DNA of 64,000 nucleotides from Candidatus Bathyarchaeota archaeon (GTDB lineage: Archaea > Thermoproteota > Bathyarchaeia > Bathyarchaeales > Bathycorpusculaceae): positions 62,001-126,000 of the forward strand of contig JAGTQZ010000009.1 in assembly GCA_018396705.1 (NCBI GenBank), in the 5' to 3' direction. Below are positions 1-64,000 of the stretch, in pieces; within the stretch, counting starts at the first letter, position 1, and every line of letters begins with the position of its first letter. The notes below the pieces were generated by a model. It made no database searches. It had not been told where the DNA came from and was given only the letters and a program-made list of their open reading frames with translations. The position numbers were made by a program, and so were the translations under genes.

Positions 1-1
1 C

Positions 2-1609
2 TTTGTCAAACTTGAGATTGGTGTGGCTGAGAGACTCGCCCTAAAAGCTCTTGCCCACGCTTCTGGAAGGCGGGAAAGTGAAATTGAGGAGGACATGAAA
101 AAAACTGGTGATATTGGCGAAACAGCCCAAAAGTTTATTGCGCAGAAAAAACAGATGACCTTTTTCCAAAAACCCCTAACTGTTCAAAGAGTCTACGAAA
201 CTTTTGACAAAATGGCGAGAGCCTCCGGTCCAGGCGCTATCGACACTAAAATAACGCTTTTAGCAGGGCTTCTAGCCGACGCTAAACCAAAAGAAGCTAA
301 GTACATAATGCGGACGGTTACAGGTAACCTTCGTTTAGGTATTGCAGATATGACCGTATTAGATGCCTTGGCAATAGCCTACGGTGGGGGTAAGGAGACT
401 CGCGAGCTTGTGGAACGCGCCTACAACATCTCTTCAGACCTCGGCCGAGTCGCCAAAGTCCTCGCTGAGGAAGGTCTTGAAGGAATCAAAAAGTTCAAGG
501 TCATCGTCGGTGAGCCCATAAGGCCTATGCTGGCTGAAAGGCTTTCTTCACCGGAAGAAATTCTGGAAAAACTCGGCGGGAAATGTATAGCTGAATACAA
601 ATATGACGGCGAACGCATACAAGCTCACAAAAAAGGAGATGAAATAACTCTATTCTCAAGGAGGCTTGAGGATATATCCGACCAGTATCCGGACGCTATA
701 GATCTTTTGAGGAAGCATGTTCTAGCCAAAGATGCCATAGTAGAGGCTGAATGTGTAGCCATAGACCCCGACACAGGTGAGATGCGGCCTTTCCAAGAGC
801 TTATGCATCGCAGACGCAAATACGGAATAGAAAAAGCCATGGAAGAATATCCAGTCTCGCTGTTCATGTTCGATGCCCTATATGTGGATGGAAAAGACTT
901 GACTCTTGAACCCTACCTAGTTCGGCGGAAAACTCTTGAAGGTATAATCCAAGAAGGCGAAAGAATAAAACTTGCCAAATCCATAACCACCGACAATATT
1001 AAGGAACTCGAAAACTTCTTTTTAGAAGCCATAGAAAACGGATGCGAGGGTCTGATATGCAAGTCAATAGGCTCTGATTCCATGTATCAAGCTGGCGCAA
1101 GAGGTTGGCTGTGGATAAAGTATAAACGCGACTATAAGAGCGAAATGACAGACACTGTGGATTTGGTTGTCGTCGGAGCCTTTCATGGACGTGGAAAACG
1201 GGCCGGCACTTACGGCGCTCTTCTGTTAGCTGCTTATAACCCGGAAAATGACATTTTTGAAACCGTGACGAAATGTGGAACAGGCTTTACGGACGAAGAT
1301 TTGGCAAAACTACCAGAAATGATGAAGAAACATGTTATACCGCACAGACATCCAAGAGTTAGCTCGCTTATCGAAGCTGACGTGTGGTTCGAGCCAAAAA
1401 TAGTCATAGAAGTGTTGGGTGCAGAGATAACCTTAAGTCCAATCCACACATGCGCCATGAACGCTATTCGCCAAGGAAGCGGCTTGGCAATACGCTTTCC
1501 AAGGTTTACTGGCAATTACCGAATTGATAAGGCCGCTGAAGACGCAACGACTACAAACGAAGTGATTGAAATGTATCAGAAGCAATTAAAGAAAATTGCT
1601 GAAAGCTAG
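2..1609 (+). CDS. lig: ATP-dependent DNA ligase, 5' end cut by window edge
   Basis: Seals nicks during replication and repair by adenylating a lysine, transferring AMP to the 5' phosphate and closing the bond. The nucleotidyltransferase motif EYKYDGER lies about 193 residues after the in-frame GTG at 23, and its lysine is the catalytic residue. Further archaeal/eukaryal ligase I features follow: the GLICKS-type motif, the WLWIKYKRDY motif near residue 370, and a C-terminal OB-fold. The frame is open back to base 2 with ligase-like sequence (FVKLEIGVAERL), so the GTG at 23 is internal. Archaeal ligases are about 560-600 residues, so roughly 50 are missing upstream. The next gene is convergent. 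Confidence 0.95.
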   Translation, partial: FVKLEIGVAERLALKALAHASGRRESEIEEDMKKTGDIGETAQKFIAQKKQMTFFQKPLTVQRVYETFDKMARASGPGAIDTKITLLAGLLADAKPKEAKYIMRTVTGNLRLGIADMTVLDALAIAYGGGKETRELVERAYNISSDLGRVAKVLAEEGLEGIKKFKVIVGEPIRPMLAERLSSPEEILEKLGGKCIAEYKYDGERIQAHKKGDEITLFSRRLEDISDQYPDAIDLLRKHVLAKDAIVEAECVAIDPDTGEMRPFQELMHRRRKYGIEKAMEEYPVSLFMFDALYVDGKDLTLEPYLVRRKTLEGIIQEGERIKLAKSITTDNIKELENFFLEAIENGCEGLICKSIGSDSMYQAGARGWLWIKYKRDYKSEMTDTVDLVVVGAFHGRGKRAGTYGALLLAAYNPENDIFETVTKCGTGFTDEDLAKLPEMMKKHVIPHRHPRVSSLIEADVWFEPKIVIEVLGAEITLSPIHTCAMNAIRQGSGLAIRFPRFTGNYRIDKAAEDATTTNEVIEMYQKQLKKIAES

Positions 1610-1634
1610 TTTTTGAACGTCGAAAGTAAAAGAC

Positions 1635-1973
1635 TTAAACATGTTGCAGAAACTCAGTTAATTCTCGGTAGCGTCTAGCCACAATGCTATACAATCTTTC
1701 TCTGAGAGTGTCTCCATAGAAATTTAAGCTGCGAAGCTTGCATATTTCGTCTGCTAACTTTTTGTCCTCTAAGACTTCGATTGCCCATTTTTCAAAGTCT
1801 CCACGGTAAAGATGAAATTCCAAAGATTTTATGTTGACGCTGTTTATTTTTTCCATGAACTCTTTTAGTGATGAGGCACTTTCGCCTGTGTAGTTTCCGA
1901 TTGATGTAAAGAAATAGAACGCTTTTTCTCTTGGAACTGTTTTCAGCGCTTTTGTTTCCAACCCATTTGTCAT
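1635..1973 (-). CDS. DUF5752-like conserved protein
   Basis: A protein of about 112 residues. Its central stretch FYFFTSIGNYTGESASSL, followed by LEFHLYRGDFEKW, resembles the archaeal DUF5752 family as I remember it. Function unknown. No membrane segment or signal peptide is visible. I chose the ATG at 1973, which falls one base after the stop of the upstream lrp-type gene and has GAGGAAG about 12 bases upstream. An alternative ATG at 1991 would overlap that gene by 17 bases. The junction makes a two-gene operon with the Lrp regulator nearly certain, so the pair may act together. The family name is the uncertain part. Confidence 0.75.
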   Translation of the reverse strand: MTNGLETKALKTVPREKAFYFFTSIGNYTGESASSLKEFMEKINSVNIKSLEFHLYRGDFEKWAIEVLEDKKLADEICKLRSLNFYGDTLRERLYSIVARRYRELTEFLQHV

Positions 1974-1974
1974 T

Positions 1975-2514
1975 TTATCTTTCTTCCTCATTTTTTCTAC
2001 TGCCGTTATTGTCTGCGTGTGTCAACTTTTTCAAATCATTTAGTAATAAATGTGGATTTTCCTTGAATTTCTTGGTTACTATTGACGTTCTTATTCTCAG
2101 AACTCCGGGAAGAGGTGCCACATTGGCGGCTATAAATTCGTGTAGGCTTTCTTGGTTTTCGGCTATAACTTTTGCAGTTATTTGGAGCTCCTCTGACAGT
2201 GACGTGTAGACTTCGAGGACTTGGGGGATCTGACAGAGTCTGCTGGCAACCCTTTCGTTTTCTTTCGGGTCTGTGTAGATAGTCATTATAGCTGTTACGG
2301 TTTTCGTGCCGGCTTTTTCCGTATCCACTAGGGCGGTGTACTTTTTTATTATGCCATGATTTTCCATTCGTTTTATTCGGTCATAGACTGTTGAGTGGGC
2401 TATTCCAAGACGTTTGCCAATGTCTGTGTATGTTTGCCTGGCATCTTCCTGCAGTAGTTCCAAAATTTTGATGTCCGTTGAATCTAGGGTAAAGTTGTTG
2501 TTTTTCACCTTCAA
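1975..2514 (-). CDS. Lrp/AsnC family transcription regulator
   Basis: DNA-binding regulator of the feast/famine type. Residues about 8-65 form the AsnC winged helix-turn-helix (LDSTDIKILELLQEDARQ, then a recognition-helix region containing STVYDRIKRME). Residues about 70-150 match the RAM ligand-binding domain that usually senses amino acids and drives oligomerisation. At 179 residues it is slightly longer than the usual 150, with a basic, asparagine-rich tail that may be disordered. It is first in a two-gene operon with a DUF5752-like gene. Its upstream region, 2515-2792, is AT-rich and holds no other gene. Ligand and targets cannot be told from sequence. Confidence 0.9.
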   Translation of the reverse strand: MKVKNNNFTLDSTDIKILELLQEDARQTYTDIGKRLGIAHSTVYDRIKRMENHGIIKKYTALVDTEKAGTKTVTAIMTIYTDPKENERVASRLCQIPQVLEVYTSLSEELQITAKVIAENQESLHEFIAANVAPLPGVLRIRTSIVTKKFKENPHLLLNDLKKLTHADNNGSRKNEEER

Positions 2515-2792
2515 TGCGACGCCTTCCTAAATGCCTTATAGTTGGTTATTTTTGGATATATTATTTTTTGCCGGAAAAATGTAGAAGAATGTCTCAGAAT
2601 CCGAAAAACTTTCGACAATTCAATCTAGAATCATCAAACTATGCTCGGAAAATTGTTTAAGAATACCTTTTTTGCCTTCATTTTTTCAATTTTTTAAACT
2701 TAAATCCTACACTTTTGCGGATTAACCGGCAAATAAGTTTAAATCTGCGGATAAATTTTAATTTAATGGGTCACCCTTCAGATGAGGTTAGC

Positions 2793-3272
2793 ATGTTGAA
2801 AGATAAATGTTTTAAAAAAGTTTGGCGGATCTTAAAAGAGTTTAAAGAGTTGTGCAAGTTTCGTGGTTGGAGAACTGCTGAAAGTGAAGATTGGGTTGAA
2901 ACTGGAGATAGATATCACAGTTTTCTTTTGGCTAAAAGTATCCACCCATCCTCTTTCAGAAGTATAGTCACTAACAGGAAATGTGTGATCCGTGAAGGTT
3001 TAACCTACCATGTTGTTGAGGCTTCATATATTGCTTGGCTTTTCTCTGAAACTCCACCAAAGGATGTTGTTAGCATTTGTCTTGAAAACCCGGAATTTTC
3101 GAAAAAAATTGCCATCTACGATTTAAGCCCCATTGCAAAAGGGAAGAACGCGTGTTTAAAATTTAATTACACTGATAGTCCAATTTTTCGTGAATTTGAG
3201 GATTTTCTCGAAAAAGAGTTCGGCATTAAAGTTGAGGAGCTGCTAAGCCCAACATTGGCGGAAATATCATAA
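2793..3272 (+). CDS. Hypothetical protein
   Basis: Unrecognised protein of about 159 residues. It looks soluble and mixed alpha/beta, with an acidic C-terminus (FREFEDFLEKEFGIKVEELL). No cofactor motif, signal peptide or membrane helix is visible. I start it at the ATG at 2793 because GAGGT at 2784-2788 sits at normal ribosome-binding distance. The frame is open further upstream to 2715, but that part is AT-rich and of low complexity, and an ATG at 2766 is a second option. It stands alone on the plus strand between a divergent Lrp regulator and another unknown gene. Confidence 0.7.
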   Translation: MLKDKCFKKVWRILKEFKELCKFRGWRTAESEDWVETGDRYHSFLLAKSIHPSSFRSIVTNRKCVIREGLTYHVVEASYIAWLFSETPPKDVVSICLENPEFSKKIAIYDLSPIAKGKNACLKFNYTDSPIFREFEDFLEKEFGIKVEELLSPTLAEIS

Positions 3273-3332
3273 GTTTTATGTCCGTCAAGCCATTGATAAT
3301 AGAACAAAGCTGGAGATTAATTGTGATATGAC

Positions 3333-3944
3333 ATGTCCGAAGAAGTTGAAGAAGTTAAAAGACTTCTCGCCTTCAAAAAAAGGATCGAGAAAAGAATTGA
3401 AAAACTTGAATCCGAGCTTAAAGAGCTTCAATCAATTCTTGAAAGCGTAAACACCGTTTTACTGGCTAAAGGATTTAAACGAGCCGAGATTGTCAAAAAA
3501 CCTCAAGTAGCGGAAATTGCTCAACCGCAAACAGCAGGAGAAGTGATTCAACAGCCTGCGGAAGCACTTGTAGGTGCATCCGAGTTTAAAGAGATCACTG
3601 CGCTAAAGACTATGGCTGGGGAACCACTTGCAAAGCTTTACGTAAGAGATAACTTTATGAAAATTGTTTTGGCGGAGGACAAGAATTTTGATGCTAACAT
3701 ACCACCATTCAACCAGTTTCTCGTCGAGAGGGTGCTAAACAAGATGCAAGAAAAAGACGGTGAACTTGCGAAAGCTGGAAAACTCAAGCCGGAAGAAATC
3801 TTTACCTACAACCTTGTGCGAGACGGCAACTTTATCCGTGAAATCCACATAAGAAACTTTGATGCAGAACGCTTAAGAGAGTTGAAATCAAGCATCAAAT
3901 GGACGTTAGAGCGAATGTATGAAAAAATGAAAAACCCCCGCTGA
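3333..3944 (+). CDS. Hypothetical coiled-coil protein
   Basis: Unrecognised 203-residue protein. Residues 1-45 are a charged heptad-like coiled coil (EEVKRLLAFKKRIEKRIEKL). A proline/glutamine-rich linker covers residues about 52-75. A globular domain from residue 80 on contains AKLYVRDNFMKIVLAEDKNF and ends in a helix (KSSIKWTLERMYEKMK). The linker between coil and globular domain suggests an oligomer with a binding head. Nothing indicates catalysis. It is monocistronic and convergent with the thioredoxin operon. Confidence 0.75.
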   Translation: MSEEVEEVKRLLAFKKRIEKRIEKLESELKELQSILESVNTVLLAKGFKRAEIVKKPQVAEIAQPQTAGEVIQQPAEALVGASEFKEITALKTMAGEPLAKLYVRDNFMKIVLAEDKNFDANIPPFNQFLVERVLNKMQEKDGELAKAGKLKPEEIFTYNLVRDGNFIREIHIRNFDAERLRELKSSIKWTLERMYEKMKNPR

Positions 3945-3962
3945 AATACTATCGTAATTTAA

Positions 3963-4103
3963 TTAAACGCCCCATGCGGAGAAAACTTTCTTTAAAAGTT
4001 CGATAACTATCTTTAGCTCTCCATGATATAAACCTGCAGCAAACATGGAAACCCCAAGAAGCAGAAGCAACGCGCCTATCACGCGGCGTTCTGAAATCTC
4101 CAT
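3963..4103 (-). CDS. Small single-pass membrane protein (46 aa)
   Basis: A short gene read from the minus strand: start ATG at 4103, stop TAA at 3963-3965. The product begins MEISERRVIGALLLLLGVSM and carries one clear transmembrane helix (residues about 8-26), followed by an amphipathic tail (ELKIVIELLKKVFSAWGV). It begins 5 bases after the thioredoxin stop codon, so it is probably the last gene of that operon. The helix with a positively charged start (ERR) is a typical small membrane anchor. Function unknown. Confidence 0.6.
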   Translation of the reverse strand: MEISERRVIGALLLLLGVSMFAAGLYHGELKIVIELLKKVFSAWGV

Positions 4104-4108
4104 AACCT

Positions 4109-4462
4109 TTACTCCAAATGCTTTTTGAGCCGGGCTTCTACTTGACCTTTGGGGACAAAGCCAACTATTCTGTCCACTTCTCTGCCAGACTTAATAACCA
4201 CAAGAGTTGGAATGCTAAAGACTTGAAAACGATCCGAAGTATCTGGGTTTTCGTCCACATTAATTTTTCCAATCAGAACCTTACCAGCATATTCTTTAGC
4301 TAGTTCTTCAACAATGGGGGCCATCATTCTGCATGGCATGCACCAGTCTGCATAGAAGTCAACTAAAACCAGTTTGTTCCGGCTTATAACTTCATTAAAA
4401 TTTGAATCTGTAAGGTGGATTACTTGTCCGCCCAAGTCTTTTTTCTCCTTAAACTCTTTCAT
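4109..4462 (-). CDS. trx: Thioredoxin
   Basis: Disulfide reductase of the thioredoxin fold, 117 residues. The active site WCMPC (Cys41, Cys44) is followed by MMAPIVEELAKEY, and the cis-proline loop reads FSIPTLVV. A short N-terminal extension (residues 1-12) precedes the fold. Its ATG overlaps the stop of a tiny upstream frame (TAATG). It lies in a minus-strand operon with an ECF-type membrane protein and an FmdE-like protein, and a small membrane protein follows. Methionine in the CxxC pair (CMPC instead of CGPC) is seen in other archaeal thioredoxins and is likely to alter redox potential. Confidence 0.93.
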   Translation of the reverse strand: MKEFKEKKDLGGQVIHLTDSNFNEVISRNKLVLVDFYADWCMPCRMMAPIVEELAKEYAGKVLIGKINVDENPDTSDRFQVFSIPTLVVIKSGREVDRIVGFVPKGQVEARLKKHLE

Positions 4463-4542
4463 TAGCTTGTGGAGTTTTTCTCCTTTATGCGCTCTAGTTC
4501 AGTGTCCTCCACAGATATAAACCCTTCGTGTTCTTTATTCAT
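4462..4542 (-). CDS. Possible 26-residue microprotein in the trx operon
   Basis: An open frame from the ATG at 4542 to the TAA at 4462-4464 encodes a 26-residue, mostly charged peptide beginning MNKEHEGFISVED. Its start overlaps the end of the DUF1893 gene by 8 bases and its stop overlaps the thioredoxin ATG by one base. Such stop-start coupling at both ends is how real operon genes are arranged, and the frame fills the only gap between its neighbours. Against it: such a short frame arises easily by chance, and no family is recognised. It could instead serve only to couple translation. Confidence 0.35.
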   Translation of the reverse strand: MNKEHEGFISVEDTELERIKEKNSTS

Positions 4543-4990
4543 GTTGGTTCATCCCCCTGCTTTGAAAAGTTTCTAAAAGAGCTTTAAGCTTTTCATAAGC
4601 CTCTTTATGGTCATCGATTTCTAGGGTGGCTTTCTCAAAAGGACAGATATCCGTTCCAGAGGCGTTTAATATTTTATCTACGAGTTTGCCACATTCAAAG
4701 TAGATGCCATGTGTTTCGAAGACTTGTTTTGCTTTTATGCTCAATGTTGATGCGTAAACAGCTTCTATTTTGGCGTAAATGCACAACAGCGCTATGGCTT
4801 TACCGACAACTTTATCCGCAACCGAGGCCCCCTCCATTTTGTCTCCGAGTTTCTCTAAAGCCTGCATAAAACCTGAAACTCCATGGTGTTTGCTTTCAAA
4901 GAGCACCTTCGAATCTTTCACAATTACAAGTGTCAAACCGTTTTTGTACAGTTTTTTCCTCGCTATTTCCAAATCTTCTCTGGTAAACAT
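4535..4990 (-). CDS. DUF1893 family protein
   Basis: A 151-residue protein matching DUF1893, a small family with a deaminase-like fold found in archaea and anaerobic bacteria. Visible features are the N-terminal KLYKNGLTLVIVKDSKVLFE, the central DKVVGKAIALLCIYAKIEAVYASTLSIKA, and a late Cys in GTDICPFEKA. The reaction is unknown. The visible cysteines and histidines might bind a metal, which would fit the NikR-linked operon, but that is inference. It starts 26 bases after the FmdE-like gene and runs into the possible microprotein and thioredoxin. Confidence 0.85.
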   Translation of the reverse strand: MFTREDLEIARKKLYKNGLTLVIVKDSKVLFESKHHGVSGFMQALEKLGDKMEGASVADKVVGKAIALLCIYAKIEAVYASTLSIKAKQVFETHGIYFECGKLVDKILNASGTDICPFEKATLEIDDHKEAYEKLKALLETFQSRGMNQHE

Positions 4991-5016
4991 ATGAATTTAA
5001 TAAGTTCAAGAAGGCT

Positions 5017-5460
5017 TTATCCCTTTTCTACCTTGAACAGCTCGTCCTCTGGTAGGGCAGCTATTTTCCAAGCGAGCTCTTCATTAAGGGTCCCGTTTAA
5101 AAGCTGTTGTTTAACATTTTCTACAACTTGCGATTTTACGTTAATCCGTAATATCTTATCTTGATTTTTAAGCCTAAAAATTGCCGTTATGTCACCTTCA
5201 GAGTTTTTTGCCTTAAGTCTCCTGTTCCCCACTGTACATTGAGTTGTTGCTTGGATGCCGTCAAGAATGCATGAAAAAGGTGTGATCAGTGGAAGCTTCA
5301 CAGAAACTTGCATATCCAGCTGTTTGTCTCCATCTATGTTCAGAGTTCTCTTCGCCAATCTTGCCATTTTTACGCCTATAACCAAGAATGGTCCAAGATG
5401 ACCATGAAGTTTTTCCGCATTTCTAATGTCTAATATTAAGGCTTCCTTTTCGTCAAACAC
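5017..5460 (-). CDS. FmdE-like protein (formylmethanofuran dehydrogenase subunit E family)
   Basis: A 147-residue protein with the FmdE signature HGHLGPF near residue 20 and a conserved central core around ILDGIQATTQCTVGN. In methanogens FmdE accompanies molybdenum or tungsten formylmethanofuran dehydrogenase. Stand-alone copies are common in other anaerobes and their job is poorly known. This copy lacks the C-terminal zinc-finger half found in longer members. Its start overlaps the ECF-type membrane gene by 8 bases. The His motif is a likely metal site. With NikR next door, a metal-related role is a reasonable inference, not shown. Confidence 0.8.
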   Translation of the reverse strand: MFDEKEALILDIRNAEKLHGHLGPFLVIGVKMARLAKRTLNIDGDKQLDMQVSVKLPLITPFSCILDGIQATTQCTVGNRRLKAKNSEGDITAIFRLKNQDKILRINVKSQVVENVKQQLLNGTLNEELAWKIAALPEDELFKVEKG

Positions 5461-5986
5461 CTTTTATCCCCCTCACGCCTGTCCTTTCAAGACTTACAAT
5501 TACTGGCACCGCGACCATAAAGCCTATTGCCCCGCCTATTAAATGCCAGATCCCCCAAAAGGTTAACGCCCATTCCAGCGACATTTTCATAAAAATGGTT
5601 CCGATAATGATTCCAGCGAAATATGCAGATATAATTGTTGCAGCACATGCTATGGCCATATTGTATGGTTTAAGACGTATTTCATGTTTACATAAAGTCA
5701 TTAAGACATCAAAGAGAATGGCCGACGCCATGAAACCTATCATCTGCGTCGCACTTGGCCTTATGGCAAGCACTATTAGAGCACCGATAACACCTATCGC
5801 CGAGGATGTTCCTATTCTGCCAGAAACCCACACGGCCAACAATAGCGTGAAATATACTGAGAAGTCGCAGAATATCGGCAGCTGGAAAAGTGTAAATCCT
5901 AACGGTCCAATGGTCAGGTTTAACACTGCCCACATGGCTGCAAAAACAGCTATTATTGCGATGTCGACTGGTTTAAATGGTTTCAT
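5453..5986 (-). CDS. ECF-transporter S-component-like membrane protein
   Basis: A 177-residue hydrophobic protein with five or six membrane helices (for example VDIAIIAVFAAMWAVLNL and GFMASAILFDVLMTLCKHEI). The N-terminal pattern, a helix followed by GPLGFTLFQLPIF, is typical of substrate-binding S components of ECF vitamin and metal transporters. No ATPase or T component lies in the window, so it would have to use a shared energising module or act alone. It heads a minus-strand operon ending in thioredoxin and is divergent from nikR, with repeats overlapping its promoter. Nickel, cobalt or a metal-dependent cofactor is the best guess for its substrate. Confidence 0.7.
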   Translation of the reverse strand: MKPFKPVDIAIIAVFAAMWAVLNLTIGPLGFTLFQLPIFCDFSVYFTLLLAVWVSGRIGTSSAIGVIGALIVLAIRPSATQMIGFMASAILFDVLMTLCKHEIRLKPYNMAIACAATIISAYFAGIIIGTIFMKMSLEWALTFWGIWHLIGGAIGFMVAVPVIVSLERTGVRGIKGV

Positions 5987-5997
5987 TCAGGTTCCTT

Positions 5998-6048
5998 GTA
6001 ATACTTTTTTCCATAAAAGTAATACTTTTTTCCATAAAAACTTTATGG
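5998..6048. promoter_or_regulatory. Candidate NikR operator: tandem plus inverted repeat between divergent genes
   Basis: Two identical 21-base units stand head to tail at 5998-6018 and 6019-6039, each starting GTAATAC and ending CCATAAAA. The second CCATAAA (6032-6038) also pairs with TTTATGG at 6042-6048 as a perfect 7-base inverted repeat with a 3-base spacer. A 21-base period equals two helix turns, as expected for repeated binding on one DNA face. The array sits between nikR and the ECF-type gene and overlaps the likely TATA elements of the minus-strand gene. NikR regulators bind spaced palindromes. That this one binds here is inferred. Confidence 0.6.
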
Positions 6049-6082
6049 TTTAAAATACAAAATCGATATCGGTGTCTCATGA

Positions 6083-6496
6083 TTGAAAACGGAGAAAATT
6101 GTTCGCGTAAGCGTAACTTTTCCGTCAGACCTGCTTAAAGACTTTGACGAAGTTATCCAAAAAATGGGCTGCAAGAACCGTTCAAAGGCAGTCCAAGATG
6201 CCGTTAGACTCTTTATTTCTGAACGTAAATGGCTCCAGGAAGAAAAAGGGCTTCAAGCTGGTGTTTTAATGGTTCTATACGACCATGAAGTTAGAGGTTT
6301 AGAGGATGCTTTGACAGATGTGCAGCACAAATACGCCAACATCATTTCTTCAACCATGCATGTTCACTTGACTGAAAGAGACTGTTTGGAAGCTATAGCT
6401 GTTAAGGGAGACGCTGCGGAAATACGAAGGTTGAGCGATGAACTTTCCTCAAAAAGGGGCGTTAAAATCCTAAAAACAATGATAGTCTCTCCTTGA
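6083..6496 (+). CDS. nikR: NikR nickel-responsive transcription regulator
   Basis: A 137-residue ribbon-helix-helix regulator. Residues 5-48 form the DNA-binding ribbon-helix-helix (RVSVTFPSDLLKDFDEVIQ). Residues 60-137 form the ACT-like nickel domain. The expected square-planar nickel ligands are present: His82, His93 and His95 (MHVHL) and Cys101 (ERDCLE). NikR represses nickel uptake genes when nickel is plentiful. The start is TTG at 6083. A TATA-like TTTAAAATA at 6050-6058 would place transcription start close to the start codon, so the message may be nearly leaderless. It is divergent from an ECF-type membrane gene across a repeat array. Confidence 0.93.
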   Translation: MKTEKIVRVSVTFPSDLLKDFDEVIQKMGCKNRSKAVQDAVRLFISERKWLQEEKGLQAGVLMVLYDHEVRGLEDALTDVQHKYANIISSTMHVHLTERDCLEAIAVKGDAAEIRRLSDELSSKRGVKILKTMIVSP

Positions 6497-6507
6497 AAAC
6501 ATTTGCT

Positions 6508-7422
6508 CTAGTGACGTGTTAGTTCGAACATTTTTTCTAAGGCTTTCCTAGCTTTACTCGCTATAGGCTCTGGAACTGTGACCACGTGTTTTTCCTCTTT
6601 GAGGGCCATGTAAATTCTTTCAAGAGTATTTAACTTCATATTCGGACAAATCGCGCCCTCATAAGCTAAAATGAACAGTTTTTCGGGGTTAGCCTTTCTC
6701 AGACGGTGTAGAAGCCCCTCCTCCGTTGCCACAATGAAAGTTTTCGCCAAGCTTTCTTTTGCATACCTACACATCTGGGATGTGCTGCCTATAAAGTCGG
6801 CTATCTTACGCATTTCAGTGTTGCATTCCGGATGAACCATGACAACAGCATCTGGATATTGAGCCTTAAGCACTTGAACCTCTTCAGGATGAAAGAGTAA
6901 ATGAGTGGGACAAAAGCCACGTTCGGGAATTGGAATAACAGTTTTTCCAGTTTTTTCTTGGACATATTCCGCCAAGTTGTGGTCCGGTCCGAACAGCACT
7001 GTTTCAGCGTCTAACGCGTTTATAACTTCCACAGCGTTAGCAGACGTGCAGCACACGTCACAGTAAGCTTTAGCTGTAGCCAGAGTATTAACATACAAGA
7101 CTACTGGCACGAGGGGGTAAAGCACCTTCCACCTTTTAATTTCATCAACAGTTAGCATTTGAGCCATGGGACAGCGGGCTCCAGCGGAAGGCAGCAGAAC
7201 TTTTTTATCCGGGTTAAGGATCGCAGCGGATTCAGCCATAAAATCAACAGCTGCGAAAACAATAATTTCCGCGTTCTCTTCTTCCATAGCTTTTCTGCTG
7301 AGTTCTATGCTGTCACCCACATAGTCCGCTATGTCTTGGACCTCTGGCCTTTGGTAGTTATGAGCTAAAATAACCGCTTTCTTCTCTCTTTTAAGCCTCA
7401 ATATTTTCTCTGTAAGCTCCAT
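6508..7422 (-). CDS. nadA: Quinolinate synthase
   Basis: Condenses iminoaspartate with dihydroxyacetone phosphate to quinolinate in NAD biosynthesis, using a [4Fe-4S] cluster. Length 304 residues, normal for the family. The three cluster cysteines are visible at Cys84 (GARCPMA), Cys171 (GFCPTH) and Cys259 (GAICPN), with the usual spacing. Other conserved parts are the N-terminal AVILAHNYQRPEVQDIADYV and VVMVHPECNTE. nadB or aspartate dehydrogenase and nadC are not in the window, so the pathway is scattered. It is convergent with nikR, 11 bases apart. Confidence 0.96.
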   Translation of the reverse strand: MELTEKILRLKREKKAVILAHNYQRPEVQDIADYVGDSIELSRKAMEEENAEIIVFAAVDFMAESAAILNPDKKVLLPSAGARCPMAQMLTVDEIKRWKVLYPLVPVVLYVNTLATAKAYCDVCCTSANAVEVINALDAETVLFGPDHNLAEYVQEKTGKTVIPIPERGFCPTHLLFHPEEVQVLKAQYPDAVVMVHPECNTEMRKIADFIGSTSQMCRYAKESLAKTFIVATEEGLLHRLRKANPEKLFILAYEGAICPNMKLNTLERIYMALKEEKHVVTVPEPIASKARKALEKMFELTRH

Positions 7423-7525
7423 TAACCTTCGCCTTTAAGGGTTTTCAAAAGTGCAACGCTAGATATATTCCTTTACTAAAAACTCACTGCAGGCCATTGG
7501 AATAAGTGTTAAAAGAAACTTTAAA

Positions 7526-8695
7526 ATGTCAATTATCGTGAGGATGAAGAGGCTTCGATTTTTTGCAACGACGGTTATAGGACTTGAGGACATAGCCGCA
7601 GAGGAAGTTGAAAAACTCTTAGATAAAAAAGCTAAAGAGGATATAGGGCGCATAGTTTTTGAAGGCGGCATAACTGACGTCTACTTATTAAATCTTAAAG
7701 CCAGAACTATAAACAAGCTTTTCATACAACTATGCCACTCAAAATTCGAAAATCTGGAAGATATCTACAAACTTGCAAAAAACTTAGACTACATGTGGAT
7801 AATAAACCCGGAACAAACTTTTGCCGTGAGAACTCAGAGAATTGGTTTACATAATTTCACAAGTATAGATGTTTCGAGGGTTGTTGGCCAAGCAATAATA
7901 GACTCCTATACTGGAACCGCAAATAAAAGATTAAAAGTGAATTTGGATGCACCCGATGTTGAGGTATACTGTCTCGTAAGAGACAATGAATTTTTAATGG
8001 GTATAAACACGACAGGCGAATCTTTACACAAGCGCCACTACCGCGTTTATAATCATCCAGCGGCACTAAAATCAACAATAGCTTCAGCAATGCTGAAAAT
8101 AGGCGGATGGTCCTCAGACAAAGTCCTGCTCGACCCCATGTGTGGCGGCGCAACAATCCCAATAGAAGCCGTTCTAGAAGCGAAACGGGTCTCGCCGGGA
8201 AAATGGCGAAACAACTTTGCTTTTCTTAGGCTTAAACTTTATAATCAAGATGAATTTGAAAGAATTAAGGCCGAAGTTCTTGCGGAAGAAATCAGAAAGT
8301 CAGAAAACCGGTTTACCGTATATGCTATGGAAAAGTTCGCTACTCATATTTATGGCGGAATGGAGAATGCCAAAAAAGCCGGAGTCTATGAAACAATAAA
8401 CTTCAAAATTGGGGATGCAACAAAAGCTGAAGACTACCCAAACATAGACTTTGATTTAATAGTTGTGAATCCGCCTTATGGTCTTAGAGCAAATCCAAAA
8501 GAAGGAGTGCGCAAACTCTACGAAAATTTTCTCCAAACCCTAAAAAGAAGATGTACAGACGCGACTCTCATTCTAATAACGGCAGCTTCAAAAAGGTTCA
8601 AAGAAACAGCAGAAACGGTCGGAGTTACGGTGACGAATGAACGCAAAATATGGTACGGCAAACTTCTGACAAGCATTTTCACGTGCAAAGTCTAA
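7526..8695 (+). CDS. THUMP-domain RNA guanine-N2 methyltransferase (Trm14/TrmN-like)
   Basis: A 389-residue enzyme. The N-terminal 160 residues form the THUMP and NFLD region that binds tRNA. The Rossmann SAM-binding half carries LLDPMCGGATIPIEAV near residue 205 and the N6/N2-methyltransferase catalytic motif NPPYG near residue 315. Archaeal and bacterial relatives make m2G at tRNA position 6, so tRNA is the likely substrate. ATG at 7526 is used; an ATG at 7544 has a GTGAGG too close to act as a ribosome site. It is convergent with the tRNA-Leu gene. Confidence 0.88.
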   Translation: MSIIVRMKRLRFFATTVIGLEDIAAEEVEKLLDKKAKEDIGRIVFEGGITDVYLLNLKARTINKLFIQLCHSKFENLEDIYKLAKNLDYMWIINPEQTFAVRTQRIGLHNFTSIDVSRVVGQAIIDSYTGTANKRLKVNLDAPDVEVYCLVRDNEFLMGINTTGESLHKRHYRVYNHPAALKSTIASAMLKIGGWSSDKVLLDPMCGGATIPIEAVLEAKRVSPGKWRNNFAFLRLKLYNQDEFERIKAEVLAEEIRKSENRFTVYAMEKFATHIYGGMENAKKAGVYETINFKIGDATKAEDYPNIDFDLIVVNPPYGLRANPKEGVRKLYENFLQTLKRRCTDATLILITAASKRFKETAETVGVTVTNERKIWYGKLLTSIFTCKV

Positions 8696-8716
8696 GTTTT
8701 CTCAAAAAATTGGTGA

Positions 8717-8833
8717 TGCGGCGGGCCGGATTTGAACCGGCGAACCCCTACGGGAGAGGATGGCTCATAGGGGCTCAGCCGCTAAACACCAATCTTGAGT
8801 CCTCCGCCTTTGGCCTGGCTTGGCTACCGCCGC
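8717..8833 (-). tRNA. tRNA-Leu (anticodon CAA) with intron
   Basis: The minus strand from 8833 reads an acceptor GCGGCGG pairing perfectly with CCGCCGC at 8724-8718, with discriminator A at 8717. The D arm is GCC/GGC, the anticodon stem GAGGA/TCCTC, the anticodon CAA lies at 8797-8795, the long type II variable arm contains CCCGTAGGG, and the T arm is GCCGG-TTCAAAT-CCGGC. The long variable arm and A73 identify leucine. A 32-base intron follows position 37. CCA is not encoded. It is convergent with the methyltransferase gene. Confidence 0.95.
8762..8793 (-). other. Archaeal tRNA intron with bulge-helix-bulge splice motif
   Basis: The intron lies between tRNA positions 37 and 38. CTCA (8799-8796) pairs with TGAG (8767-8764) as the 4-base-pair central helix. 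Three-base bulges AGA (8795-8793) and CCA (8763-8761) hold the two cleavage sites, and the anticodon stem provides the outer helix. The inner helix is imperfect. This is the substrate form for the archaeal splicing endonuclease, at the canonical 37/38 site. Confidence 0.85.
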
Positions 8834-9104
8834 CCAATCTTGAAAAGTGGATAATTGAAATTTAAGTTTTACAGTTTCGCGTTTTAGTTTTAGATGCTGA
8901 AAGTCGGTAATGAGAGACGTGAATTTTTAATGAAAAAGTTTATTAGTTAGCTGTGTAGTTTACGTGTTTAGCCTACTATAATGTTGGAGACTTTTTAGCT
9001 GGGATGATCCAGTTTCGGAGGGAAATTAGAAGGTTTGAAAAAACCCTTGGTGAATGTCGCCTTCAAATATTTGATTAAAGTTTGGATTTATGAGGTTGTT
9101 TAGC

Positions 9105-12100
9105 ATGGCTAGGATTGAATTTTCAAAGGAAGATGCTGATATACTGCTAAAAGCTTTCTTTAAGGAGAAAGGTCTTGTCCGTCAACATTTAGACTCATAT
9201 AACGAGTTTATAGATCACGGTTTACAGGAGATAATAGACGAGGTTGGCGAAATCCCAATCGAGGTTCCGGAATGCCCATACAAGGTGAAGCTTGGACAGG
9301 TTTGGATAATAGACCCACAGACGCGGATTAGCGGGCCATATGTGGCGGAAGTTGATGGAACAAAGCATGAAATCTACCCAATTGAGGCTAGACTTCGTAA
9401 TCTAACCTATGCCGCTCCAATAGCTCTTGAAATGACTCCTATAATTGATGGTAGGGAACAAGACACAGAATTAGTCCCTATTGGGGATATTCCTGTAATG
9501 TTAAAATCTAAATTGTGCTTCTTGTCGCAACTTTCTCGCGATGAATTAATAGCGTGTGGCGAGGATCCGGATGACCCTGGTGGATACTTTATCATAAACG
9601 GTTCTGAACGTGTAATAGTGGCTATGGAGGACTTGGCTCCTAACCGCATTATTGTTGATATAGACGAAAAAGGCGCTACGCCGGTGTATCAGGCGAAATT
9701 GTTCTCTACAACTGTTGGATTTAGGGCTAGAATAGAATTGAAAATGAAGCCTGACGGTGCCTTATATGTTACGATGCCTGGGGTGCCGACAGACATTCCG
9801 TTTGTTATAGTTATGCGTGCCTTGGGGTTAGAGTCTGACAAAGAGATTGCGGAGGCAGTTTCGCTTGATGAGGAGATACAAAGCGAACTGGAACCATCCT
9901 TTGAAAAAGCCGCCGGAGTTGACACTGTTAGAGAAGCGATTTTGTACATTGGTAACCGTGTAGCCCACGGGCAAGTTGAGGAATACCGCATACAAAAGGC
10001 TGAAGCGGCAATAGACAAAAACTTTCTCCCACACTTAGGGAGAACGAGCCAAAGCAGAAGGGATAAGGCCATATTTTTGGGCGAAATGGCGTGTAGAGTC
10101 ATAGAATTAAAGCTTGGAAGGAGAAAACCGGACGACAAAGATCACTTTAAAAATAAACGCTTAAGGCTTGCTGGTCCTCTTTTGGCAGACTTGTTCCGTG
10201 TAGCCTTCCGCAATCTTGTCCGAGACATAAAGTATCAGCTTGAACGAATAGGTGTAAAAGGTCCAATAATAAATATCTCCGCGGCTGTCCGTTCTGGAAT
10301 AATAACTGAAAGACTTCAACATGCATTGGCAACTGGAAACTGGGGAAGAGGACGTGTTGGTGTAACGCAACTTTTGGATAGAACAAATTATCTCTCGACG
10401 CTTAGCCACCTGCGAAGGCTTCAATCTCCGCTGAGTAGAAGCCAGCCAAACTTTGAAGCTAGAGATCTTCACCCAACCCATTGGGGACGTTTATGTCCAA
10501 ACGAAACACCTGAGGGGTCAAACTGTGGGCTAGTTAAAAACCTAGCCCTGTCTGCTTGTATCTCAGTTGGAGTGAACCCTGAAAAAATTAGACAACTCTT
10601 GTACAACATGGGCGTTACACCAGTCTATGAGGCAAACGAAACTTTGAAGCGTCATGGTGCAAAAGTTTTCGTTGATGGAAACATTATTGGCTACTGCACG
10701 GCTCCTGGAAAGCTTGTTCAAGAATTCAGGCAAAGACGAAGAACGGGTGAAATATCCACAGAAGTTAACATAGCCTACTTCTCTAAGACTTATAGCGAAA
10801 GGGAAGAGGTTTACGTAAACTGTGACGAGGGAAGAGTGAGGCGCCCCTTAATAATAGTCGAAAATGGTGTTCCCAAACTTCAACGGGAACATATCGAAAA
10901 GGTGGCCCGGGGCGAATGGACTTGGGAAGATCTCGTCAAAAACGGTATAATTGAATATTTGGATGCTGAAGAGGAAGAGAGCGCCTACATCGCCATAAGC
11001 CCGTCGGAACTAACTCTGGAGCACACTCATTTAGAAATTGCAACTCATACAATCCTCGGGATTTGCGCTTCGACAATACCTTATGCAGAGCATAACCAGT
11101 CACCTCGAAACTCCTATCAAGCGGCAATGGCTAAACAAGCGCTAGGCATTTTCACCACAAACTTCCCCCTCCGTGTAGATTCAAGATCTCACATTCTCCA
11201 TTATCCGCAAATCCCCCTTGTTGAAACAAGCCTCATGGAAGTTATGGGGTATAAGCTTCGCCCCTCAGGGCAGAACTGTATAGTGGCTGTACTATCCTAT
11301 GAAGGCTACAACATGGAAGATGCCTTAATATTCAACAAAGCCTCCATAGAAAGGGGCTTAGCTCGCTCCACCTTCTACCGCATATATGAGGCTGAGTGCC
11401 GCCAGCACATGGGAGGACTAAAAGACAAATTCACAATACCTGAGCCGGGAACAAGAGGCTATAGGGGAGAGCAATATTATAGACTGCTTGAACCAGATGG
11501 GATAGTTAGCCTTGAAGCGCAAGTTTCAGGCGGAGATGTTTTGATAGGAAGAATAAGCCCGCCTAGATTTCTGGAAGAATACAAAGAGTTTGAAGTTAAA
11601 GGGCCTTCTATGCGAGATACCTCCGTGGATGTGAGGCCTTCGGAAACAGGTGTCGTGGACGCAGTTTTCGTAACAGAATCTCGTGAAGGTGGAAAATTCG
11701 TTAAGGTTAGGGTTCGAGATCAAAGGATCCCGGAGCTAGGCGATAAGTTTGCGTCAAGACACGGCCAGAAAGGTGTCATCGGGCTTATCGTACCGCAGGA
11801 AGACATGCCATTCACAGAGGACGGCATAGTTCCGGACGTTATAATAAATCCCCATGCAATTCCTTCAAGAATGACCATTGGACAGTTTGTTGAATCCATA
11901 GCTGGAAAAGTTGCGGCCTTAAGGGGCAAACCGGTTGATGGGACACCCTTCTCAAACGAAAAACCGGAAGAGTTAAGGAAAGCCCTTATAAAGCTTGGAT
12001 TTAGCCACACCGGCAGAGAAGTTTTCTATAATGGTGTTACAGGCGAAAAATTCGTTGCAGATGTATTCGTCGGAGTAGTCTACTACCAGAAACTACACCA

Positions 12101-12476
12101 CATGGTTGCGGATAAAATACACGCGAGGGCGAGGGGGCAGGTGCAAATGCTTACAAGACAGCCAACTGAGGGAAGAGCTAGAGGCGGCGGTTTAAGGTTC
12201 GGAGAAATGGAGCGCGACTGTCTCATTGGCCATGGGGCAGCTATGCTACTTCACGACAGGCTTTTGGAGGAATCCGATAAGTACACTTTGCATGTGTGCG
12301 AGAACTGTGGCTATATAGCCTACTATGACATGAAACAGAGAAAATATGTGTGCAGGTTATGTGAAGATAAGGCGAAGATCTCTCCTGTGGTTGTTTCCTA
12401 TGCCTTTAAGCTTCTACTTCAGGAGTTAATGAGCCTTTGTATAGCCCCAAGATTAAAGCTTAAGGAGAGAGCCTGA
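9105..12476 (+). CDS. rpoB: DNA-directed RNA polymerase subunit B (unsplit)
   Basis: The second-largest RNA polymerase subunit, about 1,123 residues, as a single chain rather than the B''/B' halves of many euryarchaea. Visible landmarks: GYFIINGSERVIVAMEDLAP near residue 175, the GDKFASRHGQKGVIG active-site region near residue 880, and a C-terminal zinc ribbon with CENCG and CRLC. The ATG at 9105 has GAGGT at 9092-9096; an upstream in-frame ATG at 9090 would add five residues and is less likely. No rpoH precedes it, unlike the usual archaeal order; 8834-9104 holds only promoter-like AT-rich sequence. rpoA follows with one base between stop and start. Confidence 0.97.
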   Translation: MARIEFSKEDADILLKAFFKEKGLVRQHLDSYNEFIDHGLQEIIDEVGEIPIEVPECPYKVKLGQVWIIDPQTRISGPYVAEVDGTKHEIYPIEARLRNLTYAAPIALEMTPIIDGREQDTELVPIGDIPVMLKSKLCFLSQLSRDELIACGEDPDDPGGYFIINGSERVIVAMEDLAPNRIIVDIDEKGATPVYQAKLFSTTVGFRARIELKMKPDGALYVTMPGVPTDIPFVIVMRALGLESDKEIAEAVSLDEEIQSELEPSFEKAAGVDTVREAILYIGNRVAHGQVEEYRIQKAEAAIDKNFLPHLGRTSQSRRDKAIFLGEMACRVIELKLGRRKPDDKDHFKNKRLRLAGPLLADLFRVAFRNLVRDIKYQLERIGVKGPIINISAAVRSGIITERLQHALATGNWGRGRVGVTQLLDRTNYLSTLSHLRRLQSPLSRSQPNFEARDLHPTHWGRLCPNETPEGSNCGLVKNLALSACISVGVNPEKIRQLLYNMGVTPVYEANETLKRHGAKVFVDGNIIGYCTAPGKLVQEFRQRRRTGEISTEVNIAYFSKTYSEREEVYVNCDEGRVRRPLIIVENGVPKLQREHIEKVARGEWTWEDLVKNGIIEYLDAEEEESAYIAISPSELTLEHTHLEIATHTILGICASTIPYAEHNQSPRNSYQAAMAKQALGIFTTNFPLRVDSRSHILHYPQIPLVETSLMEVMGYKLRPSGQNCIVAVLSYEGYNMEDALIFNKASIERGLARSTFYRIYEAECRQHMGGLKDKFTIPEPGTRGYRGEQYYRLLEPDGIVSLEAQVSGGDVLIGRISPPRFLEEYKEFEVKGPSMRDTSVDVRPSETGVVDAVFVTESREGGKFVKVRVRDQRIPELGDKFASRHGQKGVIGLIVPQEDMPFTEDGIVPDVIINPHAIPSRMTIGQFVESIAGKVAALRGKPVDGTPFSNEKPEELRKALIKLGFSHTGREVFYNGVTGEKFVADVFVGVVYYQKLHHMVADKIHARARGQVQMLTRQPTEGRARGGGLRFGEMERDCLIGHGAAMLLHDRLLEESDKYTLHVCENCGYIAYYDMKQRKYVCRLCEDKAKISPVVVSYAFKLLLQELMSLCIAPRLKLKERA

Positions 12477-12477
12477 A

Positions 12478-15400
12478 ATGGCGTTAGAGGAAGTTGCCCA
12501 CAAAGTTGTTGACGAAATCCGTTTCGGACTGCTTTCACCCCAGGAAATACGTAAACTCTCGGTTGTTGAAATTCAAACACCTGACACCTATGACGAAGAT
12601 GGCACGCCCATAACTGCAGGCCTCATGGACGGTCGTCTAGGGACTCTGGAGCCTAGGCAAAGATGCAAAACATGTGGAAACACGTCAGCCCGTTGCCCAG
12701 GCCACTTTGGGCATATTGAGCTTGCTGTTCCAATAATTCATATAGAATTTGCAAGAATAATCTATGACCTTCTAAGGGTGACTTGTAGAAACTGCGGAAG
12801 AATACTGCTTTCAGAGGATTCCATCAAAAAATTGCAGGCTAGAATTGAGAAGATAAAGCAGCTTCTTGGACATGTTCCAGACGAAGTTTTCAAGAGAGTG
12901 ATCCAAGAAATTAGGGCGAAGAATTGCCCCCACTGTAACGCTCCTCAGTATAAGATAACATTTGAAAAACCAACAAAATTCAGCGAAGAAATTCCGGGAA
13001 GCGGTTCACAAGTTTTAACTCCAAGCATGGTTAGAGAGAGGCTTGAACGCATACCAGACGGGGACCTTGAACTTTTAGGTTTTGATCCCAAAAATGCCCG
13101 TCCAGAATGGATGGTTCTTCAAGTGTTGCCTGTTCCACCAGTTTATGTACGGCCATCCATCACTCTAGAACATGGCATCCGCTCAGAAGATGACTTGACC
13201 CACAAGCTTGTGGACATTATTCGGATTAATCAAAGGTTAAAAGAAAACATGGACGCAGGGGCACCGACCCTCATAATTCAGGACTTAGCGGAGCTCCTAC
13301 AATACCATGTTACAACATACTTTAACAACGAGGCTTCGGGGATACCGCCTGCAAGACATCGTTCAGGCAGAGCCTTAAAGACGCTTTCTCAGAGGCTTAA
13401 GGGTAAAGAGGGAAGATTTAGAAGCAACCTTTCCGGGAAACGGGTTGATTTTTCAGCTCGCACGGTAATTTCTCCGGATCCAAACCTTGACATTAACGAA
13501 GTTGGTGTGCCCATCGAAGTTGCCATGCGGCTTACAGTGCCTGAAAAAGTAACTCCATGGAATATTGAGGAGATGCGGAAGCTCGTTATAAATGGGCCGT
13601 TTCAATACCCCGGTGCAGCGTATATTATTCGCCCTGACGGAAAACGGATAAGGCTTGAATTTGTAGCTGACCGGGAAAAACTTGCGGAGGCTCTTGAACC
13701 CGGATTTATTGTCGAGCGACATTTACGCAATGGCGATATTGCAATCTTCAATCGTCAACCATCTCTTCACAGAATGTCTATAATGGCGCATTACGTGCGT
13801 GTTCTTCCATACAAGACTTTTAGGCTTCACTTGTGTGTCTGCCCGCCGTACAACGCAGACTTTGATGGAGACGAAATGAACCTTCACATACCCCAAAGCG
13901 AGGAAGCCCAAACTGAAGCTCGCTTGCTAATGCAGGTTCAAGACCAGATACTATCTCCAAGGTTTGGAGGTCCAATAATCGGGGCGATCCGCGATTTCAT
14001 AACGGCGGCTTATCTCTTCACAAGAAAATCTAATTACCTTACCAAGGACGAGGTTTGCCGACTGCTTGTGGCAGCTGGATATGAAGGCCCCTTGCCCGAG
14101 CCCCAAATTAAAGAGCCGCAGCCGATGTGGAGTGGGAAACAAATCTTTAGCCTATTCCTCCCAAAAGGCCTAAACTATGTCTTAAAGGCGAACATATGCC
14201 GCGGATGTTCTAAATGCTTAAAAGAGGAATGTCCCCACGACGCTTACGTGGTTGTTAAAAATGGTGAATTGAAAAGCGGGGTGATCGATAGGCGAGCTAT
14301 AGGCGCTGAACAATCCGAAAGCCTTCTACATAGAATAATAAAGGATTATGGTGCAGAGACCGGCCGCGAGTTCCTAAATAAAGTAACAAAGGTTCTGAAA
14401 CTTTTCTTAACAATGCGAGGTTTCACTTACTCCTACGAAGAGCTCGTTCTATCCCAGCAAGCAGAAAACAGAATAAGAAAGATTATGGAAAGAGTTGAGA
14501 AAAAGATAGGGGAACTTATAGAAAGTTATCGCAATGGCACGCTACAAGCGCTTCCTGGGCAAACCTTAGAGGACACTTTTGAAATTTACGTAATGAACGA
14601 ATTGGCTAATGCTAGAGACGAAGCTGGCAAAGTTGCCGAGGAAACCTTCACACTTGAAAATGCAGGCATAGCCATGACACGCACTGGTGCTAGAGGATCA
14701 GCTCTAAACATTGGACAGATGAGCGCATGTGTAGGACAGCAAGCTGTTCGTGGAAAACGAATAATGAGAGGATATATCGGCCGCGCTCTACCCCACTTTA
14801 AACATGATGATCCAACACCCAAGGCACGAGGTTTTGTTTATTCCTCATATCAAAAAGGGTTAGATGCCATAGAATTTTTCTTTCATGCCATGGGAGGCAG
14901 GGAAGGCCTTGTGGACACGGCTGTTAGAACACAGCAAAGCGGCTATATGCAGAGGCGTTTAATCAACGCCCTTGAACATCTACGCCTAGAATATGACGGA
15001 ACCGTGCGAAGCTCAACAGGTGACATCATCCAATTCAAATATGGCGAAGACGGTGTGGACCCGGCTAAAAGCGATCATGGAAAAGCAGTAAATGTCAGCC
15101 GCCTTATCGAACAAATAAAAATTGGATTGGAGAAGGGAGAGCCTGCACCACCCGAGTATATCAGGGAGAAGCTTAAAGAAGTTGAAGACCAGTTAACTCC
15201 ACTACTCATAAGCGAACTGAAACAAGGCTTAACCGAAGCTAAACTGAGCAAAGAAGGCGTTGATAAAGCCGTAGAGCTCACAGTGGAACATTACAAGCGT
15301 GCACTAATGGAACCCGGCGAGGCGGTAGGTATAGTTTCCGCCCAATCCATAGGTGAGCCTGGTACCCAAATGACTCTTAGAACATTCCATTATGCGGGTG

Positions 15401-16299
15401 TTAGAGAACAGAACGTTACTCTCGGCTTGCCGAGACTTATCGAGATAGTGGACGCGCGGAGGGTGCCATCCACACCGATAATGGTTATTTATCTAGACGA
15501 AAAACACAGAAAAAGCCGGGAGGCCGCTGTAAAAATCGCACGAAACATATTATACACAACTTTGGAGAATGTTGCACAGGCGATTTACCAAGACCCGGTA
15601 CGCGAAGAGATCGTCGTGGAATTAAATAAAACTATGATGGAGGATCGAGGCGTCACTATAGAAGAACTGAAGGATAAAGTGAAGATAGCAAACTGCACCG
15701 TGAAGATAAGTGGAAACCGTATTCATGTAAAACCGAAAAAATCGGAGGCTCTCAAGAAACTCTTAGAGAAAGTTTCAAATCTCTACATTAAGGGAATTCC
15801 GGGCATTAAACGGGTTCTGGTAACCGAAGAGCATGGTGAGTGGGTTATCAGAACTGATGGTTCAAACCTTCCAAAAGTTCTAGAAGCATACGGCGTAGAT
15901 GCCACAAGAACAACAACCAACAACATCCACGAAATAGCCAAAACCCTTGGAATAGAGGCCGCGCGAAACGCCCTTATACAAGAGGCTAAGGGTGTCTTGG
16001 AGGAGCAGGGCCTAGATGTCGACATACGTCATGTCATGCTTGTGGCCGATATGATGACGGTCACAGGTGAGGTGCAACAGATCGGAAGACATGGTGTAAG
16101 CGGCAAAAAAGCCAGCGTCCTAGCCAGAGCAGCCTTTGAAATAACGGTTCCAAACATTGTTGACGCGGCGGTCCGTGGAGAAAGCGACCCCTTAGAGGGC
16201 GTAACCGAAAACGTCATAGTCGGCCAATCCATACCCGTCGGCACAGGACTTGTCGAATTGTTTATGTCAACATTTGAACCTAAGGAGGAAAACAAATGA
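12478..16299 (+). CDS. rpoA: DNA-directed RNA polymerase subunit A, unsplit (A' plus A'')
   Basis: Largest RNA polymerase subunit as one chain of 1,273 residues. Most archaea split it into A' (rpoA1) and A'' (rpoA2). Landmarks in order: zinc-binding CKTCGNTSARCPGHFGH near residue 62, the catalytic magnesium loop NADFDGDEMNLHIP near residue 460, a second zinc motif CRGCSKCLKEEC typical of archaeal A', the bridge-helix region, then the A'' part with AVGIVSAQSIGEPGTQMT near residue 950. No stop or Shine-Dalgarno separates the halves. The stop overlaps rpl30e by 4 bases. Unsplit RpoA is known from Thaumarchaeota and Korarchaeota relatives and resembles eukaryotic RPB1. Confidence 0.97.
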   Translation: MALEEVAHKVVDEIRFGLLSPQEIRKLSVVEIQTPDTYDEDGTPITAGLMDGRLGTLEPRQRCKTCGNTSARCPGHFGHIELAVPIIHIEFARIIYDLLRVTCRNCGRILLSEDSIKKLQARIEKIKQLLGHVPDEVFKRVIQEIRAKNCPHCNAPQYKITFEKPTKFSEEIPGSGSQVLTPSMVRERLERIPDGDLELLGFDPKNARPEWMVLQVLPVPPVYVRPSITLEHGIRSEDDLTHKLVDIIRINQRLKENMDAGAPTLIIQDLAELLQYHVTTYFNNEASGIPPARHRSGRALKTLSQRLKGKEGRFRSNLSGKRVDFSARTVISPDPNLDINEVGVPIEVAMRLTVPEKVTPWNIEEMRKLVINGPFQYPGAAYIIRPDGKRIRLEFVADREKLAEALEPGFIVERHLRNGDIAIFNRQPSLHRMSIMAHYVRVLPYKTFRLHLCVCPPYNADFDGDEMNLHIPQSEEAQTEARLLMQVQDQILSPRFGGPIIGAIRDFITAAYLFTRKSNYLTKDEVCRLLVAAGYEGPLPEPQIKEPQPMWSGKQIFSLFLPKGLNYVLKANICRGCSKCLKEECPHDAYVVVKNGELKSGVIDRRAIGAEQSESLLHRIIKDYGAETGREFLNKVTKVLKLFLTMRGFTYSYEELVLSQQAENRIRKIMERVEKKIGELIESYRNGTLQALPGQTLEDTFEIYVMNELANARDEAGKVAEETFTLENAGIAMTRTGARGSALNIGQMSACVGQQAVRGKRIMRGYIGRALPHFKHDDPTPKARGFVYSSYQKGLDAIEFFFHAMGGREGLVDTAVRTQQSGYMQRRLINALEHLRLEYDGTVRSSTGDIIQFKYGEDGVDPAKSDHGKAVNVSRLIEQIKIGLEKGEPAPPEYIREKLKEVEDQLTPLLISELKQGLTEAKLSKEGVDKAVELTVEHYKRALMEPGEAVGIVSAQSIGEPGTQMTLRTFHYAGVREQNVTLGLPRLIEIVDARRVPSTPIMVIYLDEKHRKSREAAVKIARNILYTTLENVAQAIYQDPVREEIVVELNKTMMEDRGVTIEELKDKVKIANCTVKISGNRIHVKPKKSEALKKLLEKVSNLYIKGIPGIKRVLVTEEHGEWVIRTDGSNLPKVLEAYGVDATRTTTNNIHEIAKTLGIEAARNALIQEAKGVLEEQGLDVDIRHVMLVADMMTVTGEVQQIGRHGVSGKKASVLARAAFEITVPNIVDAAVRGESDPLEGVTENVIVGQSIPVGTGLVELFMSTFEPKEENK

Positions 16300-16634
16300 T
16301 AGACGTGGATAAAGCAATAGCCACGGCTGTTAAAACAGGCAAAGTCTACTTTGGCGCAAACTTCGCCATACAAAGCGCCAAAACTGGGCGGGCAAAAATG
16401 ATTATTATAGCTTCTAATTGCCCAAAAGAGATTCGCAGCGACCTTGAATACTACTGTAAGCTTTCCAAAATTCCCCTAGTCGTTTATAGGGGTACTTCTA
16501 CAGATTTGGCTATGATCTGTGGAAAACCCTTCTTGGTTTCAGCGTTAACTATAAGAGAGCCTGGAGATTCAGAGATTTTTAGATTAATAAAAACAACTGA
16601 AACAGAAATGGAGTCTGGCGGAGGAAGTGAATGA
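16296..16634 (+). CDS. rpl30e: Ribosomal protein eL30 (L30e)
   Basis: A 112-residue ribosomal protein of the L7Ae/L30e RNA-binding fold, part of the large subunit. Visible features are YFGANFAIQSAKTGRAKMII, the SNCPKEIRSDLEYYCKLSKI stretch and IPLVVYRGTSTDLAMICGKP, all typical of L30e. It begins within the rpoA stop (4-base ATGA overlap) and ends overlapping nusA by 4 bases, the standard archaeal order rpoA-rpl30e-nusA. A short acidic tail follows the fold. Confidence 0.95.
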   Translation: MIDVDKAIATAVKTGKVYFGANFAIQSAKTGRAKMIIIASNCPKEIRSDLEYYCKLSKIPLVVYRGTSTDLAMICGKPFLVSALTIREPGDSEIFRLIKTTETEMESGGGSE

Positions 16635-17068
16635 ACAGCGGCATAAAATTCACAAGCACTGAAATGAAATATATAGCGCTCTTCGAGAGCATAAGCGGCG
16701 CCAGTGTTAAAGACTGCATAGTCGACGAGGGGCAGGGCCGCGTAATCTTCGTCGTTAAAGAAGGCGACTTAGGGGCTGCCATAGGAAAAGGCGGAAAAAA
16801 CATAAGACTTCTGGAGCGCATGACCGGCAAAAAACATGAAATAATTGAATACTCTGATGATCCTGTTAAGTTTATAAAAAATGCCCTGAAGCCTGCCACT
16901 GTTCAAGAAGTTAGAATAACCCAAAGACCTGACGGAAAAACAATAGCTGTGGTGTCTGTTCACCCGCGGGAAAAAGGTGTAGCCATAGGCAAAAATGGCA
17001 GAAATGCTGAACGTTTACGTATGCTTGTTAAACGCTACTTCCAAATACACAACGTCAGCATAATCTAA
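16631..17068 (+). CDS. nusA: NusA-like KH-domain transcription factor
   Basis: The archaeal NusA homologue, 145 residues, holding only the two KH RNA-binding domains. The KH signature GAAIGKGGKNIRLLERMTGK lies near residue 49 and a second, GVAIGKNGRNAERLRMLVKR, near residue 115. The N-terminal polymerase-binding and S1 domains of bacterial NusA are absent, as normal in archaea. It overlaps rpl30e by 4 bases. In many archaea rps12 and rps7 follow, but here a small membrane protein does, and those ribosomal genes lie 35 kb away on the other strand. Confidence 0.94.
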   Translation: MNSGIKFTSTEMKYIALFESISGASVKDCIVDEGQGRVIFVVKEGDLGAAIGKGGKNIRLLERMTGKKHEIIEYSDDPVKFIKNALKPATVQEVRITQRPDGKTIAVVSVHPREKGVAIGKNGRNAERLRMLVKRYFQIHNVSII

Positions 17069-17100
17069 CGCCTAAAAGACGCTGGAGAAGCAGAAGGTAC

Positions 17101-17283
17101 ATGAAGGAAAAGTTAATTGTCACCTTTTTGGCGCTAGCACTTTTAGTGTTCTCTGTTGTTGATCGTGTTTACGCCATAGAAGAATCCGTTGTCAACCAGT
17201 TTTTGGGCAGTCCACTGCTCGCCCTCACTGCAATAATTATAGCCGATGTAATAGCGTTTATTTACCGCAAAATCAAAAAATAG
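17101..17283 (+). CDS. Small two-helix membrane protein
   Basis: A 60-residue hydrophobic protein. Residues 5-22 form a first membrane helix or signal sequence (IVTFLALALLVFSVVD) and residues 36-55 a second (LLALTAIIIADVIAFIY), ending in a basic cap RKIKK. GAAGGT upstream at 17092-17097 is a weak ribosome site. It lies 32 bases after nusA on the same strand and could be co-transcribed. It converges with the SMC-type operon, 3 bases apart. Function unknown; a chance frame is less likely given the good start site and topology. Confidence 0.55.
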   Translation: MKEKLIVTFLALALLVFSVVDRVYAIEESVVNQFLGSPLLALTAIIIADVIAFIYRKIKK

Positions 17284-17286
17284 CGC

Positions 17287-17844
17287 CTATTTTGAGAGAA
17301 GCAAGTCTATCAGCGCTTTTTGGTCTACTTCCGCCATTGTCCGCCAGTCTAGGTATAATTGTTCGTTTTCGTCTTGGGATATGTATCCATAACGTATGTA
17401 GCGGTCTATGTTTAGGCTTGCCTTCCAGCCTGGCAGTTTTTCGCGTAACAGTTCTTCCACTTCTCTACGGGGCGCTTTCCCCCTCTTTGAGATTATGTAG
17501 GCTATTGTTATGGCTAGTCCGGCTAAGTCGTCTATACGCCATCCAACCATTTTAGCTTCTTTTGGCGTCAAGTCGCCTCGGAGCGTTATGTAAAATCTTG
17601 CTTTGTCCATTTCTTCTGGCATCAGTTTTTCAGAATGCGGTTTTTCTTCTTCAAAAACCATTTTAACCTGCAAGTCCAACGGCTTAAGGTACTCGTCTAA
17701 TATGCTAAGCACTTTCGGATAATCCGCGCCTAAAGCTTTCCGAAGTTCCCAACCCTTCACTCCAGGTTTTTTGTGTCGACGGTAAAAGAGCATGTGAACA
17801 GCGCGTTTAATTTTGCTGGCGTAAACTGCTTTTTGCCTGCTCAT
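17287..17844 (-). CDS. Winged-helix protein, Nse1/KITE-like candidate of an SMC complex
   Basis: A 185-residue protein that reads as two winged helices: residues about 8-92 (a helix with AVHMLFYRR, then GWELRKALGADYPKVLSILD and a strand RFYITLRG) and about 100-180 (LAGLAITIAYIISKRGKAPR, then a strand EQLYLDWRTMAEVDQ). The second unit resembles eukaryotic Nse1, where a helix, a KKxEAExxL-type helix and a final strand plus LGxRxxxELxQ helix occur. No RING finger is present. KITE subunits bind the kleisin of SMC5/6 and MukBEF-type complexes. It overlaps the preceding gene by 4 bases (ATGA), last of three coupled genes. The assignment is by eye and needs structure comparison. Confidence 0.7.
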   Translation of the reverse strand: MSRQKAVYASKIKRAVHMLFYRRHKKPGVKGWELRKALGADYPKVLSILDEYLKPLDLQVKMVFEEEKPHSEKLMPEEMDKARFYITLRGDLTPKEAKMVGWRIDDLAGLAITIAYIISKRGKAPRREVEELLREKLPGWKASLNIDRYIRYGYISQDENEQLYLDWRTMAEVDQKALIDLLLSK

Positions 17845-18671
17845 CGGGCTTTAGCTCCTTTTCTCCATTTTTCCCATTCTTCGCGGGTTATGGCTATGGG
17901 TAGCGAAACCAATTGTTTTTTGGTTGTTCGTCTCTGCTGTTTCTCAAAAGGTTTAATGAATATTTCCCCCTCTAAAGGGTAAACTTCAAGGGTTGCATAT
18001 CCATAGGTGACAAGAAAACTTGTCAAGAAAGCTCTATGAATGGTTTCCTCGTAGGTTTCCGCGCCCACAAAATCCCAATATCTGACTCTGCCGTTTTCGC
18101 CATTTTCAATGGCAAGTTTTTTCAACTCATTCCAGAAGTTTTCCAACTCTTCTGTGAAGGCCTTATCCCGCAGGATCTTCAGCCTTATAAGCTCCTCACG
18201 TGTAGCGGCGCCTCCAGTTTCTTCTGGTGTGGGGAACTCTTTCCATCTATCCTTTAATGGCGGTAGGCTTTCCCAATATTGTAGCGCCTCCTTTAAACTG
18301 TGAAGCGAAATCTGTTCAAGTTCAATTATTGGGTGCCATGCACCGAGAAAAGCTTCCACAACTGCTTCTTTTTCGAGACGTTTTATCTTCTCTTCAAGAA
18401 GGAACGGATCTGTGTAGAGGGAAGTAGAACGATGTTTAACCCATTCACTTTGAAGCCTAATGACCGATGCAAGGCGGTTTATTGCTTCAGCGTCTAGGCA
18501 AAGGTCTTCAGGCTGCTCCCATTCTGGAAAGAATTCCCTAATAACCTTTATTATCTCGTCCACATCAACCAAAAAGGGGTCAAGTAAGCGTTCCTCAACG
18601 GTTCGACACATTTCAATTACTCGTTGAAGCCTCTCCCTTCCGATTTTTGTGCGCTCACTTTTAGACTGCAT
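17841..18671 (-). CDS. Nse4/kleisin-like candidate subunit of an SMC complex
   Basis: A 276-residue protein. The N-terminal half is helical, with DPFLVDVDEIIKVIREFF and INRLASVIRLQSEWV reminiscent of a kleisin N-terminal helical domain. A charged linker covers about 140-185. The C-terminal part from residue 195 (YWDFVGAETYEETIHRAF, then SFLVTYGYATLEV, ending SLPIAITREEWEKW) lines up with the Nse4 C-terminal winged helix as I remember it (FxFVxxPxSFxxTVENxFYxSFLxRxGxA, ending in xxxWEE). The start overlaps the SMC stop by one base (TAATG) and the end overlaps the winged-helix gene by 4 bases, as for subunits made in fixed ratio. Kleisin identity is inferred. Confidence 0.7.
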   Translation of the reverse strand: MQSKSERTKIGRERLQRVIEMCRTVEERLLDPFLVDVDEIIKVIREFFPEWEQPEDLCLDAEAINRLASVIRLQSEWVKHRSTSLYTDPFLLEEKIKRLEKEAVVEAFLGAWHPIIELEQISLHSLKEALQYWESLPPLKDRWKEFPTPEETGGAATREELIRLKILRDKAFTEELENFWNELKKLAIENGENGRVRYWDFVGAETYEETIHRAFLTSFLVTYGYATLEVYPLEGEIFIKPFEKQQRRTTKKQLVSLPIAITREEWEKWRKGAKAR

Positions 18672-20593
18672 TAGGCAACCTCTTTAATTATAGATTTACC
18701 CTCAACATTCTGAACCGTAATTATGTTGACGTCATCTTGGGCGAAAGTTATTTGGCTTGGCGTGATCACCACGTACTGGGCATCTGCATTCTTGACTGTT
18801 GAAATGAGCATTTGAGCTATCAATTCACGGTTTTTGGGGTCCATGTGTACGTCGTACTCGTCTACGGCGCGGAAGGGCGAGCGTACATGCTGCTGTAAAG
18901 CTAACAGAAAACTCATGGTGGCTGTGGTTCTTTCGCCCCCGCTTTGAGTGTAGGCGTTAAGCGGCACCGGTTTGCCGCCCTTAAAGCCAACCAAGATTTC
19001 AAGTCCCGCCGCCTCAATGTCATGCTCGTTTATAAGTCTAATTTCGCCAACGGCTTGCGAATGCGCCAAAATCTTCTGGTATTCCAAGTTTACACGATCC
19101 AGCAGACTTTGGATGACGGTTCGCCAAGCTTGCATTCGCGTCTTAACTTCTACTAAGGCTTTTTCCCGGTTTTCCGCCACAAGCCTAGCCTTTTCCTTAA
19201 GCTCCAAGTAAAGCTGCGAATAAGATTCATACATGCGTTCAACATCTTCTGAAACGCCAGCTAAAGCAGCCAAATGTCCGTCCGTCACACGAATTTCATC
19301 CAAAATTTCGCCGACGCTTTTAATAGTAGCTATTCTTGGACCACCTTCCTCAGCCTTTTTGAGAGCTAAATCCAGTTGGGCTTTTGCGTCTTTAAGCTCC
19401 TTATCCAGTTCTTCAATGTTTGCCTTCACGTTCTCCATCCGGTAATTCAGCAGCGCAAGCTTGACCCGCGCGTCTAGAATTTGACTTTCAACTTTTTCCA
19501 TATGTCCCTCAAAGATTCTGATTTCCGAAAGTCTCTTATTCAATTCTTCATCCAGCTTAGAAATTTTCTGTTTTGAAATTTCCATAAGCTCTTTTAGACT
19601 TCCAGTTTTTAAAAGTTTCAAACGTTGCCCGCTGATCACAGCTTCATTTTCTATAAGTGCCGTTTCTGTCATTAGTTGTTCGCAAAGCGAAATTGTAGCT
19701 TGACTTCCAGCTTTCTCCCGTTCAAGGCTTATGAGGCCGCTAAGTTTTTCCCTCCATTCGCTTCTCAATTTTTCAAGTTGACTTTGCCGGCTTAGAAGAT
19801 GTTCTTCGACTGTTTTGGCTTCTGCTTCGATCTGTCTCAGTAATGCTTGTTCTTTCTCACGTTTAGCTTCTAGTTCTTCCAGAATGTTTTCGCGGCGGTT
19901 CACCTCAGCCCACGCAAGTTCCCGTTCCAGGAAGCGTCTTTTAGCTATTAGTTGCTTCTTTTCTTGAAGTCTTTCGTATTGTTCCCGCCAGTAATTAAGC
20001 GTCTGTTCCGCTGACTCCAAAAGCTTGCTTATGGATTCTTCTTGGCTGAGTATGCGGGTAAGCTTTTTTTGGGCTTCTAAAACATTTTCGCGGTAAGCTT
20101 CAAGTCCAACAGCCGCTTCAACCATGCGGAGCTTTTCCTGCGGGGAAAGCACCGTAAACTGTTCCACCATGTTTTGGTGCATGATAATCAACATGTTGTC
20201 CGGATCAACGCCTAGCTTAGCTAAAAGCCTCTCCACATCCTGCTTCGAGACAGCCTTGTTTTCAAGCTCAAACCAGTACTTGCCATCCCGTCTTAAGACA
20301 CGTGTCAAAAAAATCTGATCCTTGTTAAACTTTGAAACAGGCCGTTTGCCGCTTCGCCTAGAATTATCCAAAATAAGCGTAACACGAGCTTGATCTTTGC
20401 CCCAACGGATCAAATCACTCAACCTTCTGGAACGCTCAGTATAGGACTGACCTAAAGCCACCGAAATAGCCAACAAAAGCGAAGATTTTCCAGCACCATT
20501 AGGACCGCAAACAACGTTAACACCGGGTTTAAAGGGTACCCTAGCATACTCGTAACTCATGAAGTTCTCAAGGATTACTTCACTTATCAGCAC
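18671..20593 (-). CDS. SMC5/6-like ATPase, short form
   Basis: A 640-residue ABC-type ATPase of the SMC/Rad50 class. Walker A GPNGAGKS is at residues 30-37, the ABC signature SGGER at 551-555, Walker B ends FRAVDE at 574-579, and the D-loop follows (HMDPKN). The text after Walker B (SPFRAVDEYDVHMD) and the late VVITPSQITF strongly recall Smc6, and the N-terminal NFMSYEYARVPFKPGVNVV plus MHQNMVEQF recall Smc5/6 heads. Two coiled-coil arms (about 165-290 and 320-420) are much shorter than in canonical SMC proteins, and I see no glycine-rich hinge. Start GTG at 20593 with GAGG upstream. First gene of three coupled genes. Alternatives: a Rad50-like or arcadin-4-like ATPase. Confidence 0.85.
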   Translation of the reverse strand: MLISEVILENFMSYEYARVPFKPGVNVVCGPNGAGKSSLLLAISVALGQSYTERSRRLSDLIRWGKDQARVTLILDNSRRSGKRPVSKFNKDQIFLTRVLRRDGKYWFELENKAVSKQDVERLLAKLGVDPDNMLIIMHQNMVEQFTVLSPQEKLRMVEAAVGLEAYRENVLEAQKKLTRILSQEESISKLLESAEQTLNYWREQYERLQEKKQLIAKRRFLERELAWAEVNRRENILEELEAKREKEQALLRQIEAEAKTVEEHLLSRQSQLEKLRSEWREKLSGLISLEREKAGSQATISLCEQLMTETALIENEAVISGQRLKLLKTGSLKELMEISKQKISKLDEELNKRLSEIRIFEGHMEKVESQILDARVKLALLNYRMENVKANIEELDKELKDAKAQLDLALKKAEEGGPRIATIKSVGEILDEIRVTDGHLAALAGVSEDVERMYESYSQLYLELKEKARLVAENREKALVEVKTRMQAWRTVIQSLLDRVNLEYQKILAHSQAVGEIRLINEHDIEAAGLEILVGFKGGKPVPLNAYTQSGGERTTATMSFLLALQQHVRSPFRAVDEYDVHMDPKNRELIAQMLISTVKNADAQYVVITPSQITFAQDDVNIITVQNVEGKSIIKEVA

Positions 20594-20699
20594 TGTTTTG
20601 CCTCTGTTTCTCCAGCTGCACTATAAGATAGAGGTTAAAAACCTTTATTAAAACAATCGGGCTAAAACCATAGAAGGAACTGCCTGCTGTACATCCATG

Positions 20700-20978
20700 T
20701 TATACTTTTAGCGAATTAAGGAGTGTAATATTTCCTTCAAGCCACATTTGAAGCTGACTAATTTGAGCATCCAAAGCAGAAATCTGAGAGGCATAAGGAT
20801 GTTGTGTTCCTATCTGACCACACTTGCAGTTGATCGTTTTACCCCCAATTGCCTCCATCTCAATTCTTAAAGGCTACCATGGATGCATAACTGACAATAA
20901 TCCTAACAAGACCAACTAAAGAATTATGAACAATTTCTGATGCAATCGCTATATTTTTCCCACGACTTTTTCATTCAT
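20700..20978 (-). pseudogene. Decayed small gene with frameshifts
   Basis: On the minus strand an ATG at 20978 after a G-rich ribosome-like site opens MNEKVVGK, then breaks at a run of A. One base over, the text continues as coding-like NIAIASEIVHNSLVGLVR and IIVSYASMVAFKN, then breaks again. A third frame, which has its own ATG at 20858 and a 52-residue reading to 20700, continues with a CKCG pair and a helical QISALDAQISQLQMWLEGN. Three frames that together read like one small helical protein suggest a gene with two indels. The C-terminal frame could still be expressed alone. Family unknown. Confidence 0.35.
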
Positions 20979-21143
20979 ATTACCGCCCCCATTGAAATCG
21001 CGTCAAAACACAAAACAAGAATTTGTCTTATAGATTGTTTCTGTCGGCTGATGAGAAGCCCAATGGCCATTCTCTTGATTATTCAACTTGTAAATGAACC
21101 TATTAGAGTTGGAGTGAGTGTTGTATAGAAAAAGAGGATGGTG
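20979..21143. other. Intergenic stretch without a recognised gene
   Basis: Between the decayed gene and ftsZ. A 62-codon plus-strand frame crosses it (20940-21128) but has no ribosome site and no family-like text. A CTGATGA at about 21048 resembles a C/D RNA box but lacks the matching D and D' boxes. I see no tRNA, structured RNA or repeat. It probably contains only the 3' end of the ftsZ transcript. Confidence 0.4.
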
Positions 21144-22220
21144 TTATCGTATTTTGATGGGGCCTATGCGCTTTTCGCGTCGTCTTAAGAATGCGCTTTC
21201 TACACCTGTTACGACGGCCATGACTGAGACGCTTCCCTGCATTTCCTTGTCGACTCTTGCGCCCCAGATTACCTTCGCCTTTGGTGGTAGCGAACGCTTC
21301 ATAATTTCCGCAGCATGGCTGACCTCGAAAAGGGTTAGGTCTTCGCCGCCAGAAACATGTATAAGCAAGCCACGGGCTTTTGTCACATCTTCTATGTCTA
21401 AGAGACGTCCGTTCAAGGCTTTTTCGACAGCTTGCTCCACTCGGCCTTCTCCTGTACCTTCGCCTACCCCTATTGAGGCAAGGCCTGCTCCCTGCATTAT
21501 TGCCCTTAAATCTGCGTAGTCTAGGTTGATTAGACTGGCTGTTGTTATTGTTTCGGTTATGCCCTTAATGAATTTTCCAATGGTGGTGTTTGCCACACCT
21601 AAAGCTTCTTTGAAGGGAAGGTTTCCAGCAACTTTAACAAGCCGGTTATTATCAATCACAACAACGGTGTCGCATGATCTTTTTAATCTATCTAAACCTT
21701 TCTTTGCTATTTCCATTCTGGCGGTTTCAACGTCAAAGGGAAGCGTAACAACGCCTATAATCAAGTGTGGAATTGGCGACTCTTCAAACCTTTTACGCAT
21801 CTCTTCCGACAATGCAGTTATGGCGCCTGTTCCCGTTCCCCCTCCTAATCCAGCAACCAGAAATATTATGTTGGCGTCAGCTATTTCTTGAACGACTCTG
21901 TCTGCGCTTTCAAGTAGAGCCTTAGCTCCTAGTTCAGGGTATCCGCCACAGCCTAAACCTTTAGTTAGGTTTGCGCCTATTAGGATTCTTCTGTCAGCTT
22001 TTGTTATCCTTAAGTGATTTGCGTCCGTGTTTACTGCTACAAGTTTGGCTCCGACTATGCCTTTTTCCTTTATCCATGTTATTATATTTGATCCCGCTCC
22101 GCCTAGACCTACTGCTAAAATTGACGGTTGGGCAAGTCTAGCGAATTGTTCAATTTCTTCGTCCTTTACGTGTAGGATGGCCTGTGTCTCTGTTTGGGGA
22201 GTAATTACTTCATTCGGCAC
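21144..22220 (-). CDS. ftsZ: Cell division GTPase FtsZ
   Basis: Tubulin-family GTPase that forms the division ring, 358 residues. The N-terminal nucleotide loop GLGGAGSNII is at residues 38-47, and the tubulin signature GGGTGTG is at 126-132. The later NLPFKEALGVANTTIGKF and the domain ending VSVMAVVTGVES are as in FtsZ. The C-terminal tail (LRRREKRIGPIKIR) is short and basic. Start is GTG at 22220 with AGAGGTG at 22226-22232. A TATA-like AATATTTATTAG near 22264 would give a short leader. FtsZ rather than CetZ is judged from the intact N-terminal loop and division-type sequence. Confidence 0.96.
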   Translation of the reverse strand: MPNEVITPQTETQAILHVKDEEIEQFARLAQPSILAVGLGGAGSNIITWIKEKGIVGAKLVAVNTDANHLRITKADRRILIGANLTKGLGCGGYPELGAKALLESADRVVQEIADANIIFLVAGLGGGTGTGAITALSEEMRKRFEESPIPHLIIGVVTLPFDVETARMEIAKKGLDRLKRSCDTVVVIDNNRLVKVAGNLPFKEALGVANTTIGKFIKGITETITTASLINLDYADLRAIMQGAGLASIGVGEGTGEGRVEQAVEKALNGRLLDIEDVTKARGLLIHVSGGEDLTLFEVSHAAEIMKRSLPPKAKVIWGARVDKEMQGSVSVMAVVTGVESAFLRRREKRIGPIKIR

Positions 22221-22312
22221 GTTTTCACCTCTGTCTGTATATAAGTGCGACGCACAAACTAATAAATATTACGTCTTACGAATAACGACATATTTTCTTT
22301 TCCAGAACACCC

Positions 22313-22320
22313 CTTATAAA
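22313..22320 (+). promoter_or_regulatory. TATA box for the 22354 gene
   Basis: CTTATAAA, preceded by CC as in a weak BRE, lies 38 bases before the GTG at 22354. With the usual 25-27 base spacing, transcription would start near 22343, leaving a leader of about 11 bases that holds the GAGGG ribosome site at 22343-22347. This supports the chosen gene start over the long upstream open frame. Confidence 0.5.
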
Positions 22321-22353
22321 CAATTCATACTTCTTCAAAGTCGAGGGAAAAAC

Positions 22354-22743
22354 GTGAACAAACTTGAAATAATGGAGAAATTCATGTACACATTTGTTGG
22401 AAACGGCCTTCACTTGATAATAAAGGATCAAGACGACAGCTTTCTCATTCACACAATAGAAGTCATGCAAAAAGCGGATGAAACATGCATTGTAAAAGAA
22501 ATTCCTATAGGGGACTACTTTCTACACTTAAGAGCCGTAAATAAACATGGTGAAGAAATGTCAATGATCTGCAATTGGAGTCCGGAATTTTTGCAAAGTC
22601 TACTTGAAAGCTCCAAAATAGCGAAAGAGGCGGGCTGCTCGAGCATCATAATGTTCAGAGATCAAAAGACCAATAATTGGATGATAGTTTTTGGAAGACT
22701 CAACGGGCACAGTGAAAAACCGCAAGTGTCTTACATCATTTAA
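22354..22743 (+). CDS. Hypothetical protein
   Basis: Unrecognised soluble protein of about 129 residues. It is alpha/beta with strands such as GLHLIIKDQDDSFLIHTIEV and a late SSIIMFRDQKTNNWMIVFGR, without membrane helices or obvious metal motifs. The frame is open far upstream into ftsZ, but that part is antisense to the real ftsZ gene. I start at GTG 22354 because GAGGG sits at 22343-22347 and a TATA box lies 38 bases upstream. An ATG at 22372 is an alternative. Divergent from ftsZ. Confidence 0.7.
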   Translation: MNKLEIMEKFMYTFVGNGLHLIIKDQDDSFLIHTIEVMQKADETCIVKEIPIGDYFLHLRAVNKHGEEMSMICNWSPEFLQSLLESSKIAKEAGCSSIIMFRDQKTNNWMIVFGRLNGHSEKPQVSYII

Positions 22744-22815
22744 TCTATGTTTTTCTGTCCACCCTTTTAAGCGTAAAACTTTAGTTTTAAAATTTTGTAA
22801 AAGTTATTGATAGCT

Positions 22816-23508
22816 ATGGTTGTTGCCGGCAAGGTTTTTAGACTTTTAGAAAAACTTTCTTTGGATGAAATTGCTTCCAAGCTTAACGGCTACCACGTTG
22901 AAGAACCTTATGAAGAAGGTGATTACCAGTTTACGCTTATAACAGAAGTTGGGGGTCTTCTACTAAAACCGGAAGAAAACATGTTGAGAGGCGTTTACTC
23001 CCATGACTATGTAATCCATGTTTTCCACAGAGGTAAAGTTGCACCATTTCCCCGTACAATTGAAGCATTATTCTGTTTTTCCCCGTTTGAGGATGCAACA
23101 TTCCTAACAATTGTTGAGAGGAAACGTTTAGCCAATTTCATAGCGAACAAGCTCAGCGAAATCCTCTTTGACAGAGTCGGCGGCATAGTTGAAGCACGCA
23201 TTCCACCGGAAGCACTTCGCGATTTCCACTTGAAAAATCCAGAGGATACTAAGATCACGTTTTTCGATAACGTTGATATTCCAAACGTGAATAAACTTTC
23301 ACTTTATGGACCTGACCTAGTGAACACCTCACTTTTTGAAGACTACTGCAAGCACGGCGACTTGTGGTATATTGTGGCCAGCTCAAGAGAATACGGCTAC
23401 GTGGTTGGCATAACAAGAGATGCTTCCGTAACCATATTTAACATTACAGACAAGGAGAAATACCTTGAATACGTAGTTAAAGAGGTTTACCCGCTGATTC
23501 TAAAATAA
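22816..23508 (+). CDS. Hypothetical archaeal protein
   Basis: Unrecognised 230-residue soluble protein, beginning MVVAGKVFRLLEKLSLDEIA. It looks like two alpha/beta units, with strand-rich text at DYQFTLITEVGGLLLKP and again LWYIVASSREYGYVVGITR. No catalytic motif, membrane helix or cysteine cluster is visible. Start ATG 22816 is preferred over the TTG at 22807, neither with a strong ribosome site. It follows another unknown gene on the same strand by about 70 bases and precedes the coiled-coil/SPFH pair by 84 bases. Conservation of these neighbours would help, but cannot be judged here. Confidence 0.75.
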   Translation: MVVAGKVFRLLEKLSLDEIASKLNGYHVEEPYEEGDYQFTLITEVGGLLLKPEENMLRGVYSHDYVIHVFHRGKVAPFPRTIEALFCFSPFEDATFLTIVERKRLANFIANKLSEILFDRVGGIVEARIPPEALRDFHLKNPEDTKITFFDNVDIPNVNKLSLYGPDLVNTSLFEDYCKHGDLWYIVASSREYGYVVGITRDASVTIFNITDKEKYLEYVVKEVYPLILK

Positions 23509-23592
23509 ACACCGTCGACAAGCCCGCATGGATGCATTAAGGGTAAAGTTTAGGTGAGGGTATTACATATTTTAGGCGTTAGAGGAATTTGA

Positions 23593-24120
23593 ATGTCTGA
23601 AAAAGAAACTCTGGAAAAGGTTAAGGATAGGCAGGGACTTTTGGCAAAAATTCAAAATGTTTTCAGGATGGGTTACGCTACAAGGGAGGACGTGCGGGAG
23701 ATTGACAAAAAACTCCGCGACCTTTACTATGCAGACTTCAAGAGTCTGCGCCATAAGTGGGAAGAAATTTACCTCGCAGCTTTAAACGCCGGGAAAGCTG
23801 CCGAGGACTTCAAAAAGGTTATTCAAGTCATTGATCGTGTCGGCGAGAAAGTCCACCGTGCCGATTATGGTTATGCTGGTTTGATGGACCGTAAGGGAAG
23901 CATACGTGAAACCGAACTAACTCGCGTTCTAAACTATGATAAGGCTTTAAACGATGAACTTCAAAGTATCGTTAAAGCTGTGGATGAACTCTACAATGAT
24001 ATGCAGACTGGAAATTGGACGGATGCCATCGCCAAGGCGCGGAACATTAAATCCTTAATACTTGGTTTTGAATCTAAATGGGATGAACGTGAAAAACAGT
24101 TTAGACCCTTGGAGGTTTAA
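23593..24120 (+). CDS. Helical protein paired with an SPFH/zinc-ribbon protein
   Basis: A 175-residue, almost wholly helical protein with coiled-coil character (KLRDLYYADFKSLRHKWEEI, later ALNDELQSIVKAVDELYNDM). No membrane helix, cysteines or catalytic motif. ATG 23593 follows TTAGAGGAATTTGA, a good GAGGA ribosome site. The next gene, an SPFH protein, starts 5 bases after its stop, so the two are co-translated and probably partners. It may be the scaffold or regulatory subunit of an SPFH assembly. Function unknown. Confidence 0.75.
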   Translation: MSEKETLEKVKDRQGLLAKIQNVFRMGYATREDVREIDKKLRDLYYADFKSLRHKWEEIYLAALNAGKAAEDFKKVIQVIDRVGEKVHRADYGYAGLMDRKGSIRETELTRVLNYDKALNDELQSIVKAVDELYNDMQTGNWTDAIAKARNIKSLILGFESKWDEREKQFRPLEV

Positions 24121-24125
24121 GTTAG

Positions 24126-25202
24126 ATGCCAATAATTGAGCGTGTCGCATGGGATAATGCTGGACCAGAGGATATTGCTTACCGTTTTCCAAAGCTCACA
24201 CTTAAATATGGAAGCCAAGTCATTGTTAAAGAAAATCAGTGGGCAGTCTTCTTCCGCGACGGAAAAGCCTATGATGTTTTTGGGCCTGGAAGACACACTA
24301 TAACTAGCAACAATATTCCGCTCTTAACTGGTGCCCTGAAAGCTTTAGGGATTATAGGTGACATCTTCGACTGTGAAGTTGTCTTTGTCAGCAACAGCCA
24401 GTTCCGAGCGAACTTTGGCGGGAAAGCGTATTCCGCACCAAGTGGAGATATAAAATATCAGGCGGAAATAGGATTTTATGGTTACATGCTTTATAAGGTT
24501 GAGGATCCTAAACTTTTTGTTGTAGAGTTTTTTGGCAACCGAGGTGCAAGCACTTCTCGGGACGTGGAAAACTACATTAGAGGCTTTATTAACGAGCGAA
24601 TAATAAGCGAGTTCGGCCGCCACGATATTTTTGAGGTTGTGAAAAATGCAGATGTCACCACAGATAAAGTAGCCCTGAAAATCAGCGACGAAGCCGCGAG
24701 AGTTGGCTTAAAAGTAATTGATTGTGTTTTCGAAGGCATAAACATACCCGAAGAAGCTAGGCGCTTTGCCTCTGGACTGGGCGCCCAAGCCATGATGATG
24801 CAATATATGAAAGAAACAGCAGGCGAACTAAAGGGAGCCGAGGGCGGAGGCGCAGCTGCCGCAGGCTTGGGCGCAGGCGTAGGCTTAACAATGCCTTTCT
24901 TGATGGCGCAACAGTTACAGCAAGCCCAGACAGCCCAAGCTCAGCAAGTGGTTATCTGTCCAAACTGTGGAGCCAAAAATCCTGTCGGCATGAAGTTCTG
25001 CGGGCAATGTGGCTCAAGCTTAGCGCCACCAGCAAAAATCAAATGTCCAAAGTGCGGCGCTGAAAACCCTGCTGGAATGAAGTTCTGCGGGCAATGTGGC
25101 TCGCCATTAACCCAAACCGCAGAAACCACTTGTCCAAACTGTGGCGCAAAGAATCCGCCGGGAATGAAATTCTGCGGAAACTGTGGAGCAAAACTGGGCT
25201 AG
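24126..25202 (+). CDS. SPFH-domain protein with three C-terminal zinc ribbons
   Basis: A 358-residue protein in three parts. Residues 1-220 are an SPFH/band-7-type domain of the virion-core/YdjI kind (ENQWAVFFRDGKAYDVFGPG, then EARRFASGLGAQAMMMQY). Residues 225-270 are a glycine/alanine- then glutamine-rich linker. Residues 275-358 are three near-identical zinc ribbons of the form CPNCGAKNPxGMKFCGxCG. No transmembrane segment is evident; SPFH proteins gather on membranes as oligomers. The zinc ribbons probably recruit partners. Preceded at 5 bases by a helical partner gene and convergent with another zinc-ribbon gene 17 bases on. Confidence 0.88.
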   Translation: MPIIERVAWDNAGPEDIAYRFPKLTLKYGSQVIVKENQWAVFFRDGKAYDVFGPGRHTITSNNIPLLTGALKALGIIGDIFDCEVVFVSNSQFRANFGGKAYSAPSGDIKYQAEIGFYGYMLYKVEDPKLFVVEFFGNRGASTSRDVENYIRGFINERIISEFGRHDIFEVVKNADVTTDKVALKISDEAARVGLKVIDCVFEGINIPEEARRFASGLGAQAMMMQYMKETAGELKGAEGGGAAAAGLGAGVGLTMPFLMAQQLQQAQTAQAQQVVICPNCGAKNPVGMKFCGQCGSSLAPPAKIKCPKCGAENPAGMKFCGQCGSPLTQTAETTCPNCGAKNPPGMKFCGNCGAKLG

Positions 25203-25219
25203 AACCCATTCCCATTTTT

Positions 25220-25546
25220 CTATTTCGACTTCTCACTTAACGGAGAGCCGCACCTCCAACAAAACTTCACGCTTAGAGGCATGGACAAACTACACTTTGG
25301 ACAACATGTAGACTGCTTCAAGTATAAGGCCCTACCGCAGTGCCAGCAAAACCTGTTACTAGGGCTGTTCTTGCCACCGCATTTTGGGCATATAATTACT
25401 TGTTTAACTGGTTTCTCCGGCAGTTTAAAAGCATTAGATGTCAATAATGCCGTACTCAGACCTATGGAAAAACCTAAACCAGCTGAAAAGGCTTTACTAA
25501 AAACGAACTTAGCTAACTCTTCCACAACAGAGATTTTGTAGTTCAT
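25220..25546 (-). CDS. Membrane-anchored double zinc-ribbon protein
   Basis: A 108-residue protein. Residues 10-40 hold a hydrophobic segment (FSAGLGFSIGLSTALLTSNA) that could be a membrane anchor. Two zinc ribbons follow, CPKCG with CWHCG (about 54-71) and CPKC with CWRCG (about 82-99). The ribbons resemble those of the convergent SPFH protein, so both may use the same type of partner or have exchanged modules. Its start lies only 40 bases from the start of the divergent RAM-domain gene, so the two promoters must overlap. Function unknown. Confidence 0.72.
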   Translation of the reverse strand: MNYKISVVEELAKFVFSKAFSAGLGFSIGLSTALLTSNAFKLPEKPVKQVIICPKCGGKNSPSNRFCWHCGRALYLKQSTCCPKCSLSMPLSVKFCWRCGSPLSEKSK

Positions 25547-25586
25547 TCTTAAGTTTTTTATCTTTGATTTTGCAAGTAAACTTTGA

Positions 25587-25835
25587 GTGATACTCTTGGA
25601 AGCCTATATTTTAGTAAACACTGAACCCGGCATGATTTGGGAAGTAGCTGAAGCGATATTAGAAATTGAAGGTGTTAGGATGGCGCATGCAGTTACTGGT
25701 CAATTTGACGTTGCCGTTTTCGTGGAGTTTGCCAAAGTTGAAGAACTTGGAAGGATAATTGAGAAAATTCAACAGATTAATGGTGTGCGCAGAACCCAAA
25801 CTTTGATCGCTATCCCACAACCAATCCGAAAATAG
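25587..25835 (+). CDS. Stand-alone Lrp/AsnC ligand-binding (RAM) domain protein
   Basis: An 82-residue protein equal to the C-terminal sensing domain of Lrp/AsnC regulators without the DNA-binding part: EAYILVNTEPGMIWEVAEAI, then HAVTGQFDVAVFVEFAKVEE and a final GVRRTQTLIAI. Such short forms bind small ligands and mix with full-length Lrp proteins or act as stand-alone sensors. Start GTG 25587; a TTG at 25596 is possible. Its promoter overlaps that of the divergent zinc-ribbon gene. Confidence 0.9.
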   Translation: MILLEAYILVNTEPGMIWEVAEAILEIEGVRMAHAVTGQFDVAVFVEFAKVEELGRIIEKIQQINGVRRTQTLIAIPQPIRK

Positions 25836-25850
25836 CTTTAACAAAAATTT

Positions 25851-26462
25851 TCAAATAAGCCCAACCCAGCTGCCTAATGCTTCACCAAAATGCGCGAGCA
25901 ACATAAAAACAAAAAATCTAGGTGTGAAGCTTAAAACCAAAAATGTCTGAATACGCGTCTTCAAAAGCCCGCATACCAACGCAAGGAACTCCACTGGCAA
26001 CACTGGAATGACTCCAAACAAGACGTAGAGAACCCAACCCCACCTGTTCCACAAAACCGTCACCACTTCGAGTTCCTTAACACCCACTTTCTTTTTAATA
26101 TACGGTCTCCCAAGACGGTAAGCCAGAAAATAATTTATCATCATTCCTATCGTAAAACCAGTAGCAGCTGTTAAGGCAAGCGAAACCGGATTAAGCCCAA
26201 AAGAGGCGGCAGCCACTACAAGGGCGGGGCTTCCAAGAGGCACTATTGTCCCAGCCAAAATTGTCATGAAAAATATCCCTATAAAACCGTATTCCCTGAC
26301 AAAACTTTTGGCATTCAAAAGAAATTGCATTTTGCTCATGTCAAAAAATTTGATAATGAAGATGACTGTTAAACCAACGACAAGAAACACTAACCCAAAA
26401 ATTAGGGATGTTCTAACCCATGAAAGTTTCAATAGGTTTACTTTTCCGCCGGTGTTGCTCAC
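25851..26462 (-). CDS. VTT/DedA-family membrane protein
   Basis: A 203-residue integral membrane protein with about five helices. The family core is visible: GTIVPLGSPALVVAAASFGL, a reentrant-loop segment, then GVIPVLPVEFLALVCGLLK. VTT proteins (TMEM64, DedA) move lipids or ions across membranes; lipid scrambling is known for eukaryotic members. Convergent with the RAM-domain gene and divergent from the thiolase operon. Length is normal for archaeal members. Confidence 0.85.
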   Translation of the reverse strand: MSNTGGKVNLLKLSWVRTSLIFGLVFLVVGLTVIFIIKFFDMSKMQFLLNAKSFVREYGFIGIFFMTILAGTIVPLGSPALVVAAASFGLNPVSLALTAATGFTIGMMINYFLAYRLGRPYIKKKVGVKELEVVTVLWNRWGWVLYVLFGVIPVLPVEFLALVCGLLKTRIQTFLVLSFTPRFFVFMLLAHFGEALGSWVGLI

Positions 26463-26608
26463 TATTCACTCCTCTAGTTCGCACTCCCTTCTCTCTGTCG
26501 ATGTCAAACTTAAAGTTATTTCCTTGAAAAGATGGATGGGATACTAAGAAACTTAAATACTTGTTTTTAACTATGATTCTTTTCCAAGGTGTCTGGAGGA
26601 AAGTTAAG

Positions 26609-27781
26609 TTGAAGGGAAAACCTCTGGCCTCGATAGTTTCTGCAGGCTTATCAAGATTTGGAAAACTGGAAGGGCTGTGTGCCCGCGAAATTTTCGCCCA
26701 AGCTGCTAAAGAAGCCTATGAACGTTGTCCACGCTTAGATCCTAAAAAAGACATAAAAGCGTTATTCATTGGGCATATGGGAGAATCTTATGAACATCAG
26801 GGACACACCGGTGCTATAGCAGCAGACTGGGCTGGAGTGTTGCACATCCCGGCAACGAGAACCGAGGCTGCTTGCAGTTCTTCTGGAGTCGCACTTAGGG
26901 CAGCTGTATACGCTGTTGCTTCAGGTCTTTGTGATGTTGTTATGGTTGGTGGAGTTGAAAAAATGACTCATCGAAGCACACCTGAGGTTACCGAGTTTCT
27001 AGCAATGGCTGCAGATTTTCCATTTGAACAGTGGCATGGCTTAACTTTTCCAGGGTTGTATGCGCTTATAGCAACGGCACATATGCACAGGTACGGCACA
27101 ACAGAGGCGCAGTTGGCGCATGTCGCCGTGAAAAACCATTATAATGGGAGCTTAAATCCGAAAGCGCATATTCAAAAGGAGATAACCCTTGAACAAGCCT
27201 TGTCATCACGAGTTATTGCTTGGCCTCTAAAACTTTTTGACTGCTCATTAATCACTGACGGGGCAAGCTGCCTAATACTGACACGGCCAGAATTGGCCAA
27301 AAAATACACAGACGCACCAGTCCATATAATCGGCAGCGGACAAGCATGTGATATGATAGGCTTGTACGAAAGAGAAGAGTTAACATCACTTAAAGCGGCT
27401 AAACTTGCTGCAAAACAAGCCTACGAAATGGCAGGTGTAAAACCAGAAGACATAGATGTAGCGGAAGTACATGACTGTTTTACCATAGCTGAAATAGTAG
27501 CATACGAAGACCTTGGCTTCTGCAAGCCCGGCGAGGGAGGACGCTTAGCCGAAAGCGGCGAAACATCGCTTAAGGGAAGGATACCTGTAAACACAAGCGG
27601 AGGATTGAAAGCAAAAGGCCACCCGGTAGGAGCAACAGGAACAGCTCAAGCATACGAAATATATTTGCAGCTTACTGGGCAAGCTGAAAAACGCCAAGTG
27701 GCAGACGCTGAGATAGGCTTGTCACATAACGTGGGTGGTTCAGGGGCAACAGCTACAGTTCACATTTATAAGCGGGGGTGA
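26609..27781 (+). CDS. Thiolase family acetyl-CoA acetyltransferase
   Basis: A 391-residue condensing enzyme of the archaeal thiolase type that joins or cleaves acyl-CoA at the beta carbon. The nucleophile cysteine lies in EAACSSSGVALR, and the catalytic GHPVGATGTAQ motif is near the C-terminus. Start is TTG at 26609 with GGAGGA at 26595-26600; the open frame begins earlier at 26561, but a TATA-like ACTTAAATAC at 26551-26560 would put transcription start inside it. The next gene encodes the DUF35 partner that archaeal thiolases need, with a 4-base overlap, suggesting use in mevalonate or acyl-CoA metabolism. No HMG-CoA synthase is adjacent. Confidence 0.92.
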   Translation: MKGKPLASIVSAGLSRFGKLEGLCAREIFAQAAKEAYERCPRLDPKKDIKALFIGHMGESYEHQGHTGAIAADWAGVLHIPATRTEAACSSSGVALRAAVYAVASGLCDVVMVGGVEKMTHRSTPEVTEFLAMAADFPFEQWHGLTFPGLYALIATAHMHRYGTTEAQLAHVAVKNHYNGSLNPKAHIQKEITLEQALSSRVIAWPLKLFDCSLITDGASCLILTRPELAKKYTDAPVHIIGSGQACDMIGLYEREELTSLKAAKLAAKQAYEMAGVKPEDIDVAEVHDCFTIAEIVAYEDLGFCKPGEGGRLAESGETSLKGRIPVNTSGGLKAKGHPVGATGTAQAYEIYLQLTGQAEKRQVADAEIGLSHNVGGSGATATVHIYKRG

Positions 27782-28194
27782 ACAGAGGTATGACTGCTCA
27801 ACCGCAAAACTTCACAATCGAGCAGTTTTATAAAAATATCTGCCAGAAAAAGCTAATGGGCGGGAAATGTCGTAAGTGTGGAAAAATTCACTTACCTCCA
27901 CGGCCGCTATGTGATAATTGCTTCTCAACAGAATTTGAATGGGTTGACCTTCCAACAACCGGCAAACTTTTAACATATACAATAATTCACGTTGCACCGC
28001 CGCAATTCCAAAACATGGCTCCATATACAGTGGGTATAGTCGAGCTTGAAAATGGTATAAAACTTCCGGGAATGATTAGAGATGTACCATTAGATGGAAT
28101 AAAAATAGGGATGCGTTTAAAAATGGAATTCGGGGGACTTCAGCAGACTCAACAGTGGCCCCAATGGCCGAGATACTACTTTAAGCCTCTATAA
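27778..28194 (+). CDS. DUF35 Zn-ribbon/OB-fold thiolase partner
   Basis: A 138-residue protein of the DUF35 family. A rubredoxin-like zinc ribbon with CRKCG and CDNC (about residues 33-50) precedes an OB-fold (about 60-125). In archaea these proteins form a scaffold with thiolase and HMG-CoA synthase that channels acetoacetyl-CoA. Start GTG 27778 overlaps the thiolase stop; the in-frame ATG at 27790 has AGAGGT too close to use. The overlap with thiolase is direct evidence for a joint complex. Confidence 0.9.
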   Translation: MNRGMTAQPQNFTIEQFYKNICQKKLMGGKCRKCGKIHLPPRPLCDNCFSTEFEWVDLPTTGKLLTYTIIHVAPPQFQNMAPYTVGIVELENGIKLPGMIRDVPLDGIKIGMRLKMEFGGLQQTQQWPQWPRYYFKPL

Positions 28195-28240
28195 CCTTTT
28201 TATTCTCATTTCTAAAAATTTATTTCAAAATTTTCCTCAA
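28195..28240 (+). terminator. T-rich terminator after the thiolase operon
   Basis: Immediately after the DUF35 stop, the plus strand reads CCTTTTTATTCTCATTTC and further T runs. Archaeal transcription ends at such oligo-T stretches without needing a hairpin. The gene beyond is convergent, so termination is expected here. Confidence 0.4.
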
Positions 28241-28275
28241 TAAATTTCAGTTGCTTGAATTTTTTACTTCGGTTG

Positions 28276-28959
28276 TTAAGCGTTTCTGGAATTAATTTGC
28301 TTTACTAAGTCCAGTATATCCGTTACTGATGTTATTAAGTAATCCGCTCCTGCGTCTATAAGCTCTTTTAGTGTTGATGTGCCTGTGGGTATGCCTACCG
28401 CTGTGGCATTTAGCTCTCTTGCACATTTGACGTCAGCTTGGCTGTCTCCAATAACTAAAACTTCTTTGGGGCTTACTTTTAAGGCTTCTAGGGTTGCTTG
28501 TAAGTGTTCTATGTTAGGCTTTACACGTTTAACTTTTTCTCTTGTAATCACCGCTGTAAAGAAATCTTTTATTCCAAATCTTTCCAATATGTAATCTGCT
28601 GATTTTTGACTGTTAACTGTGCATATACCCATCTTTAGGCCTATATCCTTTAAGGCTTTCAGAACTTCCTTTATCCCGGGCTGTAGGCTTGTGGCTTTGG
28701 CAGCTTCCAACTCGTATTTTTCAGCTATTGTCAAAGCTTTTCTTCGGTTTTCTTCTATTTGGTCTGCTGTTTTACCATTATTTCTCATAAAAATCTCCAT
28801 TTTCTCCAACATCTCAAATATACTTTCGTTTGTGGATAAAACCGAGGCAGGCAGCCCATTTTTTATTAAGAAACTTCTAACTTCAGCTCTTATAGTTTTA
28901 TAGTCAATGTTAAATTTTACTATTGTTCCATCTAGGTCGAAGATAACCGCCTTGATCAT
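28276..28959 (-). CDS. HAD-superfamily phosphatase
   Basis: A 227-residue phosphatase resembling phosphoglycolate phosphatase. The nucleophile motif FDLDGTIV is at residues 7-14. A helical cap covers about 20-90. The third motif lysine lies near residue 140 (VKRVKPN) and the acidic metal motif reads VIGDSQADVKCA near 170. It hydrolyses small phosphomonoesters, and the real substrate cannot be told from sequence. Convergent with the DUF35 gene; its upstream neighbour is divergent. Confidence 0.9.
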   Translation of the reverse strand: MIKAVIFDLDGTIVKFNIDYKTIRAEVRSFLIKNGLPASVLSTNESIFEMLEKMEIFMRNNGKTADQIEENRRKALTIAEKYELEAAKATSLQPGIKEVLKALKDIGLKMGICTVNSQKSADYILERFGIKDFFTAVITREKVKRVKPNIEHLQATLEALKVSPKEVLVIGDSQADVKCARELNATAVGIPTGTSTLKELIDAGADYLITSVTDILDLVKQINSRNA

Positions 28960-29092
28960 GCTTTAATCCCTTGGAATTTTTAGCTTAACAAGAAAGTTAA
29001 AGATAAAACTTTGCCCCGGAAAACCTTTTGAGACGTTTCACTCAGTAAAACCTATCTCAGGCGCAAAGCATACCACATTTTGGGCGTCTTGA

Positions 29093-29620
29093 ATGGAAGT
29101 GTTTGAAGCTATTCAGGTGAGGCGCTCGGTAAGAGCTTACCAACCAACACCGGTGCCTAAAGAAACACTTCTACGGATTCTGGAAGCTGGTAGGCTTGCG
29201 CCTTCAGCCAGTAACATTCAGCCTTGGCACTTTATAGTTGTCACCGGCCTTGAGAAGCGGAAAGAACTTGCTAAAGCTAGGTTTGCAGGTTTCCTCAAAG
29301 AGGCGCCGGTCGTCATTGTTGGCTGCGGTGACCAGAAGGCTTCTCCTAAATGGTTTATGGTAGATGTTGCCATAGCCATGCAGAATATGGTTTTAACGGC
29401 TACAAGCATGGGGCTTGGTACATGTTGGGTTGGAAGCTTTGACGAAAATTATATTCGGGAAGCATTGAAAATCCCGCAGAACTATCGTGTTGTAGCGTTA
29501 TTGGCAATTGGCTATCCGAGAAGGAAAATTGACTTTACGGGCGCAACGCTCCATTTAATTAGGCGTCGAAAGCCTCTTGAAAAGATTGTAAGCTTTGAGG
29601 AGTTTGGCAATAGACCGTAA
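29093..29620 (+). CDS. Nitroreductase-family flavoprotein
   Basis: A 175-residue FMN oxidoreductase. The family N-terminus VRRSVRAYQPTPVP and the FMN-contact APSASNIQPWHFIVV are present, with the later GLGTCWVGSFDE that shapes the flavin pocket. It is short, as is usual for archaeal members, and works as a dimer. Natural substrate unknown: quinones, nitro compounds or iodotyrosine-like compounds in other members. Related to, but distinct from, the second copy at 45312. Stands alone. Confidence 0.9.
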   Translation: MEVFEAIQVRRSVRAYQPTPVPKETLLRILEAGRLAPSASNIQPWHFIVVTGLEKRKELAKARFAGFLKEAPVVIVGCGDQKASPKWFMVDVAIAMQNMVLTATSMGLGTCWVGSFDENYIREALKIPQNYRVVALLAIGYPRRKIDFTGATLHLIRRRKPLEKIVSFEEFGNRP

Positions 29621-29684
29621 AGTCTTGGTAGTTCTTTAGAATAAACTGAATAACCACATGTTACAGATATCTCTGTGAAGGGCT

Positions 29685-29963
29685 ATGGGCCTTGAAGAAT
29701 ACGTAAGGGAAAAGCTTTGGCCCATACTAGTTGAGACTGTTCATGCAATGGTTATGTATCCGCGTCATAAGGTTTACACTAGAGACGTTATACTCCACGA
29801 GAAACCGGATGTTACCCCTCAAGAGTTAGCGGCTAAGCTTGGGATACCTTTAGGCGAGGCTCTTGTAATTTTACATGAGTTAAAAGAGGAGGGAAAACTT
29901 CTAAGGTTTAGTTACCATCCGCACGGTTGCCAAAACAAGGATTATGCCGAGCAATACCTTTAA
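29685..29963 (+). CDS. Winged-helix-like small protein
   Basis: A 92-residue protein. Residues 40-80 read as a helix-turn-helix with wing (VTPQELAAKLGIPLGEALVI, then LHELKEEGKLLRFSYH). The N-terminus is a helix with aromatic residues (LWPILVETVHAMVMYP). It may be a small DNA-binding regulator. Its last 63 bases overlap, on the other strand, the end of the TauE-type gene, an unusually deep convergent overlap for this compact genome. Target unknown. Confidence 0.7.
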   Translation: MGLEEYVREKLWPILVETVHAMVMYPRHKVYTRDVILHEKPDVTPQELAAKLGIPLGEALVILHELKEEGKLLRFSYHPHGCQNKDYAEQYL

Positions 29964-30701
29964 AATTTCTTTCTCGACAACTCCTGCATAAGATGCGCCC
30001 ACGAAGGCGCCGACAACTGAGCCTGCGCCCATTGCAATTGCTATGAGGGCTGCTTTCCTATTCATGTGTCCCATGTTTTGATGCTTCAGAAAGCCTGAGG
30101 CCACTGTTGGTATTGAAACAAGAAGGCTTGTTGTCCCTGCGGCAACAATATCTAAACCGAAAACGTATATGAGCGCTGGTATTCTAAACTCGCCGCCAGC
30201 TACACCAAGGGCTCCGGATATAACTCCTATAACTAAGCCGATTAAAGCTGCTATAAGGGCTTCCTCCCAAACGCTTAAAGCAAATGCAAATCCAAAGGGG
30301 AAATTGACAAAAGGCTCAAGACCAATCTTCAAACCTATCGCTATCAGAAATACTGCCAAAACACGCTTTAACAGCTTTTCCGGAATCCTTCCGGTTAAAA
30401 GCGCTCCGATATAGGCTCCAACGATAGACGTGGCTGACATGACTAAAGCCACATTTAAACAGTGTCCGTTTAACAAGCCAAGCTGAAAACGCCTGAAAAA
30501 GGAGACGATAACCGTTAACAAGCCCACCAGAAGGTTTACAGTTATAGCCATCAGAACAGGGAGACCAATAGCGTAAAGTAGTACAGGCATTCTAAACTCG
30601 CCTCCGCCGACGCCTATTAAGCCAGCCGCTACACCAAGCAACAAACCGAAAACAAGTGCCGTTAAAACCTTGAGGAGTGATGGTCTGTGTTCATCTTCCA
30701 A
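29901..30701 (-). CDS. TauE/SafE-family membrane permease
   Basis: A 266-residue permease with about eight helices. The family's internal duplication is clear: GVGGGEFRMPVLLYAIGL in the first half and GVAGGEFRIPALIYVFGLD in the second. Members export sulfite, sulfoacetate or related organic sulfur and carboxylate anions; the substrate here is unknown. The end of the gene overlaps the convergent small winged-helix gene by 63 bases. Confidence 0.9.
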   Translation of the reverse strand: MEDEHRPSLLKVLTALVFGLLLGVAAGLIGVGGGEFRMPVLLYAIGLPVLMAITVNLLVGLLTVIVSFFRRFQLGLLNGHCLNVALVMSATSIVGAYIGALLTGRIPEKLLKRVLAVFLIAIGLKIGLEPFVNFPFGFAFALSVWEEALIAALIGLVIGVISGALGVAGGEFRIPALIYVFGLDIVAAGTTSLLVSIPTVASGFLKHQNMGHMNRKAALIAIAMGAGSVVGAFVGASYAGVVEKEILKVLLGIILVLATVRMVTKP

Positions 30702-30869
30702 GAGTTATCATCTCGATGTGTTTCCCTATTCACATCGAATTGGTTTATAAAAATAACGCTACAAACGCCGAAAACGGAACGTAGGGTATGCTTATCTTAC
30801 AGAGAATAATTTCTAACTTCTAAGCCTTTTTCGGTTGTATAGTTTTCGTGTAAACTTTCTTCTGTTCTG

Positions 30870-31421
30870 TTATTCTACTACGTATCTGTAAGCAATATGT
30901 TCGCCTGCTGTAGGACTTTTTCGGATTATGCGTAGGATATCACCGGGTTTTGCGCCTATGGCTTTGGCCGCCGGGTCTGAAGCTTTTATTTGTGGAAGCT
31001 GATATGGTTTCACTCTGTATTGGGCTAGAAGTTTTTCACGTTCCTCTGGTGTTAAGATTTCATGTTTTGGCACAAGCTTGTGCTCGAAAATGTCAAAAAC
31101 AGGGAAAGTTTTTGGCAAAAGTTCTACGCGTTTTTTCTTTGCGGTTTGTTTTGCGGCGTTGGTGTAGCGTCCGTCTGCTATGAGTATTCCATGGTCTACC
31201 TCGGCTTCTTTCATGGCTTTTGCCATGCGGTTTATAGTCTGTATGCCCACAGTCTCGTCTGGAACACACCAAATTAAGATTTTCTTTTTATCCTCTTTTG
31301 GTGACTCAACAATATAGCTTGCTAAATCTTTATTTTTTTCTTTTTTGATGAGTTTATAGCCTCTGAGTTTGATTAGAATTTTTGCTTTACGCTCTTCTAG
31401 AGTTTCCTCTTCTTCGCTCAA
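30870..31421 (-). CDS. rpoH: RNA polymerase subunit H with RPB5-like N-terminal domain
   Basis: RNA polymerase subunit of about 183 residues, more than twice the usual 80 of archaeal RpoH. The last 75 residues are the universal RpoH/RPB5 assembly domain ([15 protein letters not shown], then [16 protein letters not shown]). The first 105 match the eukaryote-specific jaw domain of RPB5: an acidic EEEET start, RGYKL, then [20 protein letters not shown] and AAKQTAKKK, in the same order and spacing as human RPB5, which has VGIKTI and SAKQ at these places. I start at TTG 31421 with AGAGGTTT at 31428-31435; ATG 31451 and TTG 31496 are alternatives. It is not next to rpoB, and the tldD gene is divergent. 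Confidence 0.88.
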
Positions 31422-31546
31422 GCAGTTAAACCTCTTTGCTAATGGAAGCATTCGACTCTTAACATGATGTAAACCTTTAAACTTTACGCTTGCCAAAGCT
31501 TAAAATCAGAGCTAGAATCATCATCTAAACTGTCCAGATAGACGCG

Positions 31547-33007
31547 ATGGTGTTGCAAATGTCCATAGATTTTGGAAAATTAGCCCTAGAGGAGGCTGCT
31601 AAAAGAGGCGCGTCCTACGCTGACATCAGAATTAGCGAAATCTTAAACGAGAACTTGACGGTGAAGAATGGCGAACCTGAAACGACATCTTTTTCGCAGC
31701 TAAAAGGGTTCGGCGTAAGAGTGATTGTCAATGGCGCATGGGGGTTTGCAGGTTCGGTTAATGTATCAAAGGAGGAGATTAAACGTTGTGTCAAGCTGGC
31801 CGTAGACATTGCGAAGGCCAGTGCCATGTTAAAGAAGAAGGAGGTTGTTTTAGCAGCTGAGAAGATTTATCGTGAGAAGTATGCCACAAGTTTCAAAAAG
31901 GATCCATTCAAAGTTTCGTTGGAAGAGAAGCTTAAAGTTCTAGTTGAGGCCAGCCGCTTTTTGAAGGAGTTTTCACCGCTTGTGAATGTTTCCTATGCTC
32001 ACTATCGTGGTTACCGTGAAAACAAGTTTTTCATGAGCAGCGAAGGCGCCGAGATAAACCAGCAGATAACATGGTGTGGCGGCGGAATATCCGCCATAGC
32101 TGTTAAAGGCTCAGAAGTTCAAGTAAGATCTTATCCGTCTGCTTTCCGTGGAGACTTCGCTACAAGCGGCTACGAGTTTTTCGAGTCCTTAGCCTTGTTG
32201 GATCACGCCAAAAACGTTGGAGAAGAGCTTATCCAACTTTTTGAGGCTAAAAAGTGTCCCTCCGGAGAAATGGACTTAATCTTGCGGGGCGACCAGCTGG
32301 CTCTGCAGATTCATGAAAGCTGCGGGCACCCAACGGAGCTTGACAGAGTTTTGGGAACAGAAGCCGACTATGCGGGTACAAGTTTTCTGACACCTGAAAA
32401 GCTTGGAAAATTCCGTTACGGTTCTGAAAAAGTGAATATTGTTGCAGACGCCACCGTGCCCTTTGGACTTGGAACCTTTGGCTTCGACGACGAAGGTATA
32501 AAAGCGAAAAAAGTCTACCTAATTAAGGAGGGCATTTTCGTGGGCTATCAGAGTTCAAGGGAAACTGCTGCTCAGCTTGGTCTTAAAGAGAGCAGTGGAG
32601 GCATGCGGGCTGACTCGCCTTTGGCTCTGCCGCTTATAAGAATGACAAACATCAACTTACTTCCAGGGGACTATAAGGCGGATGAGATAATTGAAGACAC
32701 TAAAGAGGGCGTTTTGATGATTACGAACCGTTCATGGAGCATAGACGACAAACGTATAAACTTCCAGTTCGGCACTGAGATAGGTTGGCTAATAAAAAAT
32801 GGAAGCATTGAAAGAATGGTTAAAAATCCAACATATATGGGTGTAACGCCCCAGTTCTGGGGCTCATGTGATGCTGTAAGCAAAGACGACTGGAAAATGT
32901 GGGGTACACCGAACTGCGGCAAAGGTGTACCCGGACAAGTAATGTATGTAGGGCATGGATGTGGAACAGCCCGCTTCCGGAAGGTTCGCGTTGGACTCGT
33001 GGGGTAG
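31547..33007 (+). CDS. tldD: TldD-family metalloprotease
   Basis: A 486-residue TldD/PmbA-family zinc peptidase. The metal-binding HESCGHPTE is near residue 247, with the further metal ligand in the C-terminal YVGHGCGTARF region. TldD and TldE form a heterodimeric protease that in bacteria trims peptides such as microcin precursors and the CcdA antitoxin. ATG 31547 or 31559. The partner tldE begins 10 bases after its stop. Divergent from rpoH. Confidence 0.93.
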   Translation: MVLQMSIDFGKLALEEAAKRGASYADIRISEILNENLTVKNGEPETTSFSQLKGFGVRVIVNGAWGFAGSVNVSKEEIKRCVKLAVDIAKASAMLKKKEVVLAAEKIYREKYATSFKKDPFKVSLEEKLKVLVEASRFLKEFSPLVNVSYAHYRGYRENKFFMSSEGAEINQQITWCGGGISAIAVKGSEVQVRSYPSAFRGDFATSGYEFFESLALLDHAKNVGEELIQLFEAKKCPSGEMDLILRGDQLALQIHESCGHPTELDRVLGTEADYAGTSFLTPEKLGKFRYGSEKVNIVADATVPFGLGTFGFDDEGIKAKKVYLIKEGIFVGYQSSRETAAQLGLKESSGGMRADSPLALPLIRMTNINLLPGDYKADEIIEDTKEGVLMITNRSWSIDDKRINFQFGTEIGWLIKNGSIERMVKNPTYMGVTPQFWGSCDAVSKDDWKMWGTPNCGKGVPGQVMYVGHGCGTARFRKVRVGLVG

Positions 33008-33017
33008 GAGAGATTGT

Positions 33018-34394
33018 ATGGACCTGGAAGAGCTTAGGGAAATAGCCCAAAAAATTGTTGATTATGCCCTAAAACAGGATGTCAGTCAAGCGCAGGCTGT
33101 AGCATTTATGGTTGACAATTCCTTGACGCGTTTTGCAAACTCTCAGATTCACCAGAATATTGCCCAAAAAAGTGGCGGAATCGCAATAAAAGTTGTTTTG
33201 AGGGATAAGCGGATAAGCACTGTTCAAGCGAACACTCTTGAGGAAGAAAGTGTAAAAGCAGTTGTGGAGCAAGCAGTCAAAATTGCAAGAGCTTCCTCAT
33301 CAAACAAGGATTTCCAAAGCCTTCCAGAATCGGAGCCCTGGAAGCCTATGCGTGGAGCATTTGATAGGCAAACAGCCGAGTGCACACCTGATTTTAGGGC
33401 TGAAATGGTTGTGGAAGCCGTTGAAACAGCCCATTCTAAGTCGCCTAAAGTAGCCGCTGTTGCCGGATACTTATCCACGGGTTCGCTGGGCTATGCTGTT
33501 GCAAATTCCTTGGGGATTTCAGCCTGGGCTCAGCTTTCCTTAGCTTACATGAAAACCACAGTAATAGCAAGGAACGGTGAATCAGAGGGCTTCGGTGCAG
33601 CTCAGCAGTACTCTAGGAAGGTGAAAGAACTTAAGCCAGCAGCTTTGGCTGGGGACGCCGCGGATAAAGCTGTGAGAAGTCTCCATCCAGTAAAGATTGA
33701 ACCTGGCGAATACGAGGTTGTTTTGTCTCCTCTGGCTGTGGCTGTAATTCTAGAATACATGGGGTATGTAGGTTTTTCGGCTAGGTATTACCAAGATGGA
33801 GAGTCTTTTGTCAAGTTTTTTGCAAACCAGCAGGTTTTCGACAGAAAACTTAACGTGGTTGATGATGCCAGAAACCCGAAAACTCTCTACGCGGTGCCTG
33901 TGGACGGTGAAGGTGTTCCAAAAAAGCCGTTAGATCTCATAATAAATGGCGTGGTTTCAGAGAAAAGCATATGCTACAACTCCTTTACAGCAGGCAAGGA
34001 AGGCAAGAAAAGCACGGGGCATGCACTTCCACCGCTAGGTGACTTTTACGGCGAAATGCCCCTGCCCTACAATATGATAATGAAGCCTGGAGACACCACC
34101 TTAGAAGAGGCTATTGCCGAAACAAAACATGGTATATTCGTCAACACATTCCACTACGTTAACCCAGTTGAACCCACAAAGCTTGTGTTAACTGGACTGA
34201 CACGAGACGGAACATTCCTAATAGAAAATGGCGAAATAACAAAGCCCATTGTCAACATGCGCTTCACAGATAGCATGCTATCCGCTTTGAAGGAAATCCC
34301 AATGATTGGAAAGGAGCTATTAACACTAGAAACGACAACCGTGCCGATGGTTAAACTGAAAAAACTACGCTTCGTAGGCGTATCCGCCTACTAA
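33018..34394 (+). CDS. tldE: TldE/PmbA-family protease subunit
   Basis: A 458-residue partner of TldD. It shares the fold but lacks the HExxxH metal site, as expected for the TldE subunit. Visible features are LTRFANSQIHQNIAQKSGGI near residue 30 and YEVVLSPLAVAVILEYM near 235. The open frame extends back to 32955 inside tldD, but ATG 33018 with GGAG upstream gives the normal N-terminus (MDLEELREIAQKIVDYAL). The two genes lie 10 bases apart. Confidence 0.93.
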   Translation: MDLEELREIAQKIVDYALKQDVSQAQAVAFMVDNSLTRFANSQIHQNIAQKSGGIAIKVVLRDKRISTVQANTLEEESVKAVVEQAVKIARASSSNKDFQSLPESEPWKPMRGAFDRQTAECTPDFRAEMVVEAVETAHSKSPKVAAVAGYLSTGSLGYAVANSLGISAWAQLSLAYMKTTVIARNGESEGFGAAQQYSRKVKELKPAALAGDAADKAVRSLHPVKIEPGEYEVVLSPLAVAVILEYMGYVGFSARYYQDGESFVKFFANQQVFDRKLNVVDDARNPKTLYAVPVDGEGVPKKPLDLIINGVVSEKSICYNSFTAGKEGKKSTGHALPPLGDFYGEMPLPYNMIMKPGDTTLEEAIAETKHGIFVNTFHYVNPVEPTKLVLTGLTRDGTFLIENGEITKPIVNMRFTDSMLSALKEIPMIGKELLTLETTTVPMVKLKKLRFVGVSAY

Positions 34395-34400
34395 CACGTC

Positions 34401-34967
34401 TCATTTTTTCTCTGCTGCTTTTCTTATCCTTACTGGTAATTCCGGGCTTTTATAGCTCACAAGTTCCTTCATAACCAATATTTTCGCGCCCAGCAACTTC
34501 TCCAGTATATCGTTTAAGTATCCAATCGCAGTAAGTGTAATGGATAAGATCATAAACAAAATATGTACCCAAGAGAGATTGATGAGTAGTGTACAGGTCC
34601 AAAAACCGATGTTATGCCATGATTTGACGGAATAGTTTAGCTCTACCAGTACTGCATATTCCTTACTCGGATTTAATAGACTAAGAACATATGTCCCAGC
34701 TTTTGATGCTTAAAAGTTTATTGTACTGTTGCGTGTATTGTTTGAAGCAAACAATACCTTTCCGTCTGGAGCGGAAAACAGAAAGTTGACAGTCCCATTT
34801 ACGGCATAAAAACCTCCATGTAAACTGCTTGACTCGTTTAGATGTATGTTTAAAGAAAACATTTCCGCTGGCGGGACTATAACAGCGCTGTTTCCTGCAT
34901 TTACGTTAGGCGCTGTGGCTATCATCCACAAGAAAAGTAAAGCCAACGTGGTTATGCATTTTTTCAC
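34401..34967 (-). pseudogene. GOLD-like membrane protein interrupted by an in-frame TAA
   Basis: Start ATG 34967 gives a signal peptide (CITTLALLFLWMIATAP) and a beta-sandwich domain (SSLHGGFYAVNGTVNFLFSA) that ends at a TAA at 34710-34712. The same frame continues without any other break to TGA at 34401: AGTYVLSLLNPSKEYAVLVE completes the sandwich, then a membrane helix (HILFMILSITLTAIG) and a basic tail. The whole, 188 codons, has the layout of GOLD/p24-like membrane proteins. No start codon follows the TAA soon enough for re-initiation. So it is a nonsense-mutated gene, a read-through gene or a base error. Convergent with tldE, downstream of nrdG. Confidence 0.7.
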
Positions 34968-34997
34968 TGATTAATCACTGTTAAGGGGCTTGCTTGA

Positions 34998-35687
34998 TTA
35001 GAAGCGTGTTACAATATTACCTACATATTTTTTCAAGATCTCCGCGTACTTCCCAAGTATGTCCAATGGGTATGGTTGTATGTTTTTGTACTCTTCGCTT
35101 AACGTGTCGCCGGGTATAAACTGTTGGAGGGCGTAGTTTTCGGCGCCTTTCGCTATTTCGCCCATGCGTGTTATGTCCGTCGCCTCAACAATTTTTGGCA
35201 CAACGGTGGTTCTGAACTCGTATTCCACTTTTCCACTTTTTAATATCTCGACGGTTCTTAGAAAGGCTTCTGTCTCCTTAGCTCCCAACAAACGGTATTT
35301 TTCTGGCGAAGTTTTAAAGTCTAAAGCTACATAATCCACGTATGGGAGGCACTCTTCAAGCACTGTTGGGTTTAAGCCATTTGTGTCGAGTTTGACGGCG
35401 AAGCCTCGTTCCTTAAGCCTCTTCAGGAAGCGGGGTAGTTCCTTGTGGATGGTTGGCTCACCGCCTGTTATGACGACGGCGTCCACGTATTTTTTGCGTT
35501 CTTCCAATATTTGGAGAGCTGTTTCCTCGTTTAGGAAGGGTGGCTGTGGATTAACCACTATACGCCAGTTGTAGCAGTATGGACAACGCAAATTGCAGCC
35601 TGGTGTGAACAAGACTGCTGCCACGCGGTTAGGATAGTCTATTAAGCTGGTTTTTTGCAGGCCGCTGAACTTCATTTGGATGGTCAC
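34998..35687 (-). CDS. nrdG: Anaerobic ribonucleotide reductase activase
   Basis: Radical SAM enzyme of 229 residues that installs the glycyl radical on NrdD. The cluster motif CNLRCPYC gives Cys31, Cys35 and Cys38. The later GGEPTIHKELPRFLK is the SAM-binding GGE motif. M5 is a possible start. It begins within the end of nrdD (4-base overlap), third gene of the nrdR-nrdD-nrdG operon. Confidence 0.94.
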   Translation of the reverse strand: MTIQMKFSGLQKTSLIDYPNRVAAVLFTPGCNLRCPYCYNWRIVVNPQPPFLNEETALQILEERKKYVDAVVITGGEPTIHKELPRFLKRLKERGFAVKLDTNGLNPTVLEECLPYVDYVALDFKTSPEKYRLLGAKETEAFLRTVEILKSGKVEYEFRTTVVPKIVEATDITRMGEIAKGAENYALQQFIPGDTLSEEYKNIQPYPLDILGKYAEILKKYVGNIVTRF

Positions 35688-37807
35688 CGAGCTGCCACAG
35701 CTTGAGGCGTGATGACGGCTTTTTCAAAGGTTCTGCGTATCGCGAATTCAGCTTGTTTCCCGTCGTTCCACTGATCTACTGGGCGGAGGTAGCCTACTAC
35801 TCGCGAGTATACTTCGCAGCAGACTCCACACTTGGGACATCGCCTATGTTCGCCGCTTAGATAGCCGTGGGTTGGGCAGACGCTGAAAGTTGGTGTCAGC
35901 GTTAAGTATGGTAGGCGGAAGTTCCATGTCACTTTGCGGACAAGTTCTGCTGCGGACTTCCATGAGTAGAGACGCTCACCGAGATAGATGTGAAAAACTG
36001 TTCCACCAGTGTAGAGCGGCTGGAGCCTATCTTGGTGTTCCAATGCTTCGAAAAGATCTGCATCGTAGTCTACAGGCAACTGCGAAGAGTTTGTGTAGAA
36101 GGGTTCAGCGCCTTTCGACAGATACTTCTCGTTGGCCACTATTATATCGGGATATTTACGTTTGTCTATGCGAGCTAAGCGATAACTTGCGCCTTCGGCT
36201 GGTGTAGCCTCCAGATTGTAAATGTTGCCTGTTTCCTCTTGGAAGTCGGCGAGTTTTTCCCGCATAAAGTTTAACACTTTTTCTGCGAATTCAAGGCCTT
36301 CTGGCGTGGCTATACTGTAGCCGAAAAGGTTTTGGATGGCTTCGTTCATGCCTACCAGGCCTATGGTTGAGAAGTGGTTCTTCCAGTATTTTCCAAAAGT
36401 CTCTTTTACACCGCGTAGATACCGCTTCGAATAGGGGTATAGACCCTTATCTGTGAATTGTTCTAGAACTTTGCGTTTTATTTCTAAGCTGTCTTTAGCC
36501 AGCTCCATCAGCGTCTCTAATCGTTCGAAGAATTCGTCCTCATCCTTGGCTAGGTAGCCGATTCTTGGAAGATTTAGTGTTACAACGCCTATGCTGCCTG
36601 TCAACGGATTAGCTCCAAAGAAGCCTCCGCCGCGTTTTCGGAGTTCCCGGTTGTCTATTCTTAGGCGGCAGCACATGCTTCGGACATCTTCGGGTTTCAT
36701 GTCGCTATTCACAAAGTTTGAGAAGTAGGGCGCTCCGTATTTGGCGGCTACTTCGAAAATTTTCTCAGAAACCAGCGAATCCCAGTTGAAGTCCTTCGTT
36801 ATGCAGTATGTTGGAATTGGGAAAGTGAATACTCTTCCTCTAGCGTCGCCTTTACTTAGAACTTCTGTAAAAGCAATGTTGAATATTTCCATTTCTTTTT
36901 CCATTTCACCGTAAGTGGCGTCCATGACTTTTCCGCCTATTATAACCGGTTCATCTTTCATAAAATCTGGCACTTTCAAGTCCAATGTGACATTTGTGAA
37001 TGGTGTCTGAAAGCCAACCCGCGTGGGCACATTCATGTTGAAAAAGAACTCTTGAAGGGCCTGTTCCACTTCTTTTTGGCTTAAGCCGTCATATCGTATG
37101 AAAGGCGCGAGGTAAGTGTCGAAGTTTGAGAAGGCTTGGGCGCCAGCTGCCTCACCCTGCAGCGTGTAAAAGAAGTTTACCACTTGGCCAAGGGCCGTTC
37201 TGAAATGTTTAGCTGGAGTGCTTTCAATTTTACCCGGAACTCCTCCAAACCCAGTTAATAACAAGTCCTTTATGTCCCAGCCTACGCAGTAAGGCCCAAG
37301 CACACCTAAGTCGTGGATGTGCATGTCGCCTGAAAAGTGGGCCTCTGCTATGTTAGGTGGATAGATTCGGCTTATCCAGTATTTGGCGATAACTGTAGAT
37401 GATAGATAGTTGTTTAAGCCTTGAAGCGAATAGCTCATGTTGGAGTTTTCTTTAACCCGCCAGTCTTCCATCTCTAAATACTGGTCTACAAGGTCCGCTT
37501 GGCTTAAGAGAGCTGCAAGCTCCCGTATGTCCTGGTGTTGTTTGCGGTAAAGAATGTATGCCTTAGCGGTTCGCGCATGACCGTTTTCTATTAAAACCTT
37601 TTCCACAACATCCTGAATTTCCTCAACTGTGGGGACACCGTCTTCGCCGAACCGCTTTTTCAGTTCGGCGACAACTTGGTCGCTTAGTTTCTTGGCTAGT
37701 TCACGGTCTTTTCCGCCGACGGCCTTAGCGGCTTTCCAAATGGCGTTTGTTATACGCTCTTGATCAAAGGGCTCAAGCCTTCCATCCCGTTTTCTAACAA
37801 ACTTCAA
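35684..37807 (-). CDS. nrdD: Anaerobic ribonucleoside-triphosphate reductase
   Basis: Class III ribonucleotide reductase, 707 residues, makes deoxynucleotides without oxygen. Residues 1-95 are an ATP-cone (VRKRDGRLEPFDQERI) for allosteric control. The C-terminal zinc site (CPTHG and CPKCGVC) and glycyl radical loop RVVGYLRP, with Gly672 as radical site, are intact. Overlaps nrdG by 4 bases and nrdR by 4 bases. The same VRKRDGRLE motif begins the ATP-cone of NrdR. Normal length. Confidence 0.96.
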   Translation of the reverse strand: MKFVRKRDGRLEPFDQERITNAIWKAAKAVGGKDRELAKKLSDQVVAELKKRFGEDGVPTVEEIQDVVEKVLIENGHARTAKAYILYRKQHQDIRELAALLSQADLVDQYLEMEDWRVKENSNMSYSLQGLNNYLSSTVIAKYWISRIYPPNIAEAHFSGDMHIHDLGVLGPYCVGWDIKDLLLTGFGGVPGKIESTPAKHFRTALGQVVNFFYTLQGEAAGAQAFSNFDTYLAPFIRYDGLSQKEVEQALQEFFFNMNVPTRVGFQTPFTNVTLDLKVPDFMKDEPVIIGGKVMDATYGEMEKEMEIFNIAFTEVLSKGDARGRVFTFPIPTYCITKDFNWDSLVSEKIFEVAAKYGAPYFSNFVNSDMKPEDVRSMCCRLRIDNRELRKRGGGFFGANPLTGSIGVVTLNLPRIGYLAKDEDEFFERLETLMELAKDSLEIKRKVLEQFTDKGLYPYSKRYLRGVKETFGKYWKNHFSTIGLVGMNEAIQNLFGYSIATPEGLEFAEKVLNFMREKLADFQEETGNIYNLEATPAEGASYRLARIDKRKYPDIIVANEKYLSKGAEPFYTNSSQLPVDYDADLFEALEHQDRLQPLYTGGTVFHIYLGERLYSWKSAAELVRKVTWNFRLPYLTLTPTFSVCPTHGYLSGEHRRCPKCGVCCEVYSRVVGYLRPVDQWNDGKQAEFAIRRTFEKAVITPQAVAAR

Positions 37808-38253
37808 GTTATGTTCACCTCTTTTAGCACGCGACGGAAGTCTTCGGGTTCTTCGAATCTGCGGTATACCGAGGCGAAGCGCACATAGGCTACGCGGTCA
37901 AGGTTTTTCAAATGTTTCATCACTAAGTCGCCAATTTCTTGGGATGAAACTTCTTCCTTGCCGAGTTGCATGAGTTCTTGCCTAACCTTTTCCGCCAGGG
38001 AGCGAATTTGCTCCATGGTTACTGGCCTTTTTTCGCATGCTTTCTGTAAGCCTCTAATGATTTTGTTTATGTCAAAGCGTTCAAGTCTGCCGTCGCGTTT
38101 TCGCACCATCAACTCAATGGCCTCTATATACTCGTATGTGGTGAAGCGTTTTCCACAGTTGCCACATTCTTTGCGTCTTCTTATGGTGTTGTCTGCTGAG
38201 TCGCGGGTTTCAAGAGTTTTAATGTTTTCTGAACTGCAGTATGGGCATTTCAT
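37804..38253 (-). CDS. nrdR: NrdR-family transcription repressor
   Basis: Zinc-ribbon plus ATP-cone repressor of ribonucleotide reductase genes, 149 residues. Zinc ligands: CPYC near residue 3 and CGNCGKRF near residue 33. The ATP-cone starts at VRKRDGRLERFD and senses ATP versus dATP. The open frame extends to 38367, but ATG 38253 gives the family-typical MKCPYCSS start. First gene of the nrdR-nrdD-nrdG operon, with NrdR-like boxes 26-72 bases upstream, so it probably represses its own operon. Confidence 0.93.
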   Translation of the reverse strand: MKCPYCSSENIKTLETRDSADNTIRRRKECGNCGKRFTTYEYIEAIELMVRKRDGRLERFDINKIIRGLQKACEKRPVTMEQIRSLAEKVRQELMQLGKEEVSSQEIGDLVMKHLKNLDRVAYVRFASVYRRFEEPEDFRRVLKEVNIT

Positions 38254-38278
38254 AAAGGCTTCACGTCGCGTGCGTGCC

Positions 38279-38325
38279 ATTATTTTTAGTGTTTTAAGAC
38301 TATTTTTATGCACTAAATATAGTGG
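38279..38325 (-). promoter_or_regulatory. NrdR-box-like operator overlapping the nrd promoter
   Basis: At 38310-38325 the plus strand reads GCACTAAATATAGTGG, an inverted repeat CACTA-AATA-TAGTG close to the bacterial NrdR box as I remember it (ACACTATATATAGTGT). A second half-site TAGTGT is at 38287-38292, 33 bases away, near three helix turns, as bacterial NrdR boxes come in pairs. On the minus strand the strong box contains a TATA-like CTATATTTA, so binding would block the promoter. Confidence 0.65.
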
Positions 38326-38493
38326 TGCTTTTAACCATTTGTGCAGTAAAAATTTAAAACGATCCATAAACCCCCAAACAAAAATATACAGAATCCAGTA
38401 GTGCTATGCAAGAACGAGAGGAGAAAACTCAAATCTTTCAACCGGATTAACCACTAAAAGAATCTAAACAATGAAAATCCAGTTTTTAAAGGT

Positions 38494-38706
38494 TTAATTT
38501 CTCAATATAAGCTTTAAAATTCTTTCTAGAAACATGTAAAATGTTAAAAAGCTGAATAAAAGCGCTAAACTCAAATTCATAAGAGATAGGGGGACTAGAA
38601 AAATAAGGATCAAAACAGCACCATTTTCAAAGATTCCAAAACTTGAGGGGGCGTGCTTTTGGAAGGAGATGTTGCAATACGAGAGGGCTGCATTTCTATG
38701 AACATG
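38494..38706 (-). other. Orphan open frame with hydrophobic stretch, possible gene remnant
   Basis: Within the gap between nrdR and the DUF763 gene (38326-38788) one minus-strand frame is open for 70 codons. It has no ATG until codon 39, but reads GIFENGAVLILIFLVPLSLM and then LALLFSFLTFYMFLERILKL, two membrane-like helices with a basic end. The lack of a start suggests either an AT-rich chance frame or the 3' part of a decayed gene. The rest of the gap is AT-rich and holds no tRNA or repeat that I can see. Confidence 0.2.
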
Positions 38707-38788
38707 TCAACTACAAACTTGACTTTGATAAGGTAGAAATAAGGCTAAAAGCATAGCATATTCTTGGGTTTAATAGGCGATAAGTGAA

Positions 38789-39919
38789 ATGCAGAGGACT
38801 GGTGTGGCGAGGCTACCCCTTCATTATGGTAAAGCGCCGAAGTGGCTAGTTGTTCGCATGCAAAAGCTAGCCAAAGAAATCGTAACCATAATAATCGACG
38901 AGCATGGCACAGGCGAATTTTTAAAACGTTTGTCTGACCCATTTTGGTTCCAGGCTTTGGGTTGCGTTTTAGGTTATGATTGGCACTCTTCAGGCGTAAC
39001 GACAGTAGTCACAGGCGTTTTGAAGCAAGCTATAATCCCCGAAGAACATGGCGTTGCTGTTTGCGGTGGAAAGGGTAAAATTTCAAGGCAGACACCGCTT
39101 GAAATTGGGCAAATAGGCGAAAAGTTCGGTTTCTCAGACAACAAAATATCAAGCCTTCAATATGCCAGCAGAATTAGCGCTAAAGTGGATAATACAGCTA
39201 TTCAAGCTGGATACCAACTTTATCACCATGCCTTTTTTCTAGATGAAAATGGACGGTGGGCAGTTGTCCAGCAAGGAATGTGCCCTCAAGACCGCACTGC
39301 AAGGCGATATCACTGGCTTTCAGAAAACGTGGCAAGCTTTGTGGTTGAACCGCATAATGCCATTGTGGGAGATACGCGACGCCAAGTAGCCCTAGACATG
39401 ACCGCGAAAGAAAGCGAGGGTTGCCGAAAGGCTTCCGTGGACTTAGCATGCGAACCGCCCAAAAAGCTTATGCGCCTGGTCATGTCTATTCGCCCAGCCC
39501 ATCAGAAGTCCATTGAAGACTGGCTTCCAGAGGGGACTCAAACGCCATGGGTAGACTACCAAATAGATTTTTTGTCCATGCCGGCTAACATAAACTGGAA
39601 AGCCCTCCAAGAGGTTTATGAGTTTCAACCCCGCAACTATGAGGAGCTTTTAGGCTTCAAGGGTGTAGGCGTAGCTACCGTGCGCGGCTTAGCCCTTATA
39701 GCCGAACTCATATATGGTGAAAAACCGAGCTGGAAAGATCCTGTGAAATATTCTTTCGCTTACGGTGGAAAAGATGGTGTACCATATCCAGTGGATAGGA
39801 AAGCCATGGATGAGTCCATCCAAATTCTAAGGAAAGCTGTCGAAGAAGCAAAGATCGGTGATAGGGAGAGGCTGAATGCGTTAAACAGACTTAGAGTCTT
39901 CATTCCGCCAGCACGTTAA
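38789..39919 (+). CDS. DUF763 family protein
   Basis: A 376-residue conserved protein of archaea and some thermophilic bacteria. The start MQRTGVARLPLHYGKAPKWL and the long middle (HHAFFLDENGRWAVVQQGM) are as in DUF763. The C-terminal LLGFKGVGVATVRGLALIAE reads as a helix-hairpin-helix DNA-binding motif. This suggests a DNA-related role, perhaps repair, though none is shown. Monocistronic. Confidence 0.9.
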   Translation: MQRTGVARLPLHYGKAPKWLVVRMQKLAKEIVTIIIDEHGTGEFLKRLSDPFWFQALGCVLGYDWHSSGVTTVVTGVLKQAIIPEEHGVAVCGGKGKISRQTPLEIGQIGEKFGFSDNKISSLQYASRISAKVDNTAIQAGYQLYHHAFFLDENGRWAVVQQGMCPQDRTARRYHWLSENVASFVVEPHNAIVGDTRRQVALDMTAKESEGCRKASVDLACEPPKKLMRLVMSIRPAHQKSIEDWLPEGTQTPWVDYQIDFLSMPANINWKALQEVYEFQPRNYEELLGFKGVGVATVRGLALIAELIYGEKPSWKDPVKYSFAYGGKDGVPYPVDRKAMDESIQILRKAVEEAKIGDRERLNALNRLRVFIPPAR

Positions 39920-40073
39920 AAGCTTTTAACACTATTAGCGTCATCGTCGGTGGAATATAAGCCAAATTAGACCTAGTTCAAATTTAATATGTGGCCTATT
40001 GCCTCAGATAAGGTTATATACGGCCTTTTAGAGTCTTTGGGAGAAATGAAAGCAGAAGCGCTTGGGTTTACGA

Positions 40074-41015
40074 ATGATACTGCTGTTGAGCGTAGCAACC
40101 TTCATAGCAAGTGTGCTCCTCCTATACATCGGTTCAAAAAAGATAGTTCAAGCAGCCGCGTGTCTAGCTTCTAATCTAAATCTCCATAAGGTTGTTGTTG
40201 GAACAGTTTTTGTGGCAACCGTAACCTCCGCCCCAGAGTTTTTAAGCTCGCTGGTTGCAGCCTTTTATGGGTCTTCGCAAATGGCTCTGGGCAACATAAT
40301 AGGCTCAAACATATACAACATCCCCCTTATCATAGGTATATGTGGACTCTTAGGCACATTCAAAATCAAAAATTCTACTATAAGCAAGGAATGCCTCTTC
40401 ATGACTGGAATTGCAGTATTGCTAATAGTTTTAACAATTATAACAGGCATGGTAACCCAGTGGATTGGAATTATCTTTTTGGCGTTATACCCAGCCTTCA
40501 TATACTATTCCATTCGAAAAGGAAACGGCAACGGAAACCCTGAAAACCCTAAACCTAAAGGCGTAGCAAAACCCGCCGCCATTCTGTTTTTAGGCGGAGT
40601 TTCCCTCATAGCCGGAACTTTTCTTCTGGTTTACAGCGCCGTATCAATAGCTGAGACCTTCGGCCTAAGCCAGTTCTATGCTGGTATTACCATAATGGCG
40701 TTGGGCTGCGTTGTCCCAGAAGTCGCTGTATCAGTGGCCGCTGCCCTCCGCGGCGAACAAGAGATCTCTATAGGCAATGTGATAGGCGACAATATTATAA
40801 CCATGACCCTCGTGCTTGGAATAGTCGCCCTAGTAAGGTCTTTCAGTGTTTCTATACAAGAAATTTTGATAACTGTGCCATTCGTAATCCTTGTAACGCT
40901 CGTCTTGTTTGCAATGAATAGGCGAAGCCACAAAATAACAAAGCCGTGGAGCATAGTAATGTTGGCTATAGCCGCGGCAGCCTTTATTCTAGAAACTTTA
41001 AACCATCTAATCTAG
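40074..41015 (+). CDS. Sodium/calcium exchanger family membrane protein
   Basis: A 313-residue antiporter of the CaCA superfamily with about ten helices. The two ion-binding alpha repeats are visible: VGTVFVATVTSAPEFLSSL with GNIIGSNIYNIP in the first half, and GITIMALGCVVPEVAVSV with GNVIGDNIITMT in the second. It exchanges sodium or protons for calcium. ATG 40074 or TTG 40062. A TATA-like GTTATATAC at 40013-40021 would start transcription near 40044. Confidence 0.9.
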   Translation: MILLLSVATFIASVLLLYIGSKKIVQAAACLASNLNLHKVVVGTVFVATVTSAPEFLSSLVAAFYGSSQMALGNIIGSNIYNIPLIIGICGLLGTFKIKNSTISKECLFMTGIAVLLIVLTIITGMVTQWIGIIFLALYPAFIYYSIRKGNGNGNPENPKPKGVAKPAAILFLGGVSLIAGTFLLVYSAVSIAETFGLSQFYAGITIMALGCVVPEVAVSVAAALRGEQEISIGNVIGDNIITMTLVLGIVALVRSFSVSIQEILITVPFVILVTLVLFAMNRRSHKITKPWSIVMLAIAAAAFILETLNHLI

Positions 41016-41058
41016 CTTCTCCCATATAGAAGAGAAAAGGGGAGTCGACTTAAACTCT

Positions 41059-41262
41059 TTATTCCTCAACCGTTATCGCTTGTGTTGGGCAGGATGTCAC
41101 GCATGCCATGCACGTTATACAGTCACTCTCTCTAACTGGAACCGACTTTGACGTGTCCGGGTATTCCGGCAGCTTTTGAAGTTCAAAGACATTTACTGGA
41201 CAGATTTCAACACATACACCATCGCCATTACATTTACTCCAATCAACTTTAACTTTCGGCAT
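41059..41262 (-). CDS. Ferredoxin, 2[4Fe-4S]-type
   Basis: A 67-residue electron carrier. The first cluster set begins CNGDGVCVEICPVNVFE and the second CITCMACVTSCPTQA. The first has a CxxxxxC spacing, which may leave one cluster as [3Fe-4S] or unusual in potential. A start at 41271 would add three residues. Monocistronic; could serve the nearby indolepyruvate oxidoreductase or radical SAM enzymes. Confidence 0.92.
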   Translation of the reverse strand: MPKVKVDWSKCNGDGVCVEICPVNVFELQKLPEYPDTSKSVPVRESDCITCMACVTSCPTQAITVEE

Positions 41263-41366
41263 GAACACCAAATCCCTTACATAATAATTGAGCGGCTTAA
41301 GCTTTTAATTCTTTCCACAACCCTCCTAGAAAGCAAATGCTTTATCAACAAAGCCTAAAAACGACA

Positions 41367-42365
41367 TTATACACTGTTAATCCTCAAAAAGTCTAGGTAT
41401 ATCTGCGAACAACAGTAAGATGAAAAACTTGTTTTGAAACCTTGATCGCATGCAAATTTTATGGCTTCTTCAGCTGGAAAAGCTATGGCATCCACACAGG
41501 CCTTAATGGCTAAAACATCCGTCTCGGTTCTGTGCCTGCCCTTAGGACGCATACAACCTAAAGCTATTGGCGTTTCCGGAAACATAATTCTTGCAATGGT
41601 TAAAACACGCGCTATGTCTAGTGGTTTGGGTGGCTCCACATGCGCCATGGCTGTTCCATAGATGGGCATGAAAGCGATAACCACAAGGGCTGAAGGCTTG
41701 TAGCGCGAAATTATCCGAAGAGCATTAAACTCACCCTTAAGTTTTCCGTAATGGAGACCAACAATAACATGTGGGATAAAGGGCAAGCCAGCTTGGTTTA
41801 AAGCTTTCAAGGCTCTTTCATAGCTTTCAACGGTTAAGTTAAGGTTGTAGACCTCCTTAATAGTTTCATTTGCTCCTAAAATATCTATTAAAGCTGCATC
41901 CACACCAGCCTCCTTGAGCCTTAAAGCCCTCTTATAATCTAAAACGCCGACATGAGCGAAGACCGTTAGCCCGAGATCCTCCTTAACACGTTTTATGGTT
42001 CCTGTGAAGTTATCTAATGGAACAGAACCGTTTGGAAGGCAACCACCGCTTATCAAGCAGCCCACAGCTCCTTCAGCCTTAAGCCTGCTGCACAAATTGT
42101 AAAGTTCTTCCGGAGTTTTAACCGGATACATAGTTTCCAAAACTTTGCCACCACAGTGTTTACACTTTAACGCGCAGCTTTTCCCAGTCACTGAGATTGT
42201 TGGAAAATCCCTTGGCGAAGAACAGAAATAAGCCGTCTTGTAATGCATGAAGCTAGGAGCGTAAAAGCGTATTTTTTTACGCCTTGAACATTCTAGGCCA
42301 GTGTTTAAAAAGTTGAGCAGCTCCTCATTTGGCATTTGCCAAATTGTTTCCGGAGTTTTAACCAT
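41367..42365 (-). CDS. Radical SAM protein, probable archaeal lipoyl synthase LipS1
   Basis: A radical SAM enzyme of about 332 residues. The cluster motif CALKCKHC lies near residues 64-71 from the chosen start. The barrel carries LISGGCLPNGSVPL, VFAHVGVLDYKRA and IPHVIVGLHYGKL, in a biotin-synthase-like arrangement. Archaea without LipA use a pair of radical SAM proteins, LipS1 and LipS2, for lipoyl synthesis. This gene and the one at 42842 fit that pair in length, text and adjacency, and a lipoate ligase gene is 11 kb away. The assignment is from memory and not certain. Start M9 (42365) preferred over 42389. Confidence 0.68.
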   Translation of the reverse strand: MVKTPETIWQMPNEELLNFLNTGLECSRRKKIRFYAPSFMHYKTAYFCSSPRDFPTISVTGKSCALKCKHCGGKVLETMYPVKTPEELYNLCSRLKAEGAVGCLISGGCLPNGSVPLDNFTGTIKRVKEDLGLTVFAHVGVLDYKRALRLKEAGVDAALIDILGANETIKEVYNLNLTVESYERALKALNQAGLPFIPHVIVGLHYGKLKGEFNALRIISRYKPSALVVIAFMPIYGTAMAHVEPPKPLDIARVLTIARIMFPETPIALGCMRPKGRHRTETDVLAIKACVDAIAFPAEEAIKFACDQGFKTSFSSYCCSQIYLDFLRINSV

Positions 42366-42407
42366 ATTTCTCCTTAGTAAAGCATACAATGTGGTTAATA
42401 AATCTCT

Positions 42408-42755
42408 TTAAGTTTGGTCTCTTGCCTTCTCTTTTTCGTTGTCCCTTATGAGTGGGGTTGGCGCCGCTTCAACTCCGACCGTCCTGATAGATTTTGTTAT
42501 ATTGTCTAAGCGCCTTTGAAAGCTTAGGGTTCTGAAAACCGCCATACCTCTCTCCGTTATTTTATAAAGTCTTTTTCCGCTGCTTATTTCCTCATGTACA
42601 AGTCCGTATTTTAAGAGTGATTCTAAATGTCGCTGAAGTATTGTACAGTCCATGCTGGTTCTGTAGGCTATGCTATCGACGGTTAACGGCCTCTTAGCTA
42701 ACGCTGATAAAATGGCCTCGTAGTTTTCAAGCCTTGACCTTCGCAAGTTTTGCAC
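42408..42755 (-). CDS. Winged-helix transcription regulator
   Basis: A 115-residue protein with a winged helix at residues 10-75 (ILSALAKRPLTVDSIAYRTS, then LESLLKYGLVHEEISSGKRL) of the archaeal kind related to ArnR and DUF4364 proteins. The C-terminus is charged and probably disordered. It lies just upstream of the LipS1-like gene on the same strand and divergent from the LipS2-like gene, so it may regulate both. No ligand domain is visible. Confidence 0.85.
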   Translation of the reverse strand: MQNLRRSRLENYEAILSALAKRPLTVDSIAYRTSMDCTILQRHLESLLKYGLVHEEISSGKRLYKITERGMAVFRTLSFQRRLDNITKSIRTVGVEAAPTPLIRDNEKEKARDQT

Positions 42756-42841
42756 ACTCTAAAAAGGGGCTTGTGAATGTTTACGCAATAAAATATTTAT
42801 GAATTTAGAATCTTTAGCAAAGAAGCATATCGACTAGCCTC

Positions 42842-43858
42842 ATGTGTGGCGCAAAATTGGACAGTGAGCTTCCGAAGAAAGTGCGAGTTTCCCTAGGCTC
42901 CGCCATAGCTATGGGCTTGCTCAGCGGAAAGCTTGATGCTTCTCCTACGACAGCATATCTAATGACGTATCGAAAAGGCAGATGCACGGCAAACTGCGGA
43001 TTCTGTCCTCAAGCCAGAAAAAGCCACGGCAGAGCAGACATGCTTTCAAGAATTACTTGGCCAGCGTTTCCAACAGAAATTGTTCTCGAAGCCTTGGCGG
43101 AAACCGTTAAAAATGGCGGAATGAAACGCGTGTGCATTCAAGCCTTAAACTATCCCAAAGTTTTTACACACCTCTCGGCCCTTCTAAGAGAAGTTTCCAG
43201 CAACGTAAAAGTTCCAATATCAATTTCATGTCAGCCATTAGACCTTGAAAACATAAAGCATTTAGCTGAAGCTGGAGCTGAAAGAATAGGCATACCGTTA
43301 GACGCAGCGACTGAAGAAATTTTTGACAAGGTTAAGGGCGTGTCGGCTGGGGGTCCATACAAAATGGGGCGACAGTTAGCTCTTTTAGCAGAAGCTGTGA
43401 AGGTCTTTGGAGAGGGTAAAGTTAGCACCCACCTAATTGTGGGGTTAGGCGAAACAGAAAAAGAAATGGTATATATGATTCAAAAGTGTGTTAACATGAG
43501 TGTTCTGCCTGCCCTTTTCGCGTTTACTCCAGTCGCTGGAACCGCGTTGGAAAACATGAAGCAACCATCCATCGGACAGTATAGACGAATCCAACTAGCC
43601 CGTTATTTGATAGTTCACGGAATGGCGAGAGCTGATAACATGAAATTTGACATGGACGGCCATATAGTTGATTATGGCGTCGACAAACAAGCTTTAAAAC
43701 AGATAGTTGAAACCGGGAGGCCTTTTCAAACCTCCGGTTGCCCAAACTGCAATAGGCCCTACTACAATGAGAAACCAAGCGGTCCCATATATAACTATCC
43801 AAGACCTCTAAGCGTGGAAGAAATCAAACGAGTTATTACTGAACTGGCTGTGATCTAA
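42842..43858 (+). CDS. Radical SAM protein, probable archaeal lipoyl synthase LipS2
   Basis: A 338-residue radical SAM enzyme. The motif CTANCGFC supplies Cys48, Cys52 and Cys55. Later ISISCQPLDLENIKHLAEAG and STHLIVGLGETEKEMVY are as in BioB/LipA-like barrels. Extra cysteines at the C-terminus (SGCPNCNRP) could bind a second cluster, as the sulfur-donating cluster of lipoyl synthases does. Its 3' end overlaps by 4 bases the convergent isopropylmalate-synthase-like gene. It is divergent from a winged-helix regulator and the LipS1-like gene. Confidence 0.68.
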   Translation: MCGAKLDSELPKKVRVSLGSAIAMGLLSGKLDASPTTAYLMTYRKGRCTANCGFCPQARKSHGRADMLSRITWPAFPTEIVLEALAETVKNGGMKRVCIQALNYPKVFTHLSALLREVSSNVKVPISISCQPLDLENIKHLAEAGAERIGIPLDAATEEIFDKVKGVSAGGPYKMGRQLALLAEAVKVFGEGKVSTHLIVGLGETEKEMVYMIQKCVNMSVLPALFAFTPVAGTALENMKQPSIGQYRRIQLARYLIVHGMARADNMKFDMDGHIVDYGVDKQALKQIVETGRPFQTSGCPNCNRPYYNEKPSGPIYNYPRPLSVEEIKRVITELAVI

Positions 43859-45189
43859 GGGCTTGGTTCCTTAACCTCCACTGGTGGCACCGGTGTCTTG
43901 GGCTTTTGTTTTGTAACTTGTTCCACTATTTGCCAAAAATCCTCTTCTGTTAGGCCTCTGCGCAATTCTTTCATTAACTTTTTAATTTGGTAGAAAATCA
44001 TTTGAGTTCCACCCTTGTCTAGGCTTTCCTGAGTGCCTCTGATTCGTCTAACGATTTCATCTATTTGCCAAGGCGTGGCCTTTATTCCAGCGGCTTCCAA
44101 GCGCTTTTGGACTAGTTGTCTTCCACCGCTTCGACTGATGTATAATTGCGCTTCTCTTTCAATCATTTCTGGTGGGAATGGTTCATATATAAGCGGGTGA
44201 GCCAACATTCCCTCGACGTGTTCTTCAACTTCATATGCAAAAGCATTTTCACCGACTATGGGCTTATGAAATTGTATGGGTAATGCGAAGGTTTTCTCCG
44301 CCTGTTGCGCAAGTCTGTAAAGTTTTTTTACATCTACTCCAGTATCTAGATTGTATAATATTTCAAGGGCGGCGACAACCTCCTCCAACGGGGCGATACC
44401 AGCCCTTTCGCCAAAGCCGGCAATACCTGTATGGACATAGGCAACACCCTCCTCTACAGCTGCCAGAGTGTTCGCTGTGGCTAAACCAAAATCGTTATGG
44501 CAGTGAACGGAAAGAGGCGGTTCCTTGCCAAGAGATTGTTTCAAGCTGTCCCTGACATGGGAAACCAGATAACGCATCGATAAAGGCCTTAAAAATCCCA
44601 CGGTGTCCGCGATGACGAGTCTGTCAGCACCAGCCTTAAGGGCAGCTTCAAAAATTTGCAGAATATCCGGCAGAGGCGTTCTTGATGCGTCCTCCAAAAC
44701 GAAATCAACAGTGACACCGTGTCTCTTTGCATATTCTATGCATTCGACAGTGTTTTTTAGAACTTGCTCCTTTGACATTTTGAGTCTATACTGGAGGTTA
44801 AGCCCATTAAACGGGGTAACTATTGGAATTTCTTTTATGTTGCAGTCGAGGCAAGCGTCTATATCACTTTTTGTGGCGCGTGCTGAAGCGGCTATGCTGG
44901 CCTGCTGAAAACCTTCGTTGGTTATTCTTTTAACAGCATTCTTCTCCTCTTCTGAAAGCGCGGGGAAACCGACATTAATAACGGAGACTCCAGCTTCATC
45001 CAAAAGTTTAGCTAACTTAACTCTTTCCACATAAGTCAAAAACACCGTGGGGGATTCAACACCCTCTCTTAAGGTTTCATCCCAAATAAAAACTCTGTCA
45101 GGAAGTTTCGGTGGAAGGTTTTTCCTCAAACGATTATAATTAGCTATTAACCCTTGCGCCTCAAGCTTCTTAAAGATTGTTTTCCGCAT
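43855..45189 (-). CDS. Isopropylmalate/homocitrate synthase-family (HMGL-like) enzyme
   Basis: A 444-residue acyl-CoA condensing enzyme. The TIM-barrel catalytic part has WDETLREGVE near residue 36 and the metal-binding HCHNDFGLA near 230. The C-terminal third lacks a clear LeuA regulatory domain, so it may not be leucine-regulated. Candidates are 2-isopropylmalate, citramalate or homocitrate synthase. No other leucine-pathway gene is nearby, so the substrate is open. The proline-rich tail is unusual. Confidence 0.85.
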   Translation of the reverse strand: MRKTIFKKLEAQGLIANYNRLRKNLPPKLPDRVFIWDETLREGVESPTVFLTYVERVKLAKLLDEAGVSVINVGFPALSEEEKNAVKRITNEGFQQASIAASARATKSDIDACLDCNIKEIPIVTPFNGLNLQYRLKMSKEQVLKNTVECIEYAKRHGVTVDFVLEDASRTPLPDILQIFEAALKAGADRLVIADTVGFLRPLSMRYLVSHVRDSLKQSLGKEPPLSVHCHNDFGLATANTLAAVEEGVAYVHTGIAGFGERAGIAPLEEVVAALEILYNLDTGVDVKKLYRLAQQAEKTFALPIQFHKPIVGENAFAYEVEEHVEGMLAHPLIYEPFPPEMIEREAQLYISRSGGRQLVQKRLEAAGIKATPWQIDEIVRRIRGTQESLDKGGTQMIFYQIKKLMKELRRGLTEEDFWQIVEQVTKQKPKTPVPPVEVKEPSP

Positions 45190-45311
45190 GACATCACATT
45201 CCGTTAGATAAACATGGGATCAACGCATTTTATTTAACAAGGCCCTTATATAAGAATTAAGCCATCTAAAGCTCAAGGATGCAAAAACGTATAAGGAAAG
45301 GGGGATAATTA

Positions 45312-45857
45312 ATGGACTTGTTTGAGGTCATAGAAAAAAGGAGAAGCATAAGAAAGTTTAAACATGCTCCAATACCTAATGAAGACTTAAAAAAGATTCT
45401 TGAAGCGGGCCGTTTAGCGCCTTCTGGTGGCAACCGCCAGCCATGGCGGTTCATTGTCGTAAGAAACTCGGAAACAAAAAGAGCTTTGGCTGTTGCAGCT
45501 AGCAACCAGATGTTTATAGCGGATGCTGACGTTGTCGTTGTTGCTTTAGGAGACCCTAAAGCCTTGCCTAAAAAGCTTCCTTATAAGCTTGCGGAAACCA
45601 GAATCCCTTACAAACAAGATCCAATGATTGCGGTTGAACACATGGTATTGGCTGCTACAGACCTCGGGTATGGTACATGCTGGATAGGGGCATTTAACGA
45701 AGAGGACGTGAAGAAAATTCTCAAGGTTCCGGAAGATCTAGCAGTTATAGCGCTTCTACCAATAGGTGTTCCAGCAGAAAATCCACCTCCCAGACCCAGA
45801 AAAGCCTTCAACGAAGTATTTTTTGGAGAATTATACGGGGCTCCACTAGAGCTTTAA
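45312..45857 (+). CDS. Nitroreductase-family flavoprotein (second copy)
   Basis: A 181-residue FMN oxidoreductase. KRRSIRKFKHAPIPNEDLKK and APSGGNRQPWRFIVVR form the flavin site, and YGTCWIGAFNEEDVK follows. It shares the short architecture of the copy at 29093 but differs in the pocket (GGNRQPW versus ASNIQPW), so the two probably have different substrates. Upstream of the acyl-CoA genes by 126 bases. A ribosome-like AAAGGGGG precedes the ATG. Confidence 0.9.
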   Translation: MDLFEVIEKRRSIRKFKHAPIPNEDLKKILEAGRLAPSGGNRQPWRFIVVRNSETKRALAVAASNQMFIADADVVVVALGDPKALPKKLPYKLAETRIPYKQDPMIAVEHMVLAATDLGYGTCWIGAFNEEDVKKILKVPEDLAVIALLPIGVPAENPPPRPRKAFNEVFFGELYGAPLEL

Positions 45858-45983
45858 GCTGTAACAAACTTGAGATACCTCATCACGAAACGACCTCAAA
45901 CAACTTTTAAGGGAATTATTTTAGAAAGCCTTTTATCAACTTGAAATGCAAAATCTCCTCGCTGGAAATGTTGGTGAGGTAAT

Positions 45984-46847
45984 ATGGAAGTTAAAACTAT
46001 CGCCGTTTTAGGTGCCGGTTTGATGGGACATGGTATTGCACAAGTGGCGGCACAGATAGGCAAATACGAGGTCTACTTACGAGACGTTGAACAGCGTTTT
46101 GTTGAAAACGGCTTAAACATGATTCGCAGCAGCTTGCAAAAATTCCTAAGTAAGGGCCAGATAACCGAGACTGAGTATAACGAGGTTTTGGCGCGGATAC
46201 ATCCAACCACTGACCTGAAAGAGGCCGTCTCAAAAGCTGACTTGATCATTGAGGCTATCCCGGAAATTTTAGAGTTAAAAAAGACCACTTTCCGTGAAGT
46301 TGATGCCATGGCACCCCCTCACGCGATAATCGCTTCTAACACTTCATCCATGAGCATAACGGAGCTTGCTTCAGCCACAAACCGTCCGGAAAAAGTTTGT
46401 GGGATGCACTTCTTCAATCCACCTCAACTTATGAAGCTTGTTGAGGTGGTAAGAGGCGCAAAAACTTCAGATGAAACTGTGCAAACGGTTCTAAACGTAG
46501 CCCATAGAATGCAGAAAGAAACAGTTCTAGTGAAAAAAGATTGTCCAGGATTCATCGTCAACCGCATACTTATACCAGCCTTAAATGAGGCCGTAGCCCT
46601 GTACTGGGAGGGTGTCGCCGACAGAGACGACATAGACAAAGCCGTAAAACTTGGATTGAATTGGCCCATGGGGCCTCTTATGCTGTTGGACTACGTAGGG
46701 GCTGACACAACCCTGGCCATAGCTGAAGTTCTACAGCGTGAGCTTGACCAAAGGTTTCAGCCGCATCCCGGGCTGAGACAAATGGTTAGAGCTAACCTTC
46801 TTGGAAGAAAAACCGGCAAGGGCTTTTACGATTGGACGCAAAAGTAG
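45984..46847 (+). CDS. hbd: 3-hydroxyacyl-CoA dehydrogenase
   Basis: A 287-residue NAD-dependent dehydrogenase, probably 3-hydroxybutyryl-CoA dehydrogenase. The dinucleotide site VLGAGLMGHGIAQ is at residues 8-20. The catalytic His-Glu pair includes the HFFNPPQLMKLVE motif near residue 140. A C-terminal helical domain follows. The enoyl-CoA hydratase gene starts 14 bases later. Together with the thiolase at 26609 this supplies three steps of beta-oxidation or of chain elongation; no acyl-CoA dehydrogenase is in the window. GAGGT precedes the ATG. Confidence 0.95.
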   Translation: MEVKTIAVLGAGLMGHGIAQVAAQIGKYEVYLRDVEQRFVENGLNMIRSSLQKFLSKGQITETEYNEVLARIHPTTDLKEAVSKADLIIEAIPEILELKKTTFREVDAMAPPHAIIASNTSSMSITELASATNRPEKVCGMHFFNPPQLMKLVEVVRGAKTSDETVQTVLNVAHRMQKETVLVKKDCPGFIVNRILIPALNEAVALYWEGVADRDDIDKAVKLGLNWPMGPLMLLDYVGADTTLAIAEVLQRELDQRFQPHPGLRQMVRANLLGRKTGKGFYDWTQK

Positions 46848-46861
46848 GGAGACAAAAACCG

Positions 46862-47644
46862 ATGGAGTTTAAGCATATACTCTACGAGAAAAGCGAGGGC
46901 ATAGCCACAATAACAATAAACAGGCCTGAAGCCCTTAATGCCCTTAACGCCGACGTTATAGACGAGATTCTTAAAGCCCTTAAAGACGCAGAAGCCGACG
47001 AAAACGTGAAGGTTATTGTGTTAACAGGTGCTGGCGAAAAGGCATTTTCAGCTGGAGCAGATATCAAAACCATGAGGGAGATGAATGCCTTGAAAGCCAG
47101 GGAACTATCCCAAATTGGCGGAAAGCTTTGCAGCACCATTGAAAATCTTGAAAAACCCGTTATAGCGGCTATAAATGGCTACGCATTAGGCGGAGGCCTA
47201 GAAGCGGCGATGGCATGCGACATCCGCATTGCTTCGGAAAACGCGAGAATGGGGCAGACTGAGATAAATATTGGGCTAATTCCCGGCTGGGGTGGGACTC
47301 AAAGACTCACCAGATTAATAGGCATGACCAAGGCTAAAGAGCTTATTTTTACAGGTAAAATGATTGACGCAAAAACAGCGGAGCAGCTTGGCCTTGTAAA
47401 CATGACGGCACCTCCAGACAGGTTCAAGGAAGTTGTACGACAGTTTGCCCTGGAACTAGCCCAGAAAGCTCCAGTAGCTCTTAAAGTGGCGAAGGCCTTA
47501 GTGAATAAGGGATATGAAATGAGTCTCGACGCTGCAATAGCGCTGGAAAGGGAAGGCTTCAGCGTAGTCGCTTCAACAGAAGACTTCCAAGAGGGAGTTT
47601 CGGCCTTCGTCGAAAAGCGAAAGCCTCTGTTCAAAGGAAAGTGA
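46862..47644 (+). CDS. Enoyl-CoA hydratase/isomerase family protein
   Basis: A 260-residue crotonase-fold enzyme that hydrates 2-enoyl-CoA. NRPEALNALNADVI, the oxyanion-hole AFSAGADIKTM, and the catalytic-acid region INIGLIPGWGGTQRL with its conserved glutamates (near 105 and 125) are in order. ATG 46862, with AGGGAG at 46846-46851, gives the normal N-terminus. The open frame begins earlier, at 46832 inside hbd. Partner of hbd in one operon. Confidence 0.93.
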   Translation: MEFKHILYEKSEGIATITINRPEALNALNADVIDEILKALKDAEADENVKVIVLTGAGEKAFSAGADIKTMREMNALKARELSQIGGKLCSTIENLEKPVIAAINGYALGGGLEAAMACDIRIASENARMGQTEINIGLIPGWGGTQRLTRLIGMTKAKELIFTGKMIDAKTAEQLGLVNMTAPPDRFKEVVRQFALELAQKAPVALKVAKALVNKGYEMSLDAAIALEREGFSVVASTEDFQEGVSAFVEKRKPLFKGK

Positions 47645-47683
47645 AGCTTAAGGTCAAATACTCCTCTTTTCTACCGTTTTCTC

Positions 47684-47702
47684 CCATTTATATATAAAAT
47701 GG
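47684..47702. terminator. AT-rich inverted repeat between convergent genes
   Basis: CCATTTATATATAAAATGG is a nearly perfect palindrome between the end of the hydratase gene and the convergent gene ending at 47764. It is followed on the plus strand by short T runs (GGCTTTTC). It could act as a two-way terminator. A role as promoter is unlikely because no gene starts here. Confidence 0.35.
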
Positions 47703-47763
47703 CTTTTCACAAAAAAGTTCAAAGGTGTGGTATAAAGATTTTCTTTCAGCGTTTGAAGAAGTT

Positions 47764-48117
47764 TTAGCCTTGTTTTTCCGCGTCTTCCTTTATAGCCCTC
47801 AATAGGTTCTTGAAGATTTTCATGTCTGAAACATTCACTATTGGAATTTGAAGGCTCTTGTCTACCTCGTATATTTTCTCGTATTTTGGAAATTCTGCAT
47901 AGCAGATTTGGCTTATTGGAAACTCACGGTTTTTCAATTCATGCTCGAAGGATTTCTCGTAAACCTCTAGGCATAGCAAGTAGCCGTTTATCCAGTAAAG
48001 CCTATTCGCGCCATATGTTGTGGCGCACCATGCAATGTCACCTATGTTACGTTTATCCAACCCTAATACTGTAACCTTCTTTGTTGAGGCGATTTCTACG
48101 TCCATGTGACGTTTCAC
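47764..48117 (-). CDS. Unknown protein coupled to the XPF-type nuclease
   Basis: Unrecognised 117-residue protein, mixed alpha/beta. Its start is the ATG at 48117 (or M5, 48105), which overlaps the stop of the nuclease gene by 4 bases. The middle reads IGDIAWCATTYGANRLYWIN and CYAEFPKYEKIYEVD; a helical end follows. No PIP-box for PCNA binding, zinc site or transmembrane helix is visible. Translation coupling makes it a candidate partner or regulator of the nuclease. Confidence 0.75.
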   Translation of the reverse strand: MKRHMDVEIASTKKVTVLGLDKRNIGDIAWCATTYGANRLYWINGYLLCLEVYEKSFEHELKNREFPISQICYAEFPKYEKIYEVDKSLQIPIVNVSDMKIFKNLLRAIKEDAEKQG

Positions 48118-48821
48118 CCTTTAAATGGCGTATTTAGCACCTCTTTAACCCTGCTGCTTATTTTTGGGCCAAGCCCATAAACTGTTTTTGGCCAATTGTC
48201 AACGTTTAAGAATGCGTTTAACGGTGTTTGGTAAGATTTAAGGATTGCTATGGCTTTTTCTCTTCCGATATTAGGTAAACTTGCCACGAAAAAGATTTGG
48301 GCATCCTCGAGGGTTTCGCATTTCTTGACGGGATGCACTGTTGGAACACGTTTTTCAACAATCTGCTCTTGTCGGGCAGCGATGCAGAGAAAATCCACAG
48401 TCTCCTTGTGAGAAGTAGTGTTCACTATGGCTATGCCATTTTTAGCTAGGTTGAATAAGGCGCCCCAAACGGCTTCCGGCTTTATTCTGCTGAATCTGTA
48501 GATTATGGGCATGTAACCCTCAAGGAGAATTAACGCTTTTGGGTAAACTTCTTTAAGCTTGAAAAGCTGTTCAAAAAGGTAGCGGTGTGTAAGCGTGTAA
48601 ACAAAATCTTGAACCCTCTTGCGTTCAACAGCACAAACGTCGGATAGAATATAGTCTCCTTTTTCCAAAGCTTCGATTTTCACGTTTACGCCGCGTTCTC
48701 TAAGTCCTTTAACGATTTTTTCAGCGCTGCTTGCTTCGCGGCTGTCCACGATTATTGTAGGTTCAAATTCATTACTTTTCTTTTCTTTTAAATATGGCAA
48801 CAGCGTTTCAGCTCCGGACAT
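48114..48821 (-). CDS. xpf: XPF/ERCC4-family structure-specific endonuclease
   Basis: A 235-residue nuclease that cuts branched DNA near junctions. The ERCC4 nuclease domain holds the catalytic acidic residue in VDSRE (Asp26) and the ERKxxxD motif (Glu66-Lys68, Asp72). A tandem helix-hairpin-helix domain (LPNIGREKAIAILKSY, later VYGLGPKISSRVKEV) is at residues 180-230. It lacks the helicase domain of euryarchaeal Hef, matching the short crenarchaeal/thaumarchaeal form. No clear PIP box at the C-terminus. The gene that follows overlaps it by 4 bases. Confidence 0.93.
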   Translation of the reverse strand: MSGAETLLPYLKEKKSNEFEPTIIVDSREASSAEKIVKGLRERGVNVKIEALEKGDYILSDVCAVERKRVQDFVYTLTHRYLFEQLFKLKEVYPKALILLEGYMPIIYRFSRIKPEAVWGALFNLAKNGIAIVNTTSHKETVDFLCIAARQEQIVEKRVPTVHPVKKCETLEDAQIFFVASLPNIGREKAIAILKSYQTPLNAFLNVDNWPKTVYGLGPKISSRVKEVLNTPFKG

Positions 48822-48969
48822 AATATCAACTCTGACTTATATGCTGAACTTTTAGAGATTATTTTCTCTTACGGTTCGCTAGCGTTTCATAACAGCTTGA
48901 ACGGTGCCTATAGCAGTGTGTTAAAAGCTGCTATTTTAGCTTCTTGCTAAATAAAAAGGGGATAGGTGT

Positions 48970-50277
48970 TTATTGTAGGCCTTTCTTGGTTATTTCTTTC
49001 ACTATGCCTGCGGCGATTGTGGTGCCCATGTCTCTGACGGCGAACCTTCCAAGCTCTGGAAACTCTGCGTAGGTTTCAATAGATATTGGACGGAGCGGTT
49101 CCATCCGCACTAGAGCAGCGTCCCCAGTTTTGAGGAAGGATGGTTTTTCTTCGACAACCTGTCCAGAGCGGGGGTCAATTTTCTTGATTAGTTCTGTGAA
49201 TCTGCAAGCCATTTGCCCAGTATGATAGTGTAGGACTGGTGTGTAACCGGCGGCTATTGCTGTCGGATGGTATATTACAATTATTTGGCCAATGAATTCT
49301 CTTGCCACGGTTGGCGGGTTGTTAACGTGGCCGCATACGTCTCCCCGTCTTATGTCTGTTTTGGCTATGCCTCTCACGTTGAAGCCTATGTTGTCACCAG
49401 GTTCAGCCCTCGGGATCCTTGTATGATGCATTTCTATCGATTTTACTTCGCCCTGTTTATTGGCTGGCATGAAGACAACTATGTCACCTTCTTTAAGGAC
49501 GCCGGTTTCAACCCTGCCTACCGGCACCGTGCCTACACCCGTTATGCTGTAAACATCTTGAATTGGAATTCGCAAAGGTTTGTTTAGGGGTTTAGGTGGA
49601 AGCTCGAAAGTGTCTAAAGCATCTAGCAGTGTCGGCCCCTTATACCATGGCATCTTGTCACTTGGCTTAACAAGGTTGTCACCTGTCCACCCGGAAACAG
49701 GCACGAAATGAATTTTGTCGACTTTGTAGCCTACCATCCTCAGCATTCGGCTGACTTCGTTTTTAATTTCGTTGTATCTTTCTTGACTCCAGTTGACAGT
49801 CGGGTCGTCCATTTTGTTTATGGCTACGACGAGCTGGTTAACACCCAAAGTAAAAGCCAAGAAAGCATGCTCGCGGGTCTGGCCGCCCGGGCCTATACCT
49901 GCTTCGAATTCACCTCTTTTAGCTGAAACGAAAAGAATGGCGCCGTCAGCTTGGCTTGCACCTGTAATCATGTTTTTAACGAAGTCTCTGTGACCTGGAG
50001 CGTCGATGACTGTGAAGTAATATTTCTTAGTTTCAAACTTTAGGAAACGCAGATCAATTGTTAAACCTCTTTCCCGCTCCTCTTTAAGGTTGTCGAGAAT
50101 CCAAGCGAACTTGAAGGTTTCCTTGCCCATTTTTTTAGCTTCTTCCTCATATTGTTTCACTGTTCTTTCGTCGACGACTCCCGCCAAGTACAGTAGGTGT
50201 CCGGTTGTCGTTGATTTTCCATGGTCAACATGTCCCATGATCACAAGGTTTAAGTGGGGTTTTTCTGGCCTACTCAT
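48970..50277 (-). CDS. tuf: Translation elongation factor 1A
   Basis: GTPase of 435 residues that delivers aminoacyl-tRNA to the ribosome. G1 GHVDHGKST (residues 11-19), G3 DAPGH (about 93), G4 NKMD (about 155) are intact, followed by two beta-barrel domains. ATG 50277 is preceded by GAGGGAGAG. Archaea often place rps10 next to it; here it is alone, flanked by the xpf gene and a divergent GTPase. The 295-base upstream region holds its AT-rich promoter and no other gene. Confidence 0.97.
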
Positions 50278-50572
50278 TTCTCTCCCTCATTTTAAATTTC
50301 TAAATTTTCCTATTTTTAGTGAATTCGTTTACACAACTGTTCATTCAATTATTTTAAGTTTATCATATCTGCGCGTTTAATTATATGGCTCTGAAATGTG
50401 GTGGTTTCCGCATTTTATGATTTCCAGCTTGTCAATTTTATAATTAGAAACAGCCTTAAAATTAGCGAGCTTTTCGGCTTTTGCTGCGGTTTTAGCGTAA
50501 TAGTATCCGGTGGTCTTTCGAAACGGATATTAGCGTTATTGGGATAAGGGATTTTCGGGACGAGTACAGTTT

Positions 50573-51751
50573 ATGCCGACGAATCTGCCGGCGGAAGCTA
50601 AGCGTAAGTGGGCTGAGGTTTCAGCCGCGAGAAATCCGAAAGAAAGACTTAGGCTTATGGAGGAGTTTCTGAGCCTTGTTCCCAAGCATAAAGGGACAGC
50701 TAAACTTTGCGCGCAAGTTAAGAAGCAGATGGCTGTTCTGCGTAAAGAAATCGAGGAGGGAAAACGTAGAAAAGCTGGCAGAGGTGGCGGCCCTAAATTT
50801 TTCCTAGAAAAAGAAGGAGCCGCTCAAGTTGTTATTCTAGGGCTTACAAATGTGGGTAAAAGCAGTTTTCTCGCGGCTTTAACAAACGCGAAGGTTGAGG
50901 TTTCACCCGCTCCCTACACCACTAGAGAGCCGGTTCCTGGAATGCTCAATTACGAAGATATCCAGTTCCAGTTGGTTGAGGCCCCAGCACTCATGGAAGG
51001 GGCGGCGGAAGGAAAAGCTTGGGGACTTCAAACTTTAGCCTTAGCTAGAAACGCTGACGGCTTAATTCTCATGGTGGATTTGACGCAAAATCCGATGGAA
51101 CAATTGTCCATAATCCTTGGAGAGCTAGAGAAAACGCGGATATTGGTCTGTAAACCAAAAGCACGGGTTGAAATTGAGAGGAAGTTTATGGGCGCCGGTT
51201 TACGCATAATAGTTTTTGGGAGGCTTTTAAACTGCACTTTCAAGGATGTTGAGGAGCTTCTTAAAAGCTATAGAGTTTCAGATGCTATTGTAAAAATTTA
51301 CGGCGAAGCCGCTTTAGACGATGTTGAAGACGCCATTTTTGAGAGCACAACCTACAAGCCAGCTATAATAGTGGCAAACAAAATCGATGCAGGAAACGCG
51401 TATGCAAACCTAAAGCTTCTAGAGGAAGAGGTTAACGGGCAACTTCCAATAATCGCTGTTTCATGTAAAACTGGACAGGGCTTGGAAAAAATCGGCACAA
51501 CACTTTTTCATACGTTAGATTTAATACGTGTTTACACAAAAGAGCCAAGCGAAAGGGGCCCCTCACAGAAACCATTCGTCCTAAAGAGGGGCTCCACGAT
51601 TCATGATTTGGCAAGAAACATTCATAGCGACTTCAGCGAAAAATTTGCTTACGCAAAGGTTTGGGCAAAACGCCTGGTCTTTAGCCCACAGAAGGTAGGA
51701 GCTACCTTCATTTTAGAGGATGGAGACGTTGTTGAAATCCACACAAAATAG
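50573..51751 (+). CDS. Obg/DRG-family GTPase with TGS domain
   Basis: A 392-residue GTPase of the DRG/OBG class. The N-terminal 85 residues are helical and basic; G1 GLTNVGKSSF begins near residue 89; G4 NKID is near residue 270; the C-terminal TGS domain covers about 325-392 (FVLKRGSTIHDLARNIHSDF, ending in VVEIHTK). DRG proteins bind ribosomes in eukaryotes. Divergent from EF-1A, convergent with rps7 at 12 bases. Probably functions in translation. Confidence 0.92.
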   Translation: MPTNLPAEAKRKWAEVSAARNPKERLRLMEEFLSLVPKHKGTAKLCAQVKKQMAVLRKEIEEGKRRKAGRGGGPKFFLEKEGAAQVVILGLTNVGKSSFLAALTNAKVEVSPAPYTTREPVPGMLNYEDIQFQLVEAPALMEGAAEGKAWGLQTLALARNADGLILMVDLTQNPMEQLSIILGELEKTRILVCKPKARVEIERKFMGAGLRIIVFGRLLNCTFKDVEELLKSYRVSDAIVKIYGEAALDDVEDAIFESTTYKPAIIVANKIDAGNAYANLKLLEEEVNGQLPIIAVSCKTGQGLEKIGTTLFHTLDLIRVYTKEPSERGPSQKPFVLKRGSTIHDLARNIHSDFSEKFAYAKVWAKRLVFSPQKVGATFILEDGDVVEIHTK

Positions 51752-51763
51752 GCTTAGTGGAAG

Positions 51764-52375
51764 CTATCTTGAAGCCATGGCTATTCTTTCGAGTTCATGA
51801 CGTTTTGAAACCGCGTAGCTTTTCATGTCGTTGCTCGCCGCCAAAATCAACTCTTCAGCTAGGCATTCTTCAATGGAACGTGGATTATGCATGGCTGCTT
51901 GCCGTGCTCCCTCGCATATGTGTCGCAAAGCAAGGTCAACTCTTCTTTGGGGCGAAATGTCCACGGATAAATGGTAAACTATTCCACCGTAAGCTATTCG
52001 CGTAGTGTCCTCGCATGGTGCAGAATTTTCAACGGCCCTAACCAAAACTTCTATGGGGTTTCTCCCAGTGCGTAGGTGAATGATTTCGAAGGCATGTTTA
52101 ACAATGTTTATGGCTTTAGCCTTTTTGCCTGCATTTTTCCCTGGACGCATTAGGTTGTTTACAAGCCTCTCCACAATGTTCACGTTTGCCTTTCCAAAAC
52201 GCTTGTGCTCGTGACGCCCCATGCTGTGGGGAATCACAAGAGGTTTAAGCGATATATATCGCTTTAATCCCGGATCTTTGACTTCAACTTCTTTGAAGTT
52301 CCATTTTCCGAAAAGTTTTATCTCTTTTGTCTCTTCTTTTTTATCTTCTTTCTGTTCTTTGCTCAAGGTTTTCAC
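51764..52375 (-). CDS. rps7: Ribosomal protein uS7
   Basis: A 203-residue small-subunit protein that binds the head of 16S r[23 protein letters not shown] and [20 protein letters not shown] are typical for archaeal S7. The long charged N-terminus ([20 protein letters not shown]) resembles eukaryotic S5. It overlaps the rps12 end by 4 bases. In many archaea this pair follows nusA; here it sits apart, on the opposite strand. Confidence 0.95.
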
Positions 52376-52812
52376 CGCATCGGTTTCTGTTTCCTACCAA
52401 GCACAAGTTCTTTAAGCGAAACTCCGTTAACCATTATAACTTTCCATCTTACGCCCGGGATGTCGCCCATGCTTCTTCCACGAGAACCACCTATTCCCTC
52501 TACTAGAACTTCGTCGTGTTCGTCTACAACGTTTAGAGCACCATCTCCGGGCAGAAAAGCCGTAATAACTTTACCATTCTTTATAAGTTGGACTCTAACA
52601 CACTTTCTGATGGCGCTGTTGGGCTGCTTGCTTTCAACACCAACCTTTTCGAGGACTATGCCTCTAGCCATTGGTGCACCTTCAAGAGGATCCGCCTTAA
52701 CGTCTAAACCCAACATTCGCCTTTTATAGTACATGCTACTCCAACGGAACTTTTGCCGTTTTGCCGCTAACTTTCTAGCGGCAAACTCACCTCTTGGAGA
52801 CTTTGAACCCAT
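52372..52812 (-). CDS. rps12: Ribosomal protein uS12
   Basis: A small-subunit protein of 146 residues, essential to decoding. It shows the [20 protein letters not shown] motif and the [15 protein letters not shown] end. The open frame starts at 52845, but ATG 52812 gives the usual archaeal start ([19 protein letters not shown]), and a TATA-like GTTTAAATATTAG at about 52851-52863 would start transcription near 52831, inside the longer frame. First gene of rps12-rps7. Confidence 0.95.
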
Positions 52813-52933
52813 AGCCTCGGTTATCCTCTCGCTACGTCTAATCACACATCTAATATTTAAACTGAACGAAGCCTAAACCGTAAAAACTAGAGGGGAAGGC
52901 CCCACTATTGGCTTGAAAAAGCTCCAAAAAATG

Positions 52934-53719
52934 TTAAATCCCTTTTATTTGCGCTCTACGGTTGAATGTTGTAATTGCCGCGGTAAAAAGAGAGACCATT
53001 AAAACTGCTGATAAACTTGCAGCCGACGGAAATTCCGGAACCACAGAATACTCCAAAGACTCTGCAGTTAAAGAATAACTTGACACCAGCTGCACCCTGC
53101 CAGTACTAGAGCTTAGCACTATCTGAAAGGATTCTATCTCATTTGAACCCAAATCTTGGGAGCTTAAATATGCGTATGACGTCGCCACCACATACCCAGT
53201 TGCATTGTAGAAAGCGGCCACCACTTTTACGCTGTGTGCCGTGTTCTGGGCAATGTTCTTTATACTCCCCGTTACAACTAGGTCACCTGAAATCTCGATG
53301 TGAGAACTGCTTGAAAGGATCTCTAAGCCCTCTGGAACCGGATCTGTGTCCGTTGCAACAACGTTTAAGCTGTAATGGTGAACCCGGCTTGCCGCCGCCG
53401 TTGTTAAAAGCACTTCGAAAGGAGATTTTCTCCCCGGTAAGAGGACATGCAGATATGCATGGTTGTAGGCTGTCCCTATCATGTTGCCACTTGAATCATA
53501 GAAATTTACAGTGATCCAAACATCCTTCACAGCATTATTCCTGGAATTTTCTACTTCTCCTGAAACGCGATAATAGCCTATGGCATCATACCATCCCGTG
53601 TGGTTTGGCAACACAACAACCGTATCACCTGCTTTCGCTTCAAAGATATAGGAGGCAAATGACAGCACACCTAAAGCTATCAGCATAAACCAAACTTTTT
53701 TCAATTTCTCACCTCTCAC
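52934..53719 (-). CDS. Secreted surface protein with PEF-type anchor
   Basis: A 261-residue exported protein. Signal peptide at 1-28 (KVWFMLIALGVLSFASYIFE). Two similar beta domains follow, each of the FxLYD type: VSGEVENSRNNAVKDVWITV near 50 and VTGSIKNIAQNTAHSVKVVA near 145. The C-terminus is a sorting anchor: VVPEFPSAASLSAVLMVSLF then a basic RRAQIKG. PEF-CTERM ends mark proteins cut and anchored by an archaeosortase. Ligand unknown. Confidence 0.88.
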   Translation of the reverse strand: MRGEKLKKVWFMLIALGVLSFASYIFEAKAGDTVVVLPNHTGWYDAIGYYRVSGEVENSRNNAVKDVWITVNFYDSSGNMIGTAYNHAYLHVLLPGRKSPFEVLLTTAAASRVHHYSLNVVATDTDPVPEGLEILSSSSHIEISGDLVVTGSIKNIAQNTAHSVKVVAAFYNATGYVVATSYAYLSSQDLGSNEIESFQIVLSSSTGRVQLVSSYSLTAESLEYSVVPEFPSAASLSAVLMVSLFTAAITTFNRRAQIKGI

Positions 53720-53908
53720 TCAGCTTGCTCTTTATAGGTCAGTTTAGACCCTTAGACGGTTTAATATCCTTTATTTCAAATGCTGTATTGAATCTTAGCC
53801 CTTATCAGTCTTGGTTAAATGACAACTATATTATGCAATAAACTTTCTAGACTTTGGGAGAAACAGATTTTAAGCCAAAAGCCAGAGCTGATATAGTGGG
53901 TGCTAGAA

Positions 53909-54697
53909 ATGGCCAGCTGGAGGCTATTGAAACTTGAGGCACATAACGCTTACATGAATATGGCTGTGGACGAAGCTATATTAAATGCGAGGATAAAGGG
54001 GCTTGTGCCTAACACTATACGGTTTTACCGCTGGAACCCATCGGCAGTTTCTATTGGAAGATTTCAGAACATAGAAAACGAGGTTTATCTGCAAAACTGT
54101 CTTGAACATCGCGTGGACGTTGTTAGACGCGTAACCGGCGGAGGCACCGTTTACCATGATGCTGAAGGTGAAATCACATACAGTGTAGTCGTAAGCAAAG
54201 AAGACCTAGACGCTAAGGACATAACTGAGGTTTATGCGCGAATCTATGCAGGCATAGTTGAAGCCCTTAATGTTTTAGGTTTAAAGGCAGACTTCAATGA
54301 AGGCAACCCAAAAGTCTGTCCGAACTTGACGGTAAACGGCAAAAAAATTTCAGGAAGCGCTCAATGTCATAAGGCCGACGTAGTCCTACAACATGGCACA
54401 ATGTTGGTGGACGTTAACCTAGAGAAAATGTTCACTTTCTTGAAAGTTCCATGGGCAAAAACATGCATGGAAGTTGTTAACGTGGCTAAAAACAAAATAA
54501 CCTCAATAAAAGCGGAGCTTGGCAAGGAAATTTCACTCGAAACAGTTCATAAAGCCCTAATTGAAGGCTTTCGAAAAACATTGAAAACACCGCTTCAGCA
54601 AGAAAACTTAACACCATACGAAAAGGAGTTAGCTGAAAAACTTTGCAAGGAGAAATATGCCACCGCTGACTGGAACATGTATGGGAAAGAAAATTAG
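53909..54697 (+). CDS. lplA: Lipoate-protein ligase A family enzyme
   Basis: A 262-residue enzyme of the BPL/LplA fold that attaches lipoate or octanoate to proteins such as GcvH or E2. [20 protein letters not shown] carries the substrate loop, and [10 protein letters not shown] carries the catalytic lysine. The start is taken at ATG 53909 rather than 53900. With the LipS1/LipS2-like pair 10 kb upstream it would complete lipoyl assembly. It has no separate C-terminal LplB domain, so an LplB may be elsewhere. Convergent with cysS, overlapping 4 bases. Confidence 0.92.
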
Positions 54698-56133
54698 TGT
54701 TTCACTATTCGCCATTTCACGCCTTGCGGTGTATCCTCGATTATTATACCCATAGCGCGCAGCTGCTCTCTGATTCTATCAGCCGTAGCCCAGTCCCTAG
54801 CTTTTCTCGCTTCCTCCCTTTTTTGGATAAGTTCTTCAGCTTCTGGCGGCAGTCCCTCCTTCTTTCCTACCTCCTTGGCCAAATCCAACGCAAAGATTTT
54901 GTCAAACTCCATGAGCAAATCATACTTTTCACGGTTAGTCAAAGTTTTCTCCTCTCTGACCAAGGTCCATGTTAAGGCTAAAGCCTTAGGCATGTTTAAG
55001 TCGTCATTTATCGCCTCAATAAAACTTCCATAATATTCCTCATACTTTGAGCTTTTACCCGCATTTTCCTCCAATTTTTCAGCCAAGTCTCTAACATGCT
55101 CCCTTAACGTGAATAACGCATTCTGAGCTGACCGCAAGCTTTCCCAAGTGAAAACAAGCTCAGACCTGTAGTGAGCTGTCAAACACAGGTACCTAAAGGC
55201 TAACGGATCAAATCCCTCATCCACCAGCGTCTGAACCGTGATTATCTCTCCGGCGGACTTTGCCATTTTCATTGATTTGCCAAAAACTAAGAACGCTCCG
55301 TGCAACCAATAATTCGCCAGAGGCTTGCCAGTCAAAGCTTCAGCTTGCGCAATCTCATTTGTGTGGTGGATTGGTATGTGGTCTATGCCTCCACAGTGAA
55401 TGTCAAAGTGCTCGCCTAAATACTTCATCCCCATGACAGTGCACTCTATATGCCATCCAGGAAAACCCACACCCCAAGGAGAATTCCATTCCATCTGCCG
55501 CTTTTTGTCCTTTGGAGAGAAGCGCCAAAGGCAGAAGTCTGTTAAATGCCTTTTGTTGGGGTTGAATTCAACTCTTGCTCCAGCCTTCAGACTTTCATTC
55601 AACTTCTCGAAATCCATTCCAGTGAGTTTCCCGTAATCCTCCAACTTAGAAGTGTCGAAATAGACACCGTCGTCAATTATATACGCGTAGCCCTTTTCCT
55701 CAAGCTTACGAATATAGTCAATCATGTCAGCAATGTGGTCTGTCGCCTTACAGACTATCGTCGGCTTGAGAATGTTAAGTCTCTCCGCGTCTTCGAAGAA
55801 CTTCTTTGTGTAAAAATCAGCTATCTCCCAAACAGTTTTTCTCTCCCTTTGGGCACCAACCTCCATTTTGTCCTCCCCAGCGTCAGCGTCCGAAGTTAAG
55901 TGTCCCACGTCCGTGATATTCATCACATGCTTTACCCTGAAGCCATTAAATTCCAAGACCCTTCGGAGAATGTCTTCAAATATGTATGTCCTAAAATTGC
56001 CTATGTGGGCGTACCAATAAACTGTGGGACCACAACAATACATTCTAACATTGCCCTCTTCCATTGGAACGAACTTTTCCTTTCTCCGCGTCAAAGTGTT
56101 GAAAAGATATACTTCCCGCTTAGCTTTTCCCAT
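54694..56133 (-). CDS. cysS: Cysteinyl-tRNA synthetase
   Basis: Class I aminoacyl-tRNA synthetase of 479 residues that charges tRNA-Cys. [20 protein letters not shown] contains the HIGH-like motif (HIGN) and the zinc Cys. The KMSKS loop reads KMAKSAGE near residue 260. [20 protein letters not shown] supplies zinc ligands. The alpha-helical C-terminal domain ends in GVKWRI. Normal length, so the organism does not rely on the SepRS route alone. Convergent with lplA. Confidence 0.97.
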
Positions 56134-56195
56134 GTTTCATCAAAAGGAATAGCGACAAAAACATTTAAAGACTTTTACCCCATAGATGGCGGAGG

Positions 56196-56381
56196 CTAAT
56201 CATATTTCTTAAACCTTAACATTCTCCTAAAGCTCTTTAAATCCTCCGCAATTAGCTTCAAAAAACGAAGTTCTTCCATGCTTTTCTTAAACTTCAAAAA
56301 CTCCTCATGAAACTTTTCTAAAGTGATCCTATCTTCATCAGCCATAAACTCCACCGCAAAAACATTAAACGGGGTGGTCAT
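56196..56381 (-). CDS. Hypothetical helical protein
   Basis: An unrecognised 61-residue protein (from ATG 56381; an ATG at 56399 would add six residues and begin inside the inverted repeat). It is charged and helical (LEKFHEEFLKFKKSMEELRF, ending RRMLRFKKYD). A coiled-coil dimer is plausible. Its promoter side is a strong inverted repeat at 56390-56479. Downstream is cysS on the same strand, 62 bases on. Confidence 0.55.
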   Translation of the reverse strand: MTTPFNVFAVEFMADEDRITLEKFHEEFLKFKKSMEELRFLKLIAEDLKSFRRMLRFKKYD

Positions 56382-56389
56382 CGCTTTTT

Positions 56390-56479
56390 GGCCGACCAAA
56401 AGCAGCCATTTCCGTCATCGAGGAGAAAGGAGAAGGCTTCGAAAACGGAAAAACCGAAATTGGCTGCTTTTGGTCGGCC
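56390..56479. repeat. Long inverted repeat / stem-loop
   Basis: A perfect 19-base inverted repeat: the arm at 56390-56408, GGCCGACCAAAAGCAGCCA, pairs with 56461-56479. Inside it, TTTCCGT at 56409-56415 pairs with ACGGAAA at 56445-56451, leaving a 9-base bulge on the 3' side. A shorter TCGAG/TTCGA pairing lies in the loop. The whole would fold as one stem-loop of about 90 bases. No known transposon end, tRNA or riboswitch is recognised. It sits just upstream of a small gene on the minus strand. Confidence 0.75.
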
Positions 56480-56573
56480 TTCAACCTCTATCCCCTGAAT
56501 AGCGTCGTAAGATTTAATATTCAAAGCTATATAAAAAGATTGCTGAATAACACAAATAGACACGCTGCAAAGC

Positions 56574-57128
56574 CTAACCTACAGCTAATATGCCCTCAAG
56601 AATTCTATCTTCAGGAACATCCAGCTGCTTTGAAAGCCAGCTTTTCAAAAGAGCTGTTTGTTTAGGGAGCTCTCCACTATAAGTTATTATTTGGTTATTT
56701 TTTAAGGCGTCTGCTTGAAAAGCTTTCTCAGTCTCCTTGTAAAGGAACGAAAGTGTCTGAGCCTGTCGTGCTAAAGTTTGGAAATCTTCCCAATGCTTAC
56801 AGCGCAGTATAACTGGTGGACCCCGCATTTCAGCGGCAATCTGCGCTTTCTGCACTGATGAAGGCGCAAGCACTTTTTGGGATTCATGAGAAGCTTGCGA
56901 TGTTGACAAATAAGCGATTAAGTTAGATATTTCATTTTGAAGATCTGTAAGTCTATACTCAACGCTTTCTATTTTCCCGCTTAACTCACCAGCCTCACCA
57001 AGTCTTTCGGTGATCTTGCCTAACTCGTTTATCAAACGGTCTAAATCCTTCTCATGTTCCCTTAGAACGTTAATAATAAAGTCTAATGCTTCTAATGCAT
57101 CATCCTTAGAGGGAGGCTTCTTCGACAT
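56574..57128 (-). CDS. Hypothetical coiled-coil protein
   Basis: Unrecognised 184-residue protein. Residues 8-80 are a long coiled coil (LINELGKITERLGEAGELSG). A second part from about 105 (GPPVILRCKHWEDFQTLARQ) looks globular, with an ending LDVPEDRILEGILAVG. No membrane helix. ATG 57128 has a GAGGA site just beyond it and a TATA-like TTTATTTATAG. The upstream stretch 57129-57384 contains only that promoter. Function unknown. Confidence 0.72.
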   Translation of the reverse strand: MSKKPPSKDDALEALDFIINVLREHEKDLDRLINELGKITERLGEAGELSGKIESVEYRLTDLQNEISNLIAYLSTSQASHESQKVLAPSSVQKAQIAAEMRGPPVILRCKHWEDFQTLARQAQTLSFLYKETEKAFQADALKNNQIITYSGELPKQTALLKSWLSKQLDVPEDRILEGILAVG

Positions 57129-57384
57129 GGCAGTTTCCTCTGCCTATTTCATTTGGCTCCTCTATAAATAAAGGTAGCGAATCCTCAAAATGTATCTATG
57201 CAAATGGCCAAACATACGTATTAACAATAAAAACTCACATGACAAATGAGGAAATTAAAATACACAAAACATCTAGCCTAATAGATAATGGGACATGTAG
57301 ATTTATACACAGATAAGTTCTGGTCCATCCAATGAGTATTTAACACTTCCAAAACCACATTTTTTAGTAACGACTCAACAGCAC

Positions 57385-58143
57385 CTATTTTTGAACTCTG
57401 GTTAAGAAGTCTAGTATAGCTTGTATAAATACCTGTTCCCGCACCGTATCCAAGGAATGGCGGGTATTAGGCATTACCAGCAATTCACCCCTTTGTAACG
57501 CATGATAAAAACGCACAGCCTCCTCAACAGGAACTAGCTCATCACGATCACCAACAGAAACCAAAACTGGAATATTAACACGACCAAAATCTTTTAAACC
57601 TAACACCTCATTCGGCATTGTTTGCAGATACTCTGATGCCTCCTTTAGAAGTAAGATCCATCTATCGCGGCCATGCATCTTTTGAAGTGTCTCGGCAAAC
57701 CTAGGTGTTTTGGCGAGAATACGATCTGGATTAAGTCTCTGGAGCATAAACCCCACGATATCATCATTCCAAAACATTTTCGACGCATGCATCACAAGGG
57801 CTTTGATTCTAAATGGCTGCGCTAGCGCAGCCATGAGCCCTACATACCCTCCCAAACTGTATCCACAGATTAAAACAGACTCTAAGTGCAACATGTCTAG
57901 AAGCCCTGTAAGATCGCTGCAAAAAAGATTGTTACTTAACTCACCTTTAGGATTGTTAGTTCGACCGTGCCCACGAAGGTCCACCGCAATTACACGATAA
58001 TATTTAGAAAACAGAGGGATAAATCGGCGCCAATCCTCCATGGATCCAAGTAATCCGTGAAGAAGAATGAGAGTTTCTCCTTTACCAATTTCTTCATAAT
58101 ATAAGTTGATGTCGTTCACAAGTAAGTATGGCATTAAATCCAC
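57385..58143 (-). CDS. Alpha/beta-fold hydrolase
   Basis: A 252-residue hydrolase. LLHGLLGSMEDW gives the oxyanion-hole region. The nucleophile is Ser96 in ICGYSLGGYVG; the acid is likely Asp199 or Asp201 (VGDRDELVP) and the base is His229 (NTRHSLD). The fold is common to esterases, C-C hydrolases and haloperoxidases, so the substrate is unknown. M4 is a possible start. It follows the 2-hydroxyacid dehydrogenase gene on the same strand by 85 bases. Confidence 0.9.
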   Translation of the reverse strand: MDLMPYLLVNDINLYYEEIGKGETLILLHGLLGSMEDWRRFIPLFSKYYRVIAVDLRGHGRTNNPKGELSNNLFCSDLTGLLDMLHLESVLICGYSLGGYVGLMAALAQPFRIKALVMHASKMFWNDDIVGFMLQRLNPDRILAKTPRFAETLQKMHGRDRWILLLKEASEYLQTMPNEVLGLKDFGRVNIPVLVSVGDRDELVPVEEAVRFYHALQRGELLVMPNTRHSLDTVREQVFIQAILDFLTRVQK

Positions 58144-58228
58144 CTTCCCATTTGGTAAAAGGAATTACAAAAAGGATTACTTATAAAATTTCGAAGCAGA
58201 CAATTCCTTAATTGGGTATTTCATGTGG

Positions 58229-59263
58229 CTAAATCTTCAACAATCTTTCTCGCCATTTTGGGATAGCTTCTGTGTTAACAACGTACTCTGGAACGATCCC
58301 TTTTAGCAGTTTCACGCAATTGTCCACTGCAACTTTCTCTCCCTCGATGAGAGACTCACTGTTTCGGCCGGCTATATGAGGAGTGATAATAACGTTATCC
58401 ATTGTTAACAGGGGATTATCTGGGGTTGCCGGCTCCTTTTCTAGAACATCTAAAGCAGCACCGGCTATTTTCTGATTTTTCAAGGCGTCAATCAACGCGT
58501 TTTCATCAATTATTGCTCCTCGCGAAGTGTTAATTATGAAAGCAGTTTTCTTCATCAACCCCAGTTCTCTGACACCTATCAAGTGGTAAGTTTGCTTAGT
58601 TAACGGAGCGTGGATGGTGACAAAATCGGATTCTCTTAACAATGTTGACAAATCAACTAATTGTACTCCGAAGCTTTTTGCTTTTTGCTCTGATATGTAA
58701 GGATCATAGCCTAGAAGTTTTACATCAAACGGGGTGAGTAATGTCGCAACTTTAGCACCAATTCTTCCAAGACCAATGATGCCCACTGTTTTATTTTTCA
58801 ATGTAATTGTATCGACGCGCTCATCATAATAAATCGATGCATCTTTTTGAGACATAAGCATGGAAATGTTCTTTAATTTTTTAGCTAAAGCCAAAATTAA
58901 CGCTAATGTATGTTCCGCAACGCTGATAAAATCCAACTCTATTGGTGCGTTCGTGACTAGTATGCCAAGTTCAGAAGCTGTTTCAATATCCACATTATCA
59001 AAGCCTATCCCTCGCTGGCAAATGCAGACAAGTTTTCGCATTGACCTTAAGACCTGTGATGAAAGTTTTAATCTTGGAGAAGCAATAATCGCGTGCACTT
59101 CCCTGCATTTTTCAATGATTTCGTCTTCTGAATATGTCTCTTTCTCGCTAGCAATCGGTGATGAAGGTTTCCTTCCGAAAATTACTTTAAACCCCTCATT
59201 TTCTAAAACTTTGTAAACTTTTGGATCGTTTATGGGGAAACTTACGAAAATTAATTTTTGCAT
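58229..59263 (-). CDS. D-2-hydroxyacid dehydrogenase (SerA-like)
   Basis: A 344-residue NAD-dependent dehydrogenase. Substrate domain at 1-110 and 300-344; nucleotide site VGIIGLGRIGAKVATLL near residue 165; catalytic Arg in NTSRGAIIDENALIDAL, and the Glu/His pair in the text up to VIITPHIAG near 305. It lacks the C-terminal ACT domain of full phosphoglycerate dehydrogenase. It could make serine or reduce aryl-pyruvates; the iorAB genes 195 bases away, divergent, suggest a keto-acid role, but this is inference. Confidence 0.9.
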   Translation of the reverse strand: MQKLIFVSFPINDPKVYKVLENEGFKVIFGRKPSSPIASEKETYSEDEIIEKCREVHAIIASPRLKLSSQVLRSMRKLVCICQRGIGFDNVDIETASELGILVTNAPIELDFISVAEHTLALILALAKKLKNISMLMSQKDASIYYDERVDTITLKNKTVGIIGLGRIGAKVATLLTPFDVKLLGYDPYISEQKAKSFGVQLVDLSTLLRESDFVTIHAPLTKQTYHLIGVRELGLMKKTAFIINTSRGAIIDENALIDALKNQKIAGAALDVLEKEPATPDNPLLTMDNVIITPHIAGRNSESLIEGEKVAVDNCVKLLKGIVPEYVVNTEAIPKWRERLLKI

Positions 59264-59458
59264 AAGATCACTTTAGGGAGTAATCAAAATAAATTTTTCT
59301 TAGGAGTTTTGCTGCCGTCGTAAAGAAGTAATTAGATAAGCGATCGACTTCCTCTTTTAATTTGCATATAAAAAGCCTTAATGCAGCAAAGCGGGAAATA
59401 ATTAACGAAACACTTAGATAGAACAATCTTTATCCATCCCATAGCATGGAGGTTTAAT

Positions 59459-61300
59459 TTGAAAAACGTTGTGTTAATGCTTGGTAATGAAGCCATTGCG
59501 CGTGGCGCCGTTGAGGCTGGGGTTCAAGCTGCGACAGGGTATCCTGGAACACCCTCTTCAGAAATTATTGAAACTTTAGCAGCTTGGTCTAAGGACTATG
59601 GAATTTATGTTGAATGGAGCACCAATGAAAAAGTGGCTTTAGAGGTAGCATTGGCCGCAGCCTATTGTAATCTCAGGGCTTTAGTTGCTATGAAACATGT
59701 TGGCGTCAATGTAGCCTCAGATACTCTATTCACCGCAACCTATACCGGAGTTAAAGGAGGACTTGTCCTAGTTTCTGCTGATGACCCCAGCTGCCACAGT
59801 TCTCAAAACGAACAAGACAATAGGCTCTACGGGCCCCATGCTTACATACCGGTCCTAGAACCATCCTCTCCTCAAGAAGCTAAAGACTTAATCATATACA
59901 GTTTTGAGTCATCTGAAAAGTTTAAAATGCCTATAATGGTTAGAACAACAACGAGATTAAACCACAGCAGAGGTAACGTAAAACTCGGTCCTTTATTGAA
60001 AGTGGGCAAAAAAGGAACTTTTGAGAAAAAACCTGAAGAAATGAGCTGTTTACCAGCGAATGCTAGAAAAATGAGGCTAAGATTGATCAATACAATTAGG
60101 TTGGTTGAGGAGCATTTTGACAATTCGCCGTTCAATTCTGTTTGCGGAGAATCCAACATCGGTGTGGTGGCCTCCGGACTGGCCTATGAATACGTTATGG
60201 AAGCCCTTGAAACGCTAAAAGCGAAGGATGAGGTGTCGCTATTAAAATTATCAACATTGTATCCCTTGCCGAAAAAACTTGTGACATCTTTTCTCGAAGG
60301 GAAAGAAAAAGTCTTAGTTATTGAGGAATTAGAACCTTTCATTGAAAACTATGTAAAAAGCTTTTGTTGCGACTTAGATTCGAAGACAAAAGTTTATGGA
60401 AAAGCTTTCATACCCCTAGTGGGGGAATTAACCCCCTCAGCGGTCTTGGAAGGTTTAGCTAAATTCTTAAATAAAAAGTTGGAATGCAAGAGAGAACAAA
60501 AATTGGCGGTTGAAGCGCCGCCGCGTCCGCCAGTGTTGTGCGCGGGGTGTCCACATAGAAGTACGTTTTACGCCATAAAATTAGCTGTGAAAAAAAGAAA
60601 GGTGGATGCTATATATCCAAGTGATATAGGTTGCTATGGACTTGGATTTTATCCTCCACTAGAAGCTATAGACGTGAGTCTGTGCATGGGTTCAAGCATA
60701 GGGCTCGCGTGCGGTCTGGCTAAGTTCACAGGAAAAGTCGTTATCGCAACAATAGGCGACTCTACCTTCATGCATGCAGGCATTCCAGCTCTCATCAATG
60801 CCACCTTTAATCCCTCAAGCTTTGTTCTAGTAATCTTAGACAACGGACTTGTGGCGATGACTGGGCATCAACCCAGTCCAGTTTCAGGGGTTAATCTCAT
60901 GGGTGAGAAAGTAAAAATAATCCTCCCTGAAAACTTAGCAACGGCTTGTGGAGCATCATTCTGTAAGGTAGTGGATCCTTATAACCTGGAAGAAACGGTC
61001 TCAGCTATCATTGAGGCCATAGATCATGTGCAAAAGGGCTTGGGGCCAGCCGTCGTAATATCTCGCAGAAAATGTGCGCTCACGCTACTACGGGAATCTC
61101 GGGATGGAAAAATAAAACTTGTTAAAAGGAGCATAAATCTTGAAAAATGTATTGGCTGCATGGCCTGTATAAAGCTTACCGGGTGTCCAGCTTTGCTGCC
61201 AAGCAACGAGAAAGTTTCGATAGATAAAATGACATGCACGGGGTGTGGTTTATGCGAGGAAGTATGTCCATATGACGCTATTGAAAAAAGTGGAGGTTGA
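59459..61300 (+). CDS. iorA: Indolepyruvate:ferredoxin oxidoreductase alpha subunit
   Basis: A 613-residue thiamine diphosphate enzyme that oxidises aryl-pyruvates (from tryptophan, phenylalanine, tyrosine) to aryl-acetyl-CoA, passing electrons to ferredoxin. N-terminal pyrimidine domain (AATGYPGTPSSEII), central domain, then the TPP-binding region near residue 430 (ATIGDSTFMHAGIPALIN). Residues 555-613 are a 2[4Fe-4S] domain (CIGCMACIKLTGC and CTGCGLCEEVC). Start TTG 59459 with GGAGGT upstream. iorB follows 3 bases later. Confidence 0.95.
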   Translation: MKNVVLMLGNEAIARGAVEAGVQAATGYPGTPSSEIIETLAAWSKDYGIYVEWSTNEKVALEVALAAAYCNLRALVAMKHVGVNVASDTLFTATYTGVKGGLVLVSADDPSCHSSQNEQDNRLYGPHAYIPVLEPSSPQEAKDLIIYSFESSEKFKMPIMVRTTTRLNHSRGNVKLGPLLKVGKKGTFEKKPEEMSCLPANARKMRLRLINTIRLVEEHFDNSPFNSVCGESNIGVVASGLAYEYVMEALETLKAKDEVSLLKLSTLYPLPKKLVTSFLEGKEKVLVIEELEPFIENYVKSFCCDLDSKTKVYGKAFIPLVGELTPSAVLEGLAKFLNKKLECKREQKLAVEAPPRPPVLCAGCPHRSTFYAIKLAVKKRKVDAIYPSDIGCYGLGFYPPLEAIDVSLCMGSSIGLACGLAKFTGKVVIATIGDSTFMHAGIPALINATFNPSSFVLVILDNGLVAMTGHQPSPVSGVNLMGEKVKIILPENLATACGASFCKVVDPYNLEETVSAIIEAIDHVQKGLGPAVVISRRKCALTLLRESRDGKIKLVKRSINLEKCIGCMACIKLTGCPALLPSNEKVSIDKMTCTGCGLCEEVCPYDAIEKSGG

Positions 61301-61303
61301 TAG

Positions 61304-61894
61304 ATGGCAAACGTGGTTTTGTCAGGAGTTGGTGGTCAAGGTGTATTAACTTTAGCTGCGTTGATTGGTAGCGCTGCAATTTTTGACGGTTACGAAGTTA
61401 GAATGTCAGAAGTGCATGGCATGGCCCAGAGGGGTGGGCAAGTGGTTTGTCACGTAAAATACGGGGCCAAAGTTTATTCGCCGCTTGTTATGGAGGGAAC
61501 TGCAGACTTAATAGTTGCTTTAGAAGCTTCTGAGGCACTTAGGGTGGCACATTATCTTAAAGCAAGAGGTGCCATAATAATCAATAATCTTGAATTGCCG
61601 CCTCCACTGGCTGTAATTAAGGGGGTTAAATATCCAAACCTTAAAACTATTGTGGAGGAACTCTCAAAAATCACTGGTAAGGTCTATGTTGTAAATGCTC
61701 AAGAAATAGCTAAGACAGTGGGGTCATTGAACGTCGTTAACACTATTATGTTAGGTGCTTCTTGGGCTACTGGGGAGTTGGATGTTTCCGAAAACTCGTT
61801 AATCAAGGCCATAGTTTCAAGGTTTGGTGAAAAATGGAAGGACATAAACGTAAAGGCCTTTAAGGAGGGCGTTAAAGCCGTAAGTAAAGGCTAA
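61304..61894 (+). CDS. iorB: Indolepyruvate:ferredoxin oxidoreductase beta subunit
   Basis: A 196-residue gamma-type subunit. VVLSGVGGQGVLTLAALIG at the start and EVHGMAQRGGQVVCHVKYG near residue 40 are the marks of the CoA-binding domain. It pairs with IorA in one complex. It starts 3 bases after iorA. The acyl-CoA synthetase alpha gene lies 47 bases after its end, so product and ATP-forming enzyme are encoded together. Confidence 0.95.
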   Translation: MANVVLSGVGGQGVLTLAALIGSAAIFDGYEVRMSEVHGMAQRGGQVVCHVKYGAKVYSPLVMEGTADLIVALEASEALRVAHYLKARGAIIINNLELPPPLAVIKGVKYPNLKTIVEELSKITGKVYVVNAQEIAKTVGSLNVVNTIMLGASWATGELDVSENSLIKAIVSRFGEKWKDINVKAFKEGVKAVSKG

Positions 61895-61941
61895 ATGGTC
61901 CACTAACCAGAACAGAAACGTGCCAAACTTAGGTGAAATAT

Positions 61942-63333
61942 GTGAGTAAGTTTAGGTCACTTTTCTATCCAAACTCTATAGCAGTTCTGGGAGCCACCGA
62001 TAACCCTGCCAGGATCGGCTATGTCTTGGTTAAAAATTTGAGAGAATTTGGTTATGCTGGGAGAGTTTACCCAGTAAATCCGAAACTCAGCGGCAAGGAA
62101 TTGCTGGGCTACAACGTTTACTCAAGTGTGTTAGACATTCCGGACAACATTGATCTAGCAGTTATAGCCGTAAGCGCTAAGGCAAGCATTTCAGTATTAA
62201 AAGAATGTGCATTGAAAGGTGTTAAGTCAGCTATAGTGCTTGCGGCTGGTTTTTCAGAAAGTTCTCTTGAGGAAGGAAAAAGCATGGAGTTTGAAATTCG
62301 GAAGATATCTGAGGAGAGCGGCATGATAATAGTTGGGCCAAATTGCTTGGGCATTTTAAGCGCTCCAAAAAATGTGTGCACATTTCCAGAGGCAGAGTAT
62401 CATGGAAAAGTTGGAAAGATATCCGCTATTTTTCAAAGCGGCTCATTACTAGCAAGTTTCATGTCGATGGCAAATATAAGGGGAGCTTATCTAAATAAGG
62501 GAGTCAGCACAGGTAACGAAGCCGTCACAACCCTGAACGACTTTCTAGAGTACTTTGTAGGTGATCCTGAAACAAACGTAATTGCAATGTATATTGAACA
62601 AGTAAGGAACGGAAAAAGATTCATAGAAATTTGTAGGTCTACAACTAAGCCGCTTGTCGCCCTTAAAATCGGTAAGACTGAGATAGGTAGGTTAGCCGCT
62701 AAGTCACATACAGCCGCACTGGCTGGTTCTATTGAAGTGTGGAACTCCGTTTGCAGATACGCTGGAATAATCCAAGCTAACACTTTTGAACAACTCTACG
62801 ATTTCTCCATGGCTTTAGCCTCGCCCCTGAAACCACGAGGTCGCAATGTTGGAATAGTCACAGCTCCGGGTGGGCCGTCCGTGATCGCAACAGATATGTG
62901 TGGTGAACATGGATTAGCAATTCCTCGACTAAGTAGCGCAAGCATCGATAAGCTCAAAAGTATGCTTCCACCGTTCGCATCCATGGCAAATCCGATAGAT
63001 ATGACAGCATCAGCACTCGAAGACTTAAGCATTTACCATAAAGTTTTAGAGGTTGTCGCATCAGATCAAAATGTAGATGTAATTTTAGTTATTTCCCCTC
63101 TAACGCACCACCTAGAAATAGCCCAAACCACTGCAAACATTGCCAATGAAATTCGAAAACCAGTCGTAGTGGCTTGGACCGGGCTTCTCAACATTGTAGA
63201 GCTTATTAAAGCCATGCGTTTTCTAGGCGAAAGAGGGATACCTAACTATTTTATGCCCGAAAGGGCTGTCGAAGCAATAGCAGTTATGTTACATCAAACT
63301 CAATTGGAAGCTACTAAACCTTACGCTTCATAG
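61942..63333 (+). CDS. acdA: ADP-forming acyl-CoA synthetase alpha subunit
   Basis: A 463-residue subunit that, with the beta subunit, turns acyl-CoA, ADP and phosphate into acid, ATP and CoA. N-terminal CoA-binding Rossmann domain (NSIAVLGATDNPARIGYVL), then two succinyl-CoA-ligase-like domains. The phosphohistidine is the His in KSHTAALAG (about residue 255). Start GTG 61942 with AGGTG at 61931-61935; GTG 61933 is an alternative. Next to iorAB it probably acts on aryl-acetyl-CoA. The beta gene follows 21 bases on. Confidence 0.93.
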   Translation: MSKFRSLFYPNSIAVLGATDNPARIGYVLVKNLREFGYAGRVYPVNPKLSGKELLGYNVYSSVLDIPDNIDLAVIAVSAKASISVLKECALKGVKSAIVLAAGFSESSLEEGKSMEFEIRKISEESGMIIVGPNCLGILSAPKNVCTFPEAEYHGKVGKISAIFQSGSLLASFMSMANIRGAYLNKGVSTGNEAVTTLNDFLEYFVGDPETNVIAMYIEQVRNGKRFIEICRSTTKPLVALKIGKTEIGRLAAKSHTAALAGSIEVWNSVCRYAGIIQANTFEQLYDFSMALASPLKPRGRNVGIVTAPGGPSVIATDMCGEHGLAIPRLSSASIDKLKSMLPPFASMANPIDMTASALEDLSIYHKVLEVVASDQNVDVILVISPLTHHLEIAQTTANIANEIRKPVVVAWTGLLNIVELIKAMRFLGERGIPNYFMPERAVEAIAVMLHQTQLEATKPYAS

Positions 63334-63354
63334 ACATGGAGGAATTATTTGACC

Positions 63355-64000
63355 ATGAGTCATATAATTAGCCAGGCATTAAAAGAAGGCAGAAACCTTT
63401 TATTGGAGCCCGAGGCTAAAAAGTTATGTTCACTTTATGGAATACCAGTACCACGGTACGCAGTAGTGTCAACAGTCGACGAGGCTGTAAAGGCTGCTAA
63501 AGGCATAGGTTTTCCAGTAGTTCTAAAAATAGTCTCCAAAGACATAATTCATAAAAGCGACTCTGGGTGCGTAGTTTTAAATATTAACAGCAGCGAAGAG
63601 GTTGAAAGAGCATTCAAGTATGTGGTAGCTAACGCCTCAAAAGTTGGCTCCAACGTTGAAATAAAGGGTGTGCTTATAGAGGAAATGTTGCCAAAAGGTT
63701 TAGAGGTGGTTGTTGGGGCCCTAGAAGACGCAGAGTTCGGTCCAATAGTGATGTTTGGATTAGGAGGAATATTCATCGAAGTGTTGAGAGATGTCACTTT
63801 CAGAGCAGCACCAATAACCATAGACGAAGCTAAGAAAATGATGAAGGAAGTGAAAGGATACAAACTATTAGAGGGGTACAGAGGGCAAGAACCGGCTGAT
63901 ACAAATGCGCTGGCGAAAATAATCACAGCTGTTTCCCGACTCATAATAGAAAACAAAGAGATATGCCAAATAGACTTAAATCCTGTTATTGTATGGCGGA
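63355..64000 (+). CDS. acdB: ADP-forming acyl-CoA synthetase beta subunit, cut by window edge
   Basis: The N-terminal 215 residues of the ATP-grasp subunit. LEPEAKKLCSLYGIPVPRYA, the ATP-grasp text PVVLKIVSKDIIHKSDSG, then FGPIVMFGLGGIFIEVLRDV and, at the window end, CQIDLNPVIVW are typical for acetyl-CoA synthetase beta subunits (about 230 residues). ATG 63355 or TTG 63349, with GGAGGA at 63338-63343. About 10-20 residues remain beyond the window. Partner of acdA. Confidence 0.93.
   Translation, partial: MSHIISQALKEGRNLLLEPEAKKLCSLYGIPVPRYAVVSTVDEAVKAAKGIGFPVVLKIVSKDIIHKSDSGCVVLNINSSEEVERAFKYVVANASKVGSNVEIKGVLIEEMLPKGLEVVVGALEDAEFGPIVMFGLGGIFIEVLRDVTFRAAPITIDEAKKMMKEVKGYKLLEGYRGQEPADTNALAKIITAVSRLIIENKEICQIDLNPVIVWR

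Follow-up and report, generated by a model that had tools for sequence, protein, structure and literature searches.

A NikR-boxed operon of Bathyarchaeia pairs an ECF S-component-fold protein with FmdE and probably serves nickel acquisition

Gene content and organisation of the locus

The analysed window, a 64,000-nucleotide stretch of a Candidatus Bathyarchaeota genome, carries between positions 5986 and 3963 five minus-strand genes encoding, in this order, an ECF-type membrane protein, an FmdE-like protein, a DUF1893 protein, a thioredoxin and a 46-aa protein (Table 1). An earlier note had claimed five to six genes at this site; five were confirmed in place, order and strand, while the sixth, encoding a DUF2148 protein, closes the operon only in three relatives of the same genus. 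The only DUF2148 copy in the window genome lies on another contig (L227, G000:C3:152411-152593) and not at window positions 3944-3963. Along the operon the intergenic gaps are -8, 26, 72 and 5 nt, and this spacing, together with the conserved order, makes one transcript for all five genes likely. The gene for the regulator NikR is divergent from the operon, and nadA, convergent with nikR, keeps adjoining the operon in the window's family. A possible connection with the nickel-pincer nucleotide, prompted by the neighbouring nadA, was dropped as a lead.

The association is not unique to this genome, as neighbourhood comparison recovered the same gene order in many genomes, and this recurrence indicates that the order is not due to chance. 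For the comparison, 81 neighbourhoods were fetched (denoted L), 80 from relatives and one being the window genome's own (L073). They yielded 75 ECF genes scoring above 60 bits; start trimming removed four of these, with L042 and L089 among the loci missing from the trimmed set, and the remaining neighbourhoods had lower-scoring matches or none.

Table 1 Features of the NikR-linked operon and its promoter region (window coordinates).
Feature	Position	Strand	Remarks
ECF S-component-fold membrane protein	5453..5986	-	177 aa; below every Pfam and NCBIfam cut-off; Cys40-Asp41, Asp93 and His148 conserved
FmdE-like protein, one domain	5017..5460	-	147 aa; His19, His21, Cys64, Cys75; Gly23 in place of the HGHxC Cys ligand
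DUF1893/TM1506 protein	4535..4990	-	151 aa; invariant Cys116
Thioredoxin (CMPC)	4109..4462	-	TIGR01068; conserved N-terminal extension out of frame here
46-aa single-pass membrane protein	3963..4103	-	Sub-threshold likeness to the CD1871A family, without CXXC
nikR, divergent	6083..6496	+	Sole NikR_C match in the genome; His82, His93, His95 and Cys101 align with ligand positions of solved NikR
NikR-type operator GTATTAC-N14-GTATTAC	5998..6025		Minus-strand reading; 11 bp before the first gene and below a TATA-like element
Exact 21-bp tandem duplication making up the operator	5998..6039		

NikR and its operator

The NikR protein exceeds two NCBIfam nickel-regulator models and one NikR equivalog model, its closest solved protein is a nickel responsive regulator (2bj1), and the four residues listed in Table 1 align with the metal-ligand positions of the family. 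By these sequence criteria the window NikR is genuine. NikR was found in 212 of 250 genomes of the class, so that its mere presence is uninformative.

Between nikR and the operon lies a 28-bp box with identical half-sites, placed below a TATA-like element (recognised by eye) and built in the window genome by the exact tandem duplication. Its span equals that of the E. coli NikR box, GTATGA-N16-TCATAC, as given in PMC7055735. Across the whole 1.7-Mb window genome the box occurs without mismatch in two places only, before this operon and directly before a nikM-PDGLE pair (one match for the reversed-pattern control), and the predicted NikR regulon of this genome therefore comprises two importer operons.

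The box is a general feature of the relatives. When half-sites GTRTTAC or GTAAYAC were allowed in the 28-bp layout, a box with at most one mismatch was present upstream of 60 of 70 ECF-S homologues (70 of the 71 start-trimmed genes; L054 was too short) versus 8 of 999 control upstream regions from the same loci (Fisher 2e-78), and several of the eight control matches are cbiM or fmdE genes themselves. Among the ten regions that exceed one mismatch are those of L044 and L045, in which a box precedes cbiM instead, and that of L094, where the spacer reads N13 by eye. Similarly, the 932 kb of fetched DNA contain 40 zero-mismatch boxes, and for 36 of them an ECF-S gene starts no more than 120 bp away; two others stand before cbiM. 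Boxes also precede ECF-S homologues whose neighbourhood has no visible nikR. The NikR link proposed in the earlier note is thus supported. A second exact box was found at L039 (12121), before two small divergent membrane proteins, and the FmdE loci L153, L163, L166, L168 and L170 have NikR-type boxes without nikR within 4 kb, with three boxes in L170.

The membrane protein has an ECF S-component fold

The window ECF protein scores below cut-off with every Pfam and NCBIfam model (FolT gives 16.3 bits against a cut-off of 60), and these collections apparently lack a model for the family. Low-scoring matches among 61 relatives fall mostly in S-component families, such as Trep_Strep/MptD (9/61) and FolT (7/61; E up to 0.01). 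An AlphaFold2 model built from 61 sequences is all-helical (pLDDT 96.2, pTM 0.91), and in a fold search with it ECF S chains take the ten highest Z scores (16.1 to 12.2), led by 5edl (Z 16.1; 170 residues, 3.1 A), 4hzu (14.6) and RibU 3p5n (14.5). We can therefore confidently assign the modelled protein the six-helix ECF S-component fold, which bears out its initial description as ECF-type. The residues listed in Table 1 are almost invariant in the family alignment, and AxxxA, an S-component motif of helix 1, is present in that helix in 42 of 61 rows, including the window protein, versus 64 of 244 other segments. A sub-threshold Pfam match to Tocopherol_cycl (E 0.049) was taken as chance, and a PDB sequence search with the ECF profile returned only a chance match, 2l35.

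The window genome encodes one adjacent EcfA-A-T gene set on another contig (L216, 3765-6263), and EcfT is present in 39 of 40 genomes with the ECF-S protein. Given the fold and these shared components, the protein is best described as a new S-component family operating on a shared EcfAAT module. In this it resembles the group II vitamin S-components (YkoE, RibU, ThiT, FolT), which share the six-helix fold and use an EcfAAT module encoded elsewhere in the genome, but it differs from them in having a NikR box, a metal-protein partner and no family model at cut-off. The NikMNQO/CbiMNQO systems are likewise similar in their NikR link, S-component fold and need for EcfT and EcfA. In contrast to these, the window protein lacks both a PF01891 match and the N-terminal MHIPDG start that are traits of NikM/CbiM, its partner is FmdE rather than NikN/PDGLE, and the operon has no dedicated T and A genes; as the earlier note held, this is not a standard nik nickel uptake operon. 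A relationship with NikM was rejected, as NikM (4m58, Z 9.9) falls well below the vitamin S-components in the fold search and gives no sequence match. The ECF-S family splits into two clades, and the other clade occupies the same gene order in L086, L098 and L100, which by gene order is an in-place exchange of one clade for the other.

FmdE and its metal site

FmdE is named after a methanogenesis operon. The window protein matches PF02663 at 76 bits (cut-off 22.9) and retains the core fold and the His-x-His plus Cys site of the solved family members 2GLZ, 2GVI and 3D00, but unlike these it has one domain, no zinc finger and HGHLG instead of HGHxC, and is tied to NikR and the new S-component family. 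Its alignment keeps His19, His21 and Cys64, with Cys75 in 36 of 40 rows and Gly23 at the HGHxC cysteine position in all 40. Cys75 may stand in for the missing cysteine. Glycine at one of the four known Cys/His ligand positions counts against the nickel acquisition reading. According to a structural study of 2010 (PMC2954224), FmdE family genes mostly neighbour metal-ion transporters, and crystals of a homologue held zinc and nickel at 2.6:1, in keeping with the earlier view of FmdE as a metal protein. By simple distance rules and HMMs built from the same loci, FmdE is the next gene after the S-component in 34 of 71 loci and lies within 4 kb in 43. A metallo-beta-lactamase-fold gene stands between FmdE and DUF1893 in L034 (6763-7593) and L035.

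The window genome encodes a second, longer FmdE in a region (L075, 5035-13659) where it lies next to FecCD-type ABC transporter genes, genes resembling MobB and MoeA, and a ModE-like HTH gene (all named by eye); this is likely a Mo/W counterpart. In L039 and L118 the NikR-boxed ECF-FmdE pair is followed by genes for FwdB, FmdD and a membrane protein that looks QueT-like by eye. A link to the methanofuran enzymes was set aside, as FwdB and FmdD were neighbours in a single mapped genome (L039), L118 being a named record arranged in the same way.

Importer exchange and variant neighbourhoods

A set of 80 named loci was gathered with the FmdE alignment, a sample biased towards one FmdE motif, and 28 of these have nikR within 4 kb. 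All 28 also have an importer within 4 kb, one class each: the window-type ECF-S in 13, a Znu-type ABC transporter in 12, another ECF-S family in two and a NiCoT permease in one. Importers occur in only 20 of the 52 FmdE loci without nikR (Fisher 6.5e-9). As the named loci partly repeat genomes of the neighbourhood set, the two tallies are not independent. The NiCoT at L128 matches PF03824 (333 bits) and TIGR00802, the HoxN/HupN/NixA model, above cut-off, and is surrounded by nadA, nikR, the box, DUF1893, thioredoxin and a protein resembling by eye that of window orf 3333-3944. However, a lone ECF-S homologue elsewhere in the L128 genome means that NiCoT is no simple replacement, which weakens the argument from exchange. 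Other relatives contain nickel genes within the operon itself, namely NikM with PDGLE in L044 and L045, and CooT with CooC, the nickel-insertion factors of carbon monoxide dehydrogenase (CODH), in L047, L054, L129 and L132; the latter two factors are absent from the window operon. CooC was assigned only above 60 bits, and low-score labels (L062, L063, L077, L081, L092, L093, L095) were left out. Taken together, the exchange of importers provides the strongest argument that the cargo would be a metal ion, most likely Ni2+.

The earlier note had offered two functions, the handling of a nickel-containing cofactor and redox-sensitive metal delivery. The second is possible, being compatible with the CooT/CooC neighbours in relatives and with the thioredoxin. 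The first is less likely, since simple importers of nickel or metal ions (NiCoT, NikM, Znu-type ABC) share the importer position or take it over. In a broader form of it, the cargo of the S-component would be a nickel chelate, a nickel cofactor or a nickel-binding ligand, to be processed by FmdE or a methyltransferase, with NikM taking up the free ion. This is consistent with the structural ranking, in which vitamin S-components are nearer than NikM, with the presence of NikM in the window genome, and with a SAM methyltransferase that replaces FmdE in one subclade (in 9 of 71 loci such a gene comes directly after the S-component where FmdE would otherwise stand); heme has also been reported as an ECF cargo (PMC7299338). 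The importers found in the same slot or operon argue against it, as do the candidate Cys, Asp and His residues conserved in the S-component, which suit an ion, and no recurring chelator biosynthesis gene was recognised in the neighbourhoods examined. We therefore regard import of such a compound as unlikely. The loci with the methyltransferase are L066, L071, L084, L091, L094-L097 and L101.

It is less probable still that this is a zinc or cobalt system whose NikR-family regulator answers to another metal, given the NiCoT permease in the importer slot, the aligned NikR ligand positions, and the CODH nickel-insertion factors in relatives. In favour of zinc are the ZIP and Znu-type genes near several copies, the excess of zinc over nickel in the FmdE crystals (PMC2954224), and the suggestion in PMC3087415 that a NikR homologue adjoining ZnuABC genes is zinc-responsive, which also counts against nickel as the cargo. 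An HmdB-like radical SAM gene was observed in the NikR-boxed operon of L047 (7465-8499) and L046, with CX5CX2C and 163 bits against a cut-off of 321; Hmd is up under nickel limitation in methanogens according to the same paper.

DUF1893, thioredoxin and the 46-aa protein

The DUF1893 protein (PF08973, 127 bits) has solved relatives in 1vk9 and 9e9a, and the thioredoxin passes the TIGR01068 equivalog cut-off. In the window, as in L033 and L037 of the same genus, the N-terminal extension of the latter (MNKEHEGFIS..., window 4542-4455) does not share the reading frame of the rest of the gene, near an A-rich run; in other relatives it is read through in frame. A fixed frameshift, a restart and slippage are all candidate explanations. 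The 46-aa protein scores 19.1 bits against the CD1871A NCBIfam model (cut-off 32) and has neither CXXC nor any cysteine.

Membership of these three genes in the unit can be questioned, and they may simply ride along beside a nickel pair formed by the ECF-S protein and FmdE. The ECF-FmdE pairing is far wider than the remaining genes, thioredoxin and the 46-aa protein are mostly found within the family of the window genome and, in L054 and L129, are separated from FmdE, and the 72-nt gap lies ahead of the thioredoxin gene. However, the order NikR-ECF-FmdE-DUF1893-Trx-small is retained despite the other-clade ECF protein in L086, L098 and L100, and on balance we regard this reading as less likely than not. 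It is in any case compatible with the best explanation for ECF-S and FmdE, which is nickel uptake and transfer.

Nickel demand and proposed mechanism

In anaerobic archaea the nickel enzymes CODH/ACS and NiFe hydrogenase have a central place. Genes for CdhC and for proteins of the NiFe-hydrogenase type are present in the window genome; among 26 genomes tested, NiFe hydrogenase was found in all and CdhC in 20. CbiM, in contrast, passes its cut-off in only 18 of 40 ECF-S genomes, and NicO was found in none of 23 genomes tested, namely the window genome and the other 22 of the 40. The window genome also holds the NikM-PDGLE pair.

We propose, with a probability of about 0.72, that the operon serves nickel acquisition, comprising a presumed uptake of Ni2+ and its handover, under repression by Ni-NikR. 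When nickel is scarce, NikR would leave the box and the operon would be transcribed. The S-component would capture Ni2+, possibly via Cys40, Asp41 and His148, and dock with the shared EcfAAT module. In the cytosol the ion would then be taken up by FmdE, and perhaps by DUF1893, at their His/Cys sites and passed to the maturation of nickel enzymes, through CooT/CooC for CODH and Hyp for hydrogenase. Among the weakest steps, and put forward as guesses, thioredoxin may hold the cysteines of FmdE and DUF1893 reduced and the 46-aa protein may anchor thioredoxin at the membrane. Several observations count against nickel acquisition in addition to those given above: with NikM-PDGLE already in the genome, a further nickel S-component may have another cargo, the ECF-FmdE pair precedes FwdB and FmdD in L039, a Mo/W enzyme context, and a methyltransferase takes FmdE's place in the subclade described.

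Implications

No description of a link between FmdE or DUF1893 and NikR or nickel transport was found in open-access titles and abstract openings, a scope that excludes most subscription papers. The locus represents a widespread type of NikR-controlled operon, probably a variant of ECF nickel uptake, with a plausible role for FmdE. As a tentative extension, to which we give slightly less than an even chance, both S-component clades would be a new nickel importer standing in for NikM in Bathyarchaeia, and FmdE would be a general cytosolic receiver of imported nickel, supplied under one regulator by ECF-S, NiCoT and Znu-type ABC importers; the other FmdE of the window genome, beside the FecCD-type transporter, would be its Mo/W counterpart. 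In genomes without CbiM above cut-off and without NicO, a NikR-controlled S-component family would fill the nickel-importer gap, and FmdE gains a testable role as the acceptor of an imported metal ion.

Follow-up and report, generated by a model that had tools for sequence, protein, structure and literature searches.

The SMC5/6 complex is usually treated as eukaryotic. A three-gene operon in the archaeal DNA analyzed here (the window, 64,000 nucleotides from a Candidatus Bathyarchaeota genome) raises the question of whether an SMC ATPase, an Nse4-like kleisin and an Nse1-like KITE protein, as the original prediction named them, form a complex of this type, and how such a complex would act on DNA.

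Gene organization

The three genes occupy positions 20593 to 17287 of the minus strand (Table 1), and the translation-coupled order that had been predicted was confirmed, with overlaps of 1 base between ATPase and kleisin and 4 bases between kleisin and KITE. Among 97 distinct loci, all three genes lay together on the fetched stretch in 91. Because they form a contiguous operon with the same order and strand in 88 of these 91, the arrangement is far from chance, and its conservation in relatives holds well beyond Bathyarchaeia. The source genome (96.7% complete) has one hingeless SMC5/6-type ATPase gene, and the KITE is likewise a single gene. An Lhr helicase is encoded on the stretch in 26 of the 97 loci and directly adjoins the KITE gene in 18. 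In 35 loci a conserved 233-aa protein is encoded upstream of the ATPase gene in divergent orientation, with FtsZ in between in the window; this protein is a possible functional neighbor of the complex. The neighbors of the operon in Bathyarchaeia are RNA polymerase subunits and FtsZ.

Table 1. Positions of the operon genes, their domains and a nearby conserved gene in the window
Feature	Position	Strand	Description
ATPase gene	20593–18671	minus	640 aa, GTG start; SMC_N match 1.3e-38
ATPase layout			residues, about: N-head 1–180; coiled-coil arms 180–300 and 345–490; variable tip 300–360; C-head 490–640
Nse4-like kleisin gene	18671–17841	minus	276 aa
Kleisin Nse4_C winged-helix domain	about 18165–17850	minus	residues about 170–272
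KITE gene	17844–17287	minus	185 aa; winged-helix domains at residues about 2–90 and 100–184
Conserved 233-aa protein	22807–23508	plus	no Pfam match

An SMC5/6-type head without a hinge

A profile of the ATPase retrieved SMC6 and SMC5 as its ten best matches in the PDB (236 to 182 bits), followed by bacterial and archaeal Smc (159 bits), SMC2 (135 bits) and Rad50 (42 bits). The canonical SMC of the same genome gave the opposite order, with no SMC5/6 match at E ≤ 1e-20. In a tree of the heads with a Rad50-type outgroup, the hingeless family and eukaryotic Smc5 and Smc6 formed one clade (100/99), canonical SMC and SMC2/3 formed a separate clade (99/99), and an AU test went against placing Smc5/6 outside the joint clade (p = 0.008). 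The eukaryotic sequences in this tree comprised the letters confirmed by PDB alignments, with the disordered insert of human SMC3 omitted. On this sequence evidence the ATPase heads belong with Smc5/6, as the original prediction held; grouping with Rad50 or RecN was not seen, nor was any other of the refuting outcomes that it had named.

The nucleotide-binding motifs were found where they had been described, with Walker A (GPNGAGKS) at residues 30–37, SGGER at 551–555 and the Walker B/D-loop stretch SPFRAVDEYDVHMD at 572–585. Their core residues, E579 included, are invariant among 45 aligned relatives. Of 83 distinct full-length relatives, every one has Walker A, 82 have SGGER and 78 fit a strict (V/I)DE pattern for Walker B. 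As judged from these alignments, the catalytic motifs are intact. The hinge is another matter. No SMC_hinge match was found in the window ATPase or at the operon, and the matches to this model that were listed fall in long SMC frames, mostly of about 1180 aa; members of the hingeless family are 572–756 aa long, and within the protein conservation is lowest, and gaps are most frequent, in the tip (residues 300–360). The description "SMC ATPase" of the SMC5/6 kind thus stands for the type of head and fails for a full SMC, the hinge being missing and the arms short: the protein is predicted to be an incomplete SMC. Marine Actinobacteria have a hinge-less SMC (PMC12153180, 2025) that resembles it in having an SMC-type head and a coiled coil with neither hinge nor zinc hook; that protein is bacterial, and the excerpted text of the paper mentions neither SMC5/6 affinity nor a kleisin/KITE operon.

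The missing hinge and short arms would also fit a divergent ATPase of the Rad50, RecN or ASRP (coalescin/Sph) type with unrelated helix-turn-helix partners, as would weak matches to Rad50, ASRP and arcadin-4 models, arcadin-4 having been compared by profile score alone. Such an origin is contradicted by the tree and the AU test. The operon also lacks the marks of Rad50/Mre11: the CxxC of a zinc hook occurs in 0 of the 83 full-length distinct relatives, the heads lie outside the Rad50 clade, there is no Mre11 neighbor, and a separate Mre11-Rad50 pair is present in the genome. Lamassu (LmuABC) and ASRP (coalescin, Sph) share with the operon ATPase the form of short coiled-coil ABC ATPases of about 600–650 aa, but they are Rad50-like or form their own clade, mostly carry a zinc hook and have other partners. 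Given an ASRP score (model NF045487) of 75 bits where the cut-off is 300, and operon partners that are a kleisin and a KITE, we regard a Rad50, RecN or ASRP relative as extremely improbable.

The kleisin and KITE partners

The kleisin carries a predicted Nse4-type C-terminal domain. In the window protein alone, the Nse4_C match (residues 204–270, E 6e-4) scores 20.4 bits and so falls short of the cut-off, which is 26; it contains the FV, T..F..SFL...G.A and EEW elements in the order originally noted. Across relatives, an Nse4_C match at E ≤ 1 occurs in 53 of 54 proteins; the domain was found in 57 of 398 genomes, in 14 of them, all archaeal, with a score above the curated cut-off (best 1.7e-9), and in 0 of 14 controls. 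The only significant PDB matches of the kleisin profile were yeast Nse4 (5.6e-7) and human EID3 (1.1e-5), and the C-terminal half aligned with EID3 at E 1.6e-7, a score that 0 of 100 shuffles equaled. The N-terminal half is helical in a structure model of poor quality (pLDDT 63.5) and gave no homology signal to Nse4, 39 of 100 shuffles reaching its score, so that the likeness to Nse4 is supported for the C-terminal domain and not for the N-terminal half. A resemblance of the N terminus seen by eye (LDAE versus LDAR/LDAH) was not upheld by the same shuffles. ScpA and ScpB models matched neither the kleisin nor the KITE of the operon.

In the structure predictions of the kleisin and the KITE, relatives retrieved from the genomes were left out. 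The third protein is, in its AlphaFold2 model (pLDDT 79), a tandem winged-helix KITE, nearest Nse3/MAGE and Nse1, in agreement with the two winged helices predicted for it. The top eight Foldseek matches in the PDB were all KITE/MAGE-domain proteins, with Nse3/MAGE-G1 first, at low whole-chain TM-scores (0.3–0.4); KITE chains of Wadjet were among the matches. When its relatives were compared with 24,736 Pfam families, MAGE and SMC_Nse1 were the top two, and when 300 genomes were searched blind for MAGE, three of the four matches were the operon's KITE gene. By itself, the window KITE had no Pfam or NCBIfam match and no sequence match of its own to Nse1 or Nse3, and its profile retrieved nothing among PDB sequences. 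Alignment by hhalign to four MAGE sequences was weak, and still weak with 99 sequences (P 0.03–0.04; 2 of 150 shuffles as high), and the assignment therefore rests on the fold search and the family counts. The label "Nse1-like" is borne out in that the protein is a KITE of the Nse1/Nse3 type, but it is not specific to Nse1: the protein is as much Nse3-like, and domain and family searches found no RING domain in it.

Distribution and coexisting SMC systems

The kleisin is present in 157 of 398 Thermoproteota genomes, and in the contig scan the named records that it matched were only Bathyarchaeota and Crenarchaeota. Elsewhere in the source genome there is a canonical Smc-ScpA-ScpB set (SMC 1183 aa, ScpA 231 aa, ScpB 204 aa), and by the hinge model a canonical SMC accompanies the operon in 54 of 56 Bathyarchaeia genomes. 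The same model gave no hinge match in 81 of the 157 kleisin genomes, a count that overstates the absence of canonical SMC, as 7 of 15 rechecked hinge-negative genomes have an SMC of 1128–1169 aa that the model missed. Eight genomes checked from families f20, f38, f36 and f65 yielded no SMC of more than 1100 aa; alongside Rad50-like and ABC proteins, the hingeless ATPase was the one SMC-kleisin ATPase seen in them.

These eight genomes, together with the intact ATPase motifs, are what a loop-extruding motor would lead one to expect, one in which the coiled-coil tip dimerizes, direct contacts between coils taking the place of the hinge, and the complex organizes the chromosome, replacing canonical SMC where that is missing. 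The poor conservation of the tip is unlike a dimerization domain, and since Bathyarchaeia keep canonical SMC there is no simple replacement there; we therefore consider a motor of this kind rather unlikely.

Eukaryotic Smc5/6 restricts episomes, and the operon could in principle be an antiviral or anti-plasmid system akin to Lamassu or Wadjet that happens to have an SMC5/6-like head. LmuB is similar in size (about 650 aa) and has short arms (PMC10586767). The ATPase matches LmuB models at 1.2e-24, and the Wadjet KITE chains among the structural matches point the same way; SMC models nevertheless score 173 bits against 85 for LmuB. LmuB generally has an E-to-Q change in Walker B, whereas E579 is invariant here, and the operon has neither an LmuA gene nor any other effector or nuclease gene. 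Presence in Bathyarchaeia is near-universal and vertical-looking, not sporadic, the system was not found on viral contigs, and the kleisin had no match on plasmids. A defense function thus seems very unlikely.

Proposed mechanism

We favor the reading that the operon probably encodes a compact SMC-kleisin-KITE complex of a hingeless SMC5/6 type. Because the hinge is missing, the usual SMC ring cannot close through the arms, and the complex is most likely a DNA clamp gated by ATP, or a structure sensor. With single genes for the ATPase and the KITE, which the original prediction did not point out, homodimers would be expected in place of the Smc5/Smc6 and Nse1/Nse3 pairs. One kleisin would bridge two ATPase copies, binding one head at the cap through its C-terminal winged helix and the other at the neck through its N-terminal helices, and two KITE copies would bind on the kleisin. 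By analogy to the Smc5/6 DNA clamp (PMC9191643, PMC10512200), ATP-driven head engagement may then grip double-stranded DNA between heads, kleisin and KITE. We speculate, from the gene neighborhood only, that the clamp has a role in replication-linked repair beside the Lhr-type helicase, while canonical Smc-ScpA(B) would fold the chromosome where both systems occur; the RNA polymerase and FtsZ neighbors in Bathyarchaeia speak against the repair role.

The proposed complex shares with the eukaryotic SMC5/6 core (Smc5, Smc6, Nse4, Nse1 and Nse3) its head clade, the Nse4 C-terminal domain, a tandem winged-helix KITE near Nse3/MAGE and Nse1, and an SMC-kleisin-KITE make-up; it differs in having no hinge, short arms, one ATPase gene and one KITE gene, no RING match and no sign of Nse4 N-terminal homology. 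Smc-ScpA-ScpB follows the same SMC-kleisin-KITE logic but has a hinge and falls in another head clade. Archaeal "SMC5/6-related" SMCs have been grouped with Smc5/6 by phylogeny (Yoshinaga and Inagaki 2021, cited in PMC9389158), and the excerpted text of PMC9389158 mentions them without kleisin or KITE partners; the hingeless family may be the same as, or overlap, these sequences.

Implications

The complex may represent an early stage, or a pared-down version, of a machine that is generally regarded as eukaryotic; the labels "primitive" and "DNA-loading machine" given by the original prediction we treat as inference. According to a 2025 paper (PMC12153180), Thermoproteota have no SMC complexes. 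It is conceivable, and we suggest it only tentatively, that SMC5/6, kleisin and KITE included, had its origin in archaea and that the hingeless clamp of Thermoproteota is the sole SMC-kleisin complex in several lineages. If so, complexes of this class could do their core job without a hinge, or this branch never had one. With an SMC5/6-type ATPase conserved in Thermoproteota together with an Nse4-like kleisin and a KITE, ideas on where the eukaryotic complex came from can be tested. A system of one ATPase and one KITE would be simpler for structural studies, and a natural hingeless version would allow a direct test of whether the hinge is needed for clamping, entrapment, loop extrusion and obstacle bypass.

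Results

The three genes lie exactly at the coordinates of the original prediction, on the minus strand with overlaps of 1 base and 4 bases, on contig C9 of a Bathyarchaeia assembly of 1.71 Mb that is 96.7% complete and that holds one copy each of the ATPase and KITE genes. The operon converges toward what appears from the sequence to be the RNA polymerase block rpoB-rpoA1-rpoA2-L30e-nusA, and is flanked on the opposite side by ftsZ, whose product was identified by Pfam.

Positions of the operon genes and of neighbouring genes, in the window or in fetched loci (L numbers)
Feature	Position	Strand	Context
ATPase (P0001, 640 aa)	window 20593-18671	minus	operon
Kleisin (P0002, 276 aa)	window 18671-17841	minus	operon
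KITE (P0003, 185 aa)	window 17844-17287	minus	operon
Conserved 233-aa protein	window 22807-23508	plus	upstream of, divergent to operon
Lhr-type helicase	L150:630-3452; L107:1002-3851; L109:5175-8075		facing KITE gene
Eukaryotic-type DNA topoisomerase IB	L109:293-1837; also L110, L117, L136		divergent to hingeless SMC gene, family f20

The prediction had read the operon as SMC5/6-like, and its ATPase head agrees with that reading. The window's ATPase matches SMC_N of Pfam (1.3e-38), and in a PDB search with a profile of 45 relatives the best ten chains were SMC6 and SMC5 (236 to 182 bits), with lower scores for bacterial/archaeal Smc (159 bits), SMC2 (135) and Rad50 (42). For the canonical SMC encoded elsewhere in this genome the pattern was reversed: it matched Smc, SMC2, SMC4, SMC3 and SMC1, and no SMC5/6 chain appeared at E <= 1e-20. 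In a maximum-likelihood phylogeny built from 47 heads and rooted on Rad50-type proteins, 19 hingeless-family members formed a clade with four Smc5/6 sequences (support 100/99), and canonical SMC formed another with SMC2/SMC3 (99/99). The AU test rejected a tree with Smc5/6 outside the rest (p = 0.008) and was compatible with Smc5 and Smc6 either being or not being mutual closest relatives (p = 0.31).

The 83 distinct full-length ATPase sequences span 572-756 residues (median 640); all have Walker A, 82 have SGGER, 78 fit a strict Walker B pattern and none has a CxxC hook mid-protein. Conservation is lowest and gaps are most frequent at residues ~300-360, the arm tip, which at the level of sequence is the opposite of the pattern of a hinge or hook. 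When 398 genomes were searched with the SMC_hinge model, none of the matches listed fell at a hingeless operon, and all lay in long SMC frames, mostly of ~1180 aa.

P0002 matches Nse4_C of Pfam at 6e-4, under the curated cut-off, and 53 of 54 relatives match it at E <= 1. A blind Nse4_C search gave matches in 57 of 398 Thermoproteota genomes (14 above cut-off, best 1.7e-9) and in none of 14 control genomes. The only significant PDB matches of the kleisin were Nse4 (5.6e-7) and EID3/NSE4B (1.1e-5). Its C-terminal half matches EID3 at E 1.6e-7, a score equalled by 0 of 100 shuffles; the N-terminal half gave no signal against EID3, 39 of 100 shuffles scoring as high. Nse4, ScpA-C and Scc1-C ranked top in a fold search with a poor predicted model, at weak E-values.

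The AlphaFold2 model of the KITE (pLDDT 79) has two winged helices, and its best eight Foldseek matches in the whole PDB were MAGE-G1/Nse3, Wadjet JetABC chains, Nse1, MAGE-A4 and Nse3; ScpB and MukE came further down, amid cullin and other winged-helix chains. For 29 relatives, the top families among 24,736 in Pfam were MAGE (8/29, best 2.7e-4) and then SMC_Nse1 (6/29, 6.5e-4). When 300 genomes were searched blind with the MAGE model, four matches emerged; three of these occupy the KITE position next to the kleisin gene, and one of the three barely exceeds the cut-off. Profile-to-profile comparison of the KITE with MAGE proteins was no more than suggestive.

Of 398 Thermoproteota genomes, 157 carry the kleisin, representing 78 of 163 genera and over 30 families; among the 316 high-quality genomes the number is 117. 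Relatives of the kleisin that bear a name come almost entirely from Candidatus Bathyarchaeota. The kleisin matched nothing in the plasmids searched, and no operon was seen in viral contigs. All three genes are present in 91 of 97 distinct loci and contiguous in one order in 88. The ATPase gene is shifted by a few to several kb or inverted in L111 and L112 (family f41) and L139 and L140 (f22), and in the f41 loci two other genes separate kleisin and KITE. An Lhr-type helicase gene occurs on the fetched stretch in 26 of the 97 loci, spread over many families other than the window's own; in 18 of these loci it is the immediate neighbour of the KITE gene. The 233-aa protein, without a match in Pfam or NCBIfam, keeps its position in 35 loci from several families, window included.

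The window's genome also encodes a separate SMC-ScpA-ScpB set (contig C3) and an Mre11-Rad50 pair, and hinge SMC was found in 54 of 56 kleisin-positive Bathyarchaeia genomes. Four families negative for a hinge match (f25, f29, f40, f41) have an SMC of 1128-1169 aa overlooked by the hinge model, so counts of canonical SMC absence are upper bounds. Eight rechecked genomes of families f20, f38, f36 and f65 contained no long SMC, and the hingeless ATPase there therefore looks like the sole SMC-kleisin ATPase. In genomes G073 and G142, the canonical SMC gene (L167, L169) has an intein-like start (GKC...) directly after Walker A; judging from sequence, canonical SMC in these two families may carry inteins at the ATP site.

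Discussion

The prokaryotic KITE complexes named in the reviews searched are Smc-ScpAB, MukBEF and Wadjet (PMC10512200), and Smc-ScpA of archaea reportedly works without a KITE (PMC7055376). A 2025 paper describes marine Actinobacteria with a hinge-less SMC and states that Thermoproteota are without SMC complexes (PMC12153180). SMC5/6-related SMC proteins in archaea, which may be the present family or overlap with it, are credited to Yoshinaga and Inagaki 2021 (cited in PMC9389158), and van Hooff et al. (doi 10.1101/2024.01.07.573240, cited in PMC11592926), whose topic is SMC origins, may describe archaeal Nse4/KITE genes. No description of this operon was found in the literature searched.

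A hinge is required for a large SMC ring. In the Smc5/6 clamp, DNA is held below by the engaged heads and above by Nse3, with all parts joined by Nse4 (PMC9191643). Judged from its genes, the archaeal operon differs from Smc5/6 in encoding all of the clamp parts without a hinge, and for this reason we favor a complex in which two identical ATPase subunits, a single kleisin and a pair of KITEs would form an ATP-gated DNA clamp. The gene neighborhood makes a functional link with the Lhr-type helicase possible, and we infer from it that the complex may act in repair beside that helicase.
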